A stretch of 59,971 bases of DNA. Source: a virus. This document shows, one piece after another, positions 1 to 59,971 of the stretch. Made by a program: the position numbers and the translations under genes. The DNA is taken from IMG/VR virus record IMGVR_UViG_3300048556_000258, positions 1 through 59,971 of that record; one strand, written 5' to 3'. Positions within the stretch are counted from its first letter, which is position 1, and every line of letters starts with the position of its first letter. The notes beneath the pieces were generated by a model that did not search any database, had not been told where the DNA came from, and was given only the letters and a program-made list of their open reading frames with translations.

Positions 1-33
1 TAAAGTTTTTAAAATTTTATTTTCTTTATTCAT
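1..33 (-). CDS. 5' end of a gene cut by the window edge
   Basis: An ATG at 33 is preceded by a strong ribosome-binding site (GGAGG, complement of 40-44) and opens a frame that runs off the window after 11 codons (MNKENKILKTL). The start lies inside the last codons of the upstream gene, the overlap style used throughout this region. The product cannot be named. If the two window ends were joined, the next codon would be TAA, so the gene is real only if the window is not a closed circle. Confidence 0.4.
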   Translation of the reverse strand, partial: MNKENKILKTL

Positions 34-196
34 AATCACCCTCCAATTTTTTAAGTTCTGAGAATTGTGAAATACCAAAATCATATCCTTGTTTATAATA
101 GTGCATTTCTTTATGAAATTCAGCTCGATGTCCCTCTTGTAAAGCATCAGCAACTCCATCTTTAAAAGCTTTTAAAATTTTATCTACTTTATCCAT
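26..196 (-). CDS. small hypothetical protein, paralogue of the 3267-3461 product
   Basis: This 56-residue acidic ORF starts at an ATG behind AAGGAGG and overlaps the end of the preceding gene by 8 bases. Its middle part aligns without gaps to the 64-residue protein at 3267-3461. Both show F-[KE]-[DE]-G-x-x-D-A-L followed by Y-Y-[KR]-x-G-[YF]-D-F-G-[IM]. The function is unknown. The paralogy and the strong Shine-Dalgarno sequence support a real gene. Confidence 0.7.
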   Translation of the reverse strand: MDKVDKILKAFKDGVADALQEGHRAEFHKEMHYYKQGYDFGISQFSELKKLEGDYE

Positions 197-413
197 CGTT
201 TGCCTCCTTATTTTCTATTTCTTGATTAATAAAATCTCGCAATTCAATTATTTGTTTTTTATTCCAAATATCCCTTACAAGATAATTAGTTCTCATAGTA
301 TTTTCTTCATGCTTTTCAATATTTAATAATGAATTATAGGAAATTTCTTCATGTTCCTTTTCATCATATTGAAAACCATTTCCCATTTCATCTTTAGTTT
401 TCCAATGTTTCAT
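189..413 (-). CDS. small hypothetical protein
   Basis: A 74-residue hydrophilic protein rich in Glu, Lys and Asn. The ATG at 413 is chosen because GGAGG lies just upstream; a TTG two codons earlier overlaps that ribosome-binding region. No signal peptide or membrane segment is visible. It sits in a run of small co-directional ORFs, two bases after the stop of its upstream neighbour. No family is recognised. Confidence 0.65.
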   Translation of the reverse strand: MKHWKTKDEMGNGFQYDEKEHEEISYNSLLNIEKHEENTMRTNYLVRDIWNKKQIIELRDFINQEIENKEANDG

Positions 414-415
414 AA

Positions 416-658
416 TCAATCCTCCACAACATGAACAGTATCTAATTTAAATTGAGCATCGCCAAAGACCCAGTCTTCTAACTTTTTATAATCTAAAGAA
501 GGTGTTGGATTTACTGTGGCATACAAATCGTTTTCAGTTTGGTGCATTAACTCTTTGGCCTTTTGTTCCGCCTCTTCCTGAGAATCCGCTTGAACCAAAA
601 AATTTCTATCAAACCAAATACAAACGTCATATTTAACGGTGTAATCTTTTTTACTCAT
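416..658 (-). CDS. small hypothetical protein (DpnD/PcfM-like outline)
   Basis: An 80-residue protein with a good ribosome-binding site (GGAGGCTAGAT before ATG). The N-terminal half has the pattern beta-strand, then A-D-S-x-E-E-A-E-x-K-A-K-E-L, seen in many short phage and plasmid proteins such as the DpnD/PcfM-like group. That match is only an outline. It is the first gene after a promoter-like element at 695-723 that carries the recurrent TCGCATA motif, so it probably heads its own transcript. Confidence 0.65.
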   Translation of the reverse strand: MSKKDYTVKYDVCIWFDRNFLVQADSQEEAEQKAKELMHQTENDLYATVNPTPSLDYKKLEDWVFGDAQFKLDTVHVVED

Positions 659-694
659 ATCTAGCCTCCAAGCTATTTGTTTAAGTTAAAAACA

Positions 695-723
695 ACGATA
701 TGCGATTTTCTCTATAAGATCAA
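695..723 (-). promoter_or_regulatory. promoter with TCGCATA motif upstream of the 416-658 gene
   Basis: On the minus strand TTGATC (718-723), a 17-base spacer and TATCGT (695-700) form a sigma70-like promoter. The spacer ends in TCGCA, so the motif TCGCATA overlaps the -10 box. The same arrangement occurs at 6293-6322, 13288-13300 and 55826-55838. The -35 box lies inside the end of the nuclease gene. Confidence 0.55.
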
Positions 724-1143
724 GTCAAAAGTTTTTTGCCAATCAAAAGGCTCAGGACAAAAGAAATGTGGTTCTAATTTTATTCCTTGTTCTTTCAACT
801 CTATGGCTTGGTTAGCCCTATAAAGGTGAAGGCCTTTAGTACTCTTAACTAATATCCAAACGGAAGCTTCTTTATGTAAAGTAATCCAACTTACTTGTTG
901 AGGGCTTAAATTAACTGCATTAAATTTTACATATTTCAATTCTACAAAATGAAATTTAAAATTATGATCACAGATAAGTAGGTCAGGAAGACCTAAAGTC
1001 ATCCAGTTCTCTATTCGGCTAAGTCTTAAAGGTTTATTGTAAAGTAGAGACGCTCTCTTTAGTTGCTCGTACAGACCCGATTCTTTTTTTGTCGGACTTC
1101 TCTTCTTCGTGTTCAATAACGTCTTCAGCGTATCTCGGTTCAT
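712..1143 (-). CDS. PD-(D/E)XK nuclease, VRR-NUC-like
   Basis: A 143-residue predicted endonuclease. The core is visible: an N-terminal helix with E21, then G-L-P-D (D54), then F-V-E-L-K (E68, K70), then Q82 and W86. This is the Asp, Glu-x-Lys, Gln order of the VRR-NUC/Holliday-resolvase-like PD-(D/E)XK fold. In phages such enzymes cut branched or structured DNA during replication or before packaging. Its first 110 bases overlap the terminase small-subunit gene in another frame. No later ATG leaves the catalytic core intact, so the overlap seems genuine. The ribosome-binding site is weak. Confidence 0.75.
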   Translation of the reverse strand: MNRDTLKTLLNTKKRSPTKKESGLYEQLKRASLLYNKPLRLSRIENWMTLGLPDLLICDHNFKFHFVELKYVKFNAVNLSPQQVSWITLHKEASVWILVKSTKGLHLYRANQAIELKEQGIKLEPHFFCPEPFDWQKTFDLIL

Positions 1144-1615
1144 TTTGTTTAAGTTCCTTCAAAGCTTTGAGAACTTCTTCTTTAGACATACTATCTATTG
1201 TGCCATGACGTATTTCAGATTTATTTATATAAATGTTACCATTAGCTTGGCCTCGTCTATATTCTGCCTGAACTGCGGCTGAGTATGCCCCGTTTTCTAT
1301 AGCCAAATCTCTTATTCTCTGTAAATCCCGTAAATGTCTTTTAAAGTTTATGCCATACTTTTCATCTAGCTCATCTCGATAAGCTTGAATGGCTCGGCAT
1401 ATATGAGGGCAAATTTCAGGGTTAGTCATTTCATAAGCTCTAGTATGAGCTGAAGAAGCTGGATAGCCCGCATTGATTGCGGCCTCTCTCAAAGTTATCA
1501 TTCCATCGTTAGATACAAGCTCTTTTACAAACTTCTCTTGTTTTCTTGTAAGCTTACTATGTAGGTCGGCTTTAGGTCTTCCACGACCTTTTTTCAAAGG
1601 CTTTAATTTATTCAT
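1034..1615 (-). CDS. terS: terminase small subunit
   Basis: A 193-residue protein of the Terminase_2-like small-subunit type. A basic N-terminus (KKGRGRPKAD) precedes L-T-x-K-Q-x-x-F-V-x-E-L and a helix-turn-helix segment (REAAINAGYP, roughly residues 43-52), followed by long helices for oligomerisation. The role is to recognise the packaging site and recruit TerL and the portal. It lies far from terL (54350-55804) in this window, although the two would be about 5.8 kb apart if the ends joined. The start ATG follows AAAGG with almost no spacing, so initiation may be inefficient. The C-terminal coding region overlaps the nuclease gene by 110 bases. Confidence 0.8.
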   Translation of the reverse strand: MNKLKPLKKGRGRPKADLHSKLTRKQEKFVKELVSNDGMITLREAAINAGYPASSAHTRAYEMTNPEICPHICRAIQAYRDELDEKYGINFKRHLRDLQRIRDLAIENGAYSAAVQAEYRRGQANGNIYINKSEIRHGTIDSMSKEEVLKALKELKQNEPRYAEDVIEHEEEKSDKKRIGSVRATKESVSTLQ

Positions 1616-1698
1616 CCTTTATATATATACCAGAAAATATTTTTTTGCAAAAAACTTTTTCGGCCTTAGTAAAGCCAAAATCGATTTAATACTGTAAA

Positions 1699-1866
1699 GT
1701 TACATTTTTAAAATTAAATATGTAACCAAATATGTAACCATAAATTTGTTGTATATAAAGGGATACAGAGTGAAGTTACATAAGTTACACCAGTTACACC
1801 TATTTTTAATAAAAAATATTTTTTTTATTTTCAGCTCTATATATAAAGGGAAGTAATAAATGTAAC
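1699..1866. repeat. cluster of GTTACA/TGTAAC boxes (iteron- or operator-like)
   Basis: Seven copies of GTTACA or its complement lie at 1699, 1721, 1733, 1775, 1784, 1793 and 1861. Three are exact 9-bp tandem steps (AGTTACAYM at 1774-1800) and two are 12-bp steps. The stretch 1616-1865 has no convincing gene and is very AT-rich. It sits upstream of terS on the minus strand. The pattern resembles operator arrays or short replication iterons. Confidence 0.5.
1752..1851. repeat. 12-bp direct repeat TATATAAAGGGA
   Basis: TATATAAAGGGA occurs at 1752-1763 and again at 1840-1851 on the plus strand. A related TATATAAAGG is found on the minus strand just before the terS start (about 1616-1626). The copies lie among the GTTACA boxes. 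They could be paired promoter elements or simple AT-rich coincidence. Confidence 0.4.
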
Positions 1867-2510
1867 TACTTTTCTTGTTTCGTTTTCCAAAAGTATTCAT
1901 CAGTATCACCAAGTCTCGTGTTATTACCATTCTCGACCTGATACTCAATAGTACTAACTTTAAAGTCTGGCATCTTTGGCTCGTGGGGCGTGAGACTATT
2001 GTCATAAACTCTCATCCGATTATTAGGATACAAACAGAACTGCCCATTATTGAGCTGAAGCAAATTAAAAGATTTATGCTCATCAGGTGTTTCAGCTGTA
2101 CTATAATCTATTGTATTAACATCTATGTGATAGTTATCTAGGGTAGCTATATAAGTACCTTTTTGTACGCCGTAGTCTCTTGTTAGGACTTCAAAGTCCA
2201 TTGACCCTATAAATTGCTTACAGATAGCTGTAACGCCGTAATCCATACAATTCCAGAACTGAAGATTATTGAGTGTCATATCGGGATCGGGAGCCGTGGG
2301 CCGTGCGACAAAAGCACTAATGGGTAGTTTATCGAACAAAGCCCCGTACTCAGGTAGGTATGTTTCAAAATAAAAGGCTCTTCCGGGGATAGATTTAGCT
2401 GATACCCAGATGCCTTCGACAAATTCGCCGTGACCATCTTGCAGATCACGGAGATATTCTTTTCGCACAAAGACTTTTTGTGCTGGTAGGTTACATATGA
2501 GTTCGGCCAT
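1866..2510 (-). CDS. conserved-looking hypothetical protein
   Basis: A 214-residue soluble protein starting at ATG 2510, which overlaps the stop codon of the upstream gene (TAATG), so translation is coupled. The sequence is rich in aromatic residues and has no clear catalytic motif, signal peptide or membrane helix. It is the last gene before the AT-rich regulatory stretch 1616-1865. No family is recognised. Confidence 0.7.
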   Translation of the reverse strand: MAELICNLPAQKVFVRKEYLRDLQDGHGEFVEGIWVSAKSIPGRAFYFETYLPEYGALFDKLPISAFVARPTAPDPDMTLNNLQFWNCMDYGVTAICKQFIGSMDFEVLTRDYGVQKGTYIATLDNYHIDVNTIDYSTAETPDEHKSFNLLQLNNGQFCLYPNNRMRVYDNSLTPHEPKMPDFKVSTIEYQVENGNNTRLGDTDEYFWKTKQEK

Positions 2511-2824
2511 TAAAACAGTTCGCTGAGGGTTGTTTCGGTGGGGGCTGCATTAGATACACGTCGAACACGTCCATAATCTCTTTCGGCTTCGGCTCGTGGA
2601 TCGTCTTGTGTTGACCAATCATCGTCATCTACAAGATTGGCATTTCGTTTTTTAAGGTCTTCGGTTACATCACGAATAGCTTGACTACCTGAGGTTCGTG
2701 AGCCACGGCAATCGGGGCATAATTTTTGTCTATGCCTAATATGTTTTACTATTTTGAGTTTTTGTCCGCACTCTTTACAAGAGTTGAGGTCTTCACCTTT
2801 TTCATAAGCTTCTTTTTTATTCAT
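2510..2824 (-). CDS. small zinc-ribbon protein
   Basis: A 104-residue protein with a four-cysteine zinc ribbon near its N-terminus: C16-x2-C19, a basic 16-residue arm, and C36-x2-C39. A long acidic and charged tail follows (LVDDDDWSTQDD and beyond). Such ribbons bind nucleic acid or proteins. It is translationally coupled on both sides (TGATG at its start, TAATG at its end). One of several small Cys-rich products in this region. Confidence 0.7.
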   Translation of the reverse strand: MNKKEAYEKGEDLNSCKECGQKLKIVKHIRHRQKLCPDCRGSRTSGSQAIRDVTEDLKKRNANLVDDDDWSTQDDPRAEAERDYGRVRRVSNAAPTETTLSELF

Positions 2825-2997
2825 CAGTACCCTCTTTTGATAACAATTAGGCTTTTTCTTAACAGCTCGGCGTTTTGCATATCGTTTTTTTTGCTGAGCC
2901 GTGAGACTTCTTCATTAACAAGCCCTTCCACTTCTAAGATAGCTTCAGCCCATAATGGCATTTCGTGGATATTAATCCAATCATTTTTTTGATTCAT
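2824..2997 (-). CDS. small hypothetical protein, 57 aa
   Basis: A 57-residue, mostly helical protein (begins MNQKNDWINIHEMPLW). The ATG at 2997 follows GGAGATCTAA, where the TAA is the stop of the upstream gene. Its own TGA overlaps the next ATG (TGATG). Gap-free packing between two coupled genes strongly supports expression. No family is recognised. Confidence 0.65.
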   Translation of the reverse strand: MNQKNDWINIHEMPLWAEAILEVEGLVNEEVSRLSKKNDMQNAELLRKSLIVIKRGY

Positions 2998-3270
2998 TTA
3001 GATCTCCTCTGTTTCTATATAATCTATGATTAATTCTATATTCTTGGCCATTTCCTGGCATCTTACGAGTGTTTGGACTTGTTCATCTTTAAGTCTTTTA
3101 CGGTTACGTCGTAGGGCGCTACCGTGGGCCACGACTTTTGCAAGACACCACCGTAACACTTTGATAGTCGTTTTTTCTTCGCGAGGCTTGATATCTTCAA
3201 AGAGATATATGAGCCGTGGGTCTTTCTTCAAGGTACGACTAAGTGTAACGATGGGATCTTCATCTTTCAT
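2998..3270 (-). CDS. hypothetical protein, 90 aa
   Basis: A 90-residue basic, helical protein starting at ATG 3270 behind GGAGCATAAA. The start overlaps the stop of the upstream gene (ATGA). The central region (KVLRWCLAKVVAHGSALRRNRKR) suggests an amphipathic positively charged helix, possibly nucleic-acid contacting, but this is inference. No family is recognised. Confidence 0.65.
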   Translation of the reverse strand: MKDEDPIVTLSRTLKKDPRLIYLFEDIKPREEKTTIKVLRWCLAKVVAHGSALRRNRKRLKDEQVQTLVRCQEMAKNIELIIDYIETEEI

Positions 3271-3461
3271 TTTATGCTCCTTATTTTAATATGAACTTTC
3301 ATTCCAAAATCAAATCCTCGTCTATAATAAGCGGAAGATTTTTTAGTTTCGTCCATATGTTGATATATAAGAGCGTCCTCAGCTCCTTCTTCAAAATGAA
3401 CGAGATAGTTTCTCCGCTTTTTTTCGGTTGGATTAACCACATGTTTAGAAATTTGGTTCAT
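3267..3461 (-). CDS. small hypothetical protein, paralogue of the 26-196 product
   Basis: A 64-residue protein. The ATG at 3461 (MNQISKH) is preferred over an upstream GTG because AAAGGTG stands at the right distance. It shares F-x-x-G-x-x-D-A-L and Y-Y-x-x-G-F-D-F-G with the protein at 26-196, so one small family is present twice about 3 kb apart. Its start lies within the end of the preceding gene. Function unknown. Confidence 0.7.
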   Translation of the reverse strand: MNQISKHVVNPTEKKRRNYLVHFEEGAEDALIYQHMDETKKSSAYYRRGFDFGMKVHIKIRSIK

Positions 3462-3705
3462 AAAAAACACCTTTATTTAAAAGTTTTTTCTTTTCTAAGG
3501 CCTGAAGTTGATAAACACGGGCTGCTTCCGGTTTATCCGCCCACTCATAATTATATTGAAGAGACCTAAGTCTTTTATATTCATTGTGGACATCGCTAAG
3601 TCTATCGTCTGAACATTCGCATTTTATAGAATCATCAGCCACCATGGCACTCCATTCATAACCACAGCGACTGCAAGTTGGACGACCTTTTATTTCTTTA
3701 ATCAT
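3445..3705 (-). CDS. small zinc-finger-like protein, 86 aa
   Basis: An 86-residue protein with an N-terminal metal-site-like cluster, C11-S-R-C14-G-Y-E-W and C29-E-C31, followed by a helical, Lys/Arg-rich tail. The ATG at 3705 follows GGAGAAGACTA and overlaps the stop of the upstream ORF (TAATG). Probably a small nucleic-acid- or protein-binding factor, but nothing more specific can be said. Confidence 0.65.
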   Translation of the reverse strand: MIKEIKGRPTCSRCGYEWSAMVADDSIKCECSDDRLSDVHNEYKRLRSLQYNYEWADKPEAARVYQLQALEKKKLLNKGVFYEPNF

Positions 3706-3869
3706 TAGTCTTCTCCTTTTATGTTAAATTTATTAAATAAACTGTAACAAGCTCTGTCAAGAGCTTTGATATCCGCTAGCGAGACATCATTAAGATCTTT
3801 TATAGACAAAAGAGTACTATTTATAGCTTCGTAAGCTTCGTGAACCGCTTTTATTTGCTCGACAGTCAT
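3705..3869 (-). CDS. small hypothetical protein, 54 aa
   Basis: A 54-residue acidic, helical protein (begins MTVEQIKAVHEAYEA). The ATG at 3869 overlaps the stop of the upstream gene (ATGA) and is preceded by GGAGTACGGTGA. Its TAA overlaps the next ATG. The coupling on both sides is the main evidence. No family recognised. Confidence 0.6.
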   Translation of the reverse strand: MTVEQIKAVHEAYEAINSTLLSIKDLNDVSLADIKALDRACYSLFNKFNIKGED

Positions 3870-4009
3870 TCACCGTACTCCTCGGGACAACAATCCTCAC
3901 AAAATGTTTGATCATTATAAAAGAAAGCTACTTCGGCACAGGTCTTAGCCCCACAGTTTTCACATTCACGATCATAAACATAAGCCTCTTCGCAGCTAGA
4001 CCTACTCAT
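3866..4009 (-). CDS. tiny Cys-rich zinc-finger protein, 47 aa
   Basis: A 47-residue protein with two CxxC knuckles, C16-E-N-C19 and C37-E-D-C40, plus C24 and C41. It resembles a free-standing zinc ribbon. The ATG at 4009 follows GGGGGACTATT. The stop overlaps the next start (ATGA), and the start lies within the preceding gene. Small zinc ribbons of this type are common in phage early regions; the target is unknown. Confidence 0.65.
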   Translation of the reverse strand: MSRSSCEEAYVYDRECENCGAKTCAEVAFFYNDQTFCEDCCPEEYGE

Positions 4010-4247
4010 AATAGTCCCCCGGATTTATCTCAAACTCATGTCTTATTTTCCACATAGCAGTATTCATATCCCGTATGTCAGATAAATAAATATCTTCCAT
4101 ATCTTGAATATTTCCTAGAACAGTTACTAAAGATTGATGAGCTAAGTTAAGAGCTTCTTTTTGTTCAGAAGACAAAGCCTTCAAGCCTTTTTTTCTATTA
4201 GTTTTAATCTTCTTTTGTTTTAATTGCCATTCTGTTTGTGTAGTCAT
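4002..4247 (-). CDS. hypothetical protein, 81 aa, head of the small-ORF operon
   Basis: An 81-residue basic-then-acidic helical protein. The ATG at 4247 (MTTQTEWQ) is chosen because GGAGG precedes it; a TTG four codons earlier overlaps that site. It follows a promoter with a consensus TTGACA box at 4303-4308 and is therefore probably the first gene of the coupled run down to 1866. No family recognised. Confidence 0.65.
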   Translation of the reverse strand: MTTQTEWQLKQKKIKTNRKKGLKALSSEQKEALNLAHQSLVTVLGNIQDMEDIYLSDIRDMNTAMWKIRHEFEINPGDYYE

Positions 4248-4279
4248 TTTGACCTCCAAGTCATTTGTTGTTTTTATAA

Positions 4280-4308
4280 GATGTAAGATTTATCGCATAT
4301 CCTGTCAA
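4280..4308 (-). promoter_or_regulatory. sigma70-like promoter with inverted TCGCATA motif in the spacer
   Basis: On the minus strand TTGACA (4303-4308), a 17-base spacer and TACATC (4280-4285). The motif TATCGCATA lies at 4291-4299 on the plus strand, so it reads TATGCGATA within the spacer. The promoter at 58690-58718 has the same geometry: three bases, then TATGCGA, then AAATCT before the -10. The motif is likely an operator for a shared regulator. Confidence 0.6.
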
Positions 4309-4318
4309 GCACAAAAAT

Positions 4319-4573
4319 TTACATTTCCATTTTTGCATGGCAAATTTTACAAAGACACACGCATTTTTCTATTTCAGCGTTGATTTTGTCTATGTTTCGA
4401 TCTTCGCTAACAATTTGAGCTATACTTTTGTATTTTGTTTCGGGGACCGTGTGATGCCATTCTAAATTTATGGGTTTTGCATTATAGCCACACTTTTCAC
4501 AGCCACGTTCTATTTTACATTGATTGACATAATCTCTCAATCGAGCTCGAGAACGTGCCCATCGACTCTTCAT
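4319..4573 (-). CDS. small HNH endonuclease
   Basis: An 84-residue HNH-family protein. Visible features are the zinc knuckles C25-x2-C28 and C75-x2-C78, the catalytic His pair L-E-W-H40-H41, and the closing C-H-A-K. The basic N-terminus (RWARSRARLRDY) may contact DNA. Free-standing phage HNH proteins nick DNA and can assist packaging or act as homing enzymes. The start ATG directly follows a terminator hairpin, so the transcript must come from a promoter in or beyond the hairpin, or from readthrough. Confidence 0.75.
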   Translation of the reverse strand: MKSRWARSRARLRDYVNQCKIERGCEKCGYNAKPINLEWHHTVPETKYKSIAQIVSEDRNIDKINAEIEKCVCLCKICHAKMEM

Positions 4574-4576
4574 TTA

Positions 4577-4607
4577 ACAAAAAACCCGTGAAGGATAGCT
4601 TCACGGG
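4577..4607 (-). terminator. rho-independent terminator
   Basis: CCCGTGAAG (4585-4593) pairs with CTTCACGGG (4599-4607) across a five-base loop. On the minus strand the stem is followed by TTTTTTG. It closes the transcript of the 4714-5755 genes and lies immediately before the HNH start codon. Confidence 0.75.
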
Positions 4608-4713
4608 CCTTTGTGTTTTGCAATTTAACCTCAATGAATAGGAGTACATTGAATCGTTTGCTTGAGTATCTCTCCAGAGCGCTATTAAACATTACTAAAA
4701 TAAACCTATATCG

Positions 4714-4905
4714 TCAATCCCATATATTAATATATTTATATTTTTTTAATTTTGCCCTTAAATTTTCGTTAGAACAGTTTTTGCAGAATATTTTTATAGC
4801 GACACGACTATCGCCTATAAATAACAGAACATTTTTAAAGTAGACGGTGCTTCTAGAGCTGTTATCCATATCAAGTGTAAGATCATCCGATTTAAATACC
4901 GTCAT
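4714..4905 (-). CDS. small hypothetical protein, 63 aa
   Basis: A 63-residue protein with beta-rich N-terminal and Lys-rich C-terminal halves and one C-K-N-C pair. The ATG at 4905 follows AAGGAAAA and overlaps the stop of the upstream ORF (ATGA). It is the last gene before the terminator at 4577-4607. The coding evidence is only the coupling and the ribosome-binding site. Confidence 0.5.
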   Translation of the reverse strand: MTVFKSDDLTLDMDNSSRSTVYFKNVLLFIGDSRVAIKIFCKNCSNENLRAKLKKYKYINIWD

Positions 4906-5003
4906 TTTTCCTTAAAAGCTTGCTTAATCTCTTCAATGCTTCGGTTGCAGCCGATGCATATCTTTTTTTCATTTAATTTACAAACACCAATACATTTACT
5001 CAT
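4902..5003 (-). CDS. minimal DUF1289-like protein, 33 aa
   Basis: A 33-residue ORF whose whole length matches the DUF1289 signature: C4-I-G-V-C8-K-L, then I-C16-I-G-C19-N-R-S-I-E-E-I. Bacterial DUF1289 proteins carry this four-Cys segment, usually with a following W. The function of the family is not established; the cysteines probably bind zinc. It overlaps the stop of the upstream membrane protein and the start of the next gene (ATGA both times). Confidence 0.7.
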   Translation of the reverse strand: MSKCIGVCKLNEKKICIGCNRSIEEIKQAFKEK

Positions 5004-5755
5004 TTATTTTTAACCGCATTATTCAAAGAATTGACTACATCATCTATATTGGGCTCTTTTTGCCACGGATTATAGACACATTTGTATTGTTTCGGGCACC
5101 ATGACTCGATCATCAGCTCGTAGGTTTTGTTTCCGCCCTCATAAATACAAGCCATTTGACCTGATTTAGATTTTATACGCTTTGTCAGGCGGCACGTTGT
5201 ATATTTAACGGCTTTATTCTTGCCTTGGTTCAGGAGCTGCTTTTTTGTATAAGACTTTGACTTATATTCATAAGCGTGGGCTGTTTTAGACCATATAGAA
5301 GCGACCAGTAAAGCAAGTCCTCCAACAATACACGCTACAATTAGCCAAGCAACGCCCTCCCCTACCTGTCTTCTTAATTTTTGTTGTGCATAAATAGTTC
5401 TTTGTCGTTCTTTTCTAATTTTACCTTCCATAGCCAAGAGCTCTTCATAAGCCCCAGGTCCATGGGTAAGGTTTAGAAACATCTTGAGTTCGTACCTTTG
5501 TTCCTCAAGTTTCTTCTTGGCTGCATAAGCAGCGAGAGCTGCCTCCTCAATCGATCCAGCTTTAAACAATTTGCCAAACAGGGGAGGATTTTTCGCTTGT
5601 TTTTCAGCATTATCAACATCAGAGACAGCTCCCATCCAACGGCCGATGTCCCCTGACATTTGTTCAATGTCACGAGCTGCGGCAAAGCCAGCCTTAATGG
5701 CTTCAAAAGATTTCGTCGCGATTCCCATCGCAAGCGAGATAGTAACAGGGTCCAT
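5000..5755 (-). CDS. single-pass membrane protein of unknown function
   Basis: A 251-residue protein. Residues 1-130 are helical and charged, with an Ala/Lys-rich coiled stretch. Residues 135-155 form one clear transmembrane helix (VAWLIVACIVGGLALL). The remaining 95 residues contain C-R-L, A-C-I-Y and W-C-P-K-Q-Y-K-C, suggesting disulphides in an extracytoplasmic domain. It might act in lysis, superinfection exclusion or the virion; nothing decides between them. The start has no good Shine-Dalgarno sequence. Confidence 0.7.
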   Translation of the reverse strand: MDPVTISLAMGIATKSFEAIKAGFAAARDIEQMSGDIGRWMGAVSDVDNAEKQAKNPPLFGKLFKAGSIEEAALAAYAAKKKLEEQRYELKMFLNLTHGPGAYEELLAMEGKIRKERQRTIYAQQKLRRQVGEGVAWLIVACIVGGLALLVASIWSKTAHAYEYKSKSYTKKQLLNQGKNKAVKYTTCRLTKRIKSKSGQMACIYEGGNKTYELMIESWCPKQYKCVYNPWQKEPNIDDVVNSLNNAVKNK

Positions 5756-5849
5756 ACTTATTTATAACACGTTTTTAAAAAAAAGTGAAAGTCAAGACTA
5801 TTAATTTAAAAAAATATTTTATATGATGTTTGTTTCAGAGGAGAAATAT
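5756..5849. promoter_or_regulatory. divergent intergenic region
   Basis: This AT-rich gap separates a minus-strand gene (start 5755) from a plus-strand gene (start 5850). On the minus strand TTCACT, 16 bases and TTATAA sit right before the start codon, which would give a nearly leaderless message. On the plus strand only AT-rich -10-like boxes are seen. Promoters in both directions are inferred from the layout. Confidence 0.35.
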
Positions 5850-6074
5850 ATGATAAATTTACCAAACAGACGACCGTGCATTACCACGGACGTGGGAGAA
5901 GGTTTAGCTGTAACCGTCTCTTTTCATCCAGAAACAGCTATTCCAATAGAAGTTTTTTTATCCGGTAGAGGTAAAAAAGCATCTGATGGACCTATGACAG
6001 ATGCTTTGTATAACATGGGTGTAGAAGCGTCTAAATTAATGCAAAATAAAGATACTCAGGTCGCAGCTGAATGA
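5850..6074 (+). CDS. small TSCPD-like protein
   Basis: A 74-residue protein, one of two plus-strand genes. The ATG at 5850 is preferred over one at 5823 because AGAGGAGAAATAT precedes it. The pattern I-P-I-E-V-F-L-S-G-R-G-K, then a helix ending S-K-L-M-Q, resembles the TSCPD domain found at the C-terminus of some ribonucleotide reductases and as free small phage proteins. If so it could modulate nucleotide metabolism, but no reductase gene is present here. Its 3' end overlaps the convergent regulator gene by 19 bases. Confidence 0.6.
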   Translation: MINLPNRRPCITTDVGEGLAVTVSFHPETAIPIEVFLSGRGKKASDGPMTDALYNMGVEASKLMQNKDTQVAAE

Positions 6075-6265
6075 TCTTTGGCTTTTCTTAAAGTCATTTC
6101 GGCATCTACGAGCTCTTTTACTCTCTTTTGTTCCTCGGAAACATATTGAGAGTAAATGAATCGTAGTTGTCCACCTAAAGTTCGACCTTCTTTGGCAGCA
6201 GTTTTCTTAATTTCTAAGTAAACGTCTTTAGGAACTAAGATGCTTTTCCATTTTTCGGTATCCAT
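6056..6265 (-). CDS. ribbon-helix-helix DNA-binding regulator
   Basis: A 69-residue protein with the ribbon-helix-helix outline: strand W-K-S-I-L-V-P (6-12), helix KDVYLEIKKTAAKEG (13-27), turn R-T-L-G-G, helix QLRFIYSQYVSEE (33-45), then a charged tail. Such proteins bind DNA as dimers through the strand. The ATG at 6265 (MDTEKW) is used; the longer frame upstream runs through a clear promoter at 6293-6322. A TCGCATA-type site overlaps the -10 box and another covers the start codon, which suggests autoregulation. The ribosome-binding site AAGGA also serves an out-of-frame 13-codon ORF. Confidence 0.7.
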   Translation of the reverse strand: MDTEKWKSILVPKDVYLEIKKTAAKEGRTLGGQLRFIYSQYVSEEQKRVKELVDAEMTLRKAKDHSAAT

Positions 6266-6273
6266 ATCGCATA
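6265..6273. promoter_or_regulatory. TATCGCATA operator-like site over the regulator start codon
   Basis: TATCGCATA on the plus strand overlaps the start codon of the ribbon-helix-helix gene. A second copy (TATGCGAGA, 6297-6305) overlaps its promoter. Two copies around one regulator gene fit an autoregulatory operator pair. Confidence 0.4.
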
Positions 6274-6292
6274 AATCCTTCTGTTTTACGGG

Positions 6293-6322
6293 ATTATATG
6301 CGAGAATATATAATTTAGTCAA
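6293..6322 (-). promoter_or_regulatory. strong sigma70-type promoter of the regulator gene
   Basis: On the minus strand TTGACT (6317-6322), 18 bases and a perfect TATAAT (6293-6298). The bases before the -10 read TCTCGCA, the same TCGCATA motif as at other promoters. This placement overrules the longer annotated frame that would start at TTG 6322. Confidence 0.75.
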
Positions 6323-6326
6323 TAAA

Positions 6327-8219
6327 TTATTTTGATTCGCCCCAAGATGGTCCTATTTCTACATCAACTTTGCTGGGGACACCTAGTTTGACAGCATTTT
6401 CCATGGCATAAACGATCGAATCAATTTGATCATCATTAGAAACGGAGACAGCAACCTCATCATGAATCTGAATGAGCGGAGTTATTCCCAGCTTGTGAAT
6501 ATCTACCATTGCTTTTTTTGTCATATCTGCAGCTGAAGCCTGAATTAAGCGGTTTAAAGCTTTGTATGTGTAGGCTCTCTTTAATCTGGTCGTTGGGCCG
6601 TGTTCATTGAGTGCTTCTTTATAAGGCAAGGCTTTATTCATAGCGAACGTGTCTGGTTCCCAAAGCTCAAATCGGCACTTTCTACCTAGAATGGAACGGA
6701 TAGAACCGGAGCTTTGCCTTGCATTAAGTTTATTCATTACACCATGCATGAGCATTTTAACGAAAGGCACTCGTTCATGGTACTGACTAACGAGTTTTTT
6801 AGCCTCATCTACGGGGATATCAAGCTGGTCAGAGAGTTTATTGACACCCATGCCGTACATCATACCTAGATTTATAGTTTTAGCTTGCTTACGAGGTATT
6901 TTAGCCATGTCAGCGACCATGGTATGGAAGTCCATATCCGGATCATTTTGGTATCCATCTACAAATTCTTGTACACCTTTCATGTCATGTCCTTGAGATT
7001 TACCATAAGCGTGAGCATAATGGACCAAGATCCGTGGTTCTTGTTGCGAGAAGTCTATACTAGCCCACTGTTGATTCTCTTCCGGTAGAAACAGTGATCG
7101 AATCATGGGTCCCAACTCAGGATCTCTAGCTGGAATTTGTTGTAAATTTGGGTTATTCATACTGATTCGCCCTGAAACAGTACCTCCATCGTCTGATCGG
7201 ATCTGATTTATATGGGAATGTATACGTCCGTCATGGGCTGTATGCTTCATAATTGTGTTAATAAACGTACCATGGGTCTTGTTAAGATCACGAGTTCTTA
7301 GTATCATCTTAGGTAATTCGTGTGGATGCTCAGATAGAAAGGATTTTGTAAAAGATGGAGCACCTTTTTCAGTTTTCGGGTAATTTATACCGACCGTGTC
7401 AAAAGCTTTGGCTAGGGATTGTGCAGCCCATACTTCTACATTCATCCCGGTTATATGCTTGATTTTAGCGAGCATAGCTTTTTCTTCCTTCAAGAGAAAG
7501 TCTCTAGTGCGCTCGACTCTGTTCTGATCGATACGAACACCTTTCCAAGTCATATCTATGAGTACTGGGAGAACATCAAGTTCGAGATCAACCACACTCC
7601 AAAGGTCCTCTTTAGTGATAAGAGGTTTGAAGAAGTTCCAGAGCTCCAATGTGAGTTCGGCATCTACTTCAGCGTATGGCCCGACATGCATACTTGGGAG
7701 CTTCCAGAGTTCGGCTTTAGGATCAACCCCGAAATCTCTAGCGGCTTCAGTCAAGTTCTTTTCACTTTTTGTTTTTGAAAGATAGTCAAAAGATAAAGCA
7801 TTCAAGCTATAACTGAAACGATTCTCATCTAACAAGGATGCGATAACCATTGTATCAACAATACGTCCATTGACTTTGAAACCCATACGTCTTAGCCAAC
7901 CGGCATCATATTGAGCGTTGTGCATAATTTTTTCTGCTGGAGATTCGCAAACTTTTTTCATCCAGTTATTGACTATACGTTCATCAATATTACCGCCTCC
8001 TCCGTGACGAATAGGTATATAGCCTTTCCAACCGTCCACAGCTACAGCATATCCGACGACTTCGCCGTCTCCAGTAGGCCATCCGGGACCTTTTGTCTTT
8101 AGATTTGGATCTTTTGTCTCTACATCTATAGCTATTGTCTTGGCATCGAAAATATCCGGGAGTTCGTGTGGTGGAACCCATTCTGATTTAGGAGTGAACA
8201 TCGCCATTTGAAGTGTCAT
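6327..8219 (-). CDS. polA: DNA polymerase, family A, with 3'-5' exonuclease
   Basis: A 630-residue replicative polymerase of the T7/Pol I family without a 5' nuclease domain. Exonuclease motifs: D32-V-E34, N101-x3-D105, Y182-x3-D186. Polymerase motifs: A, D389-F-S-Q-Q-E; B, R443-x3-K447-x7-Y455-G; C, H586-D587-E588. All catalytic residues are present. The residue aligned with E. coli Phe762 is Leu451, a variant known from marine viral polymerases. The start follows GAGGTACAAA and overlaps the DUF3310 gene by 32 bases. It ends the replication operon. Confidence 0.96.
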   Translation of the reverse strand: MTLQMAMFTPKSEWVPPHELPDIFDAKTIAIDVETKDPNLKTKGPGWPTGDGEVVGYAVAVDGWKGYIPIRHGGGGNIDERIVNNWMKKVCESPAEKIMHNAQYDAGWLRRMGFKVNGRIVDTMVIASLLDENRFSYSLNALSFDYLSKTKSEKNLTEAARDFGVDPKAELWKLPSMHVGPYAEVDAELTLELWNFFKPLITKEDLWSVVDLELDVLPVLIDMTWKGVRIDQNRVERTRDFLLKEEKAMLAKIKHITGMNVEVWAAQSLAKAFDTVGINYPKTEKGAPSFTKSFLSEHPHELPKMILRTRDLNKTHGTFINTIMKHTAHDGRIHSHINQIRSDDGGTVSGRISMNNPNLQQIPARDPELGPMIRSLFLPEENQQWASIDFSQQEPRILVHYAHAYGKSQGHDMKGVQEFVDGYQNDPDMDFHTMVADMAKIPRKQAKTINLGMMYGMGVNKLSDQLDIPVDEAKKLVSQYHERVPFVKMLMHGVMNKLNARQSSGSIRSILGRKCRFELWEPDTFAMNKALPYKEALNEHGPTTRLKRAYTYKALNRLIQASAADMTKKAMVDIHKLGITPLIQIHDEVAVSVSNDDQIDSIVYAMENAVKLGVPSKVDVEIGPSWGESK

Positions 8220-8499
8220 TTTGTACCTCTATTAGTTTGTTAAGGTACCACTGTGCCTTTTTAAGGTCTTGGATACCGTTTTTGTGTCTGTAGCGTGTTA
8301 GATATTTCATTATGTTTCCTTCTAGATAGTAATGAAAACCTTCAGCTGTGACGGATTCTATCATGTCTATGGTTTCAATAGAGCTGTTTGTATAATGTTC
8401 AGGATGGTTAACCATATCTTTTTTCATCTCGTCTTCCTCTAATAATTTCTTTTGGCTTTTTGTGAGCATCCATTTCATATATTCCATATGTCTCATCAT
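8188..8499 (-). CDS. DUF3310 (SaV-like) protein
   Basis: A 103-residue protein with the DUF3310 signature: V-N-H-P-E-H-Y, then I-E-T-I-D-M-I, G-F-x-Y-Y-L-E-G-N-I-M-K-Y-L-x-R-Y, and K-N-G-x-x-D-L-K-K-A-x-W-Y-L. This domain is widespread next to phage replication genes, but its biochemical role is not settled. The start at 8499 (or 8496) follows GGAGCTACGCGAT. It overlaps the helicase stop and the polymerase start, so the three are translated together. Confidence 0.85.
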   Translation of the reverse strand: MMRHMEYMKWMLTKSQKKLLEEDEMKKDMVNHPEHYTNSSIETIDMIESVTAEGFHYYLEGNIMKYLTRYRHKNGIQDLKKAQWYLNKLIEVQNDTSNGDVHS

Positions 8500-10007
8500 A
8501 TCGCGTAGCTCCTGTTACTATCTTCTGGTTCTACAATAAATAAACTGTCTTTAGCCCGTGTGACGGCAACATAGAACACTCTGTGTAAATCATCATTGCC
8601 TCCGCTCATAGCATTGTCAGCTGAGGTAGACAAATCTGTAAACACAACTACGTTTTCTGATTCTCCCCCTTTAGAACCGTGGATCGTGGACAATGTAATA
8701 CGAGGCTCTGCATTAAATTTTTCTCCCCTTCTAAGCATAGCTGTAATATATGCCCTTGATTCTTCAGGTAGTCTATCAAGAGCGTCTCTCCAAATCAACT
8801 CTTCCCCTACCATAAGTCCCCATTCTTTTTGCAACTCAGCCATGTCAAAGAGATTGTTGTCATCTGCTCCACTCATTGTCTTGAAGCCTCGCTTGATACG
8901 CTTACCTGTTGACATAAAACTGTAAATATCTTTGACGGTTTCTAAAGTGATGCTTTTACCTTTGCGCATCTGCTCCCAACCGTTCACAGCTGAGGATATC
9001 TTTGCGGAGATAGATCGATGGCCTTTATAATTGAACAGGTATCCAGAAGACCTGAGCATCGTAACAACGGGAATTAGTATGTAACCCGCCTGAGCTAGTA
9101 TAAGCCACTGTCCTTCTGAAACATCTAGATCTTCTACCCGGCTTATGTATTGTACACTACCTTCTTCTTTTTTAGGGTTGTATTTTTTTGGATAACGATC
9201 GCTTATTCTGGATACGATTGTCTCAGCGATACGATGTATACGCCGTGGGACACGGTATGATTGCGATAATGTCTCACTAGATCCATCAAGAGTAATGAAT
9301 TGTTCTACATCAGCACCGGCCCATCTATAAATAGCTTGGTCATCGTCGCCAGCTGCATACATTTTTTTAGCATTCCTATCAAGTATGTGAGCTATATCCC
9401 ATTGTAAGGGACTTAGGTCTTGAGCTTCATCAAGAAACACCAGATCAAACTTGGGGCAAGCCATATCAGCTTCGTCAATAAAACATTGTAACATGTCTGT
9501 AAAATCGTAGAGCTCGTAATGTTTTTTATATTGTTTGTAACACTTGTCTACATAATTAACAGTGTTCCACTCAAACTCTATTGAAGATTGGTTGTATTGT
9601 TTTCTCAAAGATGTTTTACATAGTCGAGCTAAATTTATTAGACTAAGGATAGGGTGATCGGTTGCTTGTTTGTCTACGATATCATCATTAAGAGATGTTT
9701 TTGAGACTAAAGGTATAGAGATAATATCACTCAACTCCTTGTAATGTTCTTTACTCATAACTTGTTCGGACCTTATACCACTAGCATTCAAGGCCAAGCT
9801 GTGTAGGGTACGGAAATAAAACAAATCTTTTTCTGGATCTAAATGGAAACGAGCTGAAGCACGTTCTTTTGCTTCGTTAGCTGCTTTACGCGTAAAAGCA
9901 AGAAAAGCAATGCTATTAGGCGTGACGCCACTCTCAAGAGCCTTATCTAACATGTTAAGCAATGTGGTGGTTTTACCCGTCCCAGGTGGTCCAAAAATCC
10001 TAAACAT
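8496..10007 (-). CDS. UvrD/Rep-type superfamily 1 DNA helicase
   Basis: A 503-residue SF1A helicase, compact for the family. Motifs in order: Walker A G6-P-P-G-T-G-K-T13, Ia A-F-T-R-K-A-A-N-E-A, II D-E-A-Q-D-L-S, III G-D-D-D-Q-A-I-Y-R-W-A-G-A, IV Q-S-Y-R-V-P-R, V T-I-H-G-S-K-G-G-E, VI Y-V-A-V-T-R-A-K. It should translocate 3' to 5' on ssDNA. Since no DnaB-like helicase is seen, it may serve as the replicative or a recombination helicase. Coupled to both neighbours by short overlaps. Confidence 0.92.
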   Translation of the reverse strand: MFRIFGPPGTGKTTTLLNMLDKALESGVTPNSIAFLAFTRKAANEAKERASARFHLDPEKDLFYFRTLHSLALNASGIRSEQVMSKEHYKELSDIISIPLVSKTSLNDDIVDKQATDHPILSLINLARLCKTSLRKQYNQSSIEFEWNTVNYVDKCYKQYKKHYELYDFTDMLQCFIDEADMACPKFDLVFLDEAQDLSPLQWDIAHILDRNAKKMYAAGDDDQAIYRWAGADVEQFITLDGSSETLSQSYRVPRRIHRIAETIVSRISDRYPKKYNPKKEEGSVQYISRVEDLDVSEGQWLILAQAGYILIPVVTMLRSSGYLFNYKGHRSISAKISSAVNGWEQMRKGKSITLETVKDIYSFMSTGKRIKRGFKTMSGADDNNLFDMAELQKEWGLMVGEELIWRDALDRLPEESRAYITAMLRRGEKFNAEPRITLSTIHGSKGGESENVVVFTDLSTSADNAMSGGNDDLHRVFYVAVTRAKDSLFIVEPEDSNRSYAI

Positions 10008-10291
10008 CAGTGAGCCGTATCTGTTCCTATGGTCTCATGCCAATCGACTATTGGATATACAAAAATAGGTGTTCCATCCCCCAGCCATGCTCCAACTACA
10101 TTGAAGTCCATCCATTCGACAGCTTCATCGTAAGTCCAGCCCTCTCTTTCCATAAATATCGCACAACATTTCTCATAGTCGTAAACAAGAATGTCGTTTT
10201 GACCACAACGTGATCCAACCCCTATAATAGCCTCATCTAAACCATCGGCTTTTAACATAGGCACGTCTTCCATTATGGGTTTATCTGTCAT
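10007..10291 (-). CDS. conserved phage protein of unknown function
   Basis: A 94-residue acidic protein. The segment E-W-M-D-F-N-V-V-G-A-W-L-G-D-G-T-P-I-F is a pattern I associate with small phage proteins near replication genes. No catalytic role is known to me. The start overlaps the primase stop (TAATG), and its own stop overlaps the helicase start, so it is an integral part of the replication operon. Confidence 0.75.
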   Translation of the reverse strand: MTDKPIMEDVPMLKADGLDEAIIGVGSRCGQNDILVYDYEKCCAIFMEREGWTYDEAVEWMDFNVVGAWLGDGTPIFVYPIVDWHETIGTDTAH

Positions 10292-11826
10292 TAGAAAGGT
10301 GTCTCCTCTTTCTTGCCCATAGAGGGCGGGTTAAGTTCCATGTCTGCATTTTCAAAAGCGGGTATTGCCCAACATCTTACGGACCTGTTTTGTATTTTTA
10401 AAACAGTACTGGACCCGTTAATATCTCGCAAGCGTTGGGCAATTTTGTGAGACTTATATTCAAAGAATTTATTCTTTTTAAGAAAATTTTCAAAGTCTCG
10501 TAATCTAAAGTATGTTAATTGATCTTCCTCATTTGTCCAAGGACGTCGTAAAAGTATTTCTTCTTTATCCTGAGCTTGTTGTAAATGTCTACAGAACTCT
10601 TCTAAGTAATCATAGAACTGGCCAGAAGTACTAGCGTCTTCAGCTACCTCAATAATAGCAGCTTCATTCTCTTTCATCTCGTTTAAAAGTGAACTGATCC
10701 TAGACTCCCAAGCGGGTTTACCTAATGTGCGAGGCATGAAGTTAAGCTGTTCCATACAAGCCTTTTGAAACGTGGGCTGTGATAAAAGAGCTTCTGTATC
10801 TAATTCAAGAGGCTCAGAGTTAACATCCATAAACCATACAGGCGGTGTTGAGTTATACTTCCTAAGATTAGCTATTGTAGCTCCTTGTACAGCAGACCCT
10901 ACACCGTGCTTTCTTGTTCTACACAAGTCTTTGTTACAGTGTGCATTGATAGGTGAATCATTACATTTGTAGGCATAATCCTTACGTTTAGCTTGTGAAG
11001 CCACGATGTTAACCTCTGATAAAGGTAGAGGTGGTTCAAAATACATCATATTGTAAGTAAGTATCTCTGTTTCCCAGCTGTCGGGATATGCCTTACGCAA
11101 ATAAACCGCAACATTAAATAAACCATTGTTCCGCCCACCTTCGGATATTTTGCTTGCGCAAAGAGTTTGGAGGCAAGGTGGGCCGTCTTTAATAGGTGTA
11201 TCTGTTTTGTCTTCTACTTGTAGAGCCATGACCTGTTCTAAAGTCTGCTTATGATCCTCGTACAGCGCTATAAACTCGTCTAAGGTCGCAGAGGTGCCAT
11301 CATCCTTAATACCATACCGTAGCCCTCCCTCAGCGTCGTAATAAGGTAGGTTTAGAAAGTTACCTACATCGCCACGCTCTAGCTGTAATTTAATTTGTTT
11401 TGGAAATATTTCGCTTTGTCCGTATCCAAGAGCAGCGGAGATATGTTGAAGCGTTTGTTGCATCTCCTTAGCTTCGATCCATTCACTAGTGAACAGAAAA
11501 CAATGAGCTCCACCACTCTTAGAACGACAAACCACAAGAGGCAGTTTCATCCGCCTTATCTTTTCAACTAAAGACTTGTGATCTAGCGGGTATTGGTCAA
11601 TGTCTATACACCCCCACTTGCAGTTATTTTCTGCGTTTATGGGTATGATACCTAGAGAATCACCTTTCCCGCTAAGATGACCCAGCCAATGGTCTTTGGT
11701 CCGTGGTTCGCGTATTAGTGCGGCTCTTCCAGACTTCTTACCATTCGCTTGAGTCTTGTCTATCTTATACGTTCCAAAGGCTTCTTCTAGGCCATCAAAG
11801 ATAGCACTAAAAGATTGCCACGCCAT
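10291..11826 (-). CDS. archaeo-eukaryotic-type primase (PrimPol-like)
   Basis: A 511-residue primase related to TOTE/PrimPol-type AEP enzymes. The catalytic D-x-D is at D75-I-D77 (K-W-G-C-I-D-I-D). The nucleotide-binding S-K-S-G-G-A-H108 motif and a third acidic motif near G-N-F-L-N-L-P-Y-Y-D164 follow. Residues about 215-330 form a helical C-terminal primase domain with a Cys cluster (C-N-x-H-C-x3-L-C). The last 100 residues look like a winged helix. It probably makes primers for the family A polymerase. The start overlaps the stop of the ssDNA-binding candidate. Confidence 0.85.
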   Translation of the reverse strand: MAWQSFSAIFDGLEEAFGTYKIDKTQANGKKSGRAALIREPRTKDHWLGHLSGKGDSLGIIPINAENNCKWGCIDIDQYPLDHKSLVEKIRRMKLPLVVCRSKSGGAHCFLFTSEWIEAKEMQQTLQHISAALGYGQSEIFPKQIKLQLERGDVGNFLNLPYYDAEGGLRYGIKDDGTSATLDEFIALYEDHKQTLEQVMALQVEDKTDTPIKDGPPCLQTLCASKISEGGRNNGLFNVAVYLRKAYPDSWETEILTYNMMYFEPPLPLSEVNIVASQAKRKDYAYKCNDSPINAHCNKDLCRTRKHGVGSAVQGATIANLRKYNSTPPVWFMDVNSEPLELDTEALLSQPTFQKACMEQLNFMPRTLGKPAWESRISSLLNEMKENEAAIIEVAEDASTSGQFYDYLEEFCRHLQQAQDKEEILLRRPWTNEEDQLTYFRLRDFENFLKKNKFFEYKSHKIAQRLRDINGSSTVLKIQNRSVRCWAIPAFENADMELNPPSMGKKEETPF

Positions 11827-12641
11827 TAGAACGGTATGTCCTTGTCAGAAACGTCAACATCAGCCGGAGCAGATGAAGTCCCACCTTCCTGTTCGTGCTT
11901 GACATTAACATCGCCTTTTTCGACAGATAAGGCAAACATCTTAGCTTCATCGTAATGAGCTCTTTCTGTTACCTGACCTTCCAACTTCATTTCCCAATTA
12001 TACCAAGAGTATCCGCTTTTCTCCTCTAAATAAGTCCAAAGATGATAGACGTGCGCAAATCTTGGTGGGCTGAAAACATGACCATCTGGACCCGTCATCT
12101 TTCTTCCCGAAATAATTGAGTTCCACTTCTTACTTTTCTTTAAAGAAGTAGATTTCATTGCAATCATGCCAACGTCAGTTGAACCATCCTTATTCAGTAC
12201 AAGAACAAAATGTTGATGTGTATCTTCTATATACTGACCAGAACCATCTGTAAGATATTCTTTATTATCTTCTTTAGATCTTTCTGTTTGAGGACAATCT
12301 TCTTTTTTGGTGTAGATTGCAATCGGAGCAGTATTATCGTCACCTTGTGGAGACCATTGGATAAATCGTCTCTGATATGCACAAGGTATAACTTTAATAC
12401 CTTCTTCCCCGTTGTAGATATTATTTGTTACTGTATTAATAATATCTCCTTCACTAGAGCCTTTGTGTAAAGCTCTAATCTGCTTGGTCAAGTTAGTTTT
12501 TAAAAACGGAATACTTAAACTTTCTTGATCAACTTCTTTGTTACCAATGCCTGCATCTACTGCAAACATTGACATATCTAAAATATTAGCGTCCTGAGCT
12601 ACAACCTCAGAAGCACCTTTTTTTGCTGGTGTATTAGCCAT
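11826..12641 (-). CDS. probable single-stranded DNA-binding protein
   Basis: A 271-residue protein whose last residues are D-V-S-D-K-D-I-P-F, nearly the acidic D-D-D-I-P-F tip of bacterial SSB that recruits partner proteins. The body is beta-rich with many aromatic and basic residues, compatible with an OB-type fold, but no family motif is certain. It lies directly upstream of primase and helicase genes in one operon. A good ribosome-binding site (AAGGGGAAATAG) precedes ATG 12641. Assignment rests on the tip and the context. Confidence 0.6.
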   Translation of the reverse strand: MANTPAKKGASEVVAQDANILDMSMFAVDAGIGNKEVDQESLSIPFLKTNLTKQIRALHKGSSEGDIINTVTNNIYNGEEGIKVIPCAYQRRFIQWSPQGDDNTAPIAIYTKKEDCPQTERSKEDNKEYLTDGSGQYIEDTHQHFVLVLNKDGSTDVGMIAMKSTSLKKSKKWNSIISGRKMTGPDGHVFSPPRFAHVYHLWTYLEEKSGYSWYNWEMKLEGQVTERAHYDEAKMFALSVEKGDVNVKHEQEGGTSSAPADVDVSDKDIPF

Positions 12642-12642
12642 T

Positions 12643-13221
12643 CTATTTCCCCTTTACGATTTTAGCTTTTTTACCTATGAAGGCCCCAAATAGATCACTT
12701 GGAAACTCACAACCAAACTCCGTCATCTCTTTGACCCACGACTTTAAACTCATTGGATGAACCGCTTCCTTCTTATCAACCTGAAATCCTCTATCGACAG
12801 CTGATTGATAAAAATCTTTTGCTAAATTATCCTCGCCCATGCCAAAGTTAGCGGAGATAGTGTTTTTGACTAGGTCACCATAACCATTTTCCCTTAACCA
12901 TTGATGTGCTTGAGGTCGGTCCTCAGCTCGTATCGTACCACCATAAGTTGGTACAACCTTCACCTCTGAACCATCGCTTAAAGTAAAACTCTCCATGTTA
13001 ATCTCCTCCATCGCGGCAGGAAGATCTTGGTCAGTAAGTTCTAAAAGTTTCTTTTTTGATTCTTTTAGTTCTTCTTCAAGACTTTTAACTTTGTCTTCCA
13101 TTTGGATAATTTTACTAGCTAGACTAGATACATTCGATAATCGACCTGTATCTGTGCTTTCTACACCAGTACGCTGTTTTGCAGCGTCCAGTTGCATTTC
13201 TTTGAACAAACCGTCTTCCAT
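12643..13221 (-). CDS. coiled-coil protein, first gene of the replication operon
   Basis: A 192-residue protein. Residues about 33-65 form a Lys/Glu coiled coil (MEDKVKSLEEELKESKKKLL). Then comes a compact domain with F-T-L-S-D-G-S-E-V-K-V-V-P and a helical part with W-L-R-E-N-G-Y-G-D-L. The coiled coil plus small domain recalls phage host-nuclease inhibitors or recombination accessory proteins, but this is only resemblance. It starts behind AAAGGAAAAAT and leads the run 13221 to 6327. Confidence 0.65.
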   Translation of the reverse strand: MEDGLFKEMQLDAAKQRTGVESTDTGRLSNVSSLASKIIQMEDKVKSLEEELKESKKKLLELTDQDLPAAMEEINMESFTLSDGSEVKVVPTYGGTIRAEDRPQAHQWLRENGYGDLVKNTISANFGMGEDNLAKDFYQSAVDRGFQVDKKEAVHPMSLKSWVKEMTEFGCEFPSDLFGAFIGKKAKIVKGK

Positions 13222-13331
13222 ATTTTTCCTTTCGTGTTTGTTGTTTCGTGTTTAAAGACTTTTTTATAGCCTTGCATTAATATAATAAATCGCATATTGT
13301 AATATAGATGTCAAGCACGGAGATAAAAAAA
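13222..13331. promoter_or_regulatory. divergent promoter region with TCGCATA motif
   Basis: This gap separates the minus-strand replication operon from the plus-strand SNF2 gene. On the plus strand TTGCAT (13272-13277), a 17-base spacer ending TCGCA, and TATTGT (13295-13300) match the promoter type at 695 and 6293. On the minus strand TTGACA (13309-13314) is present, but no good -10 box was found at normal spacing. Confidence 0.5.
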
Positions 13332-14777
13332 ATGTATAAATTTAAAACAAAACCTTTTAAGCATCAAGAAGATGTCTTGAATGATAGTTGGGACAGGCCT
13401 TATTATGGTTTGTTTATGGAGATGGGCTTAGGTAAGTCTAAAGTAGCTATAGATACTGTAGGTAAATTAAAATCTAAAGGAGAAATTGATTCGGTAATGA
13501 TCGTAGCTCCAAAAGGTGTATATGACAACTGGGTCAAACAAGAGATACCGAATCACTTACCGGATGAGTTTGAAAGATTCGTGGTTCGTTGGCAACCTAG
13601 CAGTACCAAAGCTTTTCAAGACACGATGCAAAAGTTAGTATTTGAAACTATGCCGGGCATAAAGTTTTTTGTGGTTAATGTTGAGGCCTTCAGCTCAGAT
13701 CGAGGTAAGAAAGCAGCTTATTATTTTTTAAAGAAAAACCCTGACAATATGGTGATTGTAGATGAGAGCACCACAATAAAAAATCGTAAAGCATCTCGTA
13801 CTAAGAATATATTGCAGCTGTCAAAACATGCTAAGTACAAAAGAATATTGACAGGATCTCCGGTTACAAAAAGTCCAATGGATTTGTACTCTCAGTGTGC
13901 CTTCTTAGATACTATGGCACTAGATCAGGCTAGTTATTTTGCTTTCCAAAACAGATATGCAATCGTACAAAAAAGACATATGGGTCCACGAAGCTTCAAT
14001 GAAATTACTGGTTATAGACGTCTGGACGAGCTCAATGATAAGCTCAACAGGTTTAGTGTAAGAACTTTAAAAGAAGATTGCCTGGACTTACCTGAAAAGA
14101 TTTATGTCAAGCGTAATGTGCCGTTGACCGCGGAACAAAAGAAACTGTACGAGCAGATGAAAAAGTATGCTTTGGCTCAGTTAGACGAGGGCCAGCTTGC
14201 GACTACAGCTAGTGTGCTTACACAAATTATGAGACTGCAACAGATATGTTGTGGTTATTTGGTTAGTGATGAGGGTAAGATGCAAGTATTGGATAACAAT
14301 AGATTAACTGAGCTGTTGGCCGCGGTTGAAGAGTGTTCCGGTAAAATAATTATTTGGTGTAACTACACTCATGACATTCAGGAAATAGAAAAAACTCTGG
14401 CTTCTAAGTATGGCCGTGATTCGGTGGCAACGTACTATGGTGAAACTAAACAGGAAGACAGGCAAGAGACCGTAAACAAATTTCAAGATGTCAATAGTCC
14501 GTTGAGATTTTTTATAGGTCAGCCCAAGACAGGTGGGTATGGCATTACGCTTACAGCTGCTAACACCATGATCTATTATAGTAACAGTTATGATCTTGAA
14601 ATTAGATTACAGTCGGAAGATCGAGCTCACAGAATAGGTCAAAAGAATGCCGTAACATATATAGACTTGATTGTAGAAGACACTATAGATGAAAAAATTG
14701 TCAGGTCTTTACGAGAAAAGATTGATTTAGCTGGTCAGGTTTTAGGTGAAGATCAAAAAAGATGGTTACTTAATTAA
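13332..14777 (+). CDS. SNF2-family DNA-dependent ATPase (superfamily 2)
   Basis: A 481-residue SF2 ATPase, the main plus-strand gene. The ATG at 13332 is chosen over 13308 because GGAGA stands nine bases before it. Motifs: Q-like F-K-H-Q, Walker A M-G-L-G-K-S-K, II V-D-E-S-T, III L-T-G-S-P, and VI with Q-S-E-D-R-A-H-R-I-G-Q. The closing R-A-H-R-I-G-Q is diagnostic for SNF2-like enzymes, which move along or remodel protein-DNA complexes. It has no extra domains. It converges on the endolysin gene with a 12-base overlap. Confidence 0.92.
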   Translation: MYKFKTKPFKHQEDVLNDSWDRPYYGLFMEMGLGKSKVAIDTVGKLKSKGEIDSVMIVAPKGVYDNWVKQEIPNHLPDEFERFVVRWQPSSTKAFQDTMQKLVFETMPGIKFFVVNVEAFSSDRGKKAAYYFLKKNPDNMVIVDESTTIKNRKASRTKNILQLSKHAKYKRILTGSPVTKSPMDLYSQCAFLDTMALDQASYFAFQNRYAIVQKRHMGPRSFNEITGYRRLDELNDKLNRFSVRTLKEDCLDLPEKIYVKRNVPLTAEQKKLYEQMKKYALAQLDEGQLATTASVLTQIMRLQQICCGYLVSDEGKMQVLDNNRLTELLAAVEECSGKIIIWCNYTHDIQEIEKTLASKYGRDSVATYYGETKQEDRQETVNKFQDVNSPLRFFIGQPKTGGYGITLTAANTMIYYSNSYDLEIRLQSEDRAHRIGQKNAVTYIDLIVEDTIDEKIVRSLREKIDLAGQVLGEDQKRWLLN

Positions 14778-15209
14778 CCCTTCTCTGTATTTGTTTACTC
14801 TATCGTATGTTAGTAACTCTTTACGAGCTCTCTGTGCATAAGAACAGTGTATCCACCCTGTGTTACCGCCTGTGTAGCACTCGAGTATCAGCTGGTCGAA
14901 AACAAGGTTGTCTCGTATCCACTGAGCTAAAAGATAGTTATCTACATTAGCTACTTCAAAGTCGGCTGCTTGACCTTTGCAGTGTTGTGAGTTCTTGGAG
15001 CTACCAATCGCTATTGAGAGTTCTGGACAACGGTACCCACTTGATACAATAAAGCTACCAAACTCATTACGAATTGGTTGTAAAATGTTTTCTGCTAATA
15101 GCTTTAGATTTGTGATAGCTTCGGCGTCAGGTACATTTTTTATGCCCCTACGTTCGGCTGTCTGGCTTTTTGTTAACTCGGCCAGAGTAAAGTTTTGACT
15201 TAATTGCAT
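14766..15209 (-). CDS. endolysin, M15-type D,D- or L,D-peptidase
   Basis: A 147-residue peptidoglycan hydrolase of the Peptidase_M15_3 type. Zinc and catalytic residues are in order: S-G-Y-R-C (59-61), S-x-H76-x3-G-x-A-A-D83, the acidic residue near I-L-E110, and W-I-H121. There is no signal peptide, so export depends on the holin encoded at 48259-48654, far away. It cuts peptide cross-links in the cell wall at the end of infection. The start overlaps the stop of the 1560-residue virion gene (TAATG). Confidence 0.88.
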   Translation of the reverse strand: MQLSQNFTLAELTKSQTAERRGIKNVPDAEAITNLKLLAENILQPIRNEFGSFIVSSGYRCPELSIAIGSSKNSQHCKGQAADFEVANVDNYLLAQWIRDNLVFDQLILECYTGGNTGWIHCSYAQRARKELLTYDRVNKYREGLIK

Positions 15210-18200
15210 TATCTATTCCTTAAAGAGTTAGCTACATTTAAAATGTTCAAGGTATATTGATTAGGGTTTTGATCAAAAACAGTTTGAGGTGTTACAGGAA
15301 GTAAAGGCTTAATAGGAGGTGTTACAGGTTGATATTGAAAATTATCATTACCATTACCATTACCATCTATGCTAGTATCTTTTTGATTATAACCTGTTGT
15401 AGTCGTTACCCCTAACTTATTTCCAATCATAGCGGCCAAACTAACAATACCGGTTGGAAGACCCAATCCTGCGGAACCTCCGGGACCTGTTACACTTGTA
15501 ATGTTACCTAGAGCATCTTTACTAAAGCTAGGTTGTACGCCTGCTTTTAAAGATTGTCTAGCATGTTTATTCATTTTGTTTTTTAAACCAAAAATATCGT
15601 AAGGAACATTTTTTACAGGAGCGTAGGTTACAGACCCTTGCATATTTTCTAAACCCGATACACCTTTAGATAAGCCCCCCATCACATCCGCCATAGCTGC
15701 GATGCTGTCATCTAAGCCTATATTAGTAGAACCTACGCTAGAAGAAGGACCATAGCCCCCAATTCCACCAATCCCAGTCATTCCTGTAGGGGATGAATCA
15801 GCCATTGCGTCAGATATACTACCACTATACCCTGTGTCACCGCCAGAACTTGGACTTTCAGTGCCCGCTCCGCTTGGATCAGCTTCATTAGACCCGTCAT
15901 CTCCTGGACCACCTGGACCATAGAAACTTGGTATACCCATAGGTCCGGGTTTTCCAGAACCTCCAAGCAGCTGCAATATACCGCCTTCTTGTGGTGTAAT
16001 ATACGCAAGCATATGAGGCTGACCTTTAATATCTATTTCTCTTGGGGGCACTGCACCACCCTCCGCCATAGTAGCTGTGGGCGGTATCATGCTTGAGACA
16101 ATATCTGTTGGAAACAATGAAGCATATTTAGTTCTATCTGTGGGCGCGGAGGTGGCGGAGGAGCCACCACCTCCCGCGGAAGCGGTGTTCAATCCGCTCA
16201 AAAATGGTTGACTTGAAGTTACTTGGGTGGTGGGAAAACCCTCTTGTACCCTCGGCTCAACCGAACTCTGATCTCCTATAGTTTGATCCTCAGCCGTAGG
16301 ATCATATTCTTCTGTTTCAATAGCTCTAATTCCAGATGGCATAGCTCTTATAAAAGTTTGTCTTCCACCTGTTACAAAGAACCCTGCTTCTGTAAATAAT
16401 TGTTTTAATCTTTTTGAGAGTTTTAATTTCTCTGGTTCTGTTTTTGCTTTTTTAAGAAGCGTAGCTAATAATCTAGGATTCTCCATGACTTCTGTCATTA
16501 CATCTGTTTTCATACTAGCAGGTATATCTTCGAATATTCTTCTCAAAGCTTTAGAACCAGCACCAGCTGCAACTAACTGACCCGCCCCTGTTTGGCCTGG
16601 AATTAATCCTTGCATTCTTGTACCAATAGCTGATCCAGTAACTCTTAAATAAAAGTCTATTATAGGACCTGCTCTCTCTACCGTTTCTAAAGTTCCAGCC
16701 ACTTCCGAAGCCTCTAACTTAATCATCTCAGTCAATAATTTTTTAAAGCTGTTTGCCTCAGATTTTTTTATCACATTATTTGTTAACATGTGATCCATGA
16801 TAGAAGTATCACCTAATGAATTAGGGATTTTAGTATATAAAGTTTGATAAACTTCTCTTGGGCTAAAGCTTTCGCTTGTCTTGCCACCTTTAGTTAAAGC
16901 CCACTCTAATATACTAGACTTTAACCCAGCTAACGCCTCTTCATTACCTTTTGCAGGCTTAACCAAAGAGTTAAGAGATTTTATAGGAAACTTGGAATTA
17001 AAAGCTTGTGACACAGCTGCAGTAGGATTGTCTTGCTTTGTTAAATTTCTGTATGTGATTTGATTTTTTATATTCTTTTGAATGTTCTTATCTTTAGTAA
17101 CCCAGCCTCTTAAAAGATTATTAGCAGTTACAGTATTCTCTAAGTCTGATTTCAAAGTAGGAAAAGCCTCTAAGAGCTCTTCGTTTTTATTCATCCAATC
17201 TTGAAGTTTCTTTTGATTTAAAATGACTTCTCCGTCGGGTGTTTCTGTAAAGACTTCTGATCTAGCGTTTCTTAGTATGGAATCTAAAGTGCCATTGATT
17301 GTGGATATTGTTTCCTCAGCTCCTTCAATGCCTTGCTCTTTCGCAAAGTTACCTATATCTTCTATTTGTTTAATTCTTAAATAACTTACATCTGCATCGG
17401 CAGTCATTAGATTTTTGTGTAGTAACTCGGGAGATTGTCTTTGAGCCCCTGTCTTAGATTTAGCTAAAACATTACCCGCAAAGGCTCTTGTATAAACGTC
17501 ATTTAAGGCTTTGGAATAAGATCTTGCAATATCTAAAGCTTGGTTTACTCCTTCGGGCGCGTTTTCTAGGTCATCTAAAATTGCCTCTGCGATCCCGTAC
17601 ATAAAGCTAGATCCATTATCATCTCCCGCTGCAGCAAGTTTTCTGCCATTAGCCAAAGCTATGCTTCTCATGTCTCTTAATTCAGTTACAGTTAAAGGTT
17701 TAAGCTCCTCTTCTCCGCCAGCTACAGTAGTAGAGGATTGTTCTACTTTTCTTTTTCGATAAGTATTAACTAATTCCATAGCATCTTTGTGACGAGCTCT
17801 TTGATTGTTCAAAAGTCTAGTGCGTTCTTTCATAGCATCTCTTGTTTGACCTTTGAAAGCATCTCCAAAACCTTGAGGTGGGTTAGATCTAATCCTTTCT
17901 AAAAGAGTTGTTAACTGACCTGCATCTAAACTCTCTAAATCACCAAAATCTAAATCTTCTCTGGCTTGATCAACGACATTTAAAACTAGATTGTCTGTTC
18001 GTCTAGGCTGAGTACCTTTTGCTTTGATAGATTCTATAATTTTATCAAATTCTGCAACACGGTTAGAGGTAGCTCCTGGAGTAACATCTTCTAAGCCAAG
18101 TTCAATTCTTTTTCTTTCCACAAAATTTTGTATGTATTTAAGACCGGCAGTATCTCTTATATAATCAGCGGCCTCTTTTGTATCAGGTATTCTGCTATCA

Positions 18201-19891
18201 AAATAACTTATAAATCTAGGAGTATCGGTTGGATTGCCTTGAGTATTAACAAAAGATGTAATCTCTACATTAGCAATGTCTCTATAAAGTCTTTTTTCTT
18301 CATCTCTAGCTTTGTTTAGCTGGTTTCCTGTTAGTTCAAACAAAGATCGGCTTAATTCTTTATTATTCTTTGGGTCTTCACCTTTTAATTTAGATCTAGC
18401 TTCTAATAATTTTTCAGTGCTATTAATCAACTTTTGTGAGAGATATTGATTAAAACGTCCTTCTTGTATTTTAGCCGCAGCTTTTATGAGTTCAGGGTTA
18501 CCTGTTCTACTTAACGCAAAAACAACTTTTCTTATAGCTTGGTTGGCAGCTTTATTTTTCTCTCTAGCTTGTTTAGCTAAACCTTCTGTAGACTGTGCAA
18601 TAGAGTTTTCTATTGCCATCAAAGTTGTGTTACCTGTCTTTTGAGCTGCAGTTAAATCTAAATCACCTACAAGATCTACAACTTCTTTTGAGTTTAAAGC
18701 TTCTATTAAGCCATCAACATCTTCACCTTGTGTTTCCAATATTTCAAGGATACGTCTTGCGCCAGAAAGCTGACGATTTTCTCCAAAACCTCGTGCAGCA
18801 GATTGAAAGCTTTCTTTAAAAAAGTTTTTATACCCGCCTGCTTCCTTTATAGTAGCTTTTACTTCAGGAATATATTTTAAGAGTTGTGTGAAGCCTATTT
18901 GAGGTAGTATGCCTCCTGAGACTTCTGATATGAAACGTGTTCCTGCCCCACCTGGATCGGCTGTCTCCGCTAAATAAGCTCCTGTGCCTGAACCTAACAC
19001 GCTTGTTAATTCTGCGGCTCCCATAGTTTTAGGTCTTTTACTAAATTCTGTTCCAATCTTACCTAAAAGTTGTTCGGCTGCTCTAGAGATTCTAGCTGCT
19101 TTAGGACCTTTACCTGTTTTTAAGGCTTTTGCTATCACGGCATCACTAAAACCTTTTACACCTTCAGGAGATATTTTTTGAGGTTGAGGACCTTTAGCTA
19201 GTAAATCATCTAAGTTATCTAAATAAGTGGCAGCTCCCATACTAATATTTTTTGGAACTAAAAAAGGCATAGGTAGCCAAGCTAAACCACCTCCTACAGT
19301 CTTACCTGATTCGTAGGCCGCGGACTGTGAGGGTGTAACCGCTTTCTCCGGTCCTAGAAGTAAGTCAGTAAACTCATCGCCGACTCGATACCCTTTAAAA
19401 GCCCCGATCAGTCCTGTTATAACAGGAACACCGTACTTTACCCCAATAGTCAAAGGCGATGTAGGTGGTATCATAGAGGTTGCTTTTGCACCAAGCTTAA
19501 CTCCTGCGTAACCTCCTGCCGCGCTAGGAGCCATTTTTGTTAACTCTCTTGTTAAACCTTCAAAGAAACCCACATCTTTTAAATTAGTAAACTGATCTAG
19601 AATGTCTTTATCAGTCATGGACCTCTCAGATGGGTCTAAACTCTTGGTATCAGGAGAGAAGTCAAATAAAGGAGCTGTGCCATCTCTTAATTGCTTGTAG
19701 TTAAAAAGATTAGGAAAATCTAAAGATAGTTCTTCAGCTACGTTTTCCGCAATAGCACTTTCAGCTTTATCGGCACCGTATGTCTTAGTAAGAAAATCAG
19801 TTTCTCCTTTTTCAAAAGAAACAATAGGGACCGTAGTAAAAGTACCTTCACCTGTAGGTATATCTATAACTTCATTGTTTTCTTCAGCCAT
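15209..19891 (-). CDS. giant internal virion / ejection-type protein, 1560 aa
   Basis: The longest gene. Residues about 110-205 form a Gly/Ala-rich hydrophobic region (including S-A-A-G-G-Y-A-G-V-K-L-G-A-K and V-P-V-I-T-G-L-I-G-A-F-K-G) that could insert into membranes. A long helical middle part follows. The C-terminal 350 residues are low-complexity Gly/Ser/Pro with T-M-A-E-G-G-A-V-P. No lytic transglycosylase motif was seen. Size, composition and position beside two Ala/Gln-rich genes match proteins packaged in the head and ejected into the host. The exact role is inferred. Confidence 0.7.
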   Translation of the reverse strand: MAEENNEVIDIPTGEGTFTTVPIVSFEKGETDFLTKTYGADKAESAIAENVAEELSLDFPNLFNYKQLRDGTAPLFDFSPDTKSLDPSERSMTDKDILDQFTNLKDVGFFEGLTRELTKMAPSAAGGYAGVKLGAKATSMIPPTSPLTIGVKYGVPVITGLIGAFKGYRVGDEFTDLLLGPEKAVTPSQSAAYESGKTVGGGLAWLPMPFLVPKNISMGAATYLDNLDDLLAKGPQPQKISPEGVKGFSDAVIAKALKTGKGPKAARISRAAEQLLGKIGTEFSKRPKTMGAAELTSVLGSGTGAYLAETADPGGAGTRFISEVSGGILPQIGFTQLLKYIPEVKATIKEAGGYKNFFKESFQSAARGFGENRQLSGARRILEILETQGEDVDGLIEALNSKEVVDLVGDLDLTAAQKTGNTTLMAIENSIAQSTEGLAKQAREKNKAANQAIRKVVFALSRTGNPELIKAAAKIQEGRFNQYLSQKLINSTEKLLEARSKLKGEDPKNNKELSRSLFELTGNQLNKARDEEKRLYRDIANVEITSFVNTQGNPTDTPRFISYFDSRIPDTKEAADYIRDTAGLKYIQNFVERKRIELGLEDVTPGATSNRVAEFDKIIESIKAKGTQPRRTDNLVLNVVDQAREDLDFGDLESLDAGQLTTLLERIRSNPPQGFGDAFKGQTRDAMKERTRLLNNQRARHKDAMELVNTYRKRKVEQSSTTVAGGEEELKPLTVTELRDMRSIALANGRKLAAAGDDNGSSFMYGIAEAILDDLENAPEGVNQALDIARSYSKALNDVYTRAFAGNVLAKSKTGAQRQSPELLHKNLMTADADVSYLRIKQIEDIGNFAKEQGIEGAEETISTINGTLDSILRNARSEVFTETPDGEVILNQKKLQDWMNKNEELLEAFPTLKSDLENTVTANNLLRGWVTKDKNIQKNIKNQITYRNLTKQDNPTAAVSQAFNSKFPIKSLNSLVKPAKGNEEALAGLKSSILEWALTKGGKTSESFSPREVYQTLYTKIPNSLGDTSIMDHMLTNNVIKKSEANSFKKLLTEMIKLEASEVAGTLETVERAGPIIDFYLRVTGSAIGTRMQGLIPGQTGAGQLVAAGAGSKALRRIFEDIPASMKTDVMTEVMENPRLLATLLKKAKTEPEKLKLSKRLKQLFTEAGFFVTGGRQTFIRAMPSGIRAIETEEYDPTAEDQTIGDQSSVEPRVQEGFPTTQVTSSQPFLSGLNTASAGGGGSSATSAPTDRTKYASLFPTDIVSSMIPPTATMAEGGAVPPREIDIKGQPHMLAYITPQEGGILQLLGGSGKPGPMGIPSFYGPGGPGDDGSNEADPSGAGTESPSSGGDTGYSGSISDAMADSSPTGMTGIGGIGGYGPSSSVGSTNIGLDDSIAAMADVMGGLSKGVSGLENMQGSVTYAPVKNVPYDIFGLKNKMNKHARQSLKAGVQPSFSKDALGNITSVTGPGGSAGLGLPTGIVSLAAMIGNKLGVTTTTGYNQKDTSIDGNGNGNDNFQYQPVTPPIKPLLPVTPQTVFDQNPNQYTLNILNVANSLRNR

Positions 19892-19894
19892 TAA

Positions 19895-22720
19895 TTATTC
19901 CTTACGTCTTTTGAAGACATTTTTAAAGACCTTATTTGCGTCAGCTCCCGAGCCAGTTTCTCCAAACCCACCAAATTTTTTGTAACTATTGATGGCGGTT
20001 TCGTATTCATTAATGAGACCACTTGTGAGTGTGAGGGCTTTTCTTGCTTTATCCAAACTTACATCTCTGTATTTCTTTGGATTATCAATTATATCTTGAA
20101 GTTCTTCTTTTGTCTTTTGCATAACATTTCTAGTCACTTCAAGTTGTGCCAAAGCATCTGAATCTGTTCTAAAACCACTAGGCCTAACTAATTCTTTCTG
20201 TAGTCTTGCTAAACTCTGTACGTCCAGTCTGTCGTTTGTAGCTTCTCTTACAAATCTCTCTGTTGAGTTAGCCAAAGCATTTAGCATTTTTCTACCAGCA
20301 GATGTTTCTTTAAACACATCTCCCTTACCAATTCCAACTTCAGAAGCTTGACCAGCTAAGAACCTCATGCCTGATTTTAAGGACGATACGAAACCTGTTG
20401 CATCGGTCAAATCTACGTTTGGATCAATTATCTTAGTTACAGCTGCATTACCCTCTTCTTCGCTAATAGGACCAAATGCTTCCCTTTCTGCTTTACTTAA
20501 GTTTAACTTACTCAAAGGTATATTTGGTATAGTCAATCCTTTTTGCAGTCGTTGTTTTAGGACATCCTGTAGATACGGGGGCAATTCTTTTTCGGTTGTT
20601 TCACCTTTAATATCAGTGGTCTTTGCGACATAGTTCTGTATCGCTGTTTCAAACTGGGGATCATTTGCACCATTTGCATAGTCTGTAAATCTCTTAGAAT
20701 CTGTTACAATATTTAAAGTTCTACCCTCAAGGCCTGTCCCAAAAACCTCTAACCGAGCTTTGTGCTTTTTAAGAACAAGTTCTTTTTCTTTTAGTTCTTG
20801 ATTAACGACATTGTTAGTTCGAGTAATTTGATTCATCTCACTCTTAATTTGATTAGATTCTTTTCTATACTGAACTAATTTATTTAATTCTTTATTTTTG
20901 AAAGCTAAGACATTAACATCATTTTCGGCTCTCTTTTCTGCAGAGAACTTTTTAATTTGTGTTTCGGCAATCTTTACTTCGTTAAGTTCCTTTTCAATCA
21001 AAGCTATCTTTTGTTGATCTCTTTCTCCTTCAGCTTTCTTTAACTCATAGTCTCTTAGACCCTCTAAAGTTTTTCTAGCTTCAGTAACTTTATCTAAATC
21101 TAACTCGGCTATAGCTTGTTGGTTCTCGGCTCTTCTTTGCGCAACCAAATTGCTTTCTCTTACTTTGTCAAACTCTAGCCTTTTATTTTTTTGAGCTATG
21201 TTATTTTGATTAATTAACTTATCTGTATTGTTTTTTTCAGTAGAAATTAATTGTTTTGTAGCATTATCTTTATCTGTTATCTTTTCATTAGACTCAATAT
21301 CTTTTATCTTTCTTTCCATAGAAGCAATGTTATTTATATTAGCAACATCTTTTCTACCTGTTATTTCAGTGTTAATTTTTTCTAAATCATTTTCTTGTTT
21401 TATGTCAATTTGATTAAGGTCAATCGCCTCTTGAACTTTTTTAAGTTGTTCTTGAATATCACCCTTTTCTTTTTCTAAAGTAATATCATAGCCCGATTGT
21501 AATTTTTTGTTCACTTCATCTAATTTTGTCTGTAAAGCAAACTTATTTTTTTGCATAGACTGATCGTGTGCTCTGCTTGATACTCCCTCAGCTTTTTTAA
21601 AAGCAAGATCTTTAGATTGTTTAATTAAGTCATAGCTAGACTTTGTTGCTATCTGTTGTAAATTTGCTACGTTTTTTAATCTCGCAGTCTCTAAGCCAAG
21701 AGCTCCTTGTAAGGCAGCAGTCTTTGCTGCTGTATCAGCCGCTGCAGCTTCTTTTCTTGAAGCAGCTGTTCTTGCCGCTATAGTAGGTAATAGTTTTGTT
21801 TGTTGTGTGGCCATAGCCAAACGCTCTGCAGCACTCATACCTTCTTTTTCACCCTGCATAGGAGATGCAAAAGCTAAAGCTGTGTTAGCTATGTCAAACA
21901 AAATATCTGATTGAAGCGCTTCTTTTCTTTCTTCAGCAGATTTAGTAGGCATGAAAGCTTGAAAGGTGGGTAAAAGAGCCTCTGCGGTCTCACCTACCTT
22001 TTGTTGATAATCAAAATCAAAATTTTTTGGCGAACCACCCGCTTGCATATACTGAACAGGACCACCTTGCTCAAACACAGGAACTGGATCTTCATCACCT
22101 CGGCGGCGGACTTCGCCGCCTAAGTTAAAATTTACGGGTGGCTCGTTACCAACCCCCATATTCCCGTTAGCTGCCATTGACATAATGCCTTCCCCCATGT
22201 CGCCTTCGACTGGAGTGTTCATCTGCTCTTGGGCCATTGGTCCTATGCCTTGATCAACTAATGCTAGTTCAACCACTGGAGTAACCAAAGCCAAAACACT
22301 TTCTGGTGTTTGACCCGCGTCCTCTGGTCCAACTATGCTTGCTAAATCTGACCTTCTCTCTTCAGCACTTTTGTTCTCACCTGAAACACTGTTCATCATC
22401 TCTTCAAAACTTCCGGCAGCCTCTGGGTCAGAAAACCCTGCCGCTTCAGCGCCTTCTATCATTTGACCTACAGTATTTGGGTCTATCATTTCAGCTCCCT
22501 GTTGTGCCATCATTTCAGGAGAAGGAGATCCCATTGCAGGGGCTGTGGCCATAATACCCTCAGACATCATCATTGGATCACCGCCTTCTGCCATATAGCC
22601 CATGTTATTTCTTACATTTTCAGGCAAATTAGGTAAGCCCTGATTTCCTGCTGGTATAGGCTTCAACCCTGCGGCTCCACCATTTTGAAACATCTGCCGT
22701 TCCATTACGCTTCTATTCAT
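19895..22720 (-). CDS. internal virion protein with long coiled coil, 941 aa
   Basis: The first 240 residues are Gly/Met/Pro-rich and contain at least five short G-G motifs (F-Q-N-G-G, M-A-E-G-G, N-L-G-G-E-V, E-Q-G-G-P-V, Q-A-G-G-S-P). Residues about 300-690 are an extended Lys/Glu/Gln/Ala coiled coil. The C-terminal part is helical with basic patches. It lies between two other ejection-type genes and overlaps the next gene by one base. A trans-envelope channel or tape-like role is an inference. Confidence 0.65.
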   Translation of the reverse strand: MNRSVMERQMFQNGGAAGLKPIPAGNQGLPNLPENVRNNMGYMAEGGDPMMMSEGIMATAPAMGSPSPEMMAQQGAEMIDPNTVGQMIEGAEAAGFSDPEAAGSFEEMMNSVSGENKSAEERRSDLASIVGPEDAGQTPESVLALVTPVVELALVDQGIGPMAQEQMNTPVEGDMGEGIMSMAANGNMGVGNEPPVNFNLGGEVRRRGDEDPVPVFEQGGPVQYMQAGGSPKNFDFDYQQKVGETAEALLPTFQAFMPTKSAEERKEALQSDILFDIANTALAFASPMQGEKEGMSAAERLAMATQQTKLLPTIAARTAASRKEAAAADTAAKTAALQGALGLETARLKNVANLQQIATKSSYDLIKQSKDLAFKKAEGVSSRAHDQSMQKNKFALQTKLDEVNKKLQSGYDITLEKEKGDIQEQLKKVQEAIDLNQIDIKQENDLEKINTEITGRKDVANINNIASMERKIKDIESNEKITDKDNATKQLISTEKNNTDKLINQNNIAQKNKRLEFDKVRESNLVAQRRAENQQAIAELDLDKVTEARKTLEGLRDYELKKAEGERDQQKIALIEKELNEVKIAETQIKKFSAEKRAENDVNVLAFKNKELNKLVQYRKESNQIKSEMNQITRTNNVVNQELKEKELVLKKHKARLEVFGTGLEGRTLNIVTDSKRFTDYANGANDPQFETAIQNYVAKTTDIKGETTEKELPPYLQDVLKQRLQKGLTIPNIPLSKLNLSKAEREAFGPISEEEGNAAVTKIIDPNVDLTDATGFVSSLKSGMRFLAGQASEVGIGKGDVFKETSAGRKMLNALANSTERFVREATNDRLDVQSLARLQKELVRPSGFRTDSDALAQLEVTRNVMQKTKEELQDIIDNPKKYRDVSLDKARKALTLTSGLINEYETAINSYKKFGGFGETGSGADANKVFKNVFKRRKE

Positions 22721-23670
22721 TAACCGAATAACCCCGCTTTAGCTGCTCCAGCACCTGCTGACAATCCAGCAATACCTAAACCTAGATATTGTTGAAAAGG
22801 TGACACACTAGGTGACGTGGATTGTGTTATAGTTTGTTGTGTCGTAGGTGTCTTACTGTAAACGTCAGATAAGAAACCTAATCTTTGATAAGGCTCATAC
22901 ATTTGTGACAAATCACTTTGTCTTTGTGCTTCTAGTTTAGCCTGATCTTGTGCTTGAAGGAGGGACCCAATCTTGAAAGCACCCTCAACATCTCTCTGTC
23001 CTAATCCCTGTACAGTCTCGCCAAGAGCCGCTTGCCTTAGTCCTAACTGTCCTCTCTCTCCTGCTAGTCCTGCCTGCTGAGAAGCTAACCCTGCAATACC
23101 TTGACCTAACTGAGTTTGTCTTCCTAGCTCACGCTCCGCAGCTTGTTGAGCTTGCATAAAGTTTTGTGCCTGCGCTTGTGCCAGAGCTTGTGATCTGTTT
23201 CTGTCTATCTCACTTTGAGCAACCTGAGACCTTGACCCACCAAAAGCACCTTGACCGACGGCGCCTGCTCTAGTTCCTTGAAGTTGTATATCATAAGCTC
23301 GGTTAATTTCATCTGCGACAGCTTGTTGATAAGGATTCATATATCTTTCAGTCATTTCCTGTGTAACAGGTCCTGCGCCAGCTCTCAAAGCAGCTTCTAC
23401 ACCACCAAGTGTTTGTCCTGCGCCAGTTAACTGCTGTCCTGCCTGACCTAAGGCCTGACCACCTGCGGTAATATACGGCATAAAAGATCCAAGGCCAGCT
23501 TCAGCTTGTTTCCTTGCAGCTTCTTGTAGACCTGTTAACTCCGCAACCTGTTGAGGTGGCAAAGTCATGCCTTGATCGGCTAGTTCCTTTGCAGACTTTA
23601 AAAGACCAATTCTATAGGCTTCTATCTCAGGAGATTCCCCTACCTGTTGTATGACGGTTTCTGTTGCCAT
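22720..23670 (-). CDS. Ala/Gln/Gly-rich internal virion (ejection-type) protein
   Basis: A 316-residue protein dominated by Ala, Gln and Gly, with long amphipathic helices and heptad-like Q-x-x-L-A repeats. The C-terminus is hydrophobic (L-G-L-G-I-A-G-L-S-A-G-A-G-A-A). The composition matches P22 gp7/gp20-like proteins that leave the capsid with the DNA. It is coupled to both neighbours by single-base overlaps. No enzymatic motif is visible. Confidence 0.65.
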   Translation of the reverse strand: MATETVIQQVGESPEIEAYRIGLLKSAKELADQGMTLPPQQVAELTGLQEAARKQAEAGLGSFMPYITAGGQALGQAGQQLTGAGQTLGGVEAALRAGAGPVTQEMTERYMNPYQQAVADEINRAYDIQLQGTRAGAVGQGAFGGSRSQVAQSEIDRNRSQALAQAQAQNFMQAQQAAERELGRQTQLGQGIAGLASQQAGLAGERGQLGLRQAALGETVQGLGQRDVEGAFKIGSLLQAQDQAKLEAQRQSDLSQMYEPYQRLGFLSDVYSKTPTTQQTITQSTSPSVSPFQQYLGLGIAGLSAGAGAAKAGLFG

Positions 23671-25226
23671 TATGCCATCGCCTTTCCACGTTGTTCTAGA
23701 TTACGCATGACGTTATACATATTACTTATACCTTTGTTCATGTCACCACCACCTAGACCTTTTACAGCATCGGTAGTCATAACGAACTCTCCGGGCATTA
23801 ACATAGCTCTCACGCTGTCTTTGTTTGGGATACCCTCATTAGGCATAATACCCCCTACACGTCTTGGAAATATCTCACCGCCCTCGGCCGCAGCTTGGAA
23901 AGGTGTCTGAGAATAAAGATAAGGGTTGTACTCAAAGCCATAGCTCGTGGGCCGTGAGACAGGGCCCGTAGATCTTTCTACAGCTAAGTCTTTTATGTCA
24001 TAAGTGTCAGGGCTTTCTTTATAAACGTCTAATCCTGTCCTGACAGGACCTGTATCTTCTTCTTCGGGCACGTCAAACATACCACCAGCTGCGCCAGCTG
24101 CAGTAAGTAACGCGGCACTCGGACCGTATTTTCTAAGAAAGCTAGGACTTTGCTTGGCAGCTTTTTCTGCTGCGTCTAAATATAAGGCACTATTTTTACT
24201 AACTTTGCTTAAATCTATGTTTGGATTTTCTGCTTTTAATATGTCGGCGGCAGTAACATCATCAGGTCCAAAGAGAAAATCACCGGCTTTGCTGCCATAT
24301 TCTTTTAAAGTATCAAACATGCTAGTAGGTTTTGGAGGTAAAGTTGTTTGCGTTATAGGTTTCATACTAGAATCTAACGGTATAGCTTCACCACTTGGAC
24401 GGGTCATATCTATGAAAGCGGGTTTTTCTACACCGGAAGTGCTAAGACTTGCTTTTTGTATACCATCTGGAGAAACAGTTGTCTCACCTTCAAACAAACC
24501 TCTAAGACTAGGCTGTGTTGTGCTTTGTAGTGGATCAAAATTACCTTGAAAAGCTGCTTTTACACTTGAAGTACCTGCACCGACATCCGCGGCTATGTTA
24601 TCCATAAAACCGCCCTTACCAGAAAGTCCTGCAGTTACAGCACCTGTGGCACCTCCCATAAGAGCAGATTTAAAGGCGTCTTGTACGCTACCACCTTGAA
24701 CTAAAGTTCCGATACCTGCGCCTAAGGCGCCTGACATAACGGTACCTAATCCGGGGGCAAAGTAATTAATTGCCATAGGTATAATCAAAGGAGCGGCCTT
24801 CTTTAAAGCTTTACCTACACCCTTAGCTATCTTACTAACAGATTTAAAAATCTTTTTGAAGAAAAACTCCGGTAAACCTGTTGTAGGGTTCAAGCTGTTT
24901 TTGCTCTCACCAACAACATATCTTTCTGGGTCTTCTACACCTAATTCTTTTAAATGCTTAAATATACTTTCTTTTAAAGCAGGGTTCTTTTCAATCAAGG
25001 CCCGTGGGACGATGAGCTCGCCTGTTTCAACGTGGGCCACGGTGTCATCCCCGTAACGACCGAAGTTCGCCATCTTTTTTCCAACATCCGAGAACTGAGC
25101 AATACCGTTCGTGCCAAACTGCTCTCGAAGCTCTTCGGCTTCCAGCTGTTCAATCTGCTCATCCGTCATTACAAAATCTGCAATACCGCCTGCAGGTATG
25201 GTTTCTTGTTTAAGCGCTTGATCCAT
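23670..25226 (-). CDS. virion protein with hydrophobic Gly/Ala segment, 518 aa
   Basis: The N-terminus has V-A-H-V-E-T-G-E-L-I-V-P-R, a segment I associate with phage ejection or tail-interior proteins. Residues about 145-200 are Gly/Ala-rich and hydrophobic, followed by disordered Ser/Pro/Thr sequence. Near the end come A-A-E-G-G-E-I-F-P-R-R and M-L-M-P-G-E-F-V-M-T-T. The start follows AAGGTACTAAAC. Fourth member of the likely ejection set, next to the tail hub. Confidence 0.6.
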   Translation of the reverse strand: MDQALKQETIPAGGIADFVMTDEQIEQLEAEELREQFGTNGIAQFSDVGKKMANFGRYGDDTVAHVETGELIVPRALIEKNPALKESIFKHLKELGVEDPERYVVGESKNSLNPTTGLPEFFFKKIFKSVSKIAKGVGKALKKAAPLIIPMAINYFAPGLGTVMSGALGAGIGTLVQGGSVQDAFKSALMGGATGAVTAGLSGKGGFMDNIAADVGAGTSSVKAAFQGNFDPLQSTTQPSLRGLFEGETTVSPDGIQKASLSTSGVEKPAFIDMTRPSGEAIPLDSSMKPITQTTLPPKPTSMFDTLKEYGSKAGDFLFGPDDVTAADILKAENPNIDLSKVSKNSALYLDAAEKAAKQSPSFLRKYGPSAALLTAAGAAGGMFDVPEEEDTGPVRTGLDVYKESPDTYDIKDLAVERSTGPVSRPTSYGFEYNPYLYSQTPFQAAAEGGEIFPRRVGGIMPNEGIPNKDSVRAMLMPGEFVMTTDAVKGLGGGDMNKGISNMYNVMRNLEQRGKAMA

Positions 25227-25262
25227 GTTTAGTACCTTACCATGAAAGTTTTACTTGTTCAA

Positions 25263-25652
25263 CTATATCTGTGTTATCGCACTTGTTGTAATTCTAGTCT
25301 TAATTAGCTCTTGTATACTAGCAACAACAAGAAGTCTGTTAGCCACTCCTGCCTGTACTTTTATTATATCACCACCTTGTAATATCAGATCTCTTGTTAA
25401 AAGTTCTTCTGTTGCGTGTCCTGCAACGCTTTTTTCAAACAATTCAAATACATTATTATCTTTGTCCGTTAAAGTTACTGTTAAGGTATCTCCATTGTTA
25501 CTGCTGTCATGCACTAATATTGAATTAATAACAGAAGCATTTGATTCTGCTCCAGTAGGGGCTGTGTATAAGGTTGTTACATCGGTTGTTGTTAAGTCAA
25601 CTTTTGCATTTGTTAAACCTTGAATATATTGAGGAATAGCACTAACTAACAT
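25263..25652 (-). CDS. small tail-associated structural protein
   Basis: A 129-residue beta-rich protein with Y-T-A-P-T-G near the start and alternating strand pattern. The 112-residue protein at 38971-39309 has a similar layout (L-Y-T-V-P-S-S-T, then strands with S-V/I-K-V). Both may be small jelly-roll-like or Ig-like decoration parts. It is coupled to the hub gene (TAATG). Function inferred from position only. Confidence 0.55.
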   Translation of the reverse strand: MLVSAIPQYIQGLTNAKVDLTTTDVTTLYTAPTGAESNASVINSILVHDSSNNGDTLTVTLTDKDNNVFELFEKSVAGHATEELLTRDLILQGGDIIKVQAGVANRLLVVASIQELIKTRITTSAITQI

Positions 25653-27787
25653 TATCGTCTTCCATCTTCTCTTATACTAGCTCTTGGCGTACCAAGTTTA
25701 TATTTTGTACCCAAGGACGTTGAATCAATTCGTAAAGCAAAAGACCTACCTCGTAAACGATAGTTTAATTTTTCTGTAAATTGTTCTACAGGACTAGTTG
25801 CTGTTCTTTGTGTGGTACCAGATTGTGTTTGTAGAAAATTACCTCCAGAAAAGTTTTTAGCTTTAACAGTAAAATCAACATCTGGGTTTAAACTGGTTGA
25901 TCCGTTGAACGTGATATCTGGTATAACTTCTGTTAAAAACACATACTTATCACCATCACCAATATCTATAGGTGCAGATTCAATGAAAGATGTCATAGCA
26001 GACCCGTCATCATCGTATCCCACTTCATGGTTATATAAATATTGACCACCTGTTGCTATAGGTAATGTTCTAATTCCTCTGTCGAGCCATGATTGACGAA
26101 CCATTGTGCCATAGTACCACAATTTTTCTGAGTAATTATAGGCAACATATCTGTCTATTTCTGTACTACTACTAGATGGATAAAACCATAGTAGTTCACT
26201 AAACTCTGAATTTACACCTACATGAACCTTGTTTCTCTCTTCAAAGTTAAAATCTAAGAAAACTTTATCTTTTACAGTACAAGGTAACTGAATTGTTTGA
26301 CCACTTATATAGCCATAAAAAGTATCTACACCCATCCAAAACACGACATCCTCAACAGCTATGGCTGAATAAGGACTCATAATTGTTATGTTCTTAGATA
26401 GTTCTTGCAAACCAAAAGTAAATGGAGGACCTATAAACTTCATAGCATGAAGCGTCTTATCTGTAAAAACAAGTATCTGTTGTTTGGCTTCAACAGCTTG
26501 AACAAAGGTTGATCCACCACCAAGTCTTAGATCACCTGCTGTATTGGTAGCTGTTGGGAACCATTCAAGAGGATTTTCTTGAGAGGAGAATCTAATCAAC
26601 AAAGGGTCTTGTACCCCGTCTCCTTGAGTAGCAGTAGCACTTGTGTTTAATCCATCACAGCCAAAAGCTATAACGTGTCTGTCTTGGTCGGATACTATTG
26701 TTTGTTTGGCTCTTTGTGGGATACTTGTCTTTGTTCCAGAAAGGGTGCTTAACTCTACGGCTCTGCCGCTCAACCCATTTGTTCTATCCCAATAATACAA
26801 AGCTCCGTCTCTGGGATTGATTATTAAATCTTCCCCAAAGTTATCGTGTGACCATAGTCTAATCTGTGCACCGGGAACAGTAATTGAAGCAGCACTACCC
26901 CAACCTACAAAGTCATCTGTAGCTAATGTGTTACCTTTAGCTAATCTAACTAAAGCTCCATTACTGTGCGTAGTAGCAGTAGTATCACTATGACCACGAG
27001 TAACAGTCATTGTGTTGTCATCTGCCGATGCAGTTATTAACATTAATTCATTACCAACAAGAATTACATCCCCATCTGTATTCATACCTGTTTCATCAAC
27101 AACATCAACGCCTGTTTCGCTTGCGTCTAAGGCTTCGTTTAAAGTGGTAGCCAAAGCACTACTAGTTGTGCCACTCCACTGTCCAGCACCCCAACCAGTA
27201 CCGCCTACAGTCACATCTAAACCAGTATTTAATTGATATTCACCGACAACACTACTACCACCATTGCCAGTATCAGAAGAGTTAGCTGCTACGCTTGATG
27301 TAATTTCATATGAATTAGAACTTATCAAAGATGTGATTTGATACTCTTGATTTAGTACATCAGCTGTTATAACACCACCTAAACTAACGGCTCCAGAAAA
27401 AGTAACAAAGTCATTTTCATTTGCACCGTGAGCCGTGTCTGTAACAGTTATGGTTGTTGAACCATTTGTAGCTGAAAAGGTTACGTCACCAGCACTTGTT
27501 GTTGCTCTTATTGGTGTTATATCATTAAAACCTTCACCTTCTTCTATATAGTATTTTAAATTAGTTCCTATACCTAGTAAGTCAGAACCATCCAAAGTAA
27601 CCCAATTATGCAAACGTCTGGCAGTACCTTCAAAAGTAGAACTGGTATACTTTGACCACCCACCTATTTTTTCGGGAAAACCAAACCTAAACCTTACCTT
27701 GTCTCCGTCAACATAACCACCTTCGTTACTTTCAGAAGTTATGTCGGAAATAATACCAGGTTTAAATTTTAACTTAGTTATAGGCAT
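25652..27787 (-). CDS. tail hub / DNA stabilisation protein, P22 gp10-like
   Basis: A 711-residue protein opening with F-K-P-G-I-x-S-D-I-T and then V-D-G-D-K-V-R-F-R-x-G-x-P-E-K-I-G-G-W, the pattern of gp10-like tail proteins of podoviruses. Beta-propeller-like segments with repeated W and G follow, and the C-terminus is a beta domain with R-L-R-G-R-S-F-A-L-R-I. In P22 this class plugs the portal channel after packaging. It starts on the stop-start junction with the adhesin gene. Confidence 0.75.
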   Translation of the reverse strand: MPITKLKFKPGIISDITSESNEGGYVDGDKVRFRFGFPEKIGGWSKYTSSTFEGTARRLHNWVTLDGSDLLGIGTNLKYYIEEGEGFNDITPIRATTSAGDVTFSATNGSTTITVTDTAHGANENDFVTFSGAVSLGGVITADVLNQEYQITSLISSNSYEITSSVAANSSDTGNGGSSVVGEYQLNTGLDVTVGGTGWGAGQWSGTTSSALATTLNEALDASETGVDVVDETGMNTDGDVILVGNELMLITASADDNTMTVTRGHSDTTATTHSNGALVRLAKGNTLATDDFVGWGSAASITVPGAQIRLWSHDNFGEDLIINPRDGALYYWDRTNGLSGRAVELSTLSGTKTSIPQRAKQTIVSDQDRHVIAFGCDGLNTSATATQGDGVQDPLLIRFSSQENPLEWFPTATNTAGDLRLGGGSTFVQAVEAKQQILVFTDKTLHAMKFIGPPFTFGLQELSKNITIMSPYSAIAVEDVVFWMGVDTFYGYISGQTIQLPCTVKDKVFLDFNFEERNKVHVGVNSEFSELLWFYPSSSSTEIDRYVAYNYSEKLWYYGTMVRQSWLDRGIRTLPIATGGQYLYNHEVGYDDDGSAMTSFIESAPIDIGDGDKYVFLTEVIPDITFNGSTSLNPDVDFTVKAKNFSGGNFLQTQSGTTQRTATSPVEQFTEKLNYRLRGRSFALRIDSTSLGTKYKLGTPRASIREDGRR

Positions 27788-29163
27788 TAACCTATTCTCC
27801 CTGCTACTGTACCATTATCTGTCAATGATACATTACTTTGTCCTAAAATGTAATACCCTGCTGAACCCCCAGCAGATCCAGACGCACCATTTGTTGGTGC
27901 TGTTGATGGATAAGAAATAGTAGTTCCTGTCCCATTTGAACCTGTAGACCCACTGCTTCCACTTGCTCCTAGTGCACCACCTGCACCACCTGCACCACCA
28001 GTTCCTGCATTTGTTCCACCGCTACCACCCGATGAGCCACTACCTGCTGATTGAGCAAAACCTTGACCTACACCACCTGCACCACCTGCACCTGCTGTAG
28101 AGGGAACATTTACAGAAAGAGACAATGTTGCGTTCATATCATTATAGAAAAAAGCACCATCTGGAGACGAAGATCCATAAGGTTCTTCAGTGTAATTACA
28201 AAAATAATATGTTGTGCTTGCAGCTAATGGAGCTTTTAATCCGCTCCATGATAATCCACTACCATAATCTGCACCACCTTGTCCTTGACTTTTTGTATCT
28301 TCGGCTGTGCTTATATTAACTACAGGTGTTCCACGATGACCTGTCTGCCCATCCTCTGGAAAAGGATCGGTTATATAAGAGGATAAAGAATATTCAGCAG
28401 AAGTGTTAACTTGAAAACTATACCATACAGGTCCTCTATTTGATATATTAGACCTTAACTGCCCCCCAGATGTATTTAATCCCCATTGCCCACTACCAAT
28501 GCCTGACCAAGCTCTTGGCCCAAATTGTGTTAATACAGAATATGAAACAAAGTCTGGTTTATCACCAACTTTATCTGTTACGCTAGATGCTGTTGCAGTA
28601 GTAGAAGAACTTCCTTTACCTCCAGCTCCACCATTTCCACCACCACCTCCACCACCTTTAAGATTAGCCCCACTATTATTATTTAATGTTATAGCAACAT
28701 CTGCCTTTAAAGCAGTTCCACCATCAGAAGCGGCAGCACCGCCTTGTCCATAGATATTACCATTGTTTGTTACTGTTATTGTACCAGAACCACCAGTTGG
28801 TAAATCAATAGCAGGTGTGCCAGATGCTGTACTGTAAACGGTAATTCCTGCATTTATAATTATAGTCTTGGGATAATCTACTGCGTAATCATCACCAAAG
28901 ATACCTGTGCCAGACTGTTGTGTGGCATTAGATGAAAAGGTTTTCTGCCATCCTTTAGCTTGAGAATAAAAATTATTAAAGCTTATAGCACCACTTGTGG
29001 GAACACCAGCTGCCAAATTTGTTGCTGTATTATTGGCAGCATTAGATCTTACATTTGTGTTTGCTCCACGATAATAACTAGCCATGTCAACGGCTCCACT
29101 GCCACCAACAAATTCAGTTCTTATATCTGAAGCTGATATTGCACCCGAAGCCGCTAAAGTCAT
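27787..29163 (-). CDS. glycine-rich tail-tip adhesin
   Basis: A 458-residue protein. The N-terminal module (M-T-L-A-A-S-G-A-I-S-A-S-D-I, then Y-Y-R-G) is typical of phage fibre tips. Two long glycine-rich blocks follow: L-K-G-G-G-G-G-G-G-N-G-G-A-G-G near residue 170, and a Gly/Ser/Ala-rich stretch of over 80 residues at the C-terminus. Such blocks can pack as polyglycine II helices as in T-even gp38-type adhesins. It probably determines receptor binding. It ends right before the hub gene. Confidence 0.7.
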   Translation of the reverse strand: MTLAASGAISASDIRTEFVGGSGAVDMASYYRGANTNVRSNAANNTATNLAAGVPTSGAISFNNFYSQAKGWQKTFSSNATQQSGTGIFGDDYAVDYPKTIIINAGITVYSTASGTPAIDLPTGGSGTITVTNNGNIYGQGGAAASDGGTALKADVAITLNNNSGANLKGGGGGGGNGGAGGKGSSSTTATASSVTDKVGDKPDFVSYSVLTQFGPRAWSGIGSGQWGLNTSGGQLRSNISNRGPVWYSFQVNTSAEYSLSSYITDPFPEDGQTGHRGTPVVNISTAEDTKSQGQGGADYGSGLSWSGLKAPLAASTTYYFCNYTEEPYGSSSPDGAFFYNDMNATLSLSVNVPSTAGAGGAGGVGQGFAQSAGSGSSGGSGGTNAGTGGAGGAGGALGASGSSGSTGSNGTGTTISYPSTAPTNGASGSAGGSAGYYILGQSNVSLTDNGTVAGRIG

Positions 29164-29786
29164 TATGGAGATCCAAAAGCTGTTATGTTATCCGCTGAAG
29201 TTACCGCACCACTTGATGCTAATTTAAAGACTGTTGTTCCGTTATACTTAAAAAGAAGGTCATTATCACCAGTATCTAGTTCTATTGCCCATTTACTAGA
29301 ACCAAATAAAATAGCATTACCATTCGTATCAAGATCTGCTCCAAGTTGTGGAGTTGTGTCGTTGACTAAATCAGTAGGAACTTTAGCTACATTGGCATTT
29401 GATCCTGTACCATCTGCATAAACTATGTTTGTAGCTCCATTAGCTACAGTGATAGTGGTTCCTGATCCACCGCCTTGTTGTATAGTGGCTGTCTGACCAG
29501 TGCTGTTTTTAAATATGTACCACTTTTGTTGATCATTAGGATCTATTGTTATTGTAAAAGCTGAACCGGGACTACCCGTTAAAGTTATGACTTTATAGTG
29601 TCCGTTAGATAAAGTGCCATCTGTAGCGGTTAGCGTTGTATTCCCAGAAATCGATAAACTAAGAACACCGTTAACAGTTCTATCAATAATGTCTAAATTA
29701 TTATTAGTAGTAACCCCCCAGGTTCCCGCTTGTTCACCAGAACCTATCTTTTCTAAACCACTGTTATTTGTATATGTACTAGCCAT
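29163..29786 (-). CDS. tail fibre-like structural protein
   Basis: A 207-residue protein with N-terminus T-Y-T-N-N-x-G-L-E-K-I-G-S-G-E-Q-A-G-T-W-G, a module shared by many marine phage fibre proteins. The following sequence is beta-rich Thr/Ser/Gly/Asn repeats, with P-Q-L-G-A-D-L-D-T-N-G-N toward the C-terminus. It probably forms a short trimeric fibre or fibre base. It is adjacent to the adhesin and other fibre genes. Confidence 0.7.
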   Translation of the reverse strand: MASTYTNNSGLEKIGSGEQAGTWGVTTNNNLDIIDRTVNGVLSLSISGNTTLTATDGTLSNGHYKVITLTGSPGSAFTITIDPNDQQKWYIFKNSTGQTATIQQGGGSGTTITVANGATNIVYADGTGSNANVAKVPTDLVNDTTPQLGADLDTNGNAILFGSSKWAIELDTGDNDLLFKYNGTTVFKLASSGAVTSADNITAFGSP

Positions 29787-29793
29787 TATTGCC

Positions 29794-30273
29794 TCATATT
29801 TCTGTTTCTGCCCATGTTTCCGATCCAGTCGGTGTTATTTCTGTCCATGCCTCTGTTCCACTTGGTGTAATAGTGGTATATGTTTCAGGTGTTGCACTTG
29901 CATTTATATCTTCAAACAGTATATCACCAAGAGATGCTTGTGAGAAATTAAAATCACTGGAAGCAACGCCTGACCCTATCATAATACCAATTGAAGTTTT
30001 TGTAAATGCAGACTCAATATCAGCTGAATCTGTTTGAATCCTTGTTCCAGCAGATGTTTCTGTGAAATTAAAATCCAGATCTGAGTTTGCACCAGCACTA
30101 ATGTAAATGGCATTTGCTGACTGAGTGGCAGTCGAACTCATAGAAGAGATACCAGACATTATACCTACACCTGCATTTGCAGACGAGGCAATACCGCTCA
30201 TTTCGGATACACCTGCTAATAGAATACTTTGATCCGATAGAGCGTATTCAGATAGAGCAGATGCACCTAACAT
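29794..30273 (-). CDS. small virion protein with C-terminal W-T-E-I repeats
   Basis: A 159-residue Ser/Ala/Thr-rich protein with almost no basic residues. Two D-F-N-F segments occur in the middle. The C-terminus carries a short tandem repeat, T-P-S-G-T-E-A-W-T-E-I followed by T-P-T-G-S-E-T-W-A-E. It is coupled to the DUF6447-like gene by a shared base. A structural role is inferred from composition and position. Confidence 0.55.
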   Translation of the reverse strand: MLGASALSEYALSDQSILLAGVSEMSGIASSANAGVGIMSGISSMSSTATQSANAIYISAGANSDLDFNFTETSAGTRIQTDSADIESAFTKTSIGIMIGSGVASSDFNFSQASLGDILFEDINASATPETYTTITPSGTEAWTEITPTGSETWAETEI

Positions 30274-30500
30274 TAGCTAGCCTTTTCTTCTTTTGGCTCT
30301 TCTTCACCTTTAACAGATTGTATCAATGAGTTTGTAAAAGCGTTCTGGGCCACTGTAATCTGGTCTAGTTGAAACTTTAGATTAGCAGCTTTGCCCTGTA
30401 AGTCTTTTATCTGATTGATAAAATAGTTTTGGTCTTGAGATAAGTCCTCTGTCTTATACTCTTTACCATCAATAGTGATTACGTTTGATTGTTCAGTCAT
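30273..30500 (-). CDS. DUF6447-like small protein
   Basis: A 75-residue protein with I-T-I-D-G-K-E-Y-x-x-E-D-L-S followed by a helical stretch with K-D-L-Q-x-K-A-A-N-L-K-F-Q-L, matching the layout of DUF6447 proteins seen beside phage fibre genes. The ATG at 30500 (MTEQSN) is used because it overlaps the upstream stop (TAATG). The function is unknown; it may act in fibre assembly. Confidence 0.65.
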   Translation of the reverse strand: MTEQSNVITIDGKEYKTEDLSQDQNYFINQIKDLQGKAANLKFQLDQITVAQNAFTNSLIQSVKGEEEPKEEKAS

Positions 30501-30811
30501 TACCATGTTACTCCACTTGCTGTTGTTGGGTTAGCTGCTGCCTCTATCTGACTAGCTATTCCTGCTTCTATTGATGCCACTTCGTCTTCACCAAGTGCAT
30601 CTTTAGCCCATCCAATAGCTTGTGTCTCTGTGATATCTGCGTATGGTGTTGGTGTGCCTACAAGTGTTACACCGACTGTGCCATAAGCTGACCCTGTGTT
30701 ACCATCTGCGTCTTCGTCAGATGCTCTCCAGTGCAAGATAGTCACAATATCTGTGTTGTCTCCCTGCACTAAGTCTCTTTCCATTGTTCCTATTGTCCAA
30801 GTTACTGCCAT
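30500..30811 (-). CDS. DUF7936-like protein
   Basis: A 103-residue protein. The pattern T-W-T-I-G-x-M-E-R, then G-D-N-T-D-I-V-T-I-L-H-W-R, and Y-A-D-I-T-E-T-Q-A-I-G-W matches small phage proteins assigned to DUF7936, which usually sit next to tail fibre genes. No biochemical role is known. It lies 11 bases after the large fibre gene on the same transcript. Confidence 0.65.
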   Translation of the reverse strand: MAVTWTIGTMERDLVQGDNTDIVTILHWRASDEDADGNTGSAYGTVGVTLVGTPTPYADITETQAIGWAKDALGEDEVASIEAGIASQIEAAANPTTASGVTW

Positions 30812-30822
30812 TTTATTCTCCT

Positions 30823-32940
30823 TTATCTAACTAAATATTCATGTACTGTGTCGGATATTTCTCTCATTTTAATCCATCGGTCACCGACAGTTTGACCAAC
30901 TGTAACTCTAAGTTTGCCAACTAACCCAATAGGACTAAACTCTTTTCTTTGTTCTCTTGGTATATATGTTTGTGATGAGTCATAAGATGAATTTAACTTT
31001 CTTCTAGTTAACGGAGTTTCACCATCTATTTCAGTTGATGTTACAATAGCGTCACTTGGTACAGTTACATCACTTGGTATCATATCTGTTTGATATGTTT
31101 TTGTTTCTTTAGCACCATCACTAGTTTCTATTGTCCATTCTGTTTGTGTGTAATCCTCATAAACATATCTGCCATAATCATCTGTTTCATATTTATCTTT
31201 CCATTTTTCGCTTTGTGCATCACCAAGAATTACTGGTTTTGCAGAAACAACACCTATAATAATTGCTTGTGCATCATCACTTGTAGATAATCTTATTTGA
31301 TTACCATCAAGAACGACTGTCTTGCCTACTCTATCTTCTGAACTTGTGTTGCCATCTTTCCATTCAAACATTTCAGCATAGTCACCACCACTTGAACTAT
31401 AAGCACCATCAGCATGAACAGTACCATCACTATCTACTCTAAATTCTCTATCTGCTGCATTACCAGAATAACCCTCAAACAATTTATAAGTATCACCTGT
31501 GGCTGCTCTAGCAGCAATTACTTGAACGCCACCACCAACATAACTTGCGTGGTGCATACCAAAAACAACTGCACCCTGAACATTACTAGAACAGCGAATC
31601 TCATGAAAACCACCAGTAGAATCTCTATAAGTTCCGTCATCTGATATTTTAAAATATCCACTATGAGAAGTGCTAGGTCCTAAAATTCTTGCTCTTTCAT
31701 AAGCATCTCCAGTACTGAAATATAAAACCTCATCTTTTACACCTACAGTTGGCATCAAAGATGTATTGGATGCTCTAAATGCTATGTGTGATGAAGTTGA
31801 ATTGTTTGCTTCAAATCTAGCCACTCTTTGTCCTGATGCTAAATAAACATGAAGTGGGTCTGATGGACTACTAGTACCAATACCTACTTTGCCACTGCTA
31901 TCAATACGCATACGTTCACCAGCATTAGCTCCAAATAAAAGTGCATTATCGGCATGATGATAAATTACATAACCGACATTATTATCGTTTTCATCTCCAA
32001 AATAAATAACTCCATTACCACCAGCTGCTGAGTTTGTAAGAATATTTATTCCAGCAGTAGTATTTGATTCTATAACAAGGTCATCTGTTGATGCGTTTAC
32101 AGAACCTCCACTACTTCCTTTGTAAATATGAAGTTTTGCACTCGGACTACTAGTACCAATACCTACTTTGCCTGAGCCATCTGCTGTTAAAACAATACGA
32201 CTATCAGTGACATCCATTAATTGAAATTTATCAGAATCACTATTGTCTATTCTAAAAGTCCAACTTTGAGTTGGAGAAGCCTGTGTGCCTCCTACAGAAA
32301 AGTTTAATAATGGGTCACCTGATCCAGTATCATGTATTTGAATATCACCATTTTCTAAGGTGAGCATCCTATTTGGACTACTCGTACCAATACCTACGTT
32401 GCCACCACTAATAATACGAACACGTTCTGTTCCAGAACTAGTCTTGAATATAAGCTCTCCCGGTCCAGAGTTACCCCCAAATATCAAACCACCATTAGCA
32501 TCAGAAGATATAGTTGCTTCTTCTGTAACACTACCAGAATCCATGAAACGGATTACTCCAGCAGTTGTTCCATCTACACCAACTTGTATAGTTCCCCTTA
32601 CATCAAGTTTTTCAGCAGGACTACTAGTACCAATACCTACGTTTCCACCTGTAGTTACTGTAAGATTGTTTTGCCAAGAAGAACCAGTCCAGTGTTGTAT
32701 TTTAAAATTGCCTGAACTGTCTTGTGTTAAGTTATTAAATCTAGCTGTGGTGCTATCATCTAATCTAATTCCATCATTGTTTTCGTCAGCAATGTCGCTG
32801 ATTGTAAGACGGCTGCCACCACTAATTGTTCCATCACCTTGAATGTCAAGACCACCTGCTGTCACTGTACCTGTTACATCAAGAGTACCACTGAGGTCTG
32901 CATCAGTGACTATCTTGGATATGTCTTTTGCTCTTGTCAT
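30823..32940 (-). CDS. tail fibre with Peptidase_G2-like autoproteolytic C-terminus
   Basis: A 705-residue fibre. The shaft contains repeated modules V-G-I-G-T-S-S-P followed by about 50 beta-rich residues and M-R-I-D-S-S-G. The last 200 residues start with G-G-D-Y-A-E-M-F-E-W-x-D-G-N and contain R-V-G-K-T-V-V-L-D-G and I-I-G-V-V-S-A-K-P, the signature of the Peptidase_G2/IMC intramolecular chaperone. That domain helps trimerisation and can cleave itself off. Four near-identical DNA copies of the G-T-S-S-P segment lie in this gene. Confidence 0.8.
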   Translation of the reverse strand: MTRAKDISKIVTDADLSGTLDVTGTVTAGGLDIQGDGTISGGSRLTISDIADENNDGIRLDDSTTARFNNLTQDSSGNFKIQHWTGSSWQNNLTVTTGGNVGIGTSSPAEKLDVRGTIQVGVDGTTAGVIRFMDSGSVTEEATISSDANGGLIFGGNSGPGELIFKTSSGTERVRIISGGNVGIGTSSPNRMLTLENGDIQIHDTGSGDPLLNFSVGGTQASPTQSWTFRIDNSDSDKFQLMDVTDSRIVLTADGSGKVGIGTSSPSAKLHIYKGSSGGSVNASTDDLVIESNTTAGINILTNSAAGGNGVIYFGDENDNNVGYVIYHHADNALLFGANAGERMRIDSSGKVGIGTSSPSDPLHVYLASGQRVARFEANNSTSSHIAFRASNTSLMPTVGVKDEVLYFSTGDAYERARILGPSTSHSGYFKISDDGTYRDSTGGFHEIRCSSNVQGAVVFGMHHASYVGGGVQVIAARAATGDTYKLFEGYSGNAADREFRVDSDGTVHADGAYSSSGGDYAEMFEWKDGNTSSEDRVGKTVVLDGNQIRLSTSDDAQAIIIGVVSAKPVILGDAQSEKWKDKYETDDYGRYVYEDYTQTEWTIETSDGAKETKTYQTDMIPSDVTVPSDAIVTSTEIDGETPLTRRKLNSSYDSSQTYIPREQRKEFSPIGLVGKLRVTVGQTVGDRWIKMREISDTVHEYLVR

Positions 32941-32949
32941 GTATTACTC

Positions 32950-33195
32950 CTAAGCAGTGTAACCTTGACCTGCTGTGATTGCAGAGTTAACTGCTGTCAT
33001 ATCTTCATCTGTCCAATAGTCTTTAGCCACCATAATCTCTAAGTGTGCTACGTTCCTATCAACACAGTCTTGTTTATCTTCAGCTTCATCATCTGCCATT
33101 GCTGTTCCACCGATAATAGCATTGATAAGGTCTACTGAGTGACCCATAGCTGTGTAGTCTTGTGCTATTTCTTCTGTTGTTTTTTCGTCTGCCAT
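32950..33195 (-). CDS. small acidic fibre-cluster protein
   Basis: An 81-residue, strongly acidic helical protein (A-D-D-E-A-E-D-K-Q-D-C region, W-T-D-E-D-M near the end). It lies between two large fibre genes with gaps of two and nine bases. Small proteins of this outline often accompany marine phage fibres, perhaps as chaperones or connectors. Function not known. Confidence 0.6.
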   Translation of the reverse strand: MADEKTTEEIAQDYTAMGHSVDLINAIIGGTAMADDEAEDKQDCVDRNVAHLEIMVAKDYWTDEDMTAVNSAITAGQGYTA

Positions 33196-33197
33196 TT

Positions 33198-36100
33198 TTA
33201 TTCTCCTTCTAAGGTTGCTACTTTGGCTTCTAATGTTTCAATTCTTTCCATTGCTTCTTGTAGTGCTTTGACTGCTTTCATGTAGAGTATTGAATATTTG
33301 ACTTTCTTAGTTGTTGTTCCTAAATCTTTATTTTTTCTATCTCGGTCTGTAGTATTTTTTACAAGTCCATACATTCCTGCTGTTTCAACTTCTTGAGCAA
33401 TTACTCCTAATCTCCAATGAGAATCAGAGTCACCAGTTGCAACATCTGTTTTAAATTTAAAGTTACGAACTTTTAAGGCTTTTATGTCTTCCCATTGTGA
33501 TGAAGCATCTTTTATCTGTTCTTTAAGTTTTTCATCAGAAAACCCAGTATAGCTATTATTTTGATTTTCAATATCTCCATTACTCCAAATTAATATTCTG
33601 TTAGTAGTGGAATCAAAACAATTTAAAAAATAACTAGACTCGTTATTAGGAGTTGCTGCAGAAAAATCCATAAGCAATCCATAAGGTGCTGAAGCATGGC
33701 TGTTTTCTATAAATGCAGTTATATCCCCAAGGTCTTGATGAAGAACATGAGATGTTGAACCTGTCATAGTTCTAGTTGAATCACTAATGTCAGGTGACAT
33801 GTTACTATACCCAGTATTACTAATATAGAATCTTGGATTACCATCACCATCTGATAAAATAATTCTATTGCTTGATGTTCTTATGTCTAATCCATATTGA
33901 TTGCCGTTGTAACGACCTAAGATGGAGTTGCTTCCACCAGTACTTACTGTTGCTCCAGAATCATTTCCAACAAAAGTGTTATACCCACCAGTTTCTGTTA
34001 ATTGCCCAGCATCCTTACCAATTAAGGTGTTGTGAGTTCCTGTTGTTAGCGTTGTTCCAGAATTATGTCCAACTGCTGTGTTCTGAGAACCTGTAGTATT
34101 AGAATCTAAAGCTCTATAACCTACACCTGTATTTCCTGTACCAGTGGTATTAAGCTCCATTACTTGATAGCCAACACCTGTGTTATCAGATGCTATGTTG
34201 CTTAATAAAGTTTTAGTGCCTATCGCAGTATTTTGACCACCTGTAGTATTTGCACCTAAAGCTCCATAACCAACGGCTACATTTAATCCACCAGTAGTAT
34301 TTGCATCAAGGGCTTCACCACCTACTGCTGTATTAAGAGTACCTGTATTGTTAAGTAGTGCGTTATACCCCACAGCTGTGTTATTAGATGCTGTAGTGTT
34401 TAAATTTAATGCACCTCTTCCAACAGCAGTATTATTACTGCCAGTGGTGTTTGAAACCATAGAATAACCAACCGCAGTATTGTCATCACCAGTTGAATTT
34501 GCTTTTAGTGCTTGCCTACCCAATGCTGTATTGATTGTACCTGTTGTATTGTTTTGCAAGGACTCAAAACCAACTGCTGTGTTGTTAGATGCTGTAGTGT
34601 TTGCTTTTAGTGCATCTTTTCCTAAAGCAACATTATTTGAACCAGTTGTATTGTAAAAAAGTGCTTGATGACCTGCCACCACATTGTCAGCACCAGTAGT
34701 ATTTGTATAAAAAGAATAAGTGCCTAAAGTAGTGTTGTTACCTCCAGTTGTAGTGCTGTAGGCTGACGCAAAACCCACTGCTGTATTGTTATCTACTGTG
34801 GTAAGTGAATATAATGCTGTTGCACCTAATGCTGTCGTACTTGAAGCTGTAGTAGCTGTATTCATTGCTTGAGTTCCAACTGCCACACCATTATTTGCTG
34901 TCGTACTTGCTTTAGCAGAATCTTTACCGATTGCTGTAAGATTAGTTCCTGTAGTGTTTGCAGTTAATGCTAGATAGCCCACTGCTGTATTGTTACTTGC
35001 TGTGGTTATAGAATCACCTGCTAGACCACCTATTAATGTATTTCCAGTTCCTGTTGTTATTACTTCACCTGCACCATATCCAACTGCTGTATTATAAGAA
35101 TTTGTGGCAGAAGTGAAGTTTTGTGAAGCTAAAGCATTAAATCCAATAGCAACAGTTCTGCTACCTTGAGTATCAGTGGTTAAGGCTTGAAAACCAAGTA
35201 CTGTATTTCTATCTGCATCAGTTAAAGCATCCCCCGAAAGACCACCTATTAGAGTGTTTTGAGTTCCTGTTGTTACTGATTTACCTGTATTATGCCCAAC
35301 TGCCGTATTATAAGCATCTGTTGCTCCAGAAAAACTTTGTGATTGTAAGGCTTTTGAGCCAATAGCAATACTGTTATTTCCTTTTACATCTGCACTTAAA
35401 GCATTGTATCCAAGAGCCACATTTTCTGCACCAGTAGTATTTGCAGTTAGTGCATTAGTTCCCACTGCTGTATTTAAAGTACCAGTAGTGTTTGCCTTTA
35501 AAGCACGATAACCAACTGCTGTGTTGTTACTTGCAGTAGTGTTTGCATTTAAAGCACCACCACCTACTGCTACGTTATTTGTGCCTGTCGTATTATTACC
35601 TAAAGTTGCGGCGGCTGAAGCATCAATGCCACCCACACCTGTATTATCAACACCTGTTGTATTGCCGTTTAAAACAGAACGACCAATAGCAGTTATACGA
35701 GTTCCAGAAGTGTTAGCATATCCTGCTTGATACCCCACTGCTGTGTTGTTATCTCCTGTAGTATTTGTAAATAGTGCATCCTTACCAACGGCTGTGTTAT
35801 TAGAAGCTGTAGTATTATTAGCCAAAGCTCTGCGACCAAGAGCAGTATTAGTTGCTCCTGTTGTATTGTCTTGTAAAGCATTATGCCCAAGTGCTGTATT
35901 GTCAGAAGCTGTGGTGTTAGATGAAAGAGCATAACTACCAACAGCTACATTAACATCACCTGTAGTATTTGCAGTTAGTGTATTATACCCCACGGCTGTG
36001 TTGGCAGAAGCTGTGGTGTTTGAAACTAAGGCATCACGACCTATTGCTATGTTGTTAGAGCCAGTTGTATTTACTAGACCCGCTTCTTTTCCCATAAATA

Positions 36101-36767
36101 CATTGTCTGCACCTGTAGTATTGGCTTCACCTGCTCTATGACCAACTGTTGTGTTGCCTGAACCTGAAGTATTTGCACTCAAAGAACCAGACCCTATTGC
36201 AGTATTGTTGCCACCACTTAAAGACCCATCATCTAATGCAGTATTACCCAAAGCTACGTTATTTGTGCCAGTTGGATAATTACCATCTAGCTTGATTGTG
36301 CCACCATCTACTGAGAGGTTACCTGCTATGTCTACTGCACCATCTATGTCTACAGCATCAAGATTAGTTGTTCCATCAACGTCTATGTCTCCTGATATAT
36401 CTAATGAAGTACCCGTTAAAACACCTGTAACAGCAAGTGTACCCGCCATTGTGACGTTACCATCAAACGTGCCACCATCTGCCTTGCTTACTGTATCGGC
36501 TACAGAAAATACATCATAAACAATAACCTCAACAATATCGTTTACTGGCAATCCTGGGTCAAAAACAATAGATGTACCACTAGTGGCAGTGTAATCTGCA
36601 TCACCTAGCTTTACACCATTTACATACACATCAACGTAGTTGCTATCTCTGTAGCTTAAAGAAACGCCCTCGGCTCCCGCTCCACTGAATGTTGTCTGTG
36701 AAGCAGTAGCAGTATAGGTATGTTTTTGTCTAACTCCGTTGGAAGGAGATACTCCTATGTATGCCAT
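33198..36767 (-). CDS. giant repeat fibre, YadA-like beta-roll with S74 chaperone
   Basis: A 1189-residue tail fibre. Residues 1-160 form an attachment region. Residues about 169-955 hold roughly 45 repeats of about 17 residues with consensus N-T-A-V-G-x-x-A-L-x-x-N-T-T-G-x-x, the left-handed beta-roll repeat of YadA-type adhesin heads. The C-terminus is a Peptidase_S74 intramolecular chaperone: F-S-D-E-K-L-K with the Ser and Lys of the self-cleavage dyad, then W-R-L-G-V-I-A-Q-E-V and a closing coiled coil. It should trimerise, then shed the chaperone. Confidence 0.85.
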   Translation of the reverse strand: MAYIGVSPSNGVRQKHTYTATASQTTFSGAGAEGVSLSYRDSNYVDVYVNGVKLGDADYTATSGTSIVFDPGLPVNDIVEVIVYDVFSVADTVSKADGGTFDGNVTMAGTLAVTGVLTGTSLDISGDIDVDGTTNLDAVDIDGAVDIAGNLSVDGGTIKLDGNYPTGTNNVALGNTALDDGSLSGGNNTAIGSGSLSANTSGSGNTTVGHRAGEANTTGADNVFMGKEAGLVNTTGSNNIAIGRDALVSNTTASANTAVGYNTLTANTTGDVNVAVGSYALSSNTTASDNTALGHNALQDNTTGATNTALGRRALANNTTASNNTAVGKDALFTNTTGDNNTAVGYQAGYANTSGTRITAIGRSVLNGNTTGVDNTGVGGIDASAAATLGNNTTGTNNVAVGGGALNANTTASNNTAVGYRALKANTTGTLNTAVGTNALTANTTGAENVALGYNALSADVKGNNSIAIGSKALQSQSFSGATDAYNTAVGHNTGKSVTTGTQNTLIGGLSGDALTDADRNTVLGFQALTTDTQGSRTVAIGFNALASQNFTSATNSYNTAVGYGAGEVITTGTGNTLIGGLAGDSITTASNNTAVGYLALTANTTGTNLTAIGKDSAKASTTANNGVAVGTQAMNTATTASSTTALGATALYSLTTVDNNTAVGFASAYSTTTGGNNTTLGTYSFYTNTTGADNVVAGHQALFYNTTGSNNVALGKDALKANTTASNNTAVGFESLQNNTTGTINTALGRQALKANSTGDDNTAVGYSMVSNTTGSNNTAVGRGALNLNTTASNNTAVGYNALLNNTGTLNTAVGGEALDANTTGGLNVAVGYGALGANTTGGQNTAIGTKTLLSNIASDNTGVGYQVMELNTTGTGNTGVGYRALDSNTTGSQNTAVGHNSGTTLTTGTHNTLIGKDAGQLTETGGYNTFVGNDSGATVSTGGSNSILGRYNGNQYGLDIRTSSNRIILSDGDGNPRFYISNTGYSNMSPDISDSTRTMTGSTSHVLHQDLGDITAFIENSHASAPYGLLMDFSAATPNNESSYFLNCFDSTTNRILIWSNGDIENQNNSYTGFSDEKLKEQIKDASSQWEDIKALKVRNFKFKTDVATGDSDSHWRLGVIAQEVETAGMYGLVKNTTDRDRKNKDLGTTTKKVKYSILYMKAVKALQEAMERIETLEAKVATLEGE
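33900..36263 (-). repeat. about 45 tandem 51-bp-class repeats inside the fibre gene
   Basis: The DNA encodes N-T-A-V-G-type units of mostly 17 codons. Some units are longer (inserts such as S-Q-S-F-S-G-A-T-D-A-Y and S-Q-N-F-T-S-A-T-N-S-Y) and one is shorter. Units differ in sequence but repeat many identical 12-18-base blocks, so the array is prone to expansion and contraction. Confidence 0.85.
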
Positions 36768-36770
36768 TAA

Positions 36771-37031
36771 TTATACCTCTTGGTTAGCCAAATGTTCTGC
36801 GTAGGCTGTCTTGATTGCATCTGTATGTACTGCATTGCATATTGCTTGTACTTCTGCACTCTCATTGGCTAAGTCATCTGCACTTATATTAGGTGCAACA
36901 ACGTGCCTTGAGAAGCTTCTGCTTATCTCTGTGCCATCTCTCTTGATAACTGTGGCAGTTCTTACTTGAACGTGCTTGAAACCACCTACGACTTCTATTT
37001 TGTCTTGTATTGTCTCTTCTGTTAATGCCAT
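36771..37031 (-). CDS. small fibre-cluster protein, 86 aa
   Basis: An 86-residue protein with D-K-I-E-V-V-G-x-F-K-H-V-Q-V-R-T-A-T-V-I and R-S-F-S-R-H-V-V-A-P. I associate this pattern with small proteins beside marine phage tail fibres. Function unknown; assembly or hinge roles are possible. It sits three bases before the giant fibre gene. Confidence 0.65.
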   Translation of the reverse strand: MALTEETIQDKIEVVGGFKHVQVRTATVIKRDGTEISRSFSRHVVAPNISADDLANESAEVQAICNAVHTDAIKTAYAEHLANQEV

Positions 37032-37079
37032 TTTTATCTCCTTTTGGTTAATGGACTGACTACCCTATATCCAATAGGG

Positions 37080-38969
37080 TTATGCTGTTTTATATGTAAT
37101 AGAAACTGCAAACCTGTCACTTGCTCCTATGTGGGTATCACTTAAACTAGCTGCTCCTCCTCCAGAAATTGATACTCTAAATTGAAATACAGAAGCCCCA
37201 GTTGTAACATACGGACAACAGTCCACTGTATTAGTAGGATAGGTTACACCACCACTACTTGAATCAAAAATAACACCACCACCTGCACTTCTTTCAGCTA
37301 AACCACTAGTGTCCCCAGAAGCAAAAGGTAAGCTGACAAGAATAGTGCCAACGGCTGTTGAGGCTGTTATGTGAATTTGACCTTGAACATGAACTGTATT
37401 TCCAATTTTAGTATACAAAAGATATGTAGCACTATCACCAGTTGTCATACTGCCAGATGTACCTCCAGTTATAGTCGGTTGGTATGAACCCTCTTCATAG
37501 TCATCAAGCTCATTTGCTGAACCAGTGCCACCTAAATGAATACCACCTGAAATATAAATGTGCCTAAATCTCTCAGATGTATTTCCTAAATCATTAGCAT
37601 TATCAGTTAAAGGATATACATGACCATCAAATTTAGCTTGTGAGTTTGCACCAGAACCTCCAAATAATTGTAGTATGTTGTTACTAGCACCTGCAACATT
37701 AAAAAACATATCATCTGTTGCTGTAATTACTAAATCAGTAGTGTTATCATTACCAATACTTCCTACAGCAGTGTTGTCTTTCCTAAACTCTACAATAGTT
37801 CCATCATTTGTTTCTCTGTTTAAAAATAAAGAAATATTGCTATCTCTAGTAAAAGAAGCATACCCAGAAGAGCCAAGAGTTATCCCTGGAAATTCTGCTC
37901 CAGTAGAAGTTTTCCCCACCAACACGTTGCCACTGCTGTCTATTCTCATGCGTTCTGCACCACCAGTGTGAATTGTTATTAAGTCTGAACCCTCAAACTG
38001 TATGCCAGTATTACCATCATTTTGACCATATATATTTGAAGTTAATACACTACCTGATAGGTAGAGGTCTTTGAAGCGACCTGCAGGTTCACCTAAATCT
38101 ATTGCTCCATTTATTTTTGCACCAGTAGTAGCATTTACTGAATAAATGCTATTATCACCATCATGAAATCTTAATCCAGTATCACCAGTACCAATATATA
38201 AATCTCCATTTGAAGTACCAATACTTCCTACAACAGTGTTGTCTTTTCTAAACTCAATTAAATTGCCATCACTTGTTTTTCTATTAAGAAACATATTAGT
38301 ATTGTTGTCTCTTGTAGAAACTATAGTACCACTTCCCTCAATTTCAGTTCCTGCGACATTTGCAGTTTGGTCAGTCTTGCCCACCAACAAGTTGCCACTA
38401 CTGTCTATTCTCATGCGTTCTACATTATTTGTATAAAAACTCATAGGAATATTTATCAATGTTTTAATGAATAATTCAGTTGAACGGCTTTGAAATTGAC
38501 TATAAGTAGTTCCACTGTCGTTGCTTTCAAAATTTAATTGACCTATGTTATCTGCACTTCTTCCTCTTAGTTGTATTCCATTAGCTGAACTATCAGAAAC
38601 TACATCTAAAGGAAAATTAGGACTACTAGTACCAATACCTACATTACCTGCACTATCAATTTGTAAATGAACATCTCTTGATGTGTTGTTTGAGGAGTAA
38701 GTTCCTAACTCAAGATTATTTCCAGTGCCACCACCAACAAACTTATGTCTAGAACCACTAGTAAATTTTATATCATCAGCAGTTATAACCTCACCAGATA
38801 CATCAAGTGTTCCGTCTATATCAGTATTATCAAGATTGGTTATTCCATCTATATCTGCATTTCCACTAACATCAAGAGAACCAGCATCAACCTCACCACT
38901 AAACGTACCTGTAGTGGTATCAATAACAGTTGCAATAATGTCAGCAGGTTTTTTACCTATATATGGCAT
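37080..38969 (-). CDS. tail fibre with duplicated shaft module
   Basis: A 629-residue fibre. The N-terminus P-Y-I-G-K-K-P-A-D-I-I-A-T-V is a common attachment module. The shaft contains V-G-I-G-T-S-S-P and two copies of a module with F-L-N-R-x-T-x-D-G, E-F-R-K-D-N-T-x-V-G-S-I-G and M-R-I-D-S-S-G-N-x-L-V-G-K-T. The C-terminal 150 residues are a beta-rich domain (Y-T-K-I-G-N-T-V-H-V-Q-G) likely to bind a receptor or end the trimer. No S74 motif is visible here. Confidence 0.75.
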   Translation of the reverse strand: MPYIGKKPADIIATVIDTTTGTFSGEVDAGSLDVSGNADIDGITNLDNTDIDGTLDVSGEVITADDIKFTSGSRHKFVGGGTGNNLELGTYSSNNTSRDVHLQIDSAGNVGIGTSSPNFPLDVVSDSSANGIQLRGRSADNIGQLNFESNDSGTTYSQFQSRSTELFIKTLINIPMSFYTNNVERMRIDSSGNLLVGKTDQTANVAGTEIEGSGTIVSTRDNNTNMFLNRKTSDGNLIEFRKDNTVVGSIGTSNGDLYIGTGDTGLRFHDGDNSIYSVNATTGAKINGAIDLGEPAGRFKDLYLSGSVLTSNIYGQNDGNTGIQFEGSDLITIHTGGAERMRIDSSGNVLVGKTSTGAEFPGITLGSSGYASFTRDSNISLFLNRETNDGTIVEFRKDNTAVGSIGNDNTTDLVITATDDMFFNVAGASNNILQLFGGSGANSQAKFDGHVYPLTDNANDLGNTSERFRHIYISGGIHLGGTGSANELDDYEEGSYQPTITGGTSGSMTTGDSATYLLYTKIGNTVHVQGQIHITASTAVGTILVSLPFASGDTSGLAERSAGGGVIFDSSSGGVTYPTNTVDCCPYVTTGASVFQFRVSISGGGAASLSDTHIGASDRFAVSITYKTA

Positions 38970-38970
38970 A

Positions 38971-39309
38971 TTATGTTATCTCCATTATACTCATAGTCGC
39001 ACTGATCTTATCAGCTATAGAAGAAGAAACCTTTACTATGTCTGTCGTCTCAACAACTATTTTATTACCAGACATAATCTCTAAACTACCCCCAACTGGA
39101 ATAGGAGCATCTTTAATTACAGTCGATGTAACACTAGCACTTGTATCTACGATTTCAACAGTAGCCGATACTTGGGCTGTATGAACATTACAAAGAGTCA
39201 ATCCTAATATTATAGTGGTTGTCGAACTAGGAACTGTATACAAAGCATCTGTCGTATCTGCAACCGAGGACATCACTGCATTGTTTACTAGTTTAAATGT
39301 ATTAGCCAT
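38971..39309 (-). CDS. small beta-rich structural protein
   Basis: A 112-residue Thr/Ser/Val-rich protein with L-Y-T-V-P-S-S-T-T-T-I-I-L-G and I-P-V-G-G-S-L-E-I-M-S-G-N-K-I-V-V. It resembles the 25263-25652 product in outline, so the two may be related small decoration proteins. Its stop lies one base upstream of the start of the 629-residue fibre. Confidence 0.55.
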   Translation of the reverse strand: MANTFKLVNNAVMSSVADTTDALYTVPSSTTTIILGLTLCNVHTAQVSATVEIVDTSASVTSTVIKDAPIPVGGSLEIMSGNKIVVETTDIVKVSSSIADKISATMSIMEIT

Positions 39310-39319
39310 TCTTTATCTC

Positions 39320-40117
39320 CTATCCAAGAGCAATCGCAAGTGCAGTTGCTTCATTAGATGCCTCTGTTAATGTTGTTGCACCTATGTCATTTAATACTTC
39401 ACTAGCACTACGGCCCTCTACACTTGTGCCATTTATTCTTAAAAAATCATCATCCGCTACTGTTGAATCAGCAACCAAAACATTACCATTAGAAATACCA
39501 GTTGATAAAGTAGCTGTTGTAGTTATTGGCGTGCCATTTAACGTCATGGCATCAGCTTCTAATGTGCCATCTATATCTGCATCGCCAGATATATCCAAAG
39601 TTGCAGCATCGAGTTCACCAGTTAGCGTTACGTTTCTAAAACCAGTTATGTCTTTATTTATATCAACAACGGCTGCTTTAGATGCTGATATTGTACCAGC
39701 AGTAACGTCATCTATAGATTCTAAATCATTTTCATTTATATTAGCGTTACCAATTATAAAGCTATCTGCTGTTACAGAACCACTAATTGTTGTATTTCCA
39801 CTAGCATCTAAAAAAACTGTCTTTGCAGCTGGTAATGTACAAAAAACTGTTCTTGTACCTGCACTCCAGTTCACGGCACTGCCAGAATTAGAACTGGCTA
39901 ATATTGTTGTTCTTGCTAAAGTTGTACCAGAAGCAGTAAAAGTCCCAAGACCAACCTCAAAGTCTACATTGTCGGTACACGCATAATATGTTGTATCCCC
40001 GTCACTAAGATTGGCAGTAAAAGTCTCAAAACCAGTAACGGCACCACCTAATGTAAGGGTGCCAGTACCAGTTGTTGTGGTTGTTTCTTTTACTCTATCT
40101 GATATTACTAGTGCCAT
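39320..40117 (-). CDS. short tail fibre / baseplate-like structural protein
   Basis: A 265-residue protein. The N-terminus R-V-K-E-T-T-T-T-T-G-T-G-T-L-T-L-G-G-A-V and T-Y-Y-A-C-T-D belong to a module common in marine phage fibres. The C-terminal half has repeated L-D-I-S-G-D-A-D-I-D-G-T segments that also occur near the N-termini of the 629- and 1189-residue fibres. This shared module suggests that these proteins dock in similar ways. Confidence 0.65.
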   Translation of the reverse strand: MALVISDRVKETTTTTGTGTLTLGGAVTGFETFTANLSDGDTTYYACTDNVDFEVGLGTFTASGTTLARTTILASSNSGSAVNWSAGTRTVFCTLPAAKTVFLDASGNTTISGSVTADSFIIGNANINENDLESIDDVTAGTISASKAAVVDINKDITGFRNVTLTGELDAATLDISGDADIDGTLEADAMTLNGTPITTTATLSTGISNGNVLVADSTVADDDFLRINGTSVEGRSASEVLNDIGATTLTEASNEATALAIALG

Positions 40118-40548
40118 TACTTCAACTCTATTGTCAGATTCCCTGCATTGATTCTAAATATATCACCATCAGCTATTGTTTTATTAGCATCCAAAGCTCC
40201 CACAAATAGTATGTTACCACTGCTAGAAGCATCTGCGACAAATACATGAGTGATTGTCTCTGTTGTGCCACCAGATGCTGGGTACTCAATATTTGCAGAG
40301 TTAGTGGCAGTTTGGGTGTCTGTGCTATCATCACCTATTGTAGTCCAGTTCGCTGCAGTAACTTGTTGTCTTGCATAATTTGTAAAGGTTGCTTCTGTTA
40401 ATGAACCAGTTTCAGCGGCGGATACGGCTGTTGCAAGACCAACGTAAATACTATCTCCTGGACTAGAAAAGCTTAGAGAATTATTCTTAAATATGTAATG
40501 TAATAATCTTCTCTCTAAATAGTTGCTTGCTGCATTTGCTGTTGCCAT
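40117..40548 (-). CDS. tail fibre-family small protein
   Basis: A 143-residue protein with N-Y-L-E-R-R-L-L-H-Y-I-F near the start, Y-V-G-L-A-T-A, Y-A-R-Q-Q-V-T-A and I-T-H-V-F-V-A-D-A-S-S-S-G-N. This is the layout of a widespread phage virion family often labelled tail fibre protein. It starts 10 bases after the adaptor gene and overlaps the next gene by one base. Confidence 0.7.
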   Translation of the reverse strand: MATANAASNYLERRLLHYIFKNNSLSFSSPGDSIYVGLATAVSAAETGSLTEATFTNYARQQVTAANWTTIGDDSTDTQTATNSANIEYPASGGTTETITHVFVADASSSGNILFVGALDANKTIADGDIFRINAGNLTIELK

Positions 40549-40557
40549 TTTTAACTC

Positions 40558-41205
40558 CTATGTTCTTGGTCTGGAAGGTAGACCCATTCTATAGCCATCT
40601 GTATTTTCTCTTGCTTCTCCAAAGTCTTTTAGTCTTTCCATATATTGCATGTACAAATCCATATAATTTTTTATGACATCTGGCTCACCTTTCATAAAAG
40701 TATAAGCTTCTATAAGACATCCATATAACAATGCAAAAGGAGCGTTTGTACTTATCCAAGTTGTACCACCGTCTGCTCCTGCGGTCAAACTATCGGGTCT
40801 ATAATAATAATGTAGTTCTACCGCATAATTAGAGTCTGGAATGGGGGCCACAACAAAGTTAGATATGTCAAATTGTGCATAATATCTTGGTCTTCCTGTA
40901 GAAGAGGAACCATTATATGCTTCTTGTAAAAAGTTAACATCTTTGTGTAATAAAAACTGTTCACTTCCAGCCGTTGTTATTTGAAGAGAGAAAGAAGAAA
41001 GATAGTCTGTTGGTAAACTTAAATATTTATCATTTGAGGTAAAAGCAGACGTTACGTTTTTCCTGAATAAATCTAAATCTACCGATTTAAATATTTTTTC
41101 TTCAGCGGCTTTAATAAAATTATTAAGATTGTTAACAAATACAGTTTCATCATTATCTGTATAATCTTGTATAGCTGTTTTTAATTGTGCGTATGTAAAA
41201 CTCAT
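40558..41205 (-). CDS. tail adaptor / connector protein (SU10-adaptor-like)
   Basis: A 215-residue protein. The ATG at 41205 (MSFTYAQL) is preferred over an upstream GTG. Features are the helical N-terminus with A-I-Q-D-Y-T-D-N-D-E-T-x-F, A-A-E-E-K-I-F, L-P-T-D-Y-L, and the C-terminal Y-M-E-R-L-K-D-F. This layout fits the podovirus adaptor family between portal and tail. It sits next to the gp4-like gene, as expected for connector genes. Confidence 0.7.
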   Translation of the reverse strand: MSFTYAQLKTAIQDYTDNDETVFVNNLNNFIKAAEEKIFKSVDLDLFRKNVTSAFTSNDKYLSLPTDYLSSFSLQITTAGSEQFLLHKDVNFLQEAYNGSSSTGRPRYYAQFDISNFVVAPIPDSNYAVELHYYYRPDSLTAGADGGTTWISTNAPFALLYGCLIEAYTFMKGEPDVIKNYMDLYMQYMERLKDFGEARENTDGYRMGLPSRPRT

Positions 41206-41206
41206 T

Positions 41207-41710
41207 TTAAGCACTCACCGTGGTTGGACCTGCTGTAGCTCGACTTCCTCCGCCTACAATACCACCTATTGTAGCGGTTTCTCCATTAGCTGTAAATGTA
41301 TAACTATCTGTAGTAACAACCGTAATCGTATAACCAGAATCTTGTTCTAAAACAGCTTTGGTAAAACCATCAAAACCATATACATTTCTAAACCTCACTG
41401 TATCACCTGTAGTTCTCCCATGACCAAACTCTCTTACAGTTATAACACTTGAGCCAGATGAGCTTGATATAAACGGGTTTAAAGGTAATAAGACTTCTAT
41501 AGGATTTTCTGTACGACTTGGTCTAGCATCTCGTAAAGCTTCGGGGTCTGCTACAGTTCTAAAAGGACCTAATTGAGGGTGTTTAGCCTCAAATTCATCC
41601 GGACCTACTAACGAACCATTCCACTCTTTTTTTAAATCACGATATTTATATCGCATACCGGATCTATCTGATATGCCATATGCGTGTTTTCCTGTAGCGA
41701 ACCTAGCCAT
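41207..41710 (-). CDS. connector-region structural protein
   Basis: A 167-residue protein. The first 75 residues are charged (K-Y-R-D-L-K-K-E-W-N-G, P-D-E-F-E-x-K-H-P-Q). The second half is a small beta domain with G-D-T-V-R-F-R-N and Y-T-F-T-A-N-G. It lies between two connector genes and overlaps the next start by one base. The role is inferred from position. Confidence 0.6.
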   Translation of the reverse strand: MARFATGKHAYGISDRSGMRYKYRDLKKEWNGSLVGPDEFEAKHPQLGPFRTVADPEALRDARPSRTENPIEVLLPLNPFISSSSGSSVITVREFGHGRTTGDTVRFRNVYGFDGFTKAVLEQDSGYTITVVTTDSYTFTANGETATIGGIVGGGSRATAGPTTVSA

Positions 41711-42378
41711 TAGTTAGATCTCAGATAAGAATATTGTGGACTTACCGTAAAACTAGAGCGATCCCTATCTTCTCCTATAGCTCTTTCAAACTCTTCTTCA
41801 TAAATCGCTTTTAACATTTGAGTTCTTTGTGGAGCTTTCTTTAAAGAAAGATAATATGCTAAACCAGCGGACAAACACGGGTAAAACCTAAAAGGAACAT
41901 CCATGGTATTGGTTTGAGTATCAACATCCTCTATTCTAGTAAGAGCATCATAATGAATAACATCTGTACTATTTTCTGGAGTAGGCCATATTTTTAAAGT
42001 AGGTGTTATCTGTCTATCAAGAAAAAACTGAGTCGGTCTACCCGTGGTAGACTTGTTAGGTATAGCTAAATCATCAGATCGACTAACTCTTGTCATAGAA
42101 AAGTCAGTACCGGATCGCCTTACAACTAAATTCAGAACATCTATTACATCTGTTCCTAAAGAATATTCTCGATCTCCTGACGTAAGTGCTTGTGTTCTTT
42201 GAGATATAGTCCATTGATTCAAACCTCTATTTGCCCATTCTGCAAACATAAGATTTAAAGAACGCCTAGCTGTAGTTAAATCATAACCTGTTCTTACTTC
42301 TAAACCGCATCTTTCAAAAGCTTCTTCTATGTATTCTGCGGCATCTAGCTCAAAATTTGTGGAATTAGATGTTGCCAT
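41710..42378 (-). CDS. head-tail connector, P22 gp4-like
   Basis: A 222-residue protein. Recognised features are I-E-E-A-F-E-R-C-G, A-R-R-S-L-N-L-M-F-A-E-W-A-N-R-G-L-N-Q-W, Y-x-L-G-T-D-V-I-D-V and a C-terminal A-Y-Y-L-S-L-K-K-A. This matches the gp4-type head-completion proteins that bind the portal and extend the DNA channel. It is followed by other connector genes in the order seen in marine podoviruses. Confidence 0.8.
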   Translation of the reverse strand: MATSNSTNFELDAAEYIEEAFERCGLEVRTGYDLTTARRSLNLMFAEWANRGLNQWTISQRTQALTSGDREYSLGTDVIDVLNLVVRRSGTDFSMTRVSRSDDLAIPNKSTTGRPTQFFLDRQITPTLKIWPTPENSTDVIHYDALTRIEDVDTQTNTMDVPFRFYPCLSAGLAYYLSLKKAPQRTQMLKAIYEEEFERAIGEDRDRSSFTVSPQYSYLRSN

Positions 42379-42379
42379 A

Positions 42380-42754
42380 TTAAGTCCTTACTCTTGTTTG
42401 TTTACGCCTGTTTTCCATAACAACCCCACAACCTCTGGCAACCACGGTTCCTTTACCTGTTTTACCTTTGTAAGGTCTTTTAGCTTTAGTTGAAGGCACT
42501 TCTCCTCCAAAACTCATTTTTGTAACTTTTGCGGATTTAGTGTTTGCAACAAAAGTTTTACCTTTTGCCCCTTCTTTTTTCTTTTTTTTAGCGGTAGAAG
42601 CCCGTTGTGATTGAGATAAACTATTGGCCTTGGATCTAGGTAAGCATCTGTCGGGATTTTTTTTATCTTTGGAAGTACCGCACTTGCCTTTAATCTTACC
42701 ATCTGTGCCTATTCGTACCCAATCTTGTTTTACCCAATCTTTAAGAGCACCCAT
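42380..42754 (-). CDS. DUF5872-type basic protein
   Basis: A 124-residue very basic protein with W-V-K-Q-D-W-V-R-I-G-T-D-G-K-I-K-G-K-C-G-T, C-L-P-R-S-K-A and the C-terminal G-C-G-V-V-M-E-N-R-R-K. These match DUF5872-type proteins of marine phages. It also holds M-S-F-G-G-E-V-P, one of the recurring G-G motifs. It may bind DNA inside the virion, which is inference from charge. Coupled to the upstream gene by a one-base overlap. Confidence 0.75.
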   Translation of the reverse strand: MGALKDWVKQDWVRIGTDGKIKGKCGTSKDKKNPDRCLPRSKANSLSQSQRASTAKKKKKEGAKGKTFVANTKSAKVTKMSFGGEVPSTKAKRPYKGKTGKGTVVARGCGVVMENRRKQTRVRT

Positions 42755-42978
42755 TACTTTTTCCTTTTTGATCCTTTAGCGTAGTTAGGGTCTTTACAAT
42801 ACTTTGAAGCGGCCATGTTGGCGTAAGCACTCGGATATGTATCAAAAGTTCTTTTAGCCCATGCTTTACCCGCAGGACATATTTTACTACCTTTGCTCTT
42901 GGCAGCACCACCTTTTTTGAAATACGTTACAGATAATTTAGAGGGTTTTGGCCCGGTTCTTACTCTACTAGTGTTCAT
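42754..42978 (-). CDS. small basic virion protein, 74 aa
   Basis: A 74-residue, Lys-rich protein. The ATG at 42978 (MNTSRVRT) follows AGGAG and overlaps the upstream stop (TAATG). The core I-C-P-A-G-K-A-W-A-K-R-T-F and A-S-K-Y-C-K-D-P is typical of small basic proteins of marine phages with unknown function. The motif Y-F-K-K-G-G-A-A-K is another G-G site. A DNA-binding virion component is possible. Confidence 0.65.
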   Translation of the reverse strand: MNTSRVRTGPKPSKLSVTYFKKGGAAKSKGSKICPAGKAWAKRTFDTYPSAYANMAASKYCKDPNYAKGSKRKK

Positions 42979-43172
42979 TAAAACAACTCCTGTACAATGG
43001 CAGCTCCTATAATCAAGGCCGCTAATCCCCACATTCTTGTGTCAAGAGCTTTTAAATGACTTTTTTGATCATCCAATCGTTCTTCTATTCTTTTATATCT
43101 AAGATTACACTCGGCCTCGTGTTTAGCTAATTCCGACATTACGTCTTGTGCAGTTAATTTATCCTTAGGCAT
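42978..43172 (-). CDS. small C-terminally anchored coiled-coil protein
   Basis: A 64-residue protein with a charged coiled coil (H-E-A-E-C-N-L-R-Y-K-R-I-E-E-R-L) and one C-terminal transmembrane helix (W-G-L-A-A-L-I-I-G-A-A-I-V). This is the XhlA-like outline of some holin-associated proteins. The ATG at 43172 overlaps the stop of the DUF6321 gene. It could act in lysis or DNA entry. Confidence 0.65.
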   Translation of the reverse strand: MPKDKLTAQDVMSELAKHEAECNLRYKRIEERLDDQKSHLKALDTRMWGLAALIIGAAIVQELF

Positions 43173-43456
43173 TAGCACTTCCACCTTCTTCTAGCTTGCC
43201 GTAAACGACTGTTAGGATTCTTTGCAGCTTTAGGAAACTTTTTCATTTGACCCGCACTTCTGGCACAATATGATTTTCTTCTTTTAGCGTCCTTACTACC
43301 CTTCTTCACCTTACCCGTTACAGCGGTCTTTAAATTACTTCCAGGGTTATCTCTCTTATACCTAGCAACACCCGCTTTAGTCATCCCCGCTCCAGATTTA
43401 GTGGAGCGGAAATATTTTTTTGTTTTAGGCGGTTGTTTATCTGCTTTTCTGGGCAT
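43172..43456 (-). CDS. DUF6321-type basic protein
   Basis: A 94-residue, Lys/Arg-rich protein. G-A-G-M-T-K-A-G-V-x-R-Y-x-R-D-N-P-G-S-N-L-K-T-A-V-T followed by R-R-K-S-Y-C-A-R-S-A-G is the DUF6321 signature. The C-terminus (R-L-R-Q-A-R-R-R-W-K-C) is also basic. Family function is unknown; location in the head-tail cluster and charge suggest DNA contact in the virion. Confidence 0.8.
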   Translation of the reverse strand: MPRKADKQPPKTKKYFRSTKSGAGMTKAGVARYKRDNPGSNLKTAVTGKVKKGSKDAKRRKSYCARSAGQMKKFPKAAKNPNSRLRQARRRWKC

Positions 43457-43740
43457 TATGATAAAAATAAAGTTATTTTATTTCCTGAACCTGTAAAAGC
43501 TGAGATATAAGCCCCACTTTCTGCTAATATCCCATTACTTGGAATATTAAGCGTGTGCAATCCTGTAGGAAAGCTTTGTTGTAATAAGGTTGAACCACCA
43601 CTACCATTAGTTATGGTCAACGCTCCCGCAGCATTTCCAAAAATTACAATTTGCCTGATCCTTGATCTTGAAGGCCCCACAACCGCCGCGGCGTCGCCTT
43701 GGTCGTGGTTAAAGGCTTTTACGTCCGATGCTGTCGCCAT
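43456..43740 (-). CDS. small beta-rich structural protein
   Basis: A 94-residue protein, mostly Gly/Ser/Thr-rich strands (L-T-I-T-N-G-S-G-G-S-T-L-L, L-H-T-L-N-I-P-S-N-G-I-L). It overlaps the DUF6321 start by one base and follows the 168-residue structural gene. The composition suits a capsid or tail decoration protein. No family recognised. Confidence 0.6.
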   Translation of the reverse strand: MATASDVKAFNHDQGDAAAVVGPSRSRIRQIVIFGNAAGALTITNGSGGSTLLQQSFPTGLHTLNIPSNGILAESGAYISAFTGSGNKITLFLS

Positions 43741-43752
43741 AATGGCCTCCTA

Positions 43753-44259
43753 TTATTGATCACCAAAAGTTGGAGCAGTTGCAGAAACTACGTTCCCCCA
43801 AACATACCAGTTAGTTGAATCTTTAGCGACTATGTTGATTTCCATAATACCAAAATCAATTAAGGTAAGTACTGAATTTGAGTTTCCATCTGAGTAGACA
43901 GATACGTTATCCGCATTTGTATCTAAGTGTTGAACACCCCCAATAAAGAAGTTAGTATCTGAACCAGTGTCAATAATTAGGTTTTCTGTTTCCTCTGCAG
44001 CACCACCGTATATAAATTTAAAAGTAGCTCCTGCTGTTGGAGAAGGAAGTGTGATTGTTCTATTAGCGGCTACCGCAGGTACCGCAATAACTCTACCACT
44101 ATGTGTCGCATTATCCAGAGTCTTATCTTCGTCTCCTAATGCTACGGGCGCATCACCCATAGTCATGACTTCTGTTATAGTTCCAGTAGTAGCATTTTTG
44201 CTAATAGTTTTAATTGTGCTTTCAGATCTAATAGGACCTGAGAATGTTGAGTTAGCCAT
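43753..44259 (-). CDS. head- or tail-associated structural protein, 168 aa
   Basis: A 168-residue beta-rich protein with G-R-V-I-A-V-P-A-V-A-A-N-R-T-I-T-L-P-S-P-T-A-G and a C-terminal W-Y-V-W-G-N-V. Similar strands occur in phage decoration or fibre proteins. It is the first gene after the capsid terminator and probably has its own promoter (-10 at 44320-44325). The start follows AAGGAGATTAAAC. Confidence 0.65.
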   Translation of the reverse strand: MANSTFSGPIRSESTIKTISKNATTGTITEVMTMGDAPVALGDEDKTLDNATHSGRVIAVPAVAANRTITLPSPTAGATFKFIYGGAAEETENLIIDTGSDTNFFIGGVQHLDTNADNVSVYSDGNSNSVLTLIDFGIMEINIVAKDSTNWYVWGNVVSATAPTFGDQ

Positions 44260-44286
44260 GTTTAATCTCCTTGTCGTGGCAAATGT

Positions 44287-44305
44287 CAGTTACACCATGT
44301 AACTG
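44287..44305. repeat. perfect 8-bp inverted repeat with GTTACA boxes
   Basis: CAGTTACA (44287-44294), three bases, TGTAACTG (44298-44305). It lies between the capsid terminator and the next gene. The half-site GTTACA is the same box that is repeated seven times at 1699-1866. It could be an operator for the same factor or an RNA hairpin in the leader. Confidence 0.5.
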
Positions 44306-44319
44306 TCAAGGTTTATTCT

Positions 44320-44325
44320 ATTATA
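44320..44325 (-). promoter_or_regulatory. possible promoter -10 box after the capsid terminator
   Basis: A perfect TATAAT on the minus strand lies just downstream of the capsid terminator. The matching -35 area falls in the terminator stem and T-tract and is poor. A second box, TTGACA, occurs at 44305-44310 but lacks a good -10. New initiation after the terminator is likely because the downstream genes need expression. Confidence 0.35.
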
Positions 44326-44328
44326 CAC

Positions 44329-44358
44329 AAAAAAAGAAGGGCGGCAAGTGCCGCCCTT
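44329..44358 (-). terminator. strong rho-independent terminator after the capsid gene
   Basis: AAGGGCGGC (44337-44345) pairs with GCCGCCCTT (44350-44358) over a four-base loop. On the minus strand it is followed by CTTTTTTTG. It stands 29 bases after the capsid stop codon and should limit downstream transcription relative to capsid mRNA. Confidence 0.85.
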
Positions 44359-44387
44359 AAAACTGGTGCATTTAAAATGCTTGGAGG

Positions 44388-45299
44388 CTACGCTGCACCA
44401 GGTGTTCCAAATAAACATCTCCAGTCTGAAAAACCGAAGCTGTATCTTTCTCTTGCCTTAAAACGCATATTTCCAGTGTCAAAATCACCTTCCATAGCTG
44501 TCTTAATAGCTGCTCTGTTAAAGTACTTTAGACCATTTGGAGCGTCTGTTTTGATAAAGAACGCATCTGTATCAGTTAAGAAATGGTTTACAACGGCACC
44601 TTCTGGTAACATTCCCATGTTCTTAATTGCATTTGCATCATTATCTGAAGTTCCCGGTCTTAAAGCGCTGTTTAACACTCTTTCAGCAATAAATTGTAAC
44701 TCTTTTGGAATTATCAACTTAGTGCCTCTTACAGCAATTTTTAAGCCTCTCTCATCCTGTAAACCAGCAATGTCGATCAAAGCTTGCTCTAGCGAAGTCT
44801 CGTTTAAGTCTGCCGCTGTAGACAAGATGTTGCTCTGATTACCGCTGATTGTTGGGTGAGCGCTACTTAGTAAAGCAACTCCATCGCCGCCTGCAGAAGC
44901 TCCTGCAGTAAAAGCGTTGTTTAACACAGATGCAGCTTTAATTTGCTTTGTCTGTGCCATGGATCTTGCTAATGCTTTTGTGTAACGACCTGCAAGTCTG
45001 TCATAAAGATTATCCTCAATAGCTTCTTCTGTAATTGAGAAAGCTAATGCAATAGTCTCATGTGTGTATCTTGCAGTGAAGGTTTCTTGTGCGTCATCGA
45101 AGCTAATCGCTCCACCCTCTGCTTTAGACGGTGCAGTTGAAAAGCCTGCTAACATCACTTCTTCTTCAAACGCTCTATCTGATGATTCCTCATCAAATAT
45201 CTCTGCGTGTTCGTTTTCATAACGATCGTACTCTAGACCAAACAGGGCGTTAAGTCCAGGTTCTAGCTCTTTCGCTAATTGTGCTCTTGATATAGCCAT
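44388..45299 (-). CDS. major capsid protein
   Basis: A 303-residue protein, the expected size for an HK97-fold capsid subunit. Acidic N-terminal region (Y-D-R-Y-E-N-E-H-A-E-I-F-D), then helices with T-K-A-L-A-R-S-M-A-Q-T-K, a G-L-K-I-A-V-R-G-T-K-L-I-I-P strand and a C-terminal W-R-C-L-F-G-T-P. This is the pattern of the gpT-like capsid group. Position downstream of scaffold and directly before a strong terminator supports the assignment. No protease domain is fused, and no separate prohead protease was recognised. Confidence 0.8.
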   Translation of the reverse strand: MAISRAQLAKELEPGLNALFGLEYDRYENEHAEIFDEESSDRAFEEEVMLAGFSTAPSKAEGGAISFDDAQETFTARYTHETIALAFSITEEAIEDNLYDRLAGRYTKALARSMAQTKQIKAASVLNNAFTAGASAGGDGVALLSSAHPTISGNQSNILSTAADLNETSLEQALIDIAGLQDERGLKIAVRGTKLIIPKELQFIAERVLNSALRPGTSDNDANAIKNMGMLPEGAVVNHFLTDTDAFFIKTDAPNGLKYFNRAAIKTAMEGDFDTGNMRFKARERYSFGFSDWRCLFGTPGAA

Positions 45300-45313
45300 T
45301 GTTTAAACCCTCC

Positions 45314-45946
45314 CTATATACCTGTTGTAGCGAAGGTACCAACCGCCGCACTTGTGTTAAGATTATAGTGACCGTTTAGTCTTACTATGTACTGATGACC
45401 AACTGCAGAATAGTCTGAGTTAGCCTCATCTTCATAAAGACCAACAATCCTTACATCAAGTGTATTAGTTGTAGCGGCTGTACTGATATCTAGCATATCA
45501 CTAGATCTACCAGTAGCTGTACTACCGTTGTTTACACTTGCCATGTCACAGTTGACAAAAACATCCGCAAGAGCTGTTGCTCTATTAGTGTTTGTACCAT
45601 CTGCAACTACAGCATAAAGTTGAAAAGGATCGTCATAGACGAATGCTTTCACAGGAAAGTCTGTGTCCACACTTACTGCGTTTGCTCCCGGCCAATAGTT
45701 TTTAAAAGTAGTTTTACCAGTAACAGAGTCTACAAACTCTACGCCTGCTAATACACCTAAAGGAGATATCGCTTGATCAGAGATAATGATAGTTCCTGTA
45801 GAGGCAGGACATACGATCCCGCCATTGTATATAGCTGTTGCATAAGTGCTTGCAATCTCATACTGTGTTGTGGCGTTATTATTTGGGTTGCCACCTACCT
45901 TTCCTATCGGACGAAGACCATAACCAGCTGTTAGATTATTTGCCAT
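45314..45946 (-). CDS. capsid decoration-like protein, 210 aa
   Basis: A 210-residue neutral, beta-rich protein (G-L-R-P-I-G-K-V-G-G, I-Y-N-G-G-I-V, S-P-L-G-V-L-A-G-V-E-F-V). It lies 14 bases before the capsid gene, on the same transcript. Proteins of this outline next to marine phage capsid genes are often head decoration or stabilising proteins. The role is inferred. Confidence 0.6.
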   Translation of the reverse strand: MANNLTAGYGLRPIGKVGGNPNNNATTQYEIASTYATAIYNGGIVCPASTGTIIISDQAISPLGVLAGVEFVDSVTGKTTFKNYWPGANAVSVDTDFPVKAFVYDDPFQLYAVVADGTNTNRATALADVFVNCDMASVNNGSTATGRSSDMLDISTAATTNTLDVRIVGLYEDEANSDYSAVGHQYIVRLNGHYNLNTSAAVGTFATTGI

Positions 45947-45973
45947 TTATTTTACTCCAATAATGGGGCCATC

Positions 45974-46462
45974 CTATTGTTTTTTAGGACCGCCAAAGGT
46001 TACACGAGATTGACGATCTGGTCGATTGATCGTCATAGTTGAATGTGCGTTTTCTCTCATCATATCTGAATCCACTGCTTGCATCTGATCAGCTTTTCTT
46101 TGATTAAAATAAGCTGTTCTTTCTGCGATGGTTTCAACAGGCATACGAGCTAAAACTAACCCACCTACTCCGAAAACACCTTCATATTTACCCGAATCTA
46201 CTACTGGGGCTTCAAAATCTGGGTATTCGTCTGCTCTTACGAGCTCCCAACCTTCTCTAAGTTTTGCGGAAACATTTTTGGTATCATTGAAACCACGAGT
46301 TTCTGCTCTTACCCATCGATGTTTAAAGCCATCTGGTGCGGGTGGTGCATCCAGCATGGATGGTGGAGCCCACGGCTTACGCGATGCCGCCTTCTCCCTT
46401 GTCTGTGTTGCGCGAGGAGTTCTTTTAATAGAACCTTCAAACATTTCGTCTTGTTGTGCCAT
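45974..46462 (-). CDS. conserved head-region protein, 162 aa
   Basis: A 162-residue protein with a basic N-terminus (K-R-T-P-R-A-T-Q-T-R-E-K), a W-V-R-A-E-T-R-G-F-N-D-T-K-N-V core, G-V-G-G-L-V-L-A-R-M-P, and the C-terminal V-T-F-G-G-P-K-K-Q. It sits between scaffold and decoration genes, six bases after scaffold. Its function in head assembly is not known to me. Confidence 0.65.
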   Translation of the reverse strand: MAQQDEMFEGSIKRTPRATQTREKAASRKPWAPPSMLDAPPAPDGFKHRWVRAETRGFNDTKNVSAKLREGWELVRADEYPDFEAPVVDSGKYEGVFGVGGLVLARMPVETIAERTAYFNQRKADQMQAVDSDMMRENAHSTMTINRPDRQSRVTFGGPKKQ

Positions 46463-46467
46463 TTATT

Positions 46468-47367
46468 TTACTCCTTAACGTATTTTGCGTATTGTTCTAG
46501 ACTTACCCCAAGTTTTTTGGCCATAGCCACTTGTCTTTGAGTTAGTCTAACCTTGTTCCCACTACTGCGCCCAGTTCCGGAGGACCTATTAACAGATGCA
46601 ACCGTCTGGGCGGGTCGCTTGCTCTGAGATCCTTCCTTAAACTTATGAGGAAACTCTTCCTTCATTCGTTTATCTAATACATCATAATACTCATCGCTCT
46701 TCGGGTCAATACCTTCTGACTCAACAAGTTCTTTATGTATGCCAAATGCTGCATATGTCATGGCGCTATCTTCGCCAAACCAATCATTCCTTTGTGCCCA
46801 ACTTTCTGCTTTAGGGTCAGGCCTTGCAGGGGCTTGAGGGGCTGTTTGCTGGGCCACAGGCTGCGCTGGGGGCTGCTTTTGTCTTCTCTCGTTAGCTGAC
46901 TTAGCCTGAGCCGCTCTATCGGCCTCTACAGCTAATTGTGTCATTTTTCTTTGAGCAGCTACAGCAGATTCTGTATCACCAATTTCCATGGCATTTCTCA
47001 AAGCAGCTTCTGTTTGAGCCATCTCTGATTCTACGCGACCACTGTATTGATCAACATAGCTGTTATCCATTTGATTCAGTCTTTGGGCTAATTCTGCGTT
47101 TTCTTTAGCCTTTATTTGCGCGAACCGAGTAGCTTCTTCAGCGTTCTTCTCAGCTTCCCGCATCTTTTTTGTAAGTCTATTAATTCTCTTCTGAGTTTGG
47201 TTCTCACTTTTCTTAAACTCATCTTCAGCAGCTTCCGAAGTTGCAACAGCAGCTTCTTGAGCAGCTTCCTCATTTGGAGAATCGTTTTCAACAGTAACTT
47301 CAACATCAGGACCTTCTTCTTCCCCTAAGTCTAAATCTAATTCAGCTTGTGCTTCTTTTCCACTCAT
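46468..47367 (-). CDS. capsid scaffolding protein
   Basis: A 299-residue acidic protein. Residues 1-60 are Glu/Asp-rich, residues about 50-160 are a long coiled coil (K-R-I-N-R-L-T-K-K-M-R-E-A-E-K and beyond), then comes a Gln/Pro/Ala linker, then a helical C-terminal end with basic residues (V-R-L-T-Q-R-Q-V-A-M-A-K-K). This layout and the place just upstream of the capsid gene fit a scaffold that binds capsid subunits through a basic C-terminal helix. Confidence 0.75.
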   Translation of the reverse strand: MSGKEAQAELDLDLGEEEGPDVEVTVENDSPNEEAAQEAAVATSEAAEDEFKKSENQTQKRINRLTKKMREAEKNAEEATRFAQIKAKENAELAQRLNQMDNSYVDQYSGRVESEMAQTEAALRNAMEIGDTESAVAAQRKMTQLAVEADRAAQAKSANERRQKQPPAQPVAQQTAPQAPARPDPKAESWAQRNDWFGEDSAMTYAAFGIHKELVESEGIDPKSDEYYDVLDKRMKEEFPHKFKEGSQSKRPAQTVASVNRSSGTGRSSGNKVRLTQRQVAMAKKLGVSLEQYAKYVKE

Positions 47368-47376
47368 ATCTACCTC

Positions 47377-47796
47377 TTAATAATGTAAAATGTCTTCAGG
47401 GTCCATAATTTTTGCTAAAATCTCGTCATCATTTAAAATTCTGACCTCTCCGCCATCTATTTTAAAACGAGACCCCGCATATCGGGCAAACATCACCCAA
47501 TCTTTCTCCACGCACCACGGTCCTGCTGGAAATTTCTCTGTATCCTTGTAAGCTAAAGGTCCTGTCTTTAAAACATAACCAACTTGCGTAGAAACTTGAC
47601 CTTCTTCTACAATTTTATCCGGTAAAAAAATACCCCCTTCTGTCTTACCTTTACCTCTGTAAGGTAAAATAAGTATTCTCCAACCCGTTGGTTGGGGCAT
47701 TCTGTCTATTAAGCTTTGTTCAATTAAATTAGGGTCTAAAACTCTATCTTTTGGGTCTACATAAGCCCCATTTAGTTCTGTTGCTGATGCTTCCAT
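47377..47796 (-). CDS. GroES/Cpn10-like co-chaperonin
   Basis: A 139-residue protein. Residues 35-139 follow the Cpn10 fold: W-R-I-L-I-L-P-Y, a mobile-loop-like segment G-K-T-E-G-G-I-F-L-P-D (50-60), then V-G-Y-V-L-K-T-G-P, W-V-M-F-A-R-Y-A-G and a closing I-L-N-D-D-E-I-L-A-K-I. The G-G-I-F-L-P part matches the GroEL-contacting loop of GroES (G-G-I-V-L). Phages such as T4 (gp31) replace host GroES to fold their capsid protein. It lies directly upstream of the scaffold and capsid genes. No GroEL is encoded. Confidence 0.85.
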   Translation of the reverse strand: MEASATELNGAYVDPKDRVLDPNLIEQSLIDRMPQPTGWRILILPYRGKGKTEGGIFLPDKIVEEGQVSTQVGYVLKTGPLAYKDTEKFPAGPWCVEKDWVMFARYAGSRFKIDGGEVRILNDDEILAKIMDPEDILHY

Positions 47797-47994
47797 TTAA
47801 ACTTCCTCTTGTTCTTGCTTCTCTAAAAGATTTTTTATTTCACTCTCTAAAAAATCTAAAGACTTTAACTCTCCCATGAGACCCTTGTAATGTATCATGT
47901 CTTTTACATTATCAAATTCTAATGTCTCACGAATAAGTTCTCTTCTTTCTTTTATAAGCCTAAATACAGCTTGTGCAAGATAAATCTCATTCAT
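47797..47994 (-). CDS. small helical protein, first gene of the capsid operon
   Basis: A 65-residue helical, charged protein (F-R-L-I-K-E-R-R-E-L-I-R-E-T-L and E-S-E-I-K-N-L-L-E-K-Q). It ends one base before the co-chaperonin start and follows the TTGACA promoter at 48032-48060. No family recognised. Perhaps a head accessory factor. Confidence 0.6.
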   Translation of the reverse strand: MNEIYLAQAVFRLIKERRELIRETLEFDNVKDMIHYKGLMGELKSLDFLESEIKNLLEKQEQEEV

Positions 47995-48031
47995 TTCTAT
48001 AAAAACCTAATATTTTCTTATTCTGTCGTAT

Positions 48032-48060
48032 ATAATCTTATATATTGCAGCAAATGTCAA
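48032..48060 (-). promoter_or_regulatory. promoter of the capsid operon
   Basis: On the minus strand a consensus TTGACA (48055-48060) is followed after 17 bases by GATTAT (48032-48037); ATTATA one base further is an alternative. It lies in a gene-free stretch upstream of 47994 and would drive the co-chaperonin, scaffold and capsid genes. Confidence 0.55.
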
Positions 48061-48166
48061 CGTTCCTGAGCACGTTTTATTCCTATAACATGCTTTCTGT
48101 AAAAAAAATTACCTATCTTACAAAAAAACTTTGAAAACTCTAGATATGTTCTGGTTTTGAAGGTCA

Positions 48167-48262
48167 TTACATACACAAGTCCTGATACTTAGTTGTGTGA
48201 AGCCTATGTTTAGATAAATCTCCGCTAGAAGAATTTAATAATTTTTTAATCCAATTAATCAT
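48167..48262 (-). CDS. possible 31-residue peptide after the holin
   Basis: An ATG at 48262 overlaps the holin stop codon (ATGA) and is preceded by AAGGGG. It encodes 31 residues beginning MINWIKKLLNSSSGD. The amphipathic start could bind membranes. The evidence is only the coupling and the ribosome-binding site. Without it, 47995-48258 would be a 264-base gap. Confidence 0.4.
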   Translation of the reverse strand: MINWIKKLLNSSSGDLSKHRLHTTKYQDLCM

Positions 48263-48654
48263 TTTGTTAACCCCTTATACTTTTCAAATGACCTCAAACC
48301 GCCAAGTCCCAACATACCCATCAAAACAGTCATTAAACTGCCCATATCAAAAGCAGGTAGGTCTGGTATAAATATGTCTAAATAAGCACACACAAACAAT
48401 GTAATAGGAGACAGCACGAAATGCCAACATAGGGCTACACCACAAGTCCAACCAATGAAAGGCCTCCATCCTGCTACAAAAATAGATTTGTGTTGTGCCT
48501 CGGCCTTGTTGATTTCAAGCTGACCTTTAGCTAGTTCTTGTGCATGGTTCTCAGCCATAGTGGCTATTTCATGTGCTAATTTATTTTTAGCATCTTTATC
48601 TTCTATAAACTTACCAACTAAATTACTTACTGGTCCTATTAAAGCTGTTAACAT
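48259..48654 (-). CDS. holin, 3-TM (GTA_holin_3TM-like)
   Basis: A 131-residue membrane protein. After a charged helical first half (E-D-K-D-A-K-N-K-L-A-H-E-I) comes A-G-W-R-P-F-I-G-W-T-C-G-V-A, then two hydrophobic stretches and the closing G-L-G-G-L-R-S-F-E-K-Y-K. This is the signature of the 3-TM holin family found in gene-transfer agents and marine phages. It should open the inner membrane for the M15 endolysin. It overlaps the preceding small membrane-protein gene by one base. Confidence 0.85.
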   Translation of the reverse strand: MLTALIGPVSNLVGKFIEDKDAKNKLAHEIATMAENHAQELAKGQLEINKAEAQHKSIFVAGWRPFIGWTCGVALCWHFVLSPITLFVCAYLDIFIPDLPAFDMGSLMTVLMGMLGLGGLRSFEKYKGLTK

Positions 48655-48863
48655 TACTTATGCTCCTTATGTTCGTGACCCATCCATATACCAAACACAC
48701 CCGTCATTACACCCATAACCACAGATACAAAAGCTGATTGTGCCGCAGTCGGTGCATCTAAATCCATAAACCACTCAGCACAACGCCATGACATGACTGT
48801 ACTAGCAAGCATCATACATCTTGGGAGAATTTTCCATTTAAGAAACTGTTCAACTGTAACCAT
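48654..48863 (-). CDS. small two-helix membrane protein next to the holin
   Basis: A 69-residue protein with hydrophobic stretches at about 14-33 and 44-62 and a charged C-terminus (G-H-E-H-K-E-H-K). It overlaps the holin start and the previous stop by one base each. Its size and place suggest an antiholin or second holin component, an inference without family support. Confidence 0.6.
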   Translation of the reverse strand: MVTVEQFLKWKILPRCMMLASTVMSWRCAEWFMDLDAPTAAQSAFVSVVMGVMTGVFGIWMGHEHKEHK

Positions 48864-49060
48864 TAGTACACCTTCACTTCCTCTGCATTTACAAAAGGTA
48901 TTAACTTACACATACATTCATAGACCTGCGGTTTGTCTTGTTTCATATATGTTTGATTATTTAATTTATCTCTGTATTGCAAACAAACATTAACATCCTG
49001 AAAATAAATACCACCCGTGGCTATACCGTTTAGTGTGCAAGCAAGCATGAAGGCTGTCAC
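48863..49060 (-). CDS. small secreted-type protein (possible spanin or lysis accessory)
   Basis: A 65-residue ORF starting with GTG at 49060, or ATG four codons later. The N-terminus (T-A-F-M-L-A-C-T-L-N-G-I-A) looks like a short signal or anchor; later cysteines (V-C-L-Q-Y, Y-E-C-M-C) could form disulphides. It is coupled to the small membrane-protein gene. Possibly a lysis accessory. Confidence 0.5.
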   Translation of the reverse strand: MTAFMLACTLNGIATGGIYFQDVNVCLQYRDKLNNQTYMKQDKPQVYECMCKLIPFVNAEEVKVY

Positions 49061-49062
49061 TT

Positions 49063-49257
49063 TTACATTAAATCCTTATAATAGTCAGAATTTGGAGCAA
49101 AAACTTCTCCACCATCCGCCATTTTCACAGGCTTGACTTTGTCTCCGTGACCCTCTCTTATTAAAAACTGCTCGAAGCTCATAGAATCAGAGGCAGGACC
49201 ATCAAAAAATTCTTTTCTTAACTCCTTCTCACTTCTTTTATCACCTGATTTAGCCAC
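49063..49257 (-). CDS. small hypothetical protein after the portal
   Basis: A 64-residue charged protein with F-E-Q-F-L-I-R-E-G-H-G-D and the motif K-M-A-D-G-G-E-V-F near the C-terminus. The start overlaps the portal stop by 8 bases. No family recognised. It shares the short G-G motif with several virion proteins. Confidence 0.6.
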   Translation of the reverse strand: MAKSGDKRSEKELRKEFFDGPASDSMSFEQFLIREGHGDKVKPVKMADGGEVFAPNSDYYKDLM

Positions 49258-51673
49258 CTTGACCTCCTTGGTTGTTTTGTTGTTTTAGTAACTCACGTTC
49301 CATAGACGAATTAATCCTAGCTTGAGCTATACTCTCCGAACTCTGTATTCTCTTGTTAAACTGATCGTCTCTCTGCTGAACTTTCTTCTCTTCAAGACCT
49401 AGTTTAGCTCTATCTACCTGAGCGTCATTCTCTTCAGCCTGAGCCTTAACCTGTAACTCTTTCTCTTTCAACTGTACTAATGGATCAGGTCCCTGACCGC
49501 TTAGTTGGCCACTTAGAGCTTTCAGTTGTGACATACCTTCCGCAACATACTGAGCGGTCTTAGCTTCCATATCAATCATCTGCTCTTCTGATACGGCCTG
49601 TCCACCACTGGTTTGGATTAAGTCAACCGCAGCTCTCTCGCGAGCTCCAATCTTCACATGTTCCATTATATGTTTTTGAAGGGCTACCGCCATTTGTGGA
49701 GATTGAGCGACTAGAGGTGTGGATCCAAAAACCATGTGCGCCATTATATGCGCCTCGTGATCCTGCCCTTCAAAAGCTACTAATTTTATCTGATCCAAAA
49801 CATCTATGTTCTCTTGAGCTGGATCCTTTGGTATAGCCTCTGGCTCCGGTGTACGCTTCAAGATTCTGTCTATATCCCTTACGCCCAGCGCCTCGTACAT
49901 GTCTCTAAAAATCTCATACATGTTGTGCATGTCAGGAGCTGCTGTAGCTAACTGCATCTTAGTCTGAGCTAAAGATATGCGCTGGGCCTGACTGAAAACA
50001 TTCGGATTGGATACAGGTAATACATCTACCCTGTTATCAAAATCCTGCCTTCTAATACTGCTATCAACACCTGTTATACTATAAGGATATTCGTCAGGTA
50101 AAAACTCTGACATAACCTTAGATAACAACTTAAACTCAATCTTCATTGCATAATGTAAACGCTTGTGAACAGCAGACATGACCCGTGAGCCCTGTTCCAA
50201 CATCGCTATAGTTGTCCCAACAGCCGCACCTTGATTACCGTCGCCAACCTTTAAATCCGTAATCGTAGCAAATCGCTGTCCCGCATCAACCACAAAACCC
50301 AATAGACTCATTAAAGTCTGGTCAGGACCCTTAAAGGGTAAAGACATCAAACTCGCTTTTATATCACCACCCGGAGCATCTACATCTCTAAACTCTCCCG
50401 GTTGCAAGGGCTCGTCATCATCCCTGATCCGTAGGCCGCGGGCCTTGAAGCCTGCTGGTAAGTTCGACAACGTACCTGCATCAATCAACTGCCTTAATGC
50501 AGCAGTCGCGGTTCGCGATAAACCGCCAATAGTATGAATAAGTCCTAGTCCATAAAAACCAAATCCTGGAAGAAACTTGTAATGTACAAAATATTGTATC
50601 TTCGCTTTCTTCTCGTCATCTTCTTTGTAATTCCTGCGGATCGATAGTATCTGTCCATTATCCTGTGAAATAGTAACAATATAAGGAACTTTTATGCCTG
50701 TCGGCTCACCGTCCTCGTCTGTCTCTTCATAACCCTCAAGATCTAAATCAACATGACATTCTAATAAGGTACAGTCATAATCAATCTGTGATGGATACAT
50801 ACCATCAATTCTCTCAATCTCATCCGTTAAACTACCTGATTCGCTTTGGGCAGGTACCACAGGTATATCCCTATAAAATCCAGAAACTTGACGCTTTCTC
50901 AAATCATTTAAACTTAATTTTAAAACCTGTGTGATATTAGGACAAGTTTCCAGATCTGTAGTGTTGTACGGTACAATCAAATTCTCAGCGGGAACAAATT
51001 TACTGACAGCCCGCTCCAAATTCTCATCATAGTAAACCTTCTTGAAAGTACTACCCGCTAACGGTAAGTAAAATAACATCTGATCTAATTCAGGAGTATA
51101 CTCTTCCATAACACAGGTTATGTAATAATTCATAAACTCCTTTACTCGTTGAGCTTGATCCTCTTTTGCAGGAGTGCTCGATCCAAGCACAGTAGTTCGC
51201 ACGGGGCCAGTTGGGGGCAACAGCTCATTGAAGGCTTGGGCTTGGAACTGCGTCGCCGATTCCGCCAAAAGCGGGTGAGTAACCCCACTCGCACCTCTGA
51301 ATGGTTGTGATCTCTCTTCGTAGCTAAACCCAAGTAATTCCAAACCATTGGCGAAGGCATCTTCCCACTCCTGTCTACCACTCTTGTTCTCATCAAACTC
51401 ACCTGTAAGCTCACTCGCAATCCTGCCAAGTAAACCATCCGGCATCTCTTCAGCTAGGTTAGCATAGAAGTCTTCGGTAGTGCCGCGTTGATCCCGTGGC
51501 TCAAAATCAACAACAACACTACCATCATCTTCTTCCATAATCTCTACGTCTTCTGGGATAGGTCCCATGTCAAGACTATCTGGCATCTCTATTTCTACTT
51601 CAGCAGCTAACTCTTCTTCGTCCATCTGAGATGGGACACCCTCCATCATGCTGCCTATCGGTTCTCTTGCCAT
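49250..51673 (-). CDS. portal protein, P22-like
   Basis: An 807-residue portal, the size class of P22-type portals. The body carries N-G-L-E-L-L-G-F-S-Y-E-E-R, V-T-H-P-L-L-A-E-S-A-T-Q-F-Q-A-Q-A and the helical core L-I-D-A-G-T-L-S-N-L-P-A-G-F. The last 110 residues are a Gln/Lys/Glu coiled barrel-like tail. It forms the dodecameric ring through which DNA is packed and released. Good ribosome-binding site AAAAGGAGAATTAC. It sits two genes after terL on the same transcript. Confidence 0.9.
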   Translation of the reverse strand: MAREPIGSMMEGVPSQMDEEELAAEVEIEMPDSLDMGPIPEDVEIMEEDDGSVVVDFEPRDQRGTTEDFYANLAEEMPDGLLGRIASELTGEFDENKSGRQEWEDAFANGLELLGFSYEERSQPFRGASGVTHPLLAESATQFQAQAFNELLPPTGPVRTTVLGSSTPAKEDQAQRVKEFMNYYITCVMEEYTPELDQMLFYLPLAGSTFKKVYYDENLERAVSKFVPAENLIVPYNTTDLETCPNITQVLKLSLNDLRKRQVSGFYRDIPVVPAQSESGSLTDEIERIDGMYPSQIDYDCTLLECHVDLDLEGYEETDEDGEPTGIKVPYIVTISQDNGQILSIRRNYKEDDEKKAKIQYFVHYKFLPGFGFYGLGLIHTIGGLSRTATAALRQLIDAGTLSNLPAGFKARGLRIRDDDEPLQPGEFRDVDAPGGDIKASLMSLPFKGPDQTLMSLLGFVVDAGQRFATITDLKVGDGNQGAAVGTTIAMLEQGSRVMSAVHKRLHYAMKIEFKLLSKVMSEFLPDEYPYSITGVDSSIRRQDFDNRVDVLPVSNPNVFSQAQRISLAQTKMQLATAAPDMHNMYEIFRDMYEALGVRDIDRILKRTPEPEAIPKDPAQENIDVLDQIKLVAFEGQDHEAHIMAHMVFGSTPLVAQSPQMAVALQKHIMEHVKIGARERAAVDLIQTSGGQAVSEEQMIDMEAKTAQYVAEGMSQLKALSGQLSGQGPDPLVQLKEKELQVKAQAEENDAQVDRAKLGLEEKKVQQRDDQFNKRIQSSESIAQARINSSMERELLKQQNNQGGQGG

Positions 51674-51692
51674 GTAATTCTCCTTTTAGGTA

Positions 51693-53282
51693 CTATACCA
51701 CAGATTGTATATAATATTCAATGCCCCGTGGGCCACGGTTCATGTTTACCGCTTTTTCCTTCAAACTTACTACGCCGCCATCCTCCATCATAAAGTCTGG
51801 ATCATCAAACTTTTTAGGATCTTTTTTAGCCGCAGGACTTTGCAAAACCTTAGTGCTTCCCTTTGGTCTGTCTAATAACATTACATAGGAAAGATTACCG
51901 GTATCTTCATACTTGTTGACGTATGGTATATGTGTAAACCCTTCATCAGCCAACTCTCTTGAAAGTTTTTGCATAGCTTTTCTTATATCGTTATCGGAAA
52001 CATTGGGGCTTTCAAAATATAAATCATCTTTTGAAAATTTGTTGTTACTTAATCGTCCTAATTGATTAGCTTTAAAAAGATCTAATTCTTCTTCAGTAAA
52101 AGGTTTTTTGGTTGCAGGGTTTAAAAAAGGTTTACTTAAATCTGCTTTTAAAGGCACAGAGCCCCCAAGAGTTTCTTTATTGTCGGGCTTTATATCTCTT
52201 TTTTGTATGTCTTTAAGTATTTCATCAGCACTTTTACCTTCATATCTCTTGTTAAGATCCGGCATTATACCATAGTTTTTTGTGAAAAAACGATCAGAGG
52301 CCGCCTTGGGTGTAGACCCTACATGTGGGCCTAGGTCTAAATAAGGTAATTTATTTAAATCAAACTCTGTAAATCCCGGATCCATAGTGAAATGATACAC
52401 AGGTGTATCTATCTTACCAAAAGCAACAGCCTCTTTCATACCTTTTCTTTGATCTCCAATACCTCGAGCACCGGGAACTTCAGTTATTTTAGCATCACCC
52501 ACTGCTGCCTGTATCACATCCTTATAATCCTTACCTCCCTGAACAATAACATTATCATAGCCCTCTAAAGTATTTCTGATCCTATTCATTTGAGAAGCAT
52601 CTTGCTTAAACAACTCTGCTTTCTTAGGACTCATCTTGTCATTGTAATTTTCTATAGGAGTGTCCGCTCTTATCAAACCATGCTTGGCAGACATTATCGC
52701 TACGTCAACATCCGAAGGGACACCCATTGATTTTAAACTTTGAAACACGGGACCCAGATAACGGTCAATGGCTTCTTTATCCCCAACATCAGGACATTTT
52801 GTGTCACTACAAGATAAAACTAAAAGACGACGTCCTGACTTGTTTTCAGAACTGAATAAGCTACCTGAACCTAAGTTCAAATCATCTGGGACAGCAGACA
52901 CGCCTGACGTATCACCTTCCATCTTCATAACGCTAGAATCCACATCAGGACCTCCAGCTACAGCTGTCTTGGGTCCCAAATAAGGTATAAAACCCTCTAA
53001 CCCCTTTTTAGCTGCTTTGGCCGCAGGACCCACAATAGGTAACATACTTGCAACACCTAAAGTCGCTAAACCAGTACCTTTAGCAGCCTCTACAAAATCA
53101 TCGCTTGAAATCATTTTACCGCTTTGAGACAAAACTTCCGGCAGCTCGTATGCCGCTATAGCTTCCCCCGTGCCGGGTAAAAAAGATAAAGCATCATACG
53201 CATCTTCTATGGAAGTACCTTTTTTGTCCTTAGCCTCTAAACGAGATAAAACATCTCTATAAGTTTTTTGAGCCTCAGCCAT
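51693..53282 (-). CDS. DUF6884 + ADP-ribosyltransferase-like (polyvalent-type) protein
   Basis: A 529-residue protein with two enzyme-like modules. Residues about 152-262 match DUF6884/YaaA-like outlines: L-L-V-L-S-C-S-D-T-K-C, then I-M-S-A-K-H-G-L-I, then Y-N-D-K-M. Residues about 294-482 resemble phage ADP-ribosyltransferases: P-V-Y-H297-F-T, L-D-L-G-P-H-V-G-S-T, and G-F-T-H-I-P-Y-V-N-K-Y-E459-D-T-G-N-L-S-Y. H297 and E459 are the expected NAD-site residues. The C-terminus has M-E-D-G-G-V-V-S-L. The ATG at 53282 is chosen over a TTG at 53291. Its position between portal and terL suggests a virion-delivered effector. Confidence 0.65.
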   Translation of the reverse strand: MAEAQKTYRDVLSRLEAKDKKGTSIEDAYDALSFLPGTGEAIAAYELPEVLSQSGKMISSDDFVEAAKGTGLATLGVASMLPIVGPAAKAAKKGLEGFIPYLGPKTAVAGGPDVDSSVMKMEGDTSGVSAVPDDLNLGSGSLFSSENKSGRRLLVLSCSDTKCPDVGDKEAIDRYLGPVFQSLKSMGVPSDVDVAIMSAKHGLIRADTPIENYNDKMSPKKAELFKQDASQMNRIRNTLEGYDNVIVQGGKDYKDVIQAAVGDAKITEVPGARGIGDQRKGMKEAVAFGKIDTPVYHFTMDPGFTEFDLNKLPYLDLGPHVGSTPKAASDRFFTKNYGIMPDLNKRYEGKSADEILKDIQKRDIKPDNKETLGGSVPLKADLSKPFLNPATKKPFTEEELDLFKANQLGRLSNNKFSKDDLYFESPNVSDNDIRKAMQKLSRELADEGFTHIPYVNKYEDTGNLSYVMLLDRPKGSTKVLQSPAAKKDPKKFDDPDFMMEDGGVVSLKEKAVNMNRGPRGIEYYIQSVV

Positions 53283-54342
53283 CTCTTCCAAGAACCTGTG
53301 CTAACTGGGCCATGAGCCGTGGGTCGCGGGATTGGGTTACACCACCTTGTTTCATGATGCGGTTCATTACCAACATGTTTCTGTCAGCAGGTATCTCCTG
53401 CATCTCAACTGTTGTCTTTTTCATTAAACTAGATACACCGCCACCGTCGGCGAAAAGTTTAGGTTCCTCTGAAATATTAAACACTCCTTGCATAGGGGAC
53501 CCTGCATTAGGGTCTGAAGGACCTTTAGCTAAAGCGGCCTGTATTCTAGCGTTCTCTTCTGGACTTTTTATATCTCGTTGTTGTTGCCTACCTAAAGCTT
53601 GCTCGTAAGTCATTTCAGGTGAAACGCCTAAAGTAGGTCTTGCACTTTGAAATTCAAGAGCAGGGTTTGACAAAGAATAAGTATCTGGTCCAAAGTTAGA
53701 TAAAAAAGGCAGTCTATTGAGCGTAAAGTCAGGCTGCGGTCTATCGTAATCTTGAGGTTTAGGAAAACCATTAGGAAATAAGTTAGTTTTAACGGGTCTT
53801 GCCATTGTATCTTTTATTTTCATAGGTCCAAAAACGCTTTGACCACCCGTGTCGACCCCACCTAAATTAAATCTTTCAGAGGCCATTTGATGAATTTCAT
53901 CAATAAAAGGATCTACTTGATTCTGGTCTATGACTTCACTCAAAAATTGACGATAAGAGTCTAAGGGTCCACTACCCCCATGAGAGCTTATCTGTCCTAG
54001 CATAGCTAATCCGCCTTCTCTCATATAAACTTTATCAGATTGAGGTGTACTTAATATTCCAGAAGGATCCGCCAATCCGCCTTCCGACTCGCTACCACCG
54101 AACTCTAAAAACTTTCTTCTTATTTCATCCATAGGTTCTGCAAATTCTTCAGGAGCAGTTGTCGTATCTTGGCCTAAGGAGTCTAACGCATAAGGATCCT
54201 CTTCTAACATCCTTATGATTTCATCAGGACCCATATCATCTATATTCTGGTTCTCCATCATATACTGGTCACCAAAATCTGTACTACTGTCAAAAATAGG
54301 AATGTCGTCTTTAGTTGCGTTGCGTACTACACTATCAGCCAT
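53275..54342 (-). CDS. virion-associated protein of unknown function, 355 aa
   Basis: A 355-residue acidic, largely disordered protein. The ATG at 54342 (MADSVVR) follows GAGGTGAAC. It contains four of the recurring G-G motifs: M-R-E-G-G-L-A, N-L-G-G-V-D, F-A-D-G-G-G-V-S and M-K-Q-G-G-V-T. No catalytic motif is seen. It lies between terL and the DUF6884-ART gene, whose start it overlaps by 8 bases. Possibly an internal head protein. Confidence 0.6.
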   Translation of the reverse strand: MADSVVRNATKDDIPIFDSSTDFGDQYMMENQNIDDMGPDEIIRMLEEDPYALDSLGQDTTTAPEEFAEPMDEIRRKFLEFGGSESEGGLADPSGILSTPQSDKVYMREGGLAMLGQISSHGGSGPLDSYRQFLSEVIDQNQVDPFIDEIHQMASERFNLGGVDTGGQSVFGPMKIKDTMARPVKTNLFPNGFPKPQDYDRPQPDFTLNRLPFLSNFGPDTYSLSNPALEFQSARPTLGVSPEMTYEQALGRQQQRDIKSPEENARIQAALAKGPSDPNAGSPMQGVFNISEEPKLFADGGGVSSLMKKTTVEMQEIPADRNMLVMNRIMKQGGVTQSRDPRLMAQLAQVLGRDG

Positions 54343-54349
54343 GTTCACC

Positions 54350-55804
54350 TCAATAATAAGCCCTTACTTGAGCTGACCCGTCGCCTTCTTCCCAATCATC
54401 GCTTGGCAACTGTACAAAATTACCCTGACGATAACGCATTAAGGCTTGTGTCATGCTATCCACAAGGTCATCATACTCTCCATTTGGAAAAGCTGCAACC
54501 TCTTCTATCATCTCGTCTGCAAAAGTTTCGTCAGGGACCCAAACCATCCCTGCCTCAAACAAAGGAGATACAGAATGTAATCTTGACACTTTATCATTAC
54601 CTTTACTCGGTGTAAAGTTAACAACAGGTATACCCATATTACGCAATTCATGCGTCAAAGGCAGACCCGTAGCCTTAGCTTCTATAATTACTGTCTCGGG
54701 GTCCCAATAATTATATTGCTCCATAGCAACATTCTTCAATTCTGGGAAATCCCACCTGTCTTTTATGCTATCTAACAATATTAAAGCAGGTTGACCCCCT
54801 ATTTCCTCCGGATAAAACACTCCCCACGTTGTTATAGCACTAAAGTCAGCCGTTTCACGCTTTGAAAACGCCGTATCGTAGCTCTGAATGACATATTGTA
54901 GGTTTGGGACACTCTTTTTCTCCCACCTCTTCCACCATTCTCGCTTAATTATCGCATTTTCTTCACCAGTAGGCTGCTGCTGGTACTGAGCATTCCATTT
55001 ACTGGGCGGAATAGACGCTTTTACCGCCGTTAAATCGTCCAAACTCCAATATTCTGGCCAACAAGGTTCCCCACTATCAAAAATAGCAGGTAATTCCACT
55101 ATCTCCCATTGATCCGCTAGGGGATCCTTTGCCATCGAGCGCACCAACTGGCCCGTCAAGTCCTTCTCTGACCATCTTGTCTGTACTAAAACTATACTTC
55201 CACCAGGCTGGAGCCTCTGTCGGGGGCCCCCTGTGTACCAATCCCAAGCATCTTCAAAACCATTGTTACTCATAGCCGTTTGTTCAGAGTGAGGATCATC
55301 TATTATAACTAAATCACCACCACGACCCGCTAAGTTTGAGCCAACACCCACCGCATAATACATACCACCCTTATTTGTATCCCATCTTCCTGACGCTTTA
55401 CTATCTACCGCCAAGCTTACATCTGGGAATACCGTCTTAAACTCATCTGTTTCAATAAGGTTCTTGACCTTTCTGCCAAAATTAACAGCGAGTTCTGTCG
55501 TGTGTGTCGCTTGAATGATCTTCATGTTCGGACTACGGCCCATCATCCACGCAGGGAACAGGAAAGATGCAAACTCAGACTTCGTGTGTCTAGGGGCCAT
55601 GTTGATTATTAATCTTTTAAGTTCCCCACGAGCAACTCTTTCTAGTTTTTCTGCAATTATTTCGTGATGTCTTCCTTGAATAAAACTCGGCCAGATACTT
55701 TTTACAAAACTTAAAAATGTATTTTGGCACTCCTCGTTCTTTTCTAACTGAGCTAGTCTTAGTTCAAGTTTGAGGATCCTTTCGTTTTGTATTCTACCAT
55801 CCAT
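54350..55804 (-). CDS. terL: terminase large subunit
   Basis: A 484-residue packaging motor. The ATPase half has a deviant Walker A, M-A-P-R-H-T-K-S (69-76), and Walker B D-L-V-I-I-D-D (164-170). The nuclease half has S-Y-D310-T-A, D320, V-I-I-E375-A-K and D-D-L-V-D449, the RNase H-like acidic set. The ATG follows AAGGGACCCCTAC. It is the first gene of a long transcript that continues through the portal and lysis genes. A TCGCATA-type promoter element lies just upstream. Confidence 0.95.
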   Translation of the reverse strand: MDGRIQNERILKLELRLAQLEKNEECQNTFLSFVKSIWPSFIQGRHHEIIAEKLERVARGELKRLIINMAPRHTKSEFASFLFPAWMMGRSPNMKIIQATHTTELAVNFGRKVKNLIETDEFKTVFPDVSLAVDSKASGRWDTNKGGMYYAVGVGSNLAGRGGDLVIIDDPHSEQTAMSNNGFEDAWDWYTGGPRQRLQPGGSIVLVQTRWSEKDLTGQLVRSMAKDPLADQWEIVELPAIFDSGEPCWPEYWSLDDLTAVKASIPPSKWNAQYQQQPTGEENAIIKREWWKRWEKKSVPNLQYVIQSYDTAFSKRETADFSAITTWGVFYPEEIGGQPALILLDSIKDRWDFPELKNVAMEQYNYWDPETVIIEAKATGLPLTHELRNMGIPVVNFTPSKGNDKVSRLHSVSPLFEAGMVWVPDETFADEMIEEVAAFPNGEYDDLVDSMTQALMRYRQGNFVQLPSDDWEEGDGSAQVRAYY

Positions 55805-55825
55805 GTAGGGGTCCCTTATATAAAA

Positions 55826-55838
55826 TTTATATGCGATT
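55826..55838 (-). promoter_or_regulatory. terL promoter element with TCGCATA motif
   Basis: On the minus strand A-A-A-T-C-G-C-A-T-A-T-A-A-A: TATAAA (55826-55831) directly follows TCGCA, as in the promoters at 695 and 6293. No good -35 box is seen at 17-18 bases, so an activator may be needed. It is 22 bases from the terL start codon. Confidence 0.5.
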
Positions 55839-56036
55839 TATGGGTTATTATAATATAGTTAACGACTATATCAAATTATTTATAATTGTTTGTGAAAAAC
55901 TTAGCCCTTGCCCTCGGGCCCAAAATCGCGGGCGTCTGATTTTTTTTAATAAAATCTTTATTTTTGGGCTACGTTTTAGCCTCTATTGGATAGGGTACCT
56001 TAACCGTTTTTAATTGTATTTTCCCCGCTGATCTTC

Positions 56037-56218
56037 GCCGTTGCCCCGTTGATCGTTGTTTTTTTTGCCGTCCTGATGTCTTGTGGATCTTGTCAGCTGG
56101 TCGGCGGGGCTTAGATCTTTTACAGCTGGTTAACGGGGCTTAAAACGTGGGCTTTTGTCTGGTGCGTTCGTCGTTATTTGCTCCAGCTCCGCCAGCTGGT
56201 GCCGTTGCCCCGTTGATC
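56037..56218 (+). repeat. 18-bp direct repeat in the non-coding region
   Basis: GCCGTTGCCCCGTTGATC is found exactly at 56037-56054 and 56201-56218, followed each time by one variable base and TTGT. A shorter relative, CCCCGCTGATC, stands at 56023-56033. Confidence 0.8.
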
Positions 56219-56264
56219 CTTGTATAATGTTCCGTAGTTCATACGTTTTAAATCATGTCTGAGC

Positions 56265-56310
56265 GCCTGCGGTGGGCTTATTTAACTATTTAATACTAAG
56301 ATCCGCAGGC
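56265..56310. repeat. 8-bp inverted repeat with 30-base spacer
   Basis: GCCTGCGG (56265-56272) and CCGCAGGC (56303-56310) are perfect complements separated by an AT-rich stretch. It directly precedes the terminator at 56313-56338. It could form a large stem-loop or a protein-binding site. Confidence 0.55.
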
Positions 56311-56312
56311 AT

Positions 56313-56338
56313 AAAAAAAGCCCCGCTTAACGGGGCTT
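56313..56338 (-). terminator. rho-independent terminator of the right-end genes
   Basis: AAGCCCCG (56318-56325), loop CTTAA, CGGGGCTT (56331-56338). On the minus strand the stem runs into TTTTTTTA. It ends transcription of the 56361-56954 genes before the non-coding region. Confidence 0.85.
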
Positions 56339-56360
56339 AAATCGTCTTTAAATAGGGGCT

Positions 56361-56477
56361 TTAGTTTATACGTTCAGCAATTAACAAAAGAAAAATAGCA
56401 AAAGCAAAACATATTGGAATGAATAAAAATTCAATTAAATAAATAAAAAACTTTCTAATTTTTAAATAAATCTTCAT
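56361..56477 (-). CDS. small hydrophobic membrane peptide, 38 aa
   Basis: A 38-residue ORF. A basic start (M-K-I-Y-L-K-I-R-K) precedes a transmembrane helix of about 25 residues rich in Phe, Ile and Leu and a short polar end (A-E-R-I-N). The ATG follows GGAGATCTAAAAC, within which lies the stop of the upstream gene. Such peptides can disturb or sense membranes; its role is unknown. Confidence 0.55.
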   Translation of the reverse strand: MKIYLKIRKFFIYLIEFLFIPICFAFAIFLLLIAERIN

Positions 56478-56480
56478 GTT

Positions 56481-56954
56481 TTAGATCTCCAAAAAATGAA
56501 AGTTGAAACAATCCCAAATAATATTTTTTAATCTTTTAGATTGTGAAATTATAGAAGCTCCATCATACCAATCATTATAGTGATATTCAATTCTATTTAA
56601 TCCGTCTTTTGGATTATAAAAAATCCTAAACTCATCACTAGGACCGCCCCAAGATAATTGCCAGCGGTGAAAACTTTCTTTCTGATCTTCAAAAGTTCCC
56701 GCCTCTACATAATCAAAACAAAGCCCGTATTGATCAACAAAATCTAAAAAATTATCATACTGATTTAATTCAAGGTCTTTAATTGTTTTAAAGTATTTAG
56801 ATTTATATTTATCGTTAATACTGCAGAAAGTATTAATTTCTTTTTGATCTTCATTTAAATACATTTCAGCTATTATTAAATCATCCCAGCGATCTCTATA
56901 ATTTGGGTGCACTAAATCAATACATTTTAGCTTTCTATTTTCAGTTTTTAACAT
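56481..56954 (-). CDS. hypothetical protein, 157 aa
   Basis: A 157-residue acidic, aromatic-rich protein. The segment F-H-R-W-Q-L-S-W-G-G-P-S-D-E-F-R-I-F and then R-I-E-Y-H-Y-N-D-W-Y-D-G-A looks like a conserved domain of phage and plasmid accessory proteins, but I cannot assign a function. It has a ribosome-binding site TAGGAGATT and is preceded by a motif-bearing promoter region and a terminator. Confidence 0.7.
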   Translation of the reverse strand: MLKTENRKLKCIDLVHPNYRDRWDDLIIAEMYLNEDQKEINTFCSINDKYKSKYFKTIKDLELNQYDNFLDFVDQYGLCFDYVEAGTFEDQKESFHRWQLSWGGPSDEFRIFYNPKDGLNRIEYHYNDWYDGASIISQSKRLKNIIWDCFNFHFLEI

Positions 56955-56968
56955 GGTTTTAATCTCCT

Positions 56969-57000
56969 ATTAATTAAAGTTATCTCATAATATTGCATAC
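56969..57000 (-). promoter_or_regulatory. promoter region with degenerate TCGCATA motif
   Basis: TATTGCATA at 56991-56999 on the plus strand is a one-mismatch form of the repeated motif. It stands in the same place relative to the gene start as the copies at 57421 and 59458, about 40 bases upstream. A TTAAAGTTAT segment is shared with the region at 57411-57416. Confidence 0.4.
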
Positions 57001-57013
57001 TTTATACAAAAAG

Positions 57014-57041
57014 AAAAGCCCCGCCAGCTGGTAGGGCTTTT
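57014..57041 (-). terminator. terminator with CAGCTG in its loop
   Basis: AAAAGCCC (57014-57021) pairs with GGGCTTTT (57034-57041); the 12-base loop contains CCAGCTGG. It can work in both directions. An extra palindrome, AAGAGCAGCTCTT, lies at 57047-57059, just after the stop of the 106-residue gene. Confidence 0.7.
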
Positions 57042-57065
57042 ATAAAAAGAGCAGCTCTTAATATT

Positions 57066-57386
57066 TTAATCAAATACAATCACATTTAAACCCGCTTCAT
57101 TTAAATTATTTTTAAGCTTGTTAATATTTAACTGGTTTGGGTTATCTTCAAAAGCTTCCCTATTTGATTTTTTAAAGTTATTAATTTGTTCTTCATTCAA
57201 ATCATTTAAAGAGGGGTTGTCTTCTAACTCCTCTTCATAAAATTGGTTTTCATTTGTATCGTCTATTAAAGTTATTGTAGAAACAAACCCGCCAAAATAA
57301 TCCTTATGAATATCTATAATTTTTTTGAGCTCTTCATGTGATATCTTGGGGCCTTTACTTGCCACGTCTAATATAAACCTTGCCAT
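57066..57386 (-). CDS. hypothetical protein, 106 aa
   Basis: A 106-residue acidic protein. The first half is a compact alpha/beta part (I-S-H-E-E-L-K-K-I-I-D-I-H-K-D-Y-F-G-G-F), the second half is Asn/Glu/Lys-rich and perhaps flexible, ending in a hydrophobic strand (L-N-V-I-V-F-D). A ribosome-binding site TAGGAGAAAT precedes the ATG. It forms its own unit between two terminators. No family recognised. Confidence 0.65.
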   Translation of the reverse strand: MARFILDVASKGPKISHEELKKIIDIHKDYFGGFVSTITLIDDTNENQFYEEELEDNPSLNDLNEEQINNFKKSNREAFEDNPNQLNINKLKNNLNEAGLNVIVFD

Positions 57387-57420
57387 TTTTATTTCTCCTA
57401 TTTGTTAAAGTTATATAGTT

Positions 57421-57429
57421 TATCGCATA
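57421..57429. promoter_or_regulatory. TATCGCATA motif upstream of the 106-residue gene
   Basis: An exact TATCGCATA. On the minus strand it reads GTATGCGATAAACTATATAAC, with TATAAC as a likely -10 box about 14 bases beyond TATGCGA, the same layout as at 58690-58718. The -35 region (TTGGGG) is poor. Confidence 0.5.
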
Positions 57430-57445
57430 CTTCCCCCAAAAAGAA

Positions 57446-57469
57446 AAGCCCCGTATCTCTACGGGGCTT
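57446..57469 (-). terminator. rho-independent terminator after the DUF932 gene
   Basis: AAGCCCCGT (57446-57454), loop ATCTCT, ACGGGGCTT (57461-57469). On the minus strand it is followed by TTCTTTTTGG. It lies 26 bases after the DUF932 stop codon. Confidence 0.85.
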
Positions 57470-57494
57470 AAATCGGCTTTAAATGTATAAAAAT

Positions 57495-58634
57495 TTAGGA
57501 CGCCATTGCTACCCTGTGCCAGTCGGTTTTTTTCATGTTTAAAACCTGCCCGCCTAATTTTTGCCAAAAGTCCACGTCGTCGGCTTTGGCGTTATTACCT
57601 ACCCTTGTTACTGCATTCACAAAAGTTGCCCTATTAACGGGCTTGTCATTTTCATAACCAGCTTGTCCAATAGTTTTTAACAATCCGTCTAATACGTTGC
57701 TAGTTTCTTTTTTAGATAAAGTTAAAACTTTTCCTAAATTCTCGACGGCTTCGCTCGCTTCAACATTAATTGTATCTTCAGAAGCTAACCGCATTTTTTC
57801 AAGATTTTCATCAAAAGTATCTCTACTAGCATATGAGCTGACAATATCCCTGAGTTGCAATTTTAAACTATGGTTATCAGCTTGTTTGGTTTCGTCGGTT
57901 AAAATATTCCAAGTGTCCCCGTCCCTCGCTGAGGTAATGTGAGATTTTCTTGTTATGTTTTGCGTCTGCATTCCGTTAAGGCAAGCTAACGTCCAATTAA
58001 TTCCAAAAGCTGAAATACTGCCCGCTCCCGTTTCAGAATTAGAAAGCCCTATTCCATGCGCCATAATGTCATTAACATTTGCACCAGCTCCCGTAATAAT
58101 TTCAGATTTTAAACGTATATACATTTTTTTCTGAGTAATTGCACAATTAACAATTTTCCAGCAAGCGTCCGAATCCATAAGCTGAGGTAATGCGGATTCT
58201 AATAAATCTGAGTTATCAAAAGTTTTAAACTTATCGGATAAAAAAGCTCTAGCCGTACCGCTGGGGTTCATACCTTGGTTTAAATCATCATACGTTCTGA
58301 TCATACGTTTAGAATTTTCTTTTTGCCAAATAGCATTTGTCAATAAATCGTATTCTCTAGAATATTCAGATTGTAAACGTCTAGCCGTTCTAACATCTAA
58401 CCCGTTCTTTTGGGCTATTTGATCAAAACATAAATCATTAACTTTTAAAAAGCGTGTCGGCTCCCCGCCGTTGCCCTCTATAATGATTTCGCTTTGTGGC
58501 TGGTCATCTAATTCAATAGTTCTAAACTGAAGCTCTTTAGTAGGTGCTATAAAATCTTGTTTTCTAGCATTTGTATCTTTAATTCTAATTAAAAGCTTTT
58601 CTAAAGTGTTATTTTCATTTTCGATATTATGCAT
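57495..58634 (-). CDS. DUF932 phage/plasmid-like protein
   Basis: A 379-residue DUF932 protein. Recognisable parts are A-R-A-F-L-S-D-K-F-K-T-F-D-N, M-Y-I-R-L-K-S-E-I, and G-I-G-L-S-N-S-E-T-G-A-G-S-I-S-A-F-G-I, the core of the family. DUF932 proteins occur in phages and plasmids and are usually annotated as phage/plasmid-like protein of unknown function. The start follows TAGGAGATAAAC. The unit has a terminator behind it and a motif-bearing promoter in front, so it is probably expressed alone. Confidence 0.85.
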   Translation of the reverse strand: MHNIENENNTLEKLLIRIKDTNARKQDFIAPTKELQFRTIELDDQPQSEIIIEGNGGEPTRFLKVNDLCFDQIAQKNGLDVRTARRLQSEYSREYDLLTNAIWQKENSKRMIRTYDDLNQGMNPSGTARAFLSDKFKTFDNSDLLESALPQLMDSDACWKIVNCAITQKKMYIRLKSEIITGAGANVNDIMAHGIGLSNSETGAGSISAFGINWTLACLNGMQTQNITRKSHITSARDGDTWNILTDETKQADNHSLKLQLRDIVSSYASRDTFDENLEKMRLASEDTINVEASEAVENLGKVLTLSKKETSNVLDGLLKTIGQAGYENDKPVNRATFVNAVTRVGNNAKADDVDFWQKLGGQVLNMKKTDWHRVAMAS

Positions 58635-58659
58635 GTTTATCTCCTATTTGTTAAAATGC

Positions 58660-58689
58660 AAAAAAGCGAGCTTAATTACCCGCTTTTTT
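58660..58689 (-). terminator. terminator embedded in the DUF932 promoter
   Basis: AAAAAAGCG (58660-58668) pairs with CGCTTTTTT (58681-58689) over a 12-base loop. On the minus strand it ends the transcript of the 58736-59434 gene. It directly abuts the -10 box at 58690-58695, so RNA started at this promoter would lack part of the stem. Confidence 0.7.
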
Positions 58690-58718
58690 AATATAAGATT
58701 TTTCGCATACATAGTCAA
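58690..58718 (-). promoter_or_regulatory. DUF932 promoter with inverted TCGCATA motif
   Basis: On the minus strand TTGACT (58713-58718), a 17-base spacer and TATATT (58690-58695). The spacer contains TATGCGA (58703-58709 on the other strand). It aligns base for base in layout with the promoter at 4280-4308. Confidence 0.65.
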
Positions 58719-58735
58719 ATTGAATTTTTGAAAGT

Positions 58736-59434
58736 TCAAACTTTTCCAAAATCTCCAGCTATGTGATGCCTTAAAACTGTTCCATAGGGCAATTCCTGAG
58801 CAAATTTTAAAAGCTTTATTTCGTCCCGCTCAATTTCAGATTGTTTAGCGGTTGCCTCCCAATGTAATTTAACATTGCCAGCCGTTGCATAGCACCCGCC
58901 GTCTTCAGTTTCACTACCCGCTTTTTTCTTATACGTCCCATGATCAGTAAACCCTATAGCATAATCTCTTTTAATACGACTACATAAAGGTTTTCCATTT
59001 CCACAATCTCTACAATTAGAATTATTATATTCTGCGGGACATCTAACAATTTTAAAACCATTTACAGTTTCTGATTTTCCATTTGTTTTCCAAAATGTTT
59101 CTTTAACATTTATTACGACGGGTACGAATGAATGCAATAACATATCTGCAATATTTCTTGCTGAATAATTTATAGCCGTTTTACCCGCTCTAAGTTTATG
59201 TTTCCAATATTTAGGATTAAAATGTGAATAAGTAAAACTTATCCCGCCTTTTGGTACGGCGTCCGATACTGCATCTAGATAAGAATAATCTATTTCAGTT
59301 GCCCCCGCTGACGTGTCGGGCTTTAGATTACACGTTTTAGGGCAAGTTGCGAATTTATCAGCTCCTCCCGCTCTATAAGTTACTGCACAATAAGTTGTTT
59401 TTTTTGCAGTAGAATTTTTGACTAATTTAATCAT
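58736..59434 (-). CDS. Cys-rich hypothetical protein, 232 aa
   Basis: A 232-residue protein. The N-terminal part has A-T-C-P-K-T-C-N-L, the middle carries S-F-T-Y-S-H-F-N-P, and then comes C-P-A-E-Y-N-N-S-N-C-R-D-C-G-N-G-K-P-L-C, a likely metal site, followed by Y-A-I-G-F-T-D-H-G-T. The end is H-H-I-A-G-D-F-G-K-V. It looks like a conserved phage or plasmid protein, but I cannot name the family with certainty. It stands alone between a terminator with motif and the DUF932 promoter. Confidence 0.7.
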   Translation of the reverse strand: MIKLVKNSTAKKTTYCAVTYRAGGADKFATCPKTCNLKPDTSAGATEIDYSYLDAVSDAVPKGGISFTYSHFNPKYWKHKLRAGKTAINYSARNIADMLLHSFVPVVINVKETFWKTNGKSETVNGFKIVRCPAEYNNSNCRDCGNGKPLCSRIKRDYAIGFTDHGTYKKKAGSETEDGGCYATAGNVKLHWEATAKQSEIERDEIKLLKFAQELPYGTVLRHHIAGDFGKV

Positions 59435-59457
59435 TTATTTTCTCCTATTATGTGATT

Positions 59458-59466
59458 TATCGCATA
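59458..59466. promoter_or_regulatory. TATCGCATA motif upstream of the Cys-rich gene
   Basis: An exact TATCGCATA lies 24 bases before the ATG at 59434. On the minus strand it reads GGTATGCGATAAATCACATAAT, with CATAAT as possible -10. The -35 area is unclear. Confidence 0.45.
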
Positions 59467-59478
59467 CCTATTATACAT

Positions 59479-59506
59479 AAAAAAATAGGCGGGTCAAATA
59501 CCCGCC
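59479..59506 (-). terminator. rho-independent terminator
   Basis: GGCGGGT (59488-59494), loop CAAAT, ACCCGCC (59500-59506). On the minus strand it is followed by TATTTTTTTATG. It ends the transcript of the 59494-59924 genes and overlaps the last codons of the small ORF. Confidence 0.85.
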
Positions 59507-59601
59507 TTATCTTTCTTATTTCTTTTAGGTTTTTTACCGTTCATGTAAGTACCAAAATCTTTCCCATAAATCAGCATTCCTATCCATTTAAGTAAAAACA
59601 T
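59494..59601 (-). CDS. small ORF, 35 aa, with basic tail
   Basis: The ATG at 59601 overlaps the stop of the upstream gene (TAATG). The product begins M-F-L-L-K-W-I-G-M-L and ends in a Lys/Arg-rich tail. The stop codon lies within the terminator stem. The coding case rests on coupling only. Confidence 0.4.
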   Translation of the reverse strand: MFLLKWIGMLIYGKDFGTYMNGKKPKRNKKDKAGI

Positions 59602-59924
59602 TATGCAATTTTCCTATTCTCGGCTTTGGCCGTTACGTTTATAACAATTACATTTTCTTGTAAATCATTATCTAAAATTATTCTTTTATAATTAAAAGCT
59701 ATTAAATCATTTATTTGGGCTTTTTTCTTTATGCCTGAAATAGATAATCTTCTATCGCCTCTATTTATAGTTTTGTAAAATGAAATAGTACAAACTGTAT
59801 CATCTTCATAATAAGCTAATAACTTATGCTTTTCGCCATTAACCATTGTATCAAAATCAATTCCAAATAGTTTTGCAAAACGTCTTATACTAGTATTCGC
59901 ATCTATTATAGATTTGTTTAACAT
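59601..59924 (-). CDS. hypothetical protein, 107 aa
   Basis: A 107-residue protein with a helical N-terminus (S-I-R-R-F-A-K-L-F-G-I-D-F-D) and a beta-rich remainder (T-V-C-T-I-S-F-Y-K-T, N-V-I-V-I-N-V-T-A-K). The ribosome-binding site is weak (GAGA ten bases before ATG). It is the last gene seen at the right edge; its promoter lies at or beyond the window end. No family recognised. Confidence 0.6.
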   Translation of the reverse strand: MLNKSIIDANTSIRRFAKLFGIDFDTMVNGEKHKLLAYYEDDTVCTISFYKTINRGDRRLSISGIKKKAQINDLIAFNYKRIILDNDLQENVIVINVTAKAENRKIA

Positions 59925-59971
59925 TGTATTGGTTAATCTCAGCTGGCCAAAATCAGGGCTTAAAGTGTTTA

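Follow-up and report, generated by a model that had tools for sequence, protein, structure and literature searches.

Arc, a small ribbon–helix–helix (RHH) repressor of strand–helix–helix form, acts at one operator region of the temperate phage P22. In archaeal viruses, SvtR of SIRV1 (and AvtR and F55) is a virus-coded RHH protein that acts as a repressor of its own gene and also binds a small number of viral sites elsewhere, among them the promoter of a structural gene; RHH dimers oligomerize along DNA (PMC5569661). Two plasmid proteins appear, by analogy, closest in operator style to the locus described here. Omega (ParB) of pSM19035 binds as RHH dimers to short 7-bp repeats (WATCACW) that lie in mixed orientations over promoters; each repeat takes one dimer, and affinity is low where a repeat stands alone but high where there are two (PMC9499535). 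ParR of plasmid partition is an RHH protein that binds repeats of about 10 bp and also represses the promoter that it covers (PMC5016525).

The stretch of DNA analysed here (the window) is a virus record of 59,971 bp, the DNA polymerase A of which is 50–57% identical to the homologues of DSL-LC04, 023Pt_psg01, HTVC027P and HTVC023P. Directly after the polymerase gene, on the minus strand, lies an open reading frame (6056–6265) for a 69-aa protein, MDTEKWKSILVPKDVY..., the start of which was set by comparison with relatives. The first-pass annotation had placed this gene at 6056–6322; the gene is real, but the TTG codon at 6322 falls inside the promoter, and the N terminus of the relatives, MDTEKWKS, identifies the ATG at 6265 as the start. 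Residues M1–P12 are almost invariant among relatives and include the strand that is predicted to contact DNA.

On the basis of its modelled fold, the protein is predicted to belong to the RHH superfamily, nearest to CopG, Arc and AmrZ. It matches Pfam RHH_5 (E = 2.2 × 10−5, 24.5 bits) slightly below the gathering score of 26, and 17 of 17 aligned family members match the same profile at E ≤ 1. Pfam Arc, the PHROG ‘Arc-like repressor’ and AvtR (E = 0.014) profiles give weak matches, and a search of the NCBIfam library gave none. The AlphaFold model (pLDDT 86.7) is strand–helix–helix, with a strand at residues 9–12 and helices at 13–26 and 30–68. Foldseek matches in the PDB are mostly RHH proteins, with CopASO, CdbA, CopG–DNA, AtaR, AmrZ and Arc near the top; probabilities reach 0.97, but the best E-value is only 0.33, a weakness to be expected with 69 residues. 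The model and its structural neighbours strengthen the RHH fold proposed in the first-pass annotation. A tblastn search for cultured relatives returned none, and just a weak CopG match in Dulem virus 29.

The gene has a σ70-like promoter on the minus strand (6293–6322), with TTGACT at 6322–6317, an 18-bp spacer and TATAAT at 6298–6293. As had been claimed, it is the top-scoring promoter of the window: it ranks first in a whole-window scan, tied with one intragenic chance match, and is the best intergenic one. Site 1, TCGCATA (6303–6297, minus), runs two bases into the −10 box, and site 2, a putative second operator with the sequence TATGCGATA (6265–6273, minus), abuts the start codon, its last A being shared with the ATG. 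The two sites are mutually inverted and 30 bp apart. Their positions over the −10 box and the start codon, reported in the first-pass annotation, are confirmed in the sequence, and both sites are kept in 21 of 21 displayed representatives of close relatives (proteins 86–97% identical), in which neighbouring spacer bases vary. The same promoter contains an array of three units at 10-bp steps, TTATATATTC-TCGCATATAA-TCCCGTAAAA (6284–6313, minus), which spans the spacer, the −10 box and the start region in the register found in other RHH promoters.

A profile scan of IMG/VR recovered at least 592 relatives of the RHH protein, and a DNA polymerase is present on most of the examined contigs that carry them. 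No close match to any of these relatives was found in 50,697 phage records, and no earlier description of the family or its operator in the open-licence literature. A core, TC[GCT][CT]ATA, lies upstream of 174 of 179 copies of the gene. Among RHH promoters that are less than 60% alike, it occurs in 56 of 61 (shuffles: mean 3.0, maximum 8), which strengthens the autorepressor layout proposed earlier, and in 52 of these 56 a TC recurs exactly 10 bp further. Distant clades have related cores of this form over the −10 box, mostly in tandem, for example, TCCCATACGT-TCGCATATAA-TCGCAGATAT (L143). The TCGCATA-type motif of the first-pass annotation is only one form of a wider core on a 10-bp register, and further sites had been missed, such as the tandem at 48026/48036.

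The rules of site arrangement were examined in deduplicated noncoding DNA of RHH-bearing contigs, with the clade of the window left out. This DNA holds 259 cores, compared with 53 in shuffles. Direct pairs number 26 at exactly 10 bp (0.04 expected) and 3 at 20 bp; facing (inverted) pairs number 10 at 11 bp and 5 at 21 bp. Measured from the −35 element (TTGAC), site starts peak at +8–11, +16–19 and +24–31, corresponding to the spacer, the −10 box and the start region. RHH dimers stacked along one face of the helix over a promoter would be expected to give such spacing and phasing.

Within the window, TATGCGA ranks first among 7-mers for enrichment in the intergenic DNA (22 segments), and 9 of its 10 copies are noncoding, although noncoding DNA makes up 5.6% of the sequence (binomial P about 5 × 10−11). 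The raw count of TCGCATA is 10 with 5.0 expected, and 3 of 100 shuffles are equally high; what departs strongly from chance is the placement of the motif, rather than its raw number. One copy, at 41651 within a gene, was treated as background. Four of the five best promoter matches in the window are intergenic, and all four have a site, placed either within the promoter or where transcription begins.

The sites mark a candidate regulon that includes replication, capsid and packaging genes. The divergent promoter between a helicase gene (13308–14777, plus) and a leftward replication operon (from 13221, minus) carries TCGCATA at 13290–13296 (plus), and this intergenic region also has sites in L223, L226 and L232. 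Upstream of a 65-aa gene (47797–47994, minus) that leads into the GroES-like/capsid operon is the tandem TCGTATATAA-TCTTATA, with its units 10 bp apart (48026–48042, plus); sites accompany this leader gene in L228 and L234 as well. In the promoter of the terminase large subunit gene (54350–55804, minus), TATGCGA (55830–55836, plus) lies just downstream of the −10 box, and the promoter of the orthologue has TCGCATA (L224:17244). Other sites precede several small genes, each of them on the minus strand: TATGCGA (699–705, plus) upstream of gene 416–658, the orthologue of which in L227 has sites at 9244/9255; TATGCGATA and ATCTTATA (4275–4299, minus) in the promoter of gene 4002–4247; TCTCATA (56983–56989, plus) upstream of gene 56481–56954; and TCGCATA (57423–57429, plus) in a promoter spacer upstream of gene 57066–57386. 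An inverted pair, TATGCGA-AAA-ATCTTATA (58692–58709, minus), sits between the −35 and −10 elements upstream of gene 57495–58634 (minus) and is conserved in front of the orthologue in L224, L227 and L233. TCGCATA (59460–59466, plus) falls in the start region of the promoter of gene 58736–59434 (minus, DUF7227), and a site is present at the orthologue in L233. Three other long genomes of the family (G019, G020 and G001) have sites at the helicase/replication region and at the 57495–58634 orthologue in three of three cases each, at the 65-aa leader gene in two and at the terminase gene in one. A fourth, G021, belongs to a clade further removed; tandem sites are present there, but the genes beside them can seldom be matched to those of the window.

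Because the same sites occur in promoters throughout the genome and in hundreds of uncultured relatives, the RHH protein is most likely an autorepressing global switch, and we consider it probable that it serves as such a regulator across a phage family, with binding and repression both deduced. The first-pass annotation had named it a likely master regulator and the best candidate to bind all copies of the motif. The comparative evidence strengthens that candidacy; the ‘master’ status is inferred from where the sites are placed. In the proposed mechanism, an RHH dimer would contact each 7-bp core through its N-terminal strand pair, lodged in the major groove, and dimers would stack cooperatively on cores one helical turn apart, head to tail at 10 bp or facing at 11 bp. 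Stacked dimers would cover promoters from −35 to about +1 and block the host σ70 RNA polymerase. The RHH gene would be repressed by the same stacking device, and about ten operators would restrain the promoters of the replication and packaging/capsid operons and of several operons of small genes, a repression that may serve to time the lytic programme.

Such a regulator would resemble SvtR, AvtR and F55 as a virus-coded RHH protein with proposed autorepression and other viral sites, but those proteins work at archaeal promoters and bind other sequences, and only the fold is related, save for the weak AvtR profile match. With Arc it shares small size, a phage origin, the strand–helix–helix form and weak profile matches, whereas sites in the window phage lie over about ten promoters rather than in one operator region. 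Omega repeats are contiguous with a 7-bp step, whereas the cores of the window phage step by 10–11 bp in units of only two or three repeats that are spread over many promoters. Omega also partitions its plasmid with ParA; no ParA or ParM was found among the subset of window proteins that was scanned. ParR differs in its centromere function and in an extra C-terminal domain that contacts the motor; most members of the phage family seen here have fewer than 90 residues, with no such domain recognized.

A different consequence of binding, in which the RHH protein mainly activates or switches promoters (for example, early off and late on) instead of simply repressing them, seems to us unlikely. 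Sites are also found at the terminase and capsid-leader promoters, which need strong late use, and other RHH regulators, such as AmrZ, can act both ways; however, the sites lie within the core promoter, between −35 and the start, at variable but helix-phased positions, with no fixed place upstream of −35.

The link between gene and motif was examined in contigs that had been picked by their DNA polymerase and not by the RHH gene: those with the gene have 161 sites in 36.6 kb of noncoding sequence, where the reversed motif gives 35, and related contigs without it have 7 in 14.7 kb, where the reversed motif gives 4. Where the DNA polymerase is at least 62% identical, nearly all sampled phages have the gene, the exceptions being a few contigs that end near the polymerase; at 58% identity or less, it is almost always absent. 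Because its presence follows the polymerase tree, the association supports a link between gene and motif without proving it, and no clean case of gene loss was found among the sampled phages, in which presence is confounded with phylogeny. Variation of the core in RHH promoters is not significantly correlated with its variation at other sites of the same phages (Spearman’s ρ = 0.38, P = 0.085), a result that does not establish coevolution of protein and site.

We give still less credence to the idea that another phage or host protein reads the motif and that the RHH gene is merely one of its targets. That the correlation of gene and motif follows the phage tree counts in favour of another reader. 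Against it, no other DNA-binding regulator emerged when a subset of the window proteins (those of the regulon and other small ones) was scanned with Pfam, the promoter of the RHH gene itself has sites in nearly all clades, and short cores repeated at one helical turn fit RHH binding.

We find it hardly credible that the motif is part of the promoter itself, as an extended −10 variant used by the host RNA polymerase or a phage-modified one. It does share bases with TATAAT in the RHH promoter, and it is rich in T and A, but it is found in spacers, −10 boxes and start regions alike, runs in either orientation and forms 10-bp repeats. Four sister phages that likewise have TTGAC-type promoters (HTVC023P, HTVC027P, psg01 and DSL-LC04) lack the exact ATCGCATA in their noncoding DNA.

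The gene that follows the RHH gene varies (53 clusters among 174 contigs) and is convergent in the clade of the window. An RHH antitoxin of a toxin–antitoxin pair was rejected, as this lack of a conserved co-transcribed neighbour means that there is no toxin partner, and PADLOC gave no match for such a reading. The convergent gene of the window (5850–6074, plus) encodes a small protein, RPCITTDVGEGLAVTVSFHP..., which has no Pfam match and which we take to recall the TSCPD domain of ribonucleotide reductases.

Profile searches detected diverged RHH-like proteins in HTVC023P (gp13), HTVC027P (gp21) and psg01 (URG13067.1), such that the four motif-free control phages are not strictly RHH-free. 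The gp21 protein of the cultured pelagiphage HTVC027P (L089:11641–11820) is a likely counterpart of the RHH regulator. It has its own conserved ATCCTATATGATTATATA promoter, and in about 20 dissimilar relatives, as in gp21 itself, a ATCCTATATGATTATATA-like sequence covers the −10/start region of the promoter. The noncoding DNA of this group shows a moderate enrichment of TCCTATA (42 copies, compared with 17 for the reversed motif), and in HTVC027P the genes gp02, gp33, gp36 and gp38 have TCCTATA promoters. HTVC023P gp13 (L086:8538–8759; MDIDKWKSV...) shares the N-terminal strand motif; it and its relatives lie inside an operon and have no promoter site of the RHH-operator kind. Pfam recognizes neither gp21 nor gp13, and the extension of the RHH design beyond the family is therefore a lead.

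The lytic phage HTVC027P lacks an RNA polymerase gene, and no known function is reported for its early genes (PMC12753301). Gene ordering in virulent phages without their own RNA polymerase is little understood beyond a few models. A large uncultured marine phage family now has a testable candidate regulator, operator rule and regulon, and the operator motif provides a DNA signature with which its promoters can be located. More speculatively, the RHH protein could be a lytic timer, a possibility that we hold only tentatively: made early, it would coat nearly all operon promoters by way of an operator code set by the helical turn, and the rise in phage DNA copy number would dilute it, releasing replication genes and then late genes, with the same design, using a diverged protein, in HTVC027P-like pelagiphages without their own RNA polymerase.

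Three further observations concern homologues and other genes of the window. An RHH homologue (46%; L098:10001–10162) occurs in a 337-kb Burkholderiales contig that is otherwise unlike the phage and has no operator-like site; it is perhaps from a prophage or a bacterial relative. The window gene at 10007–10291 is homologous to one of DSL-LC04 that is annotated as ‘RNA polymerase sigma-G factor’, a label without Pfam support. Finally, the gene at 33198–36767 encodes a 1,189-aa protein of Asn/Thr/Gly-rich repeats (NNTAVG type), which is probably a tail fibre or adhesin.
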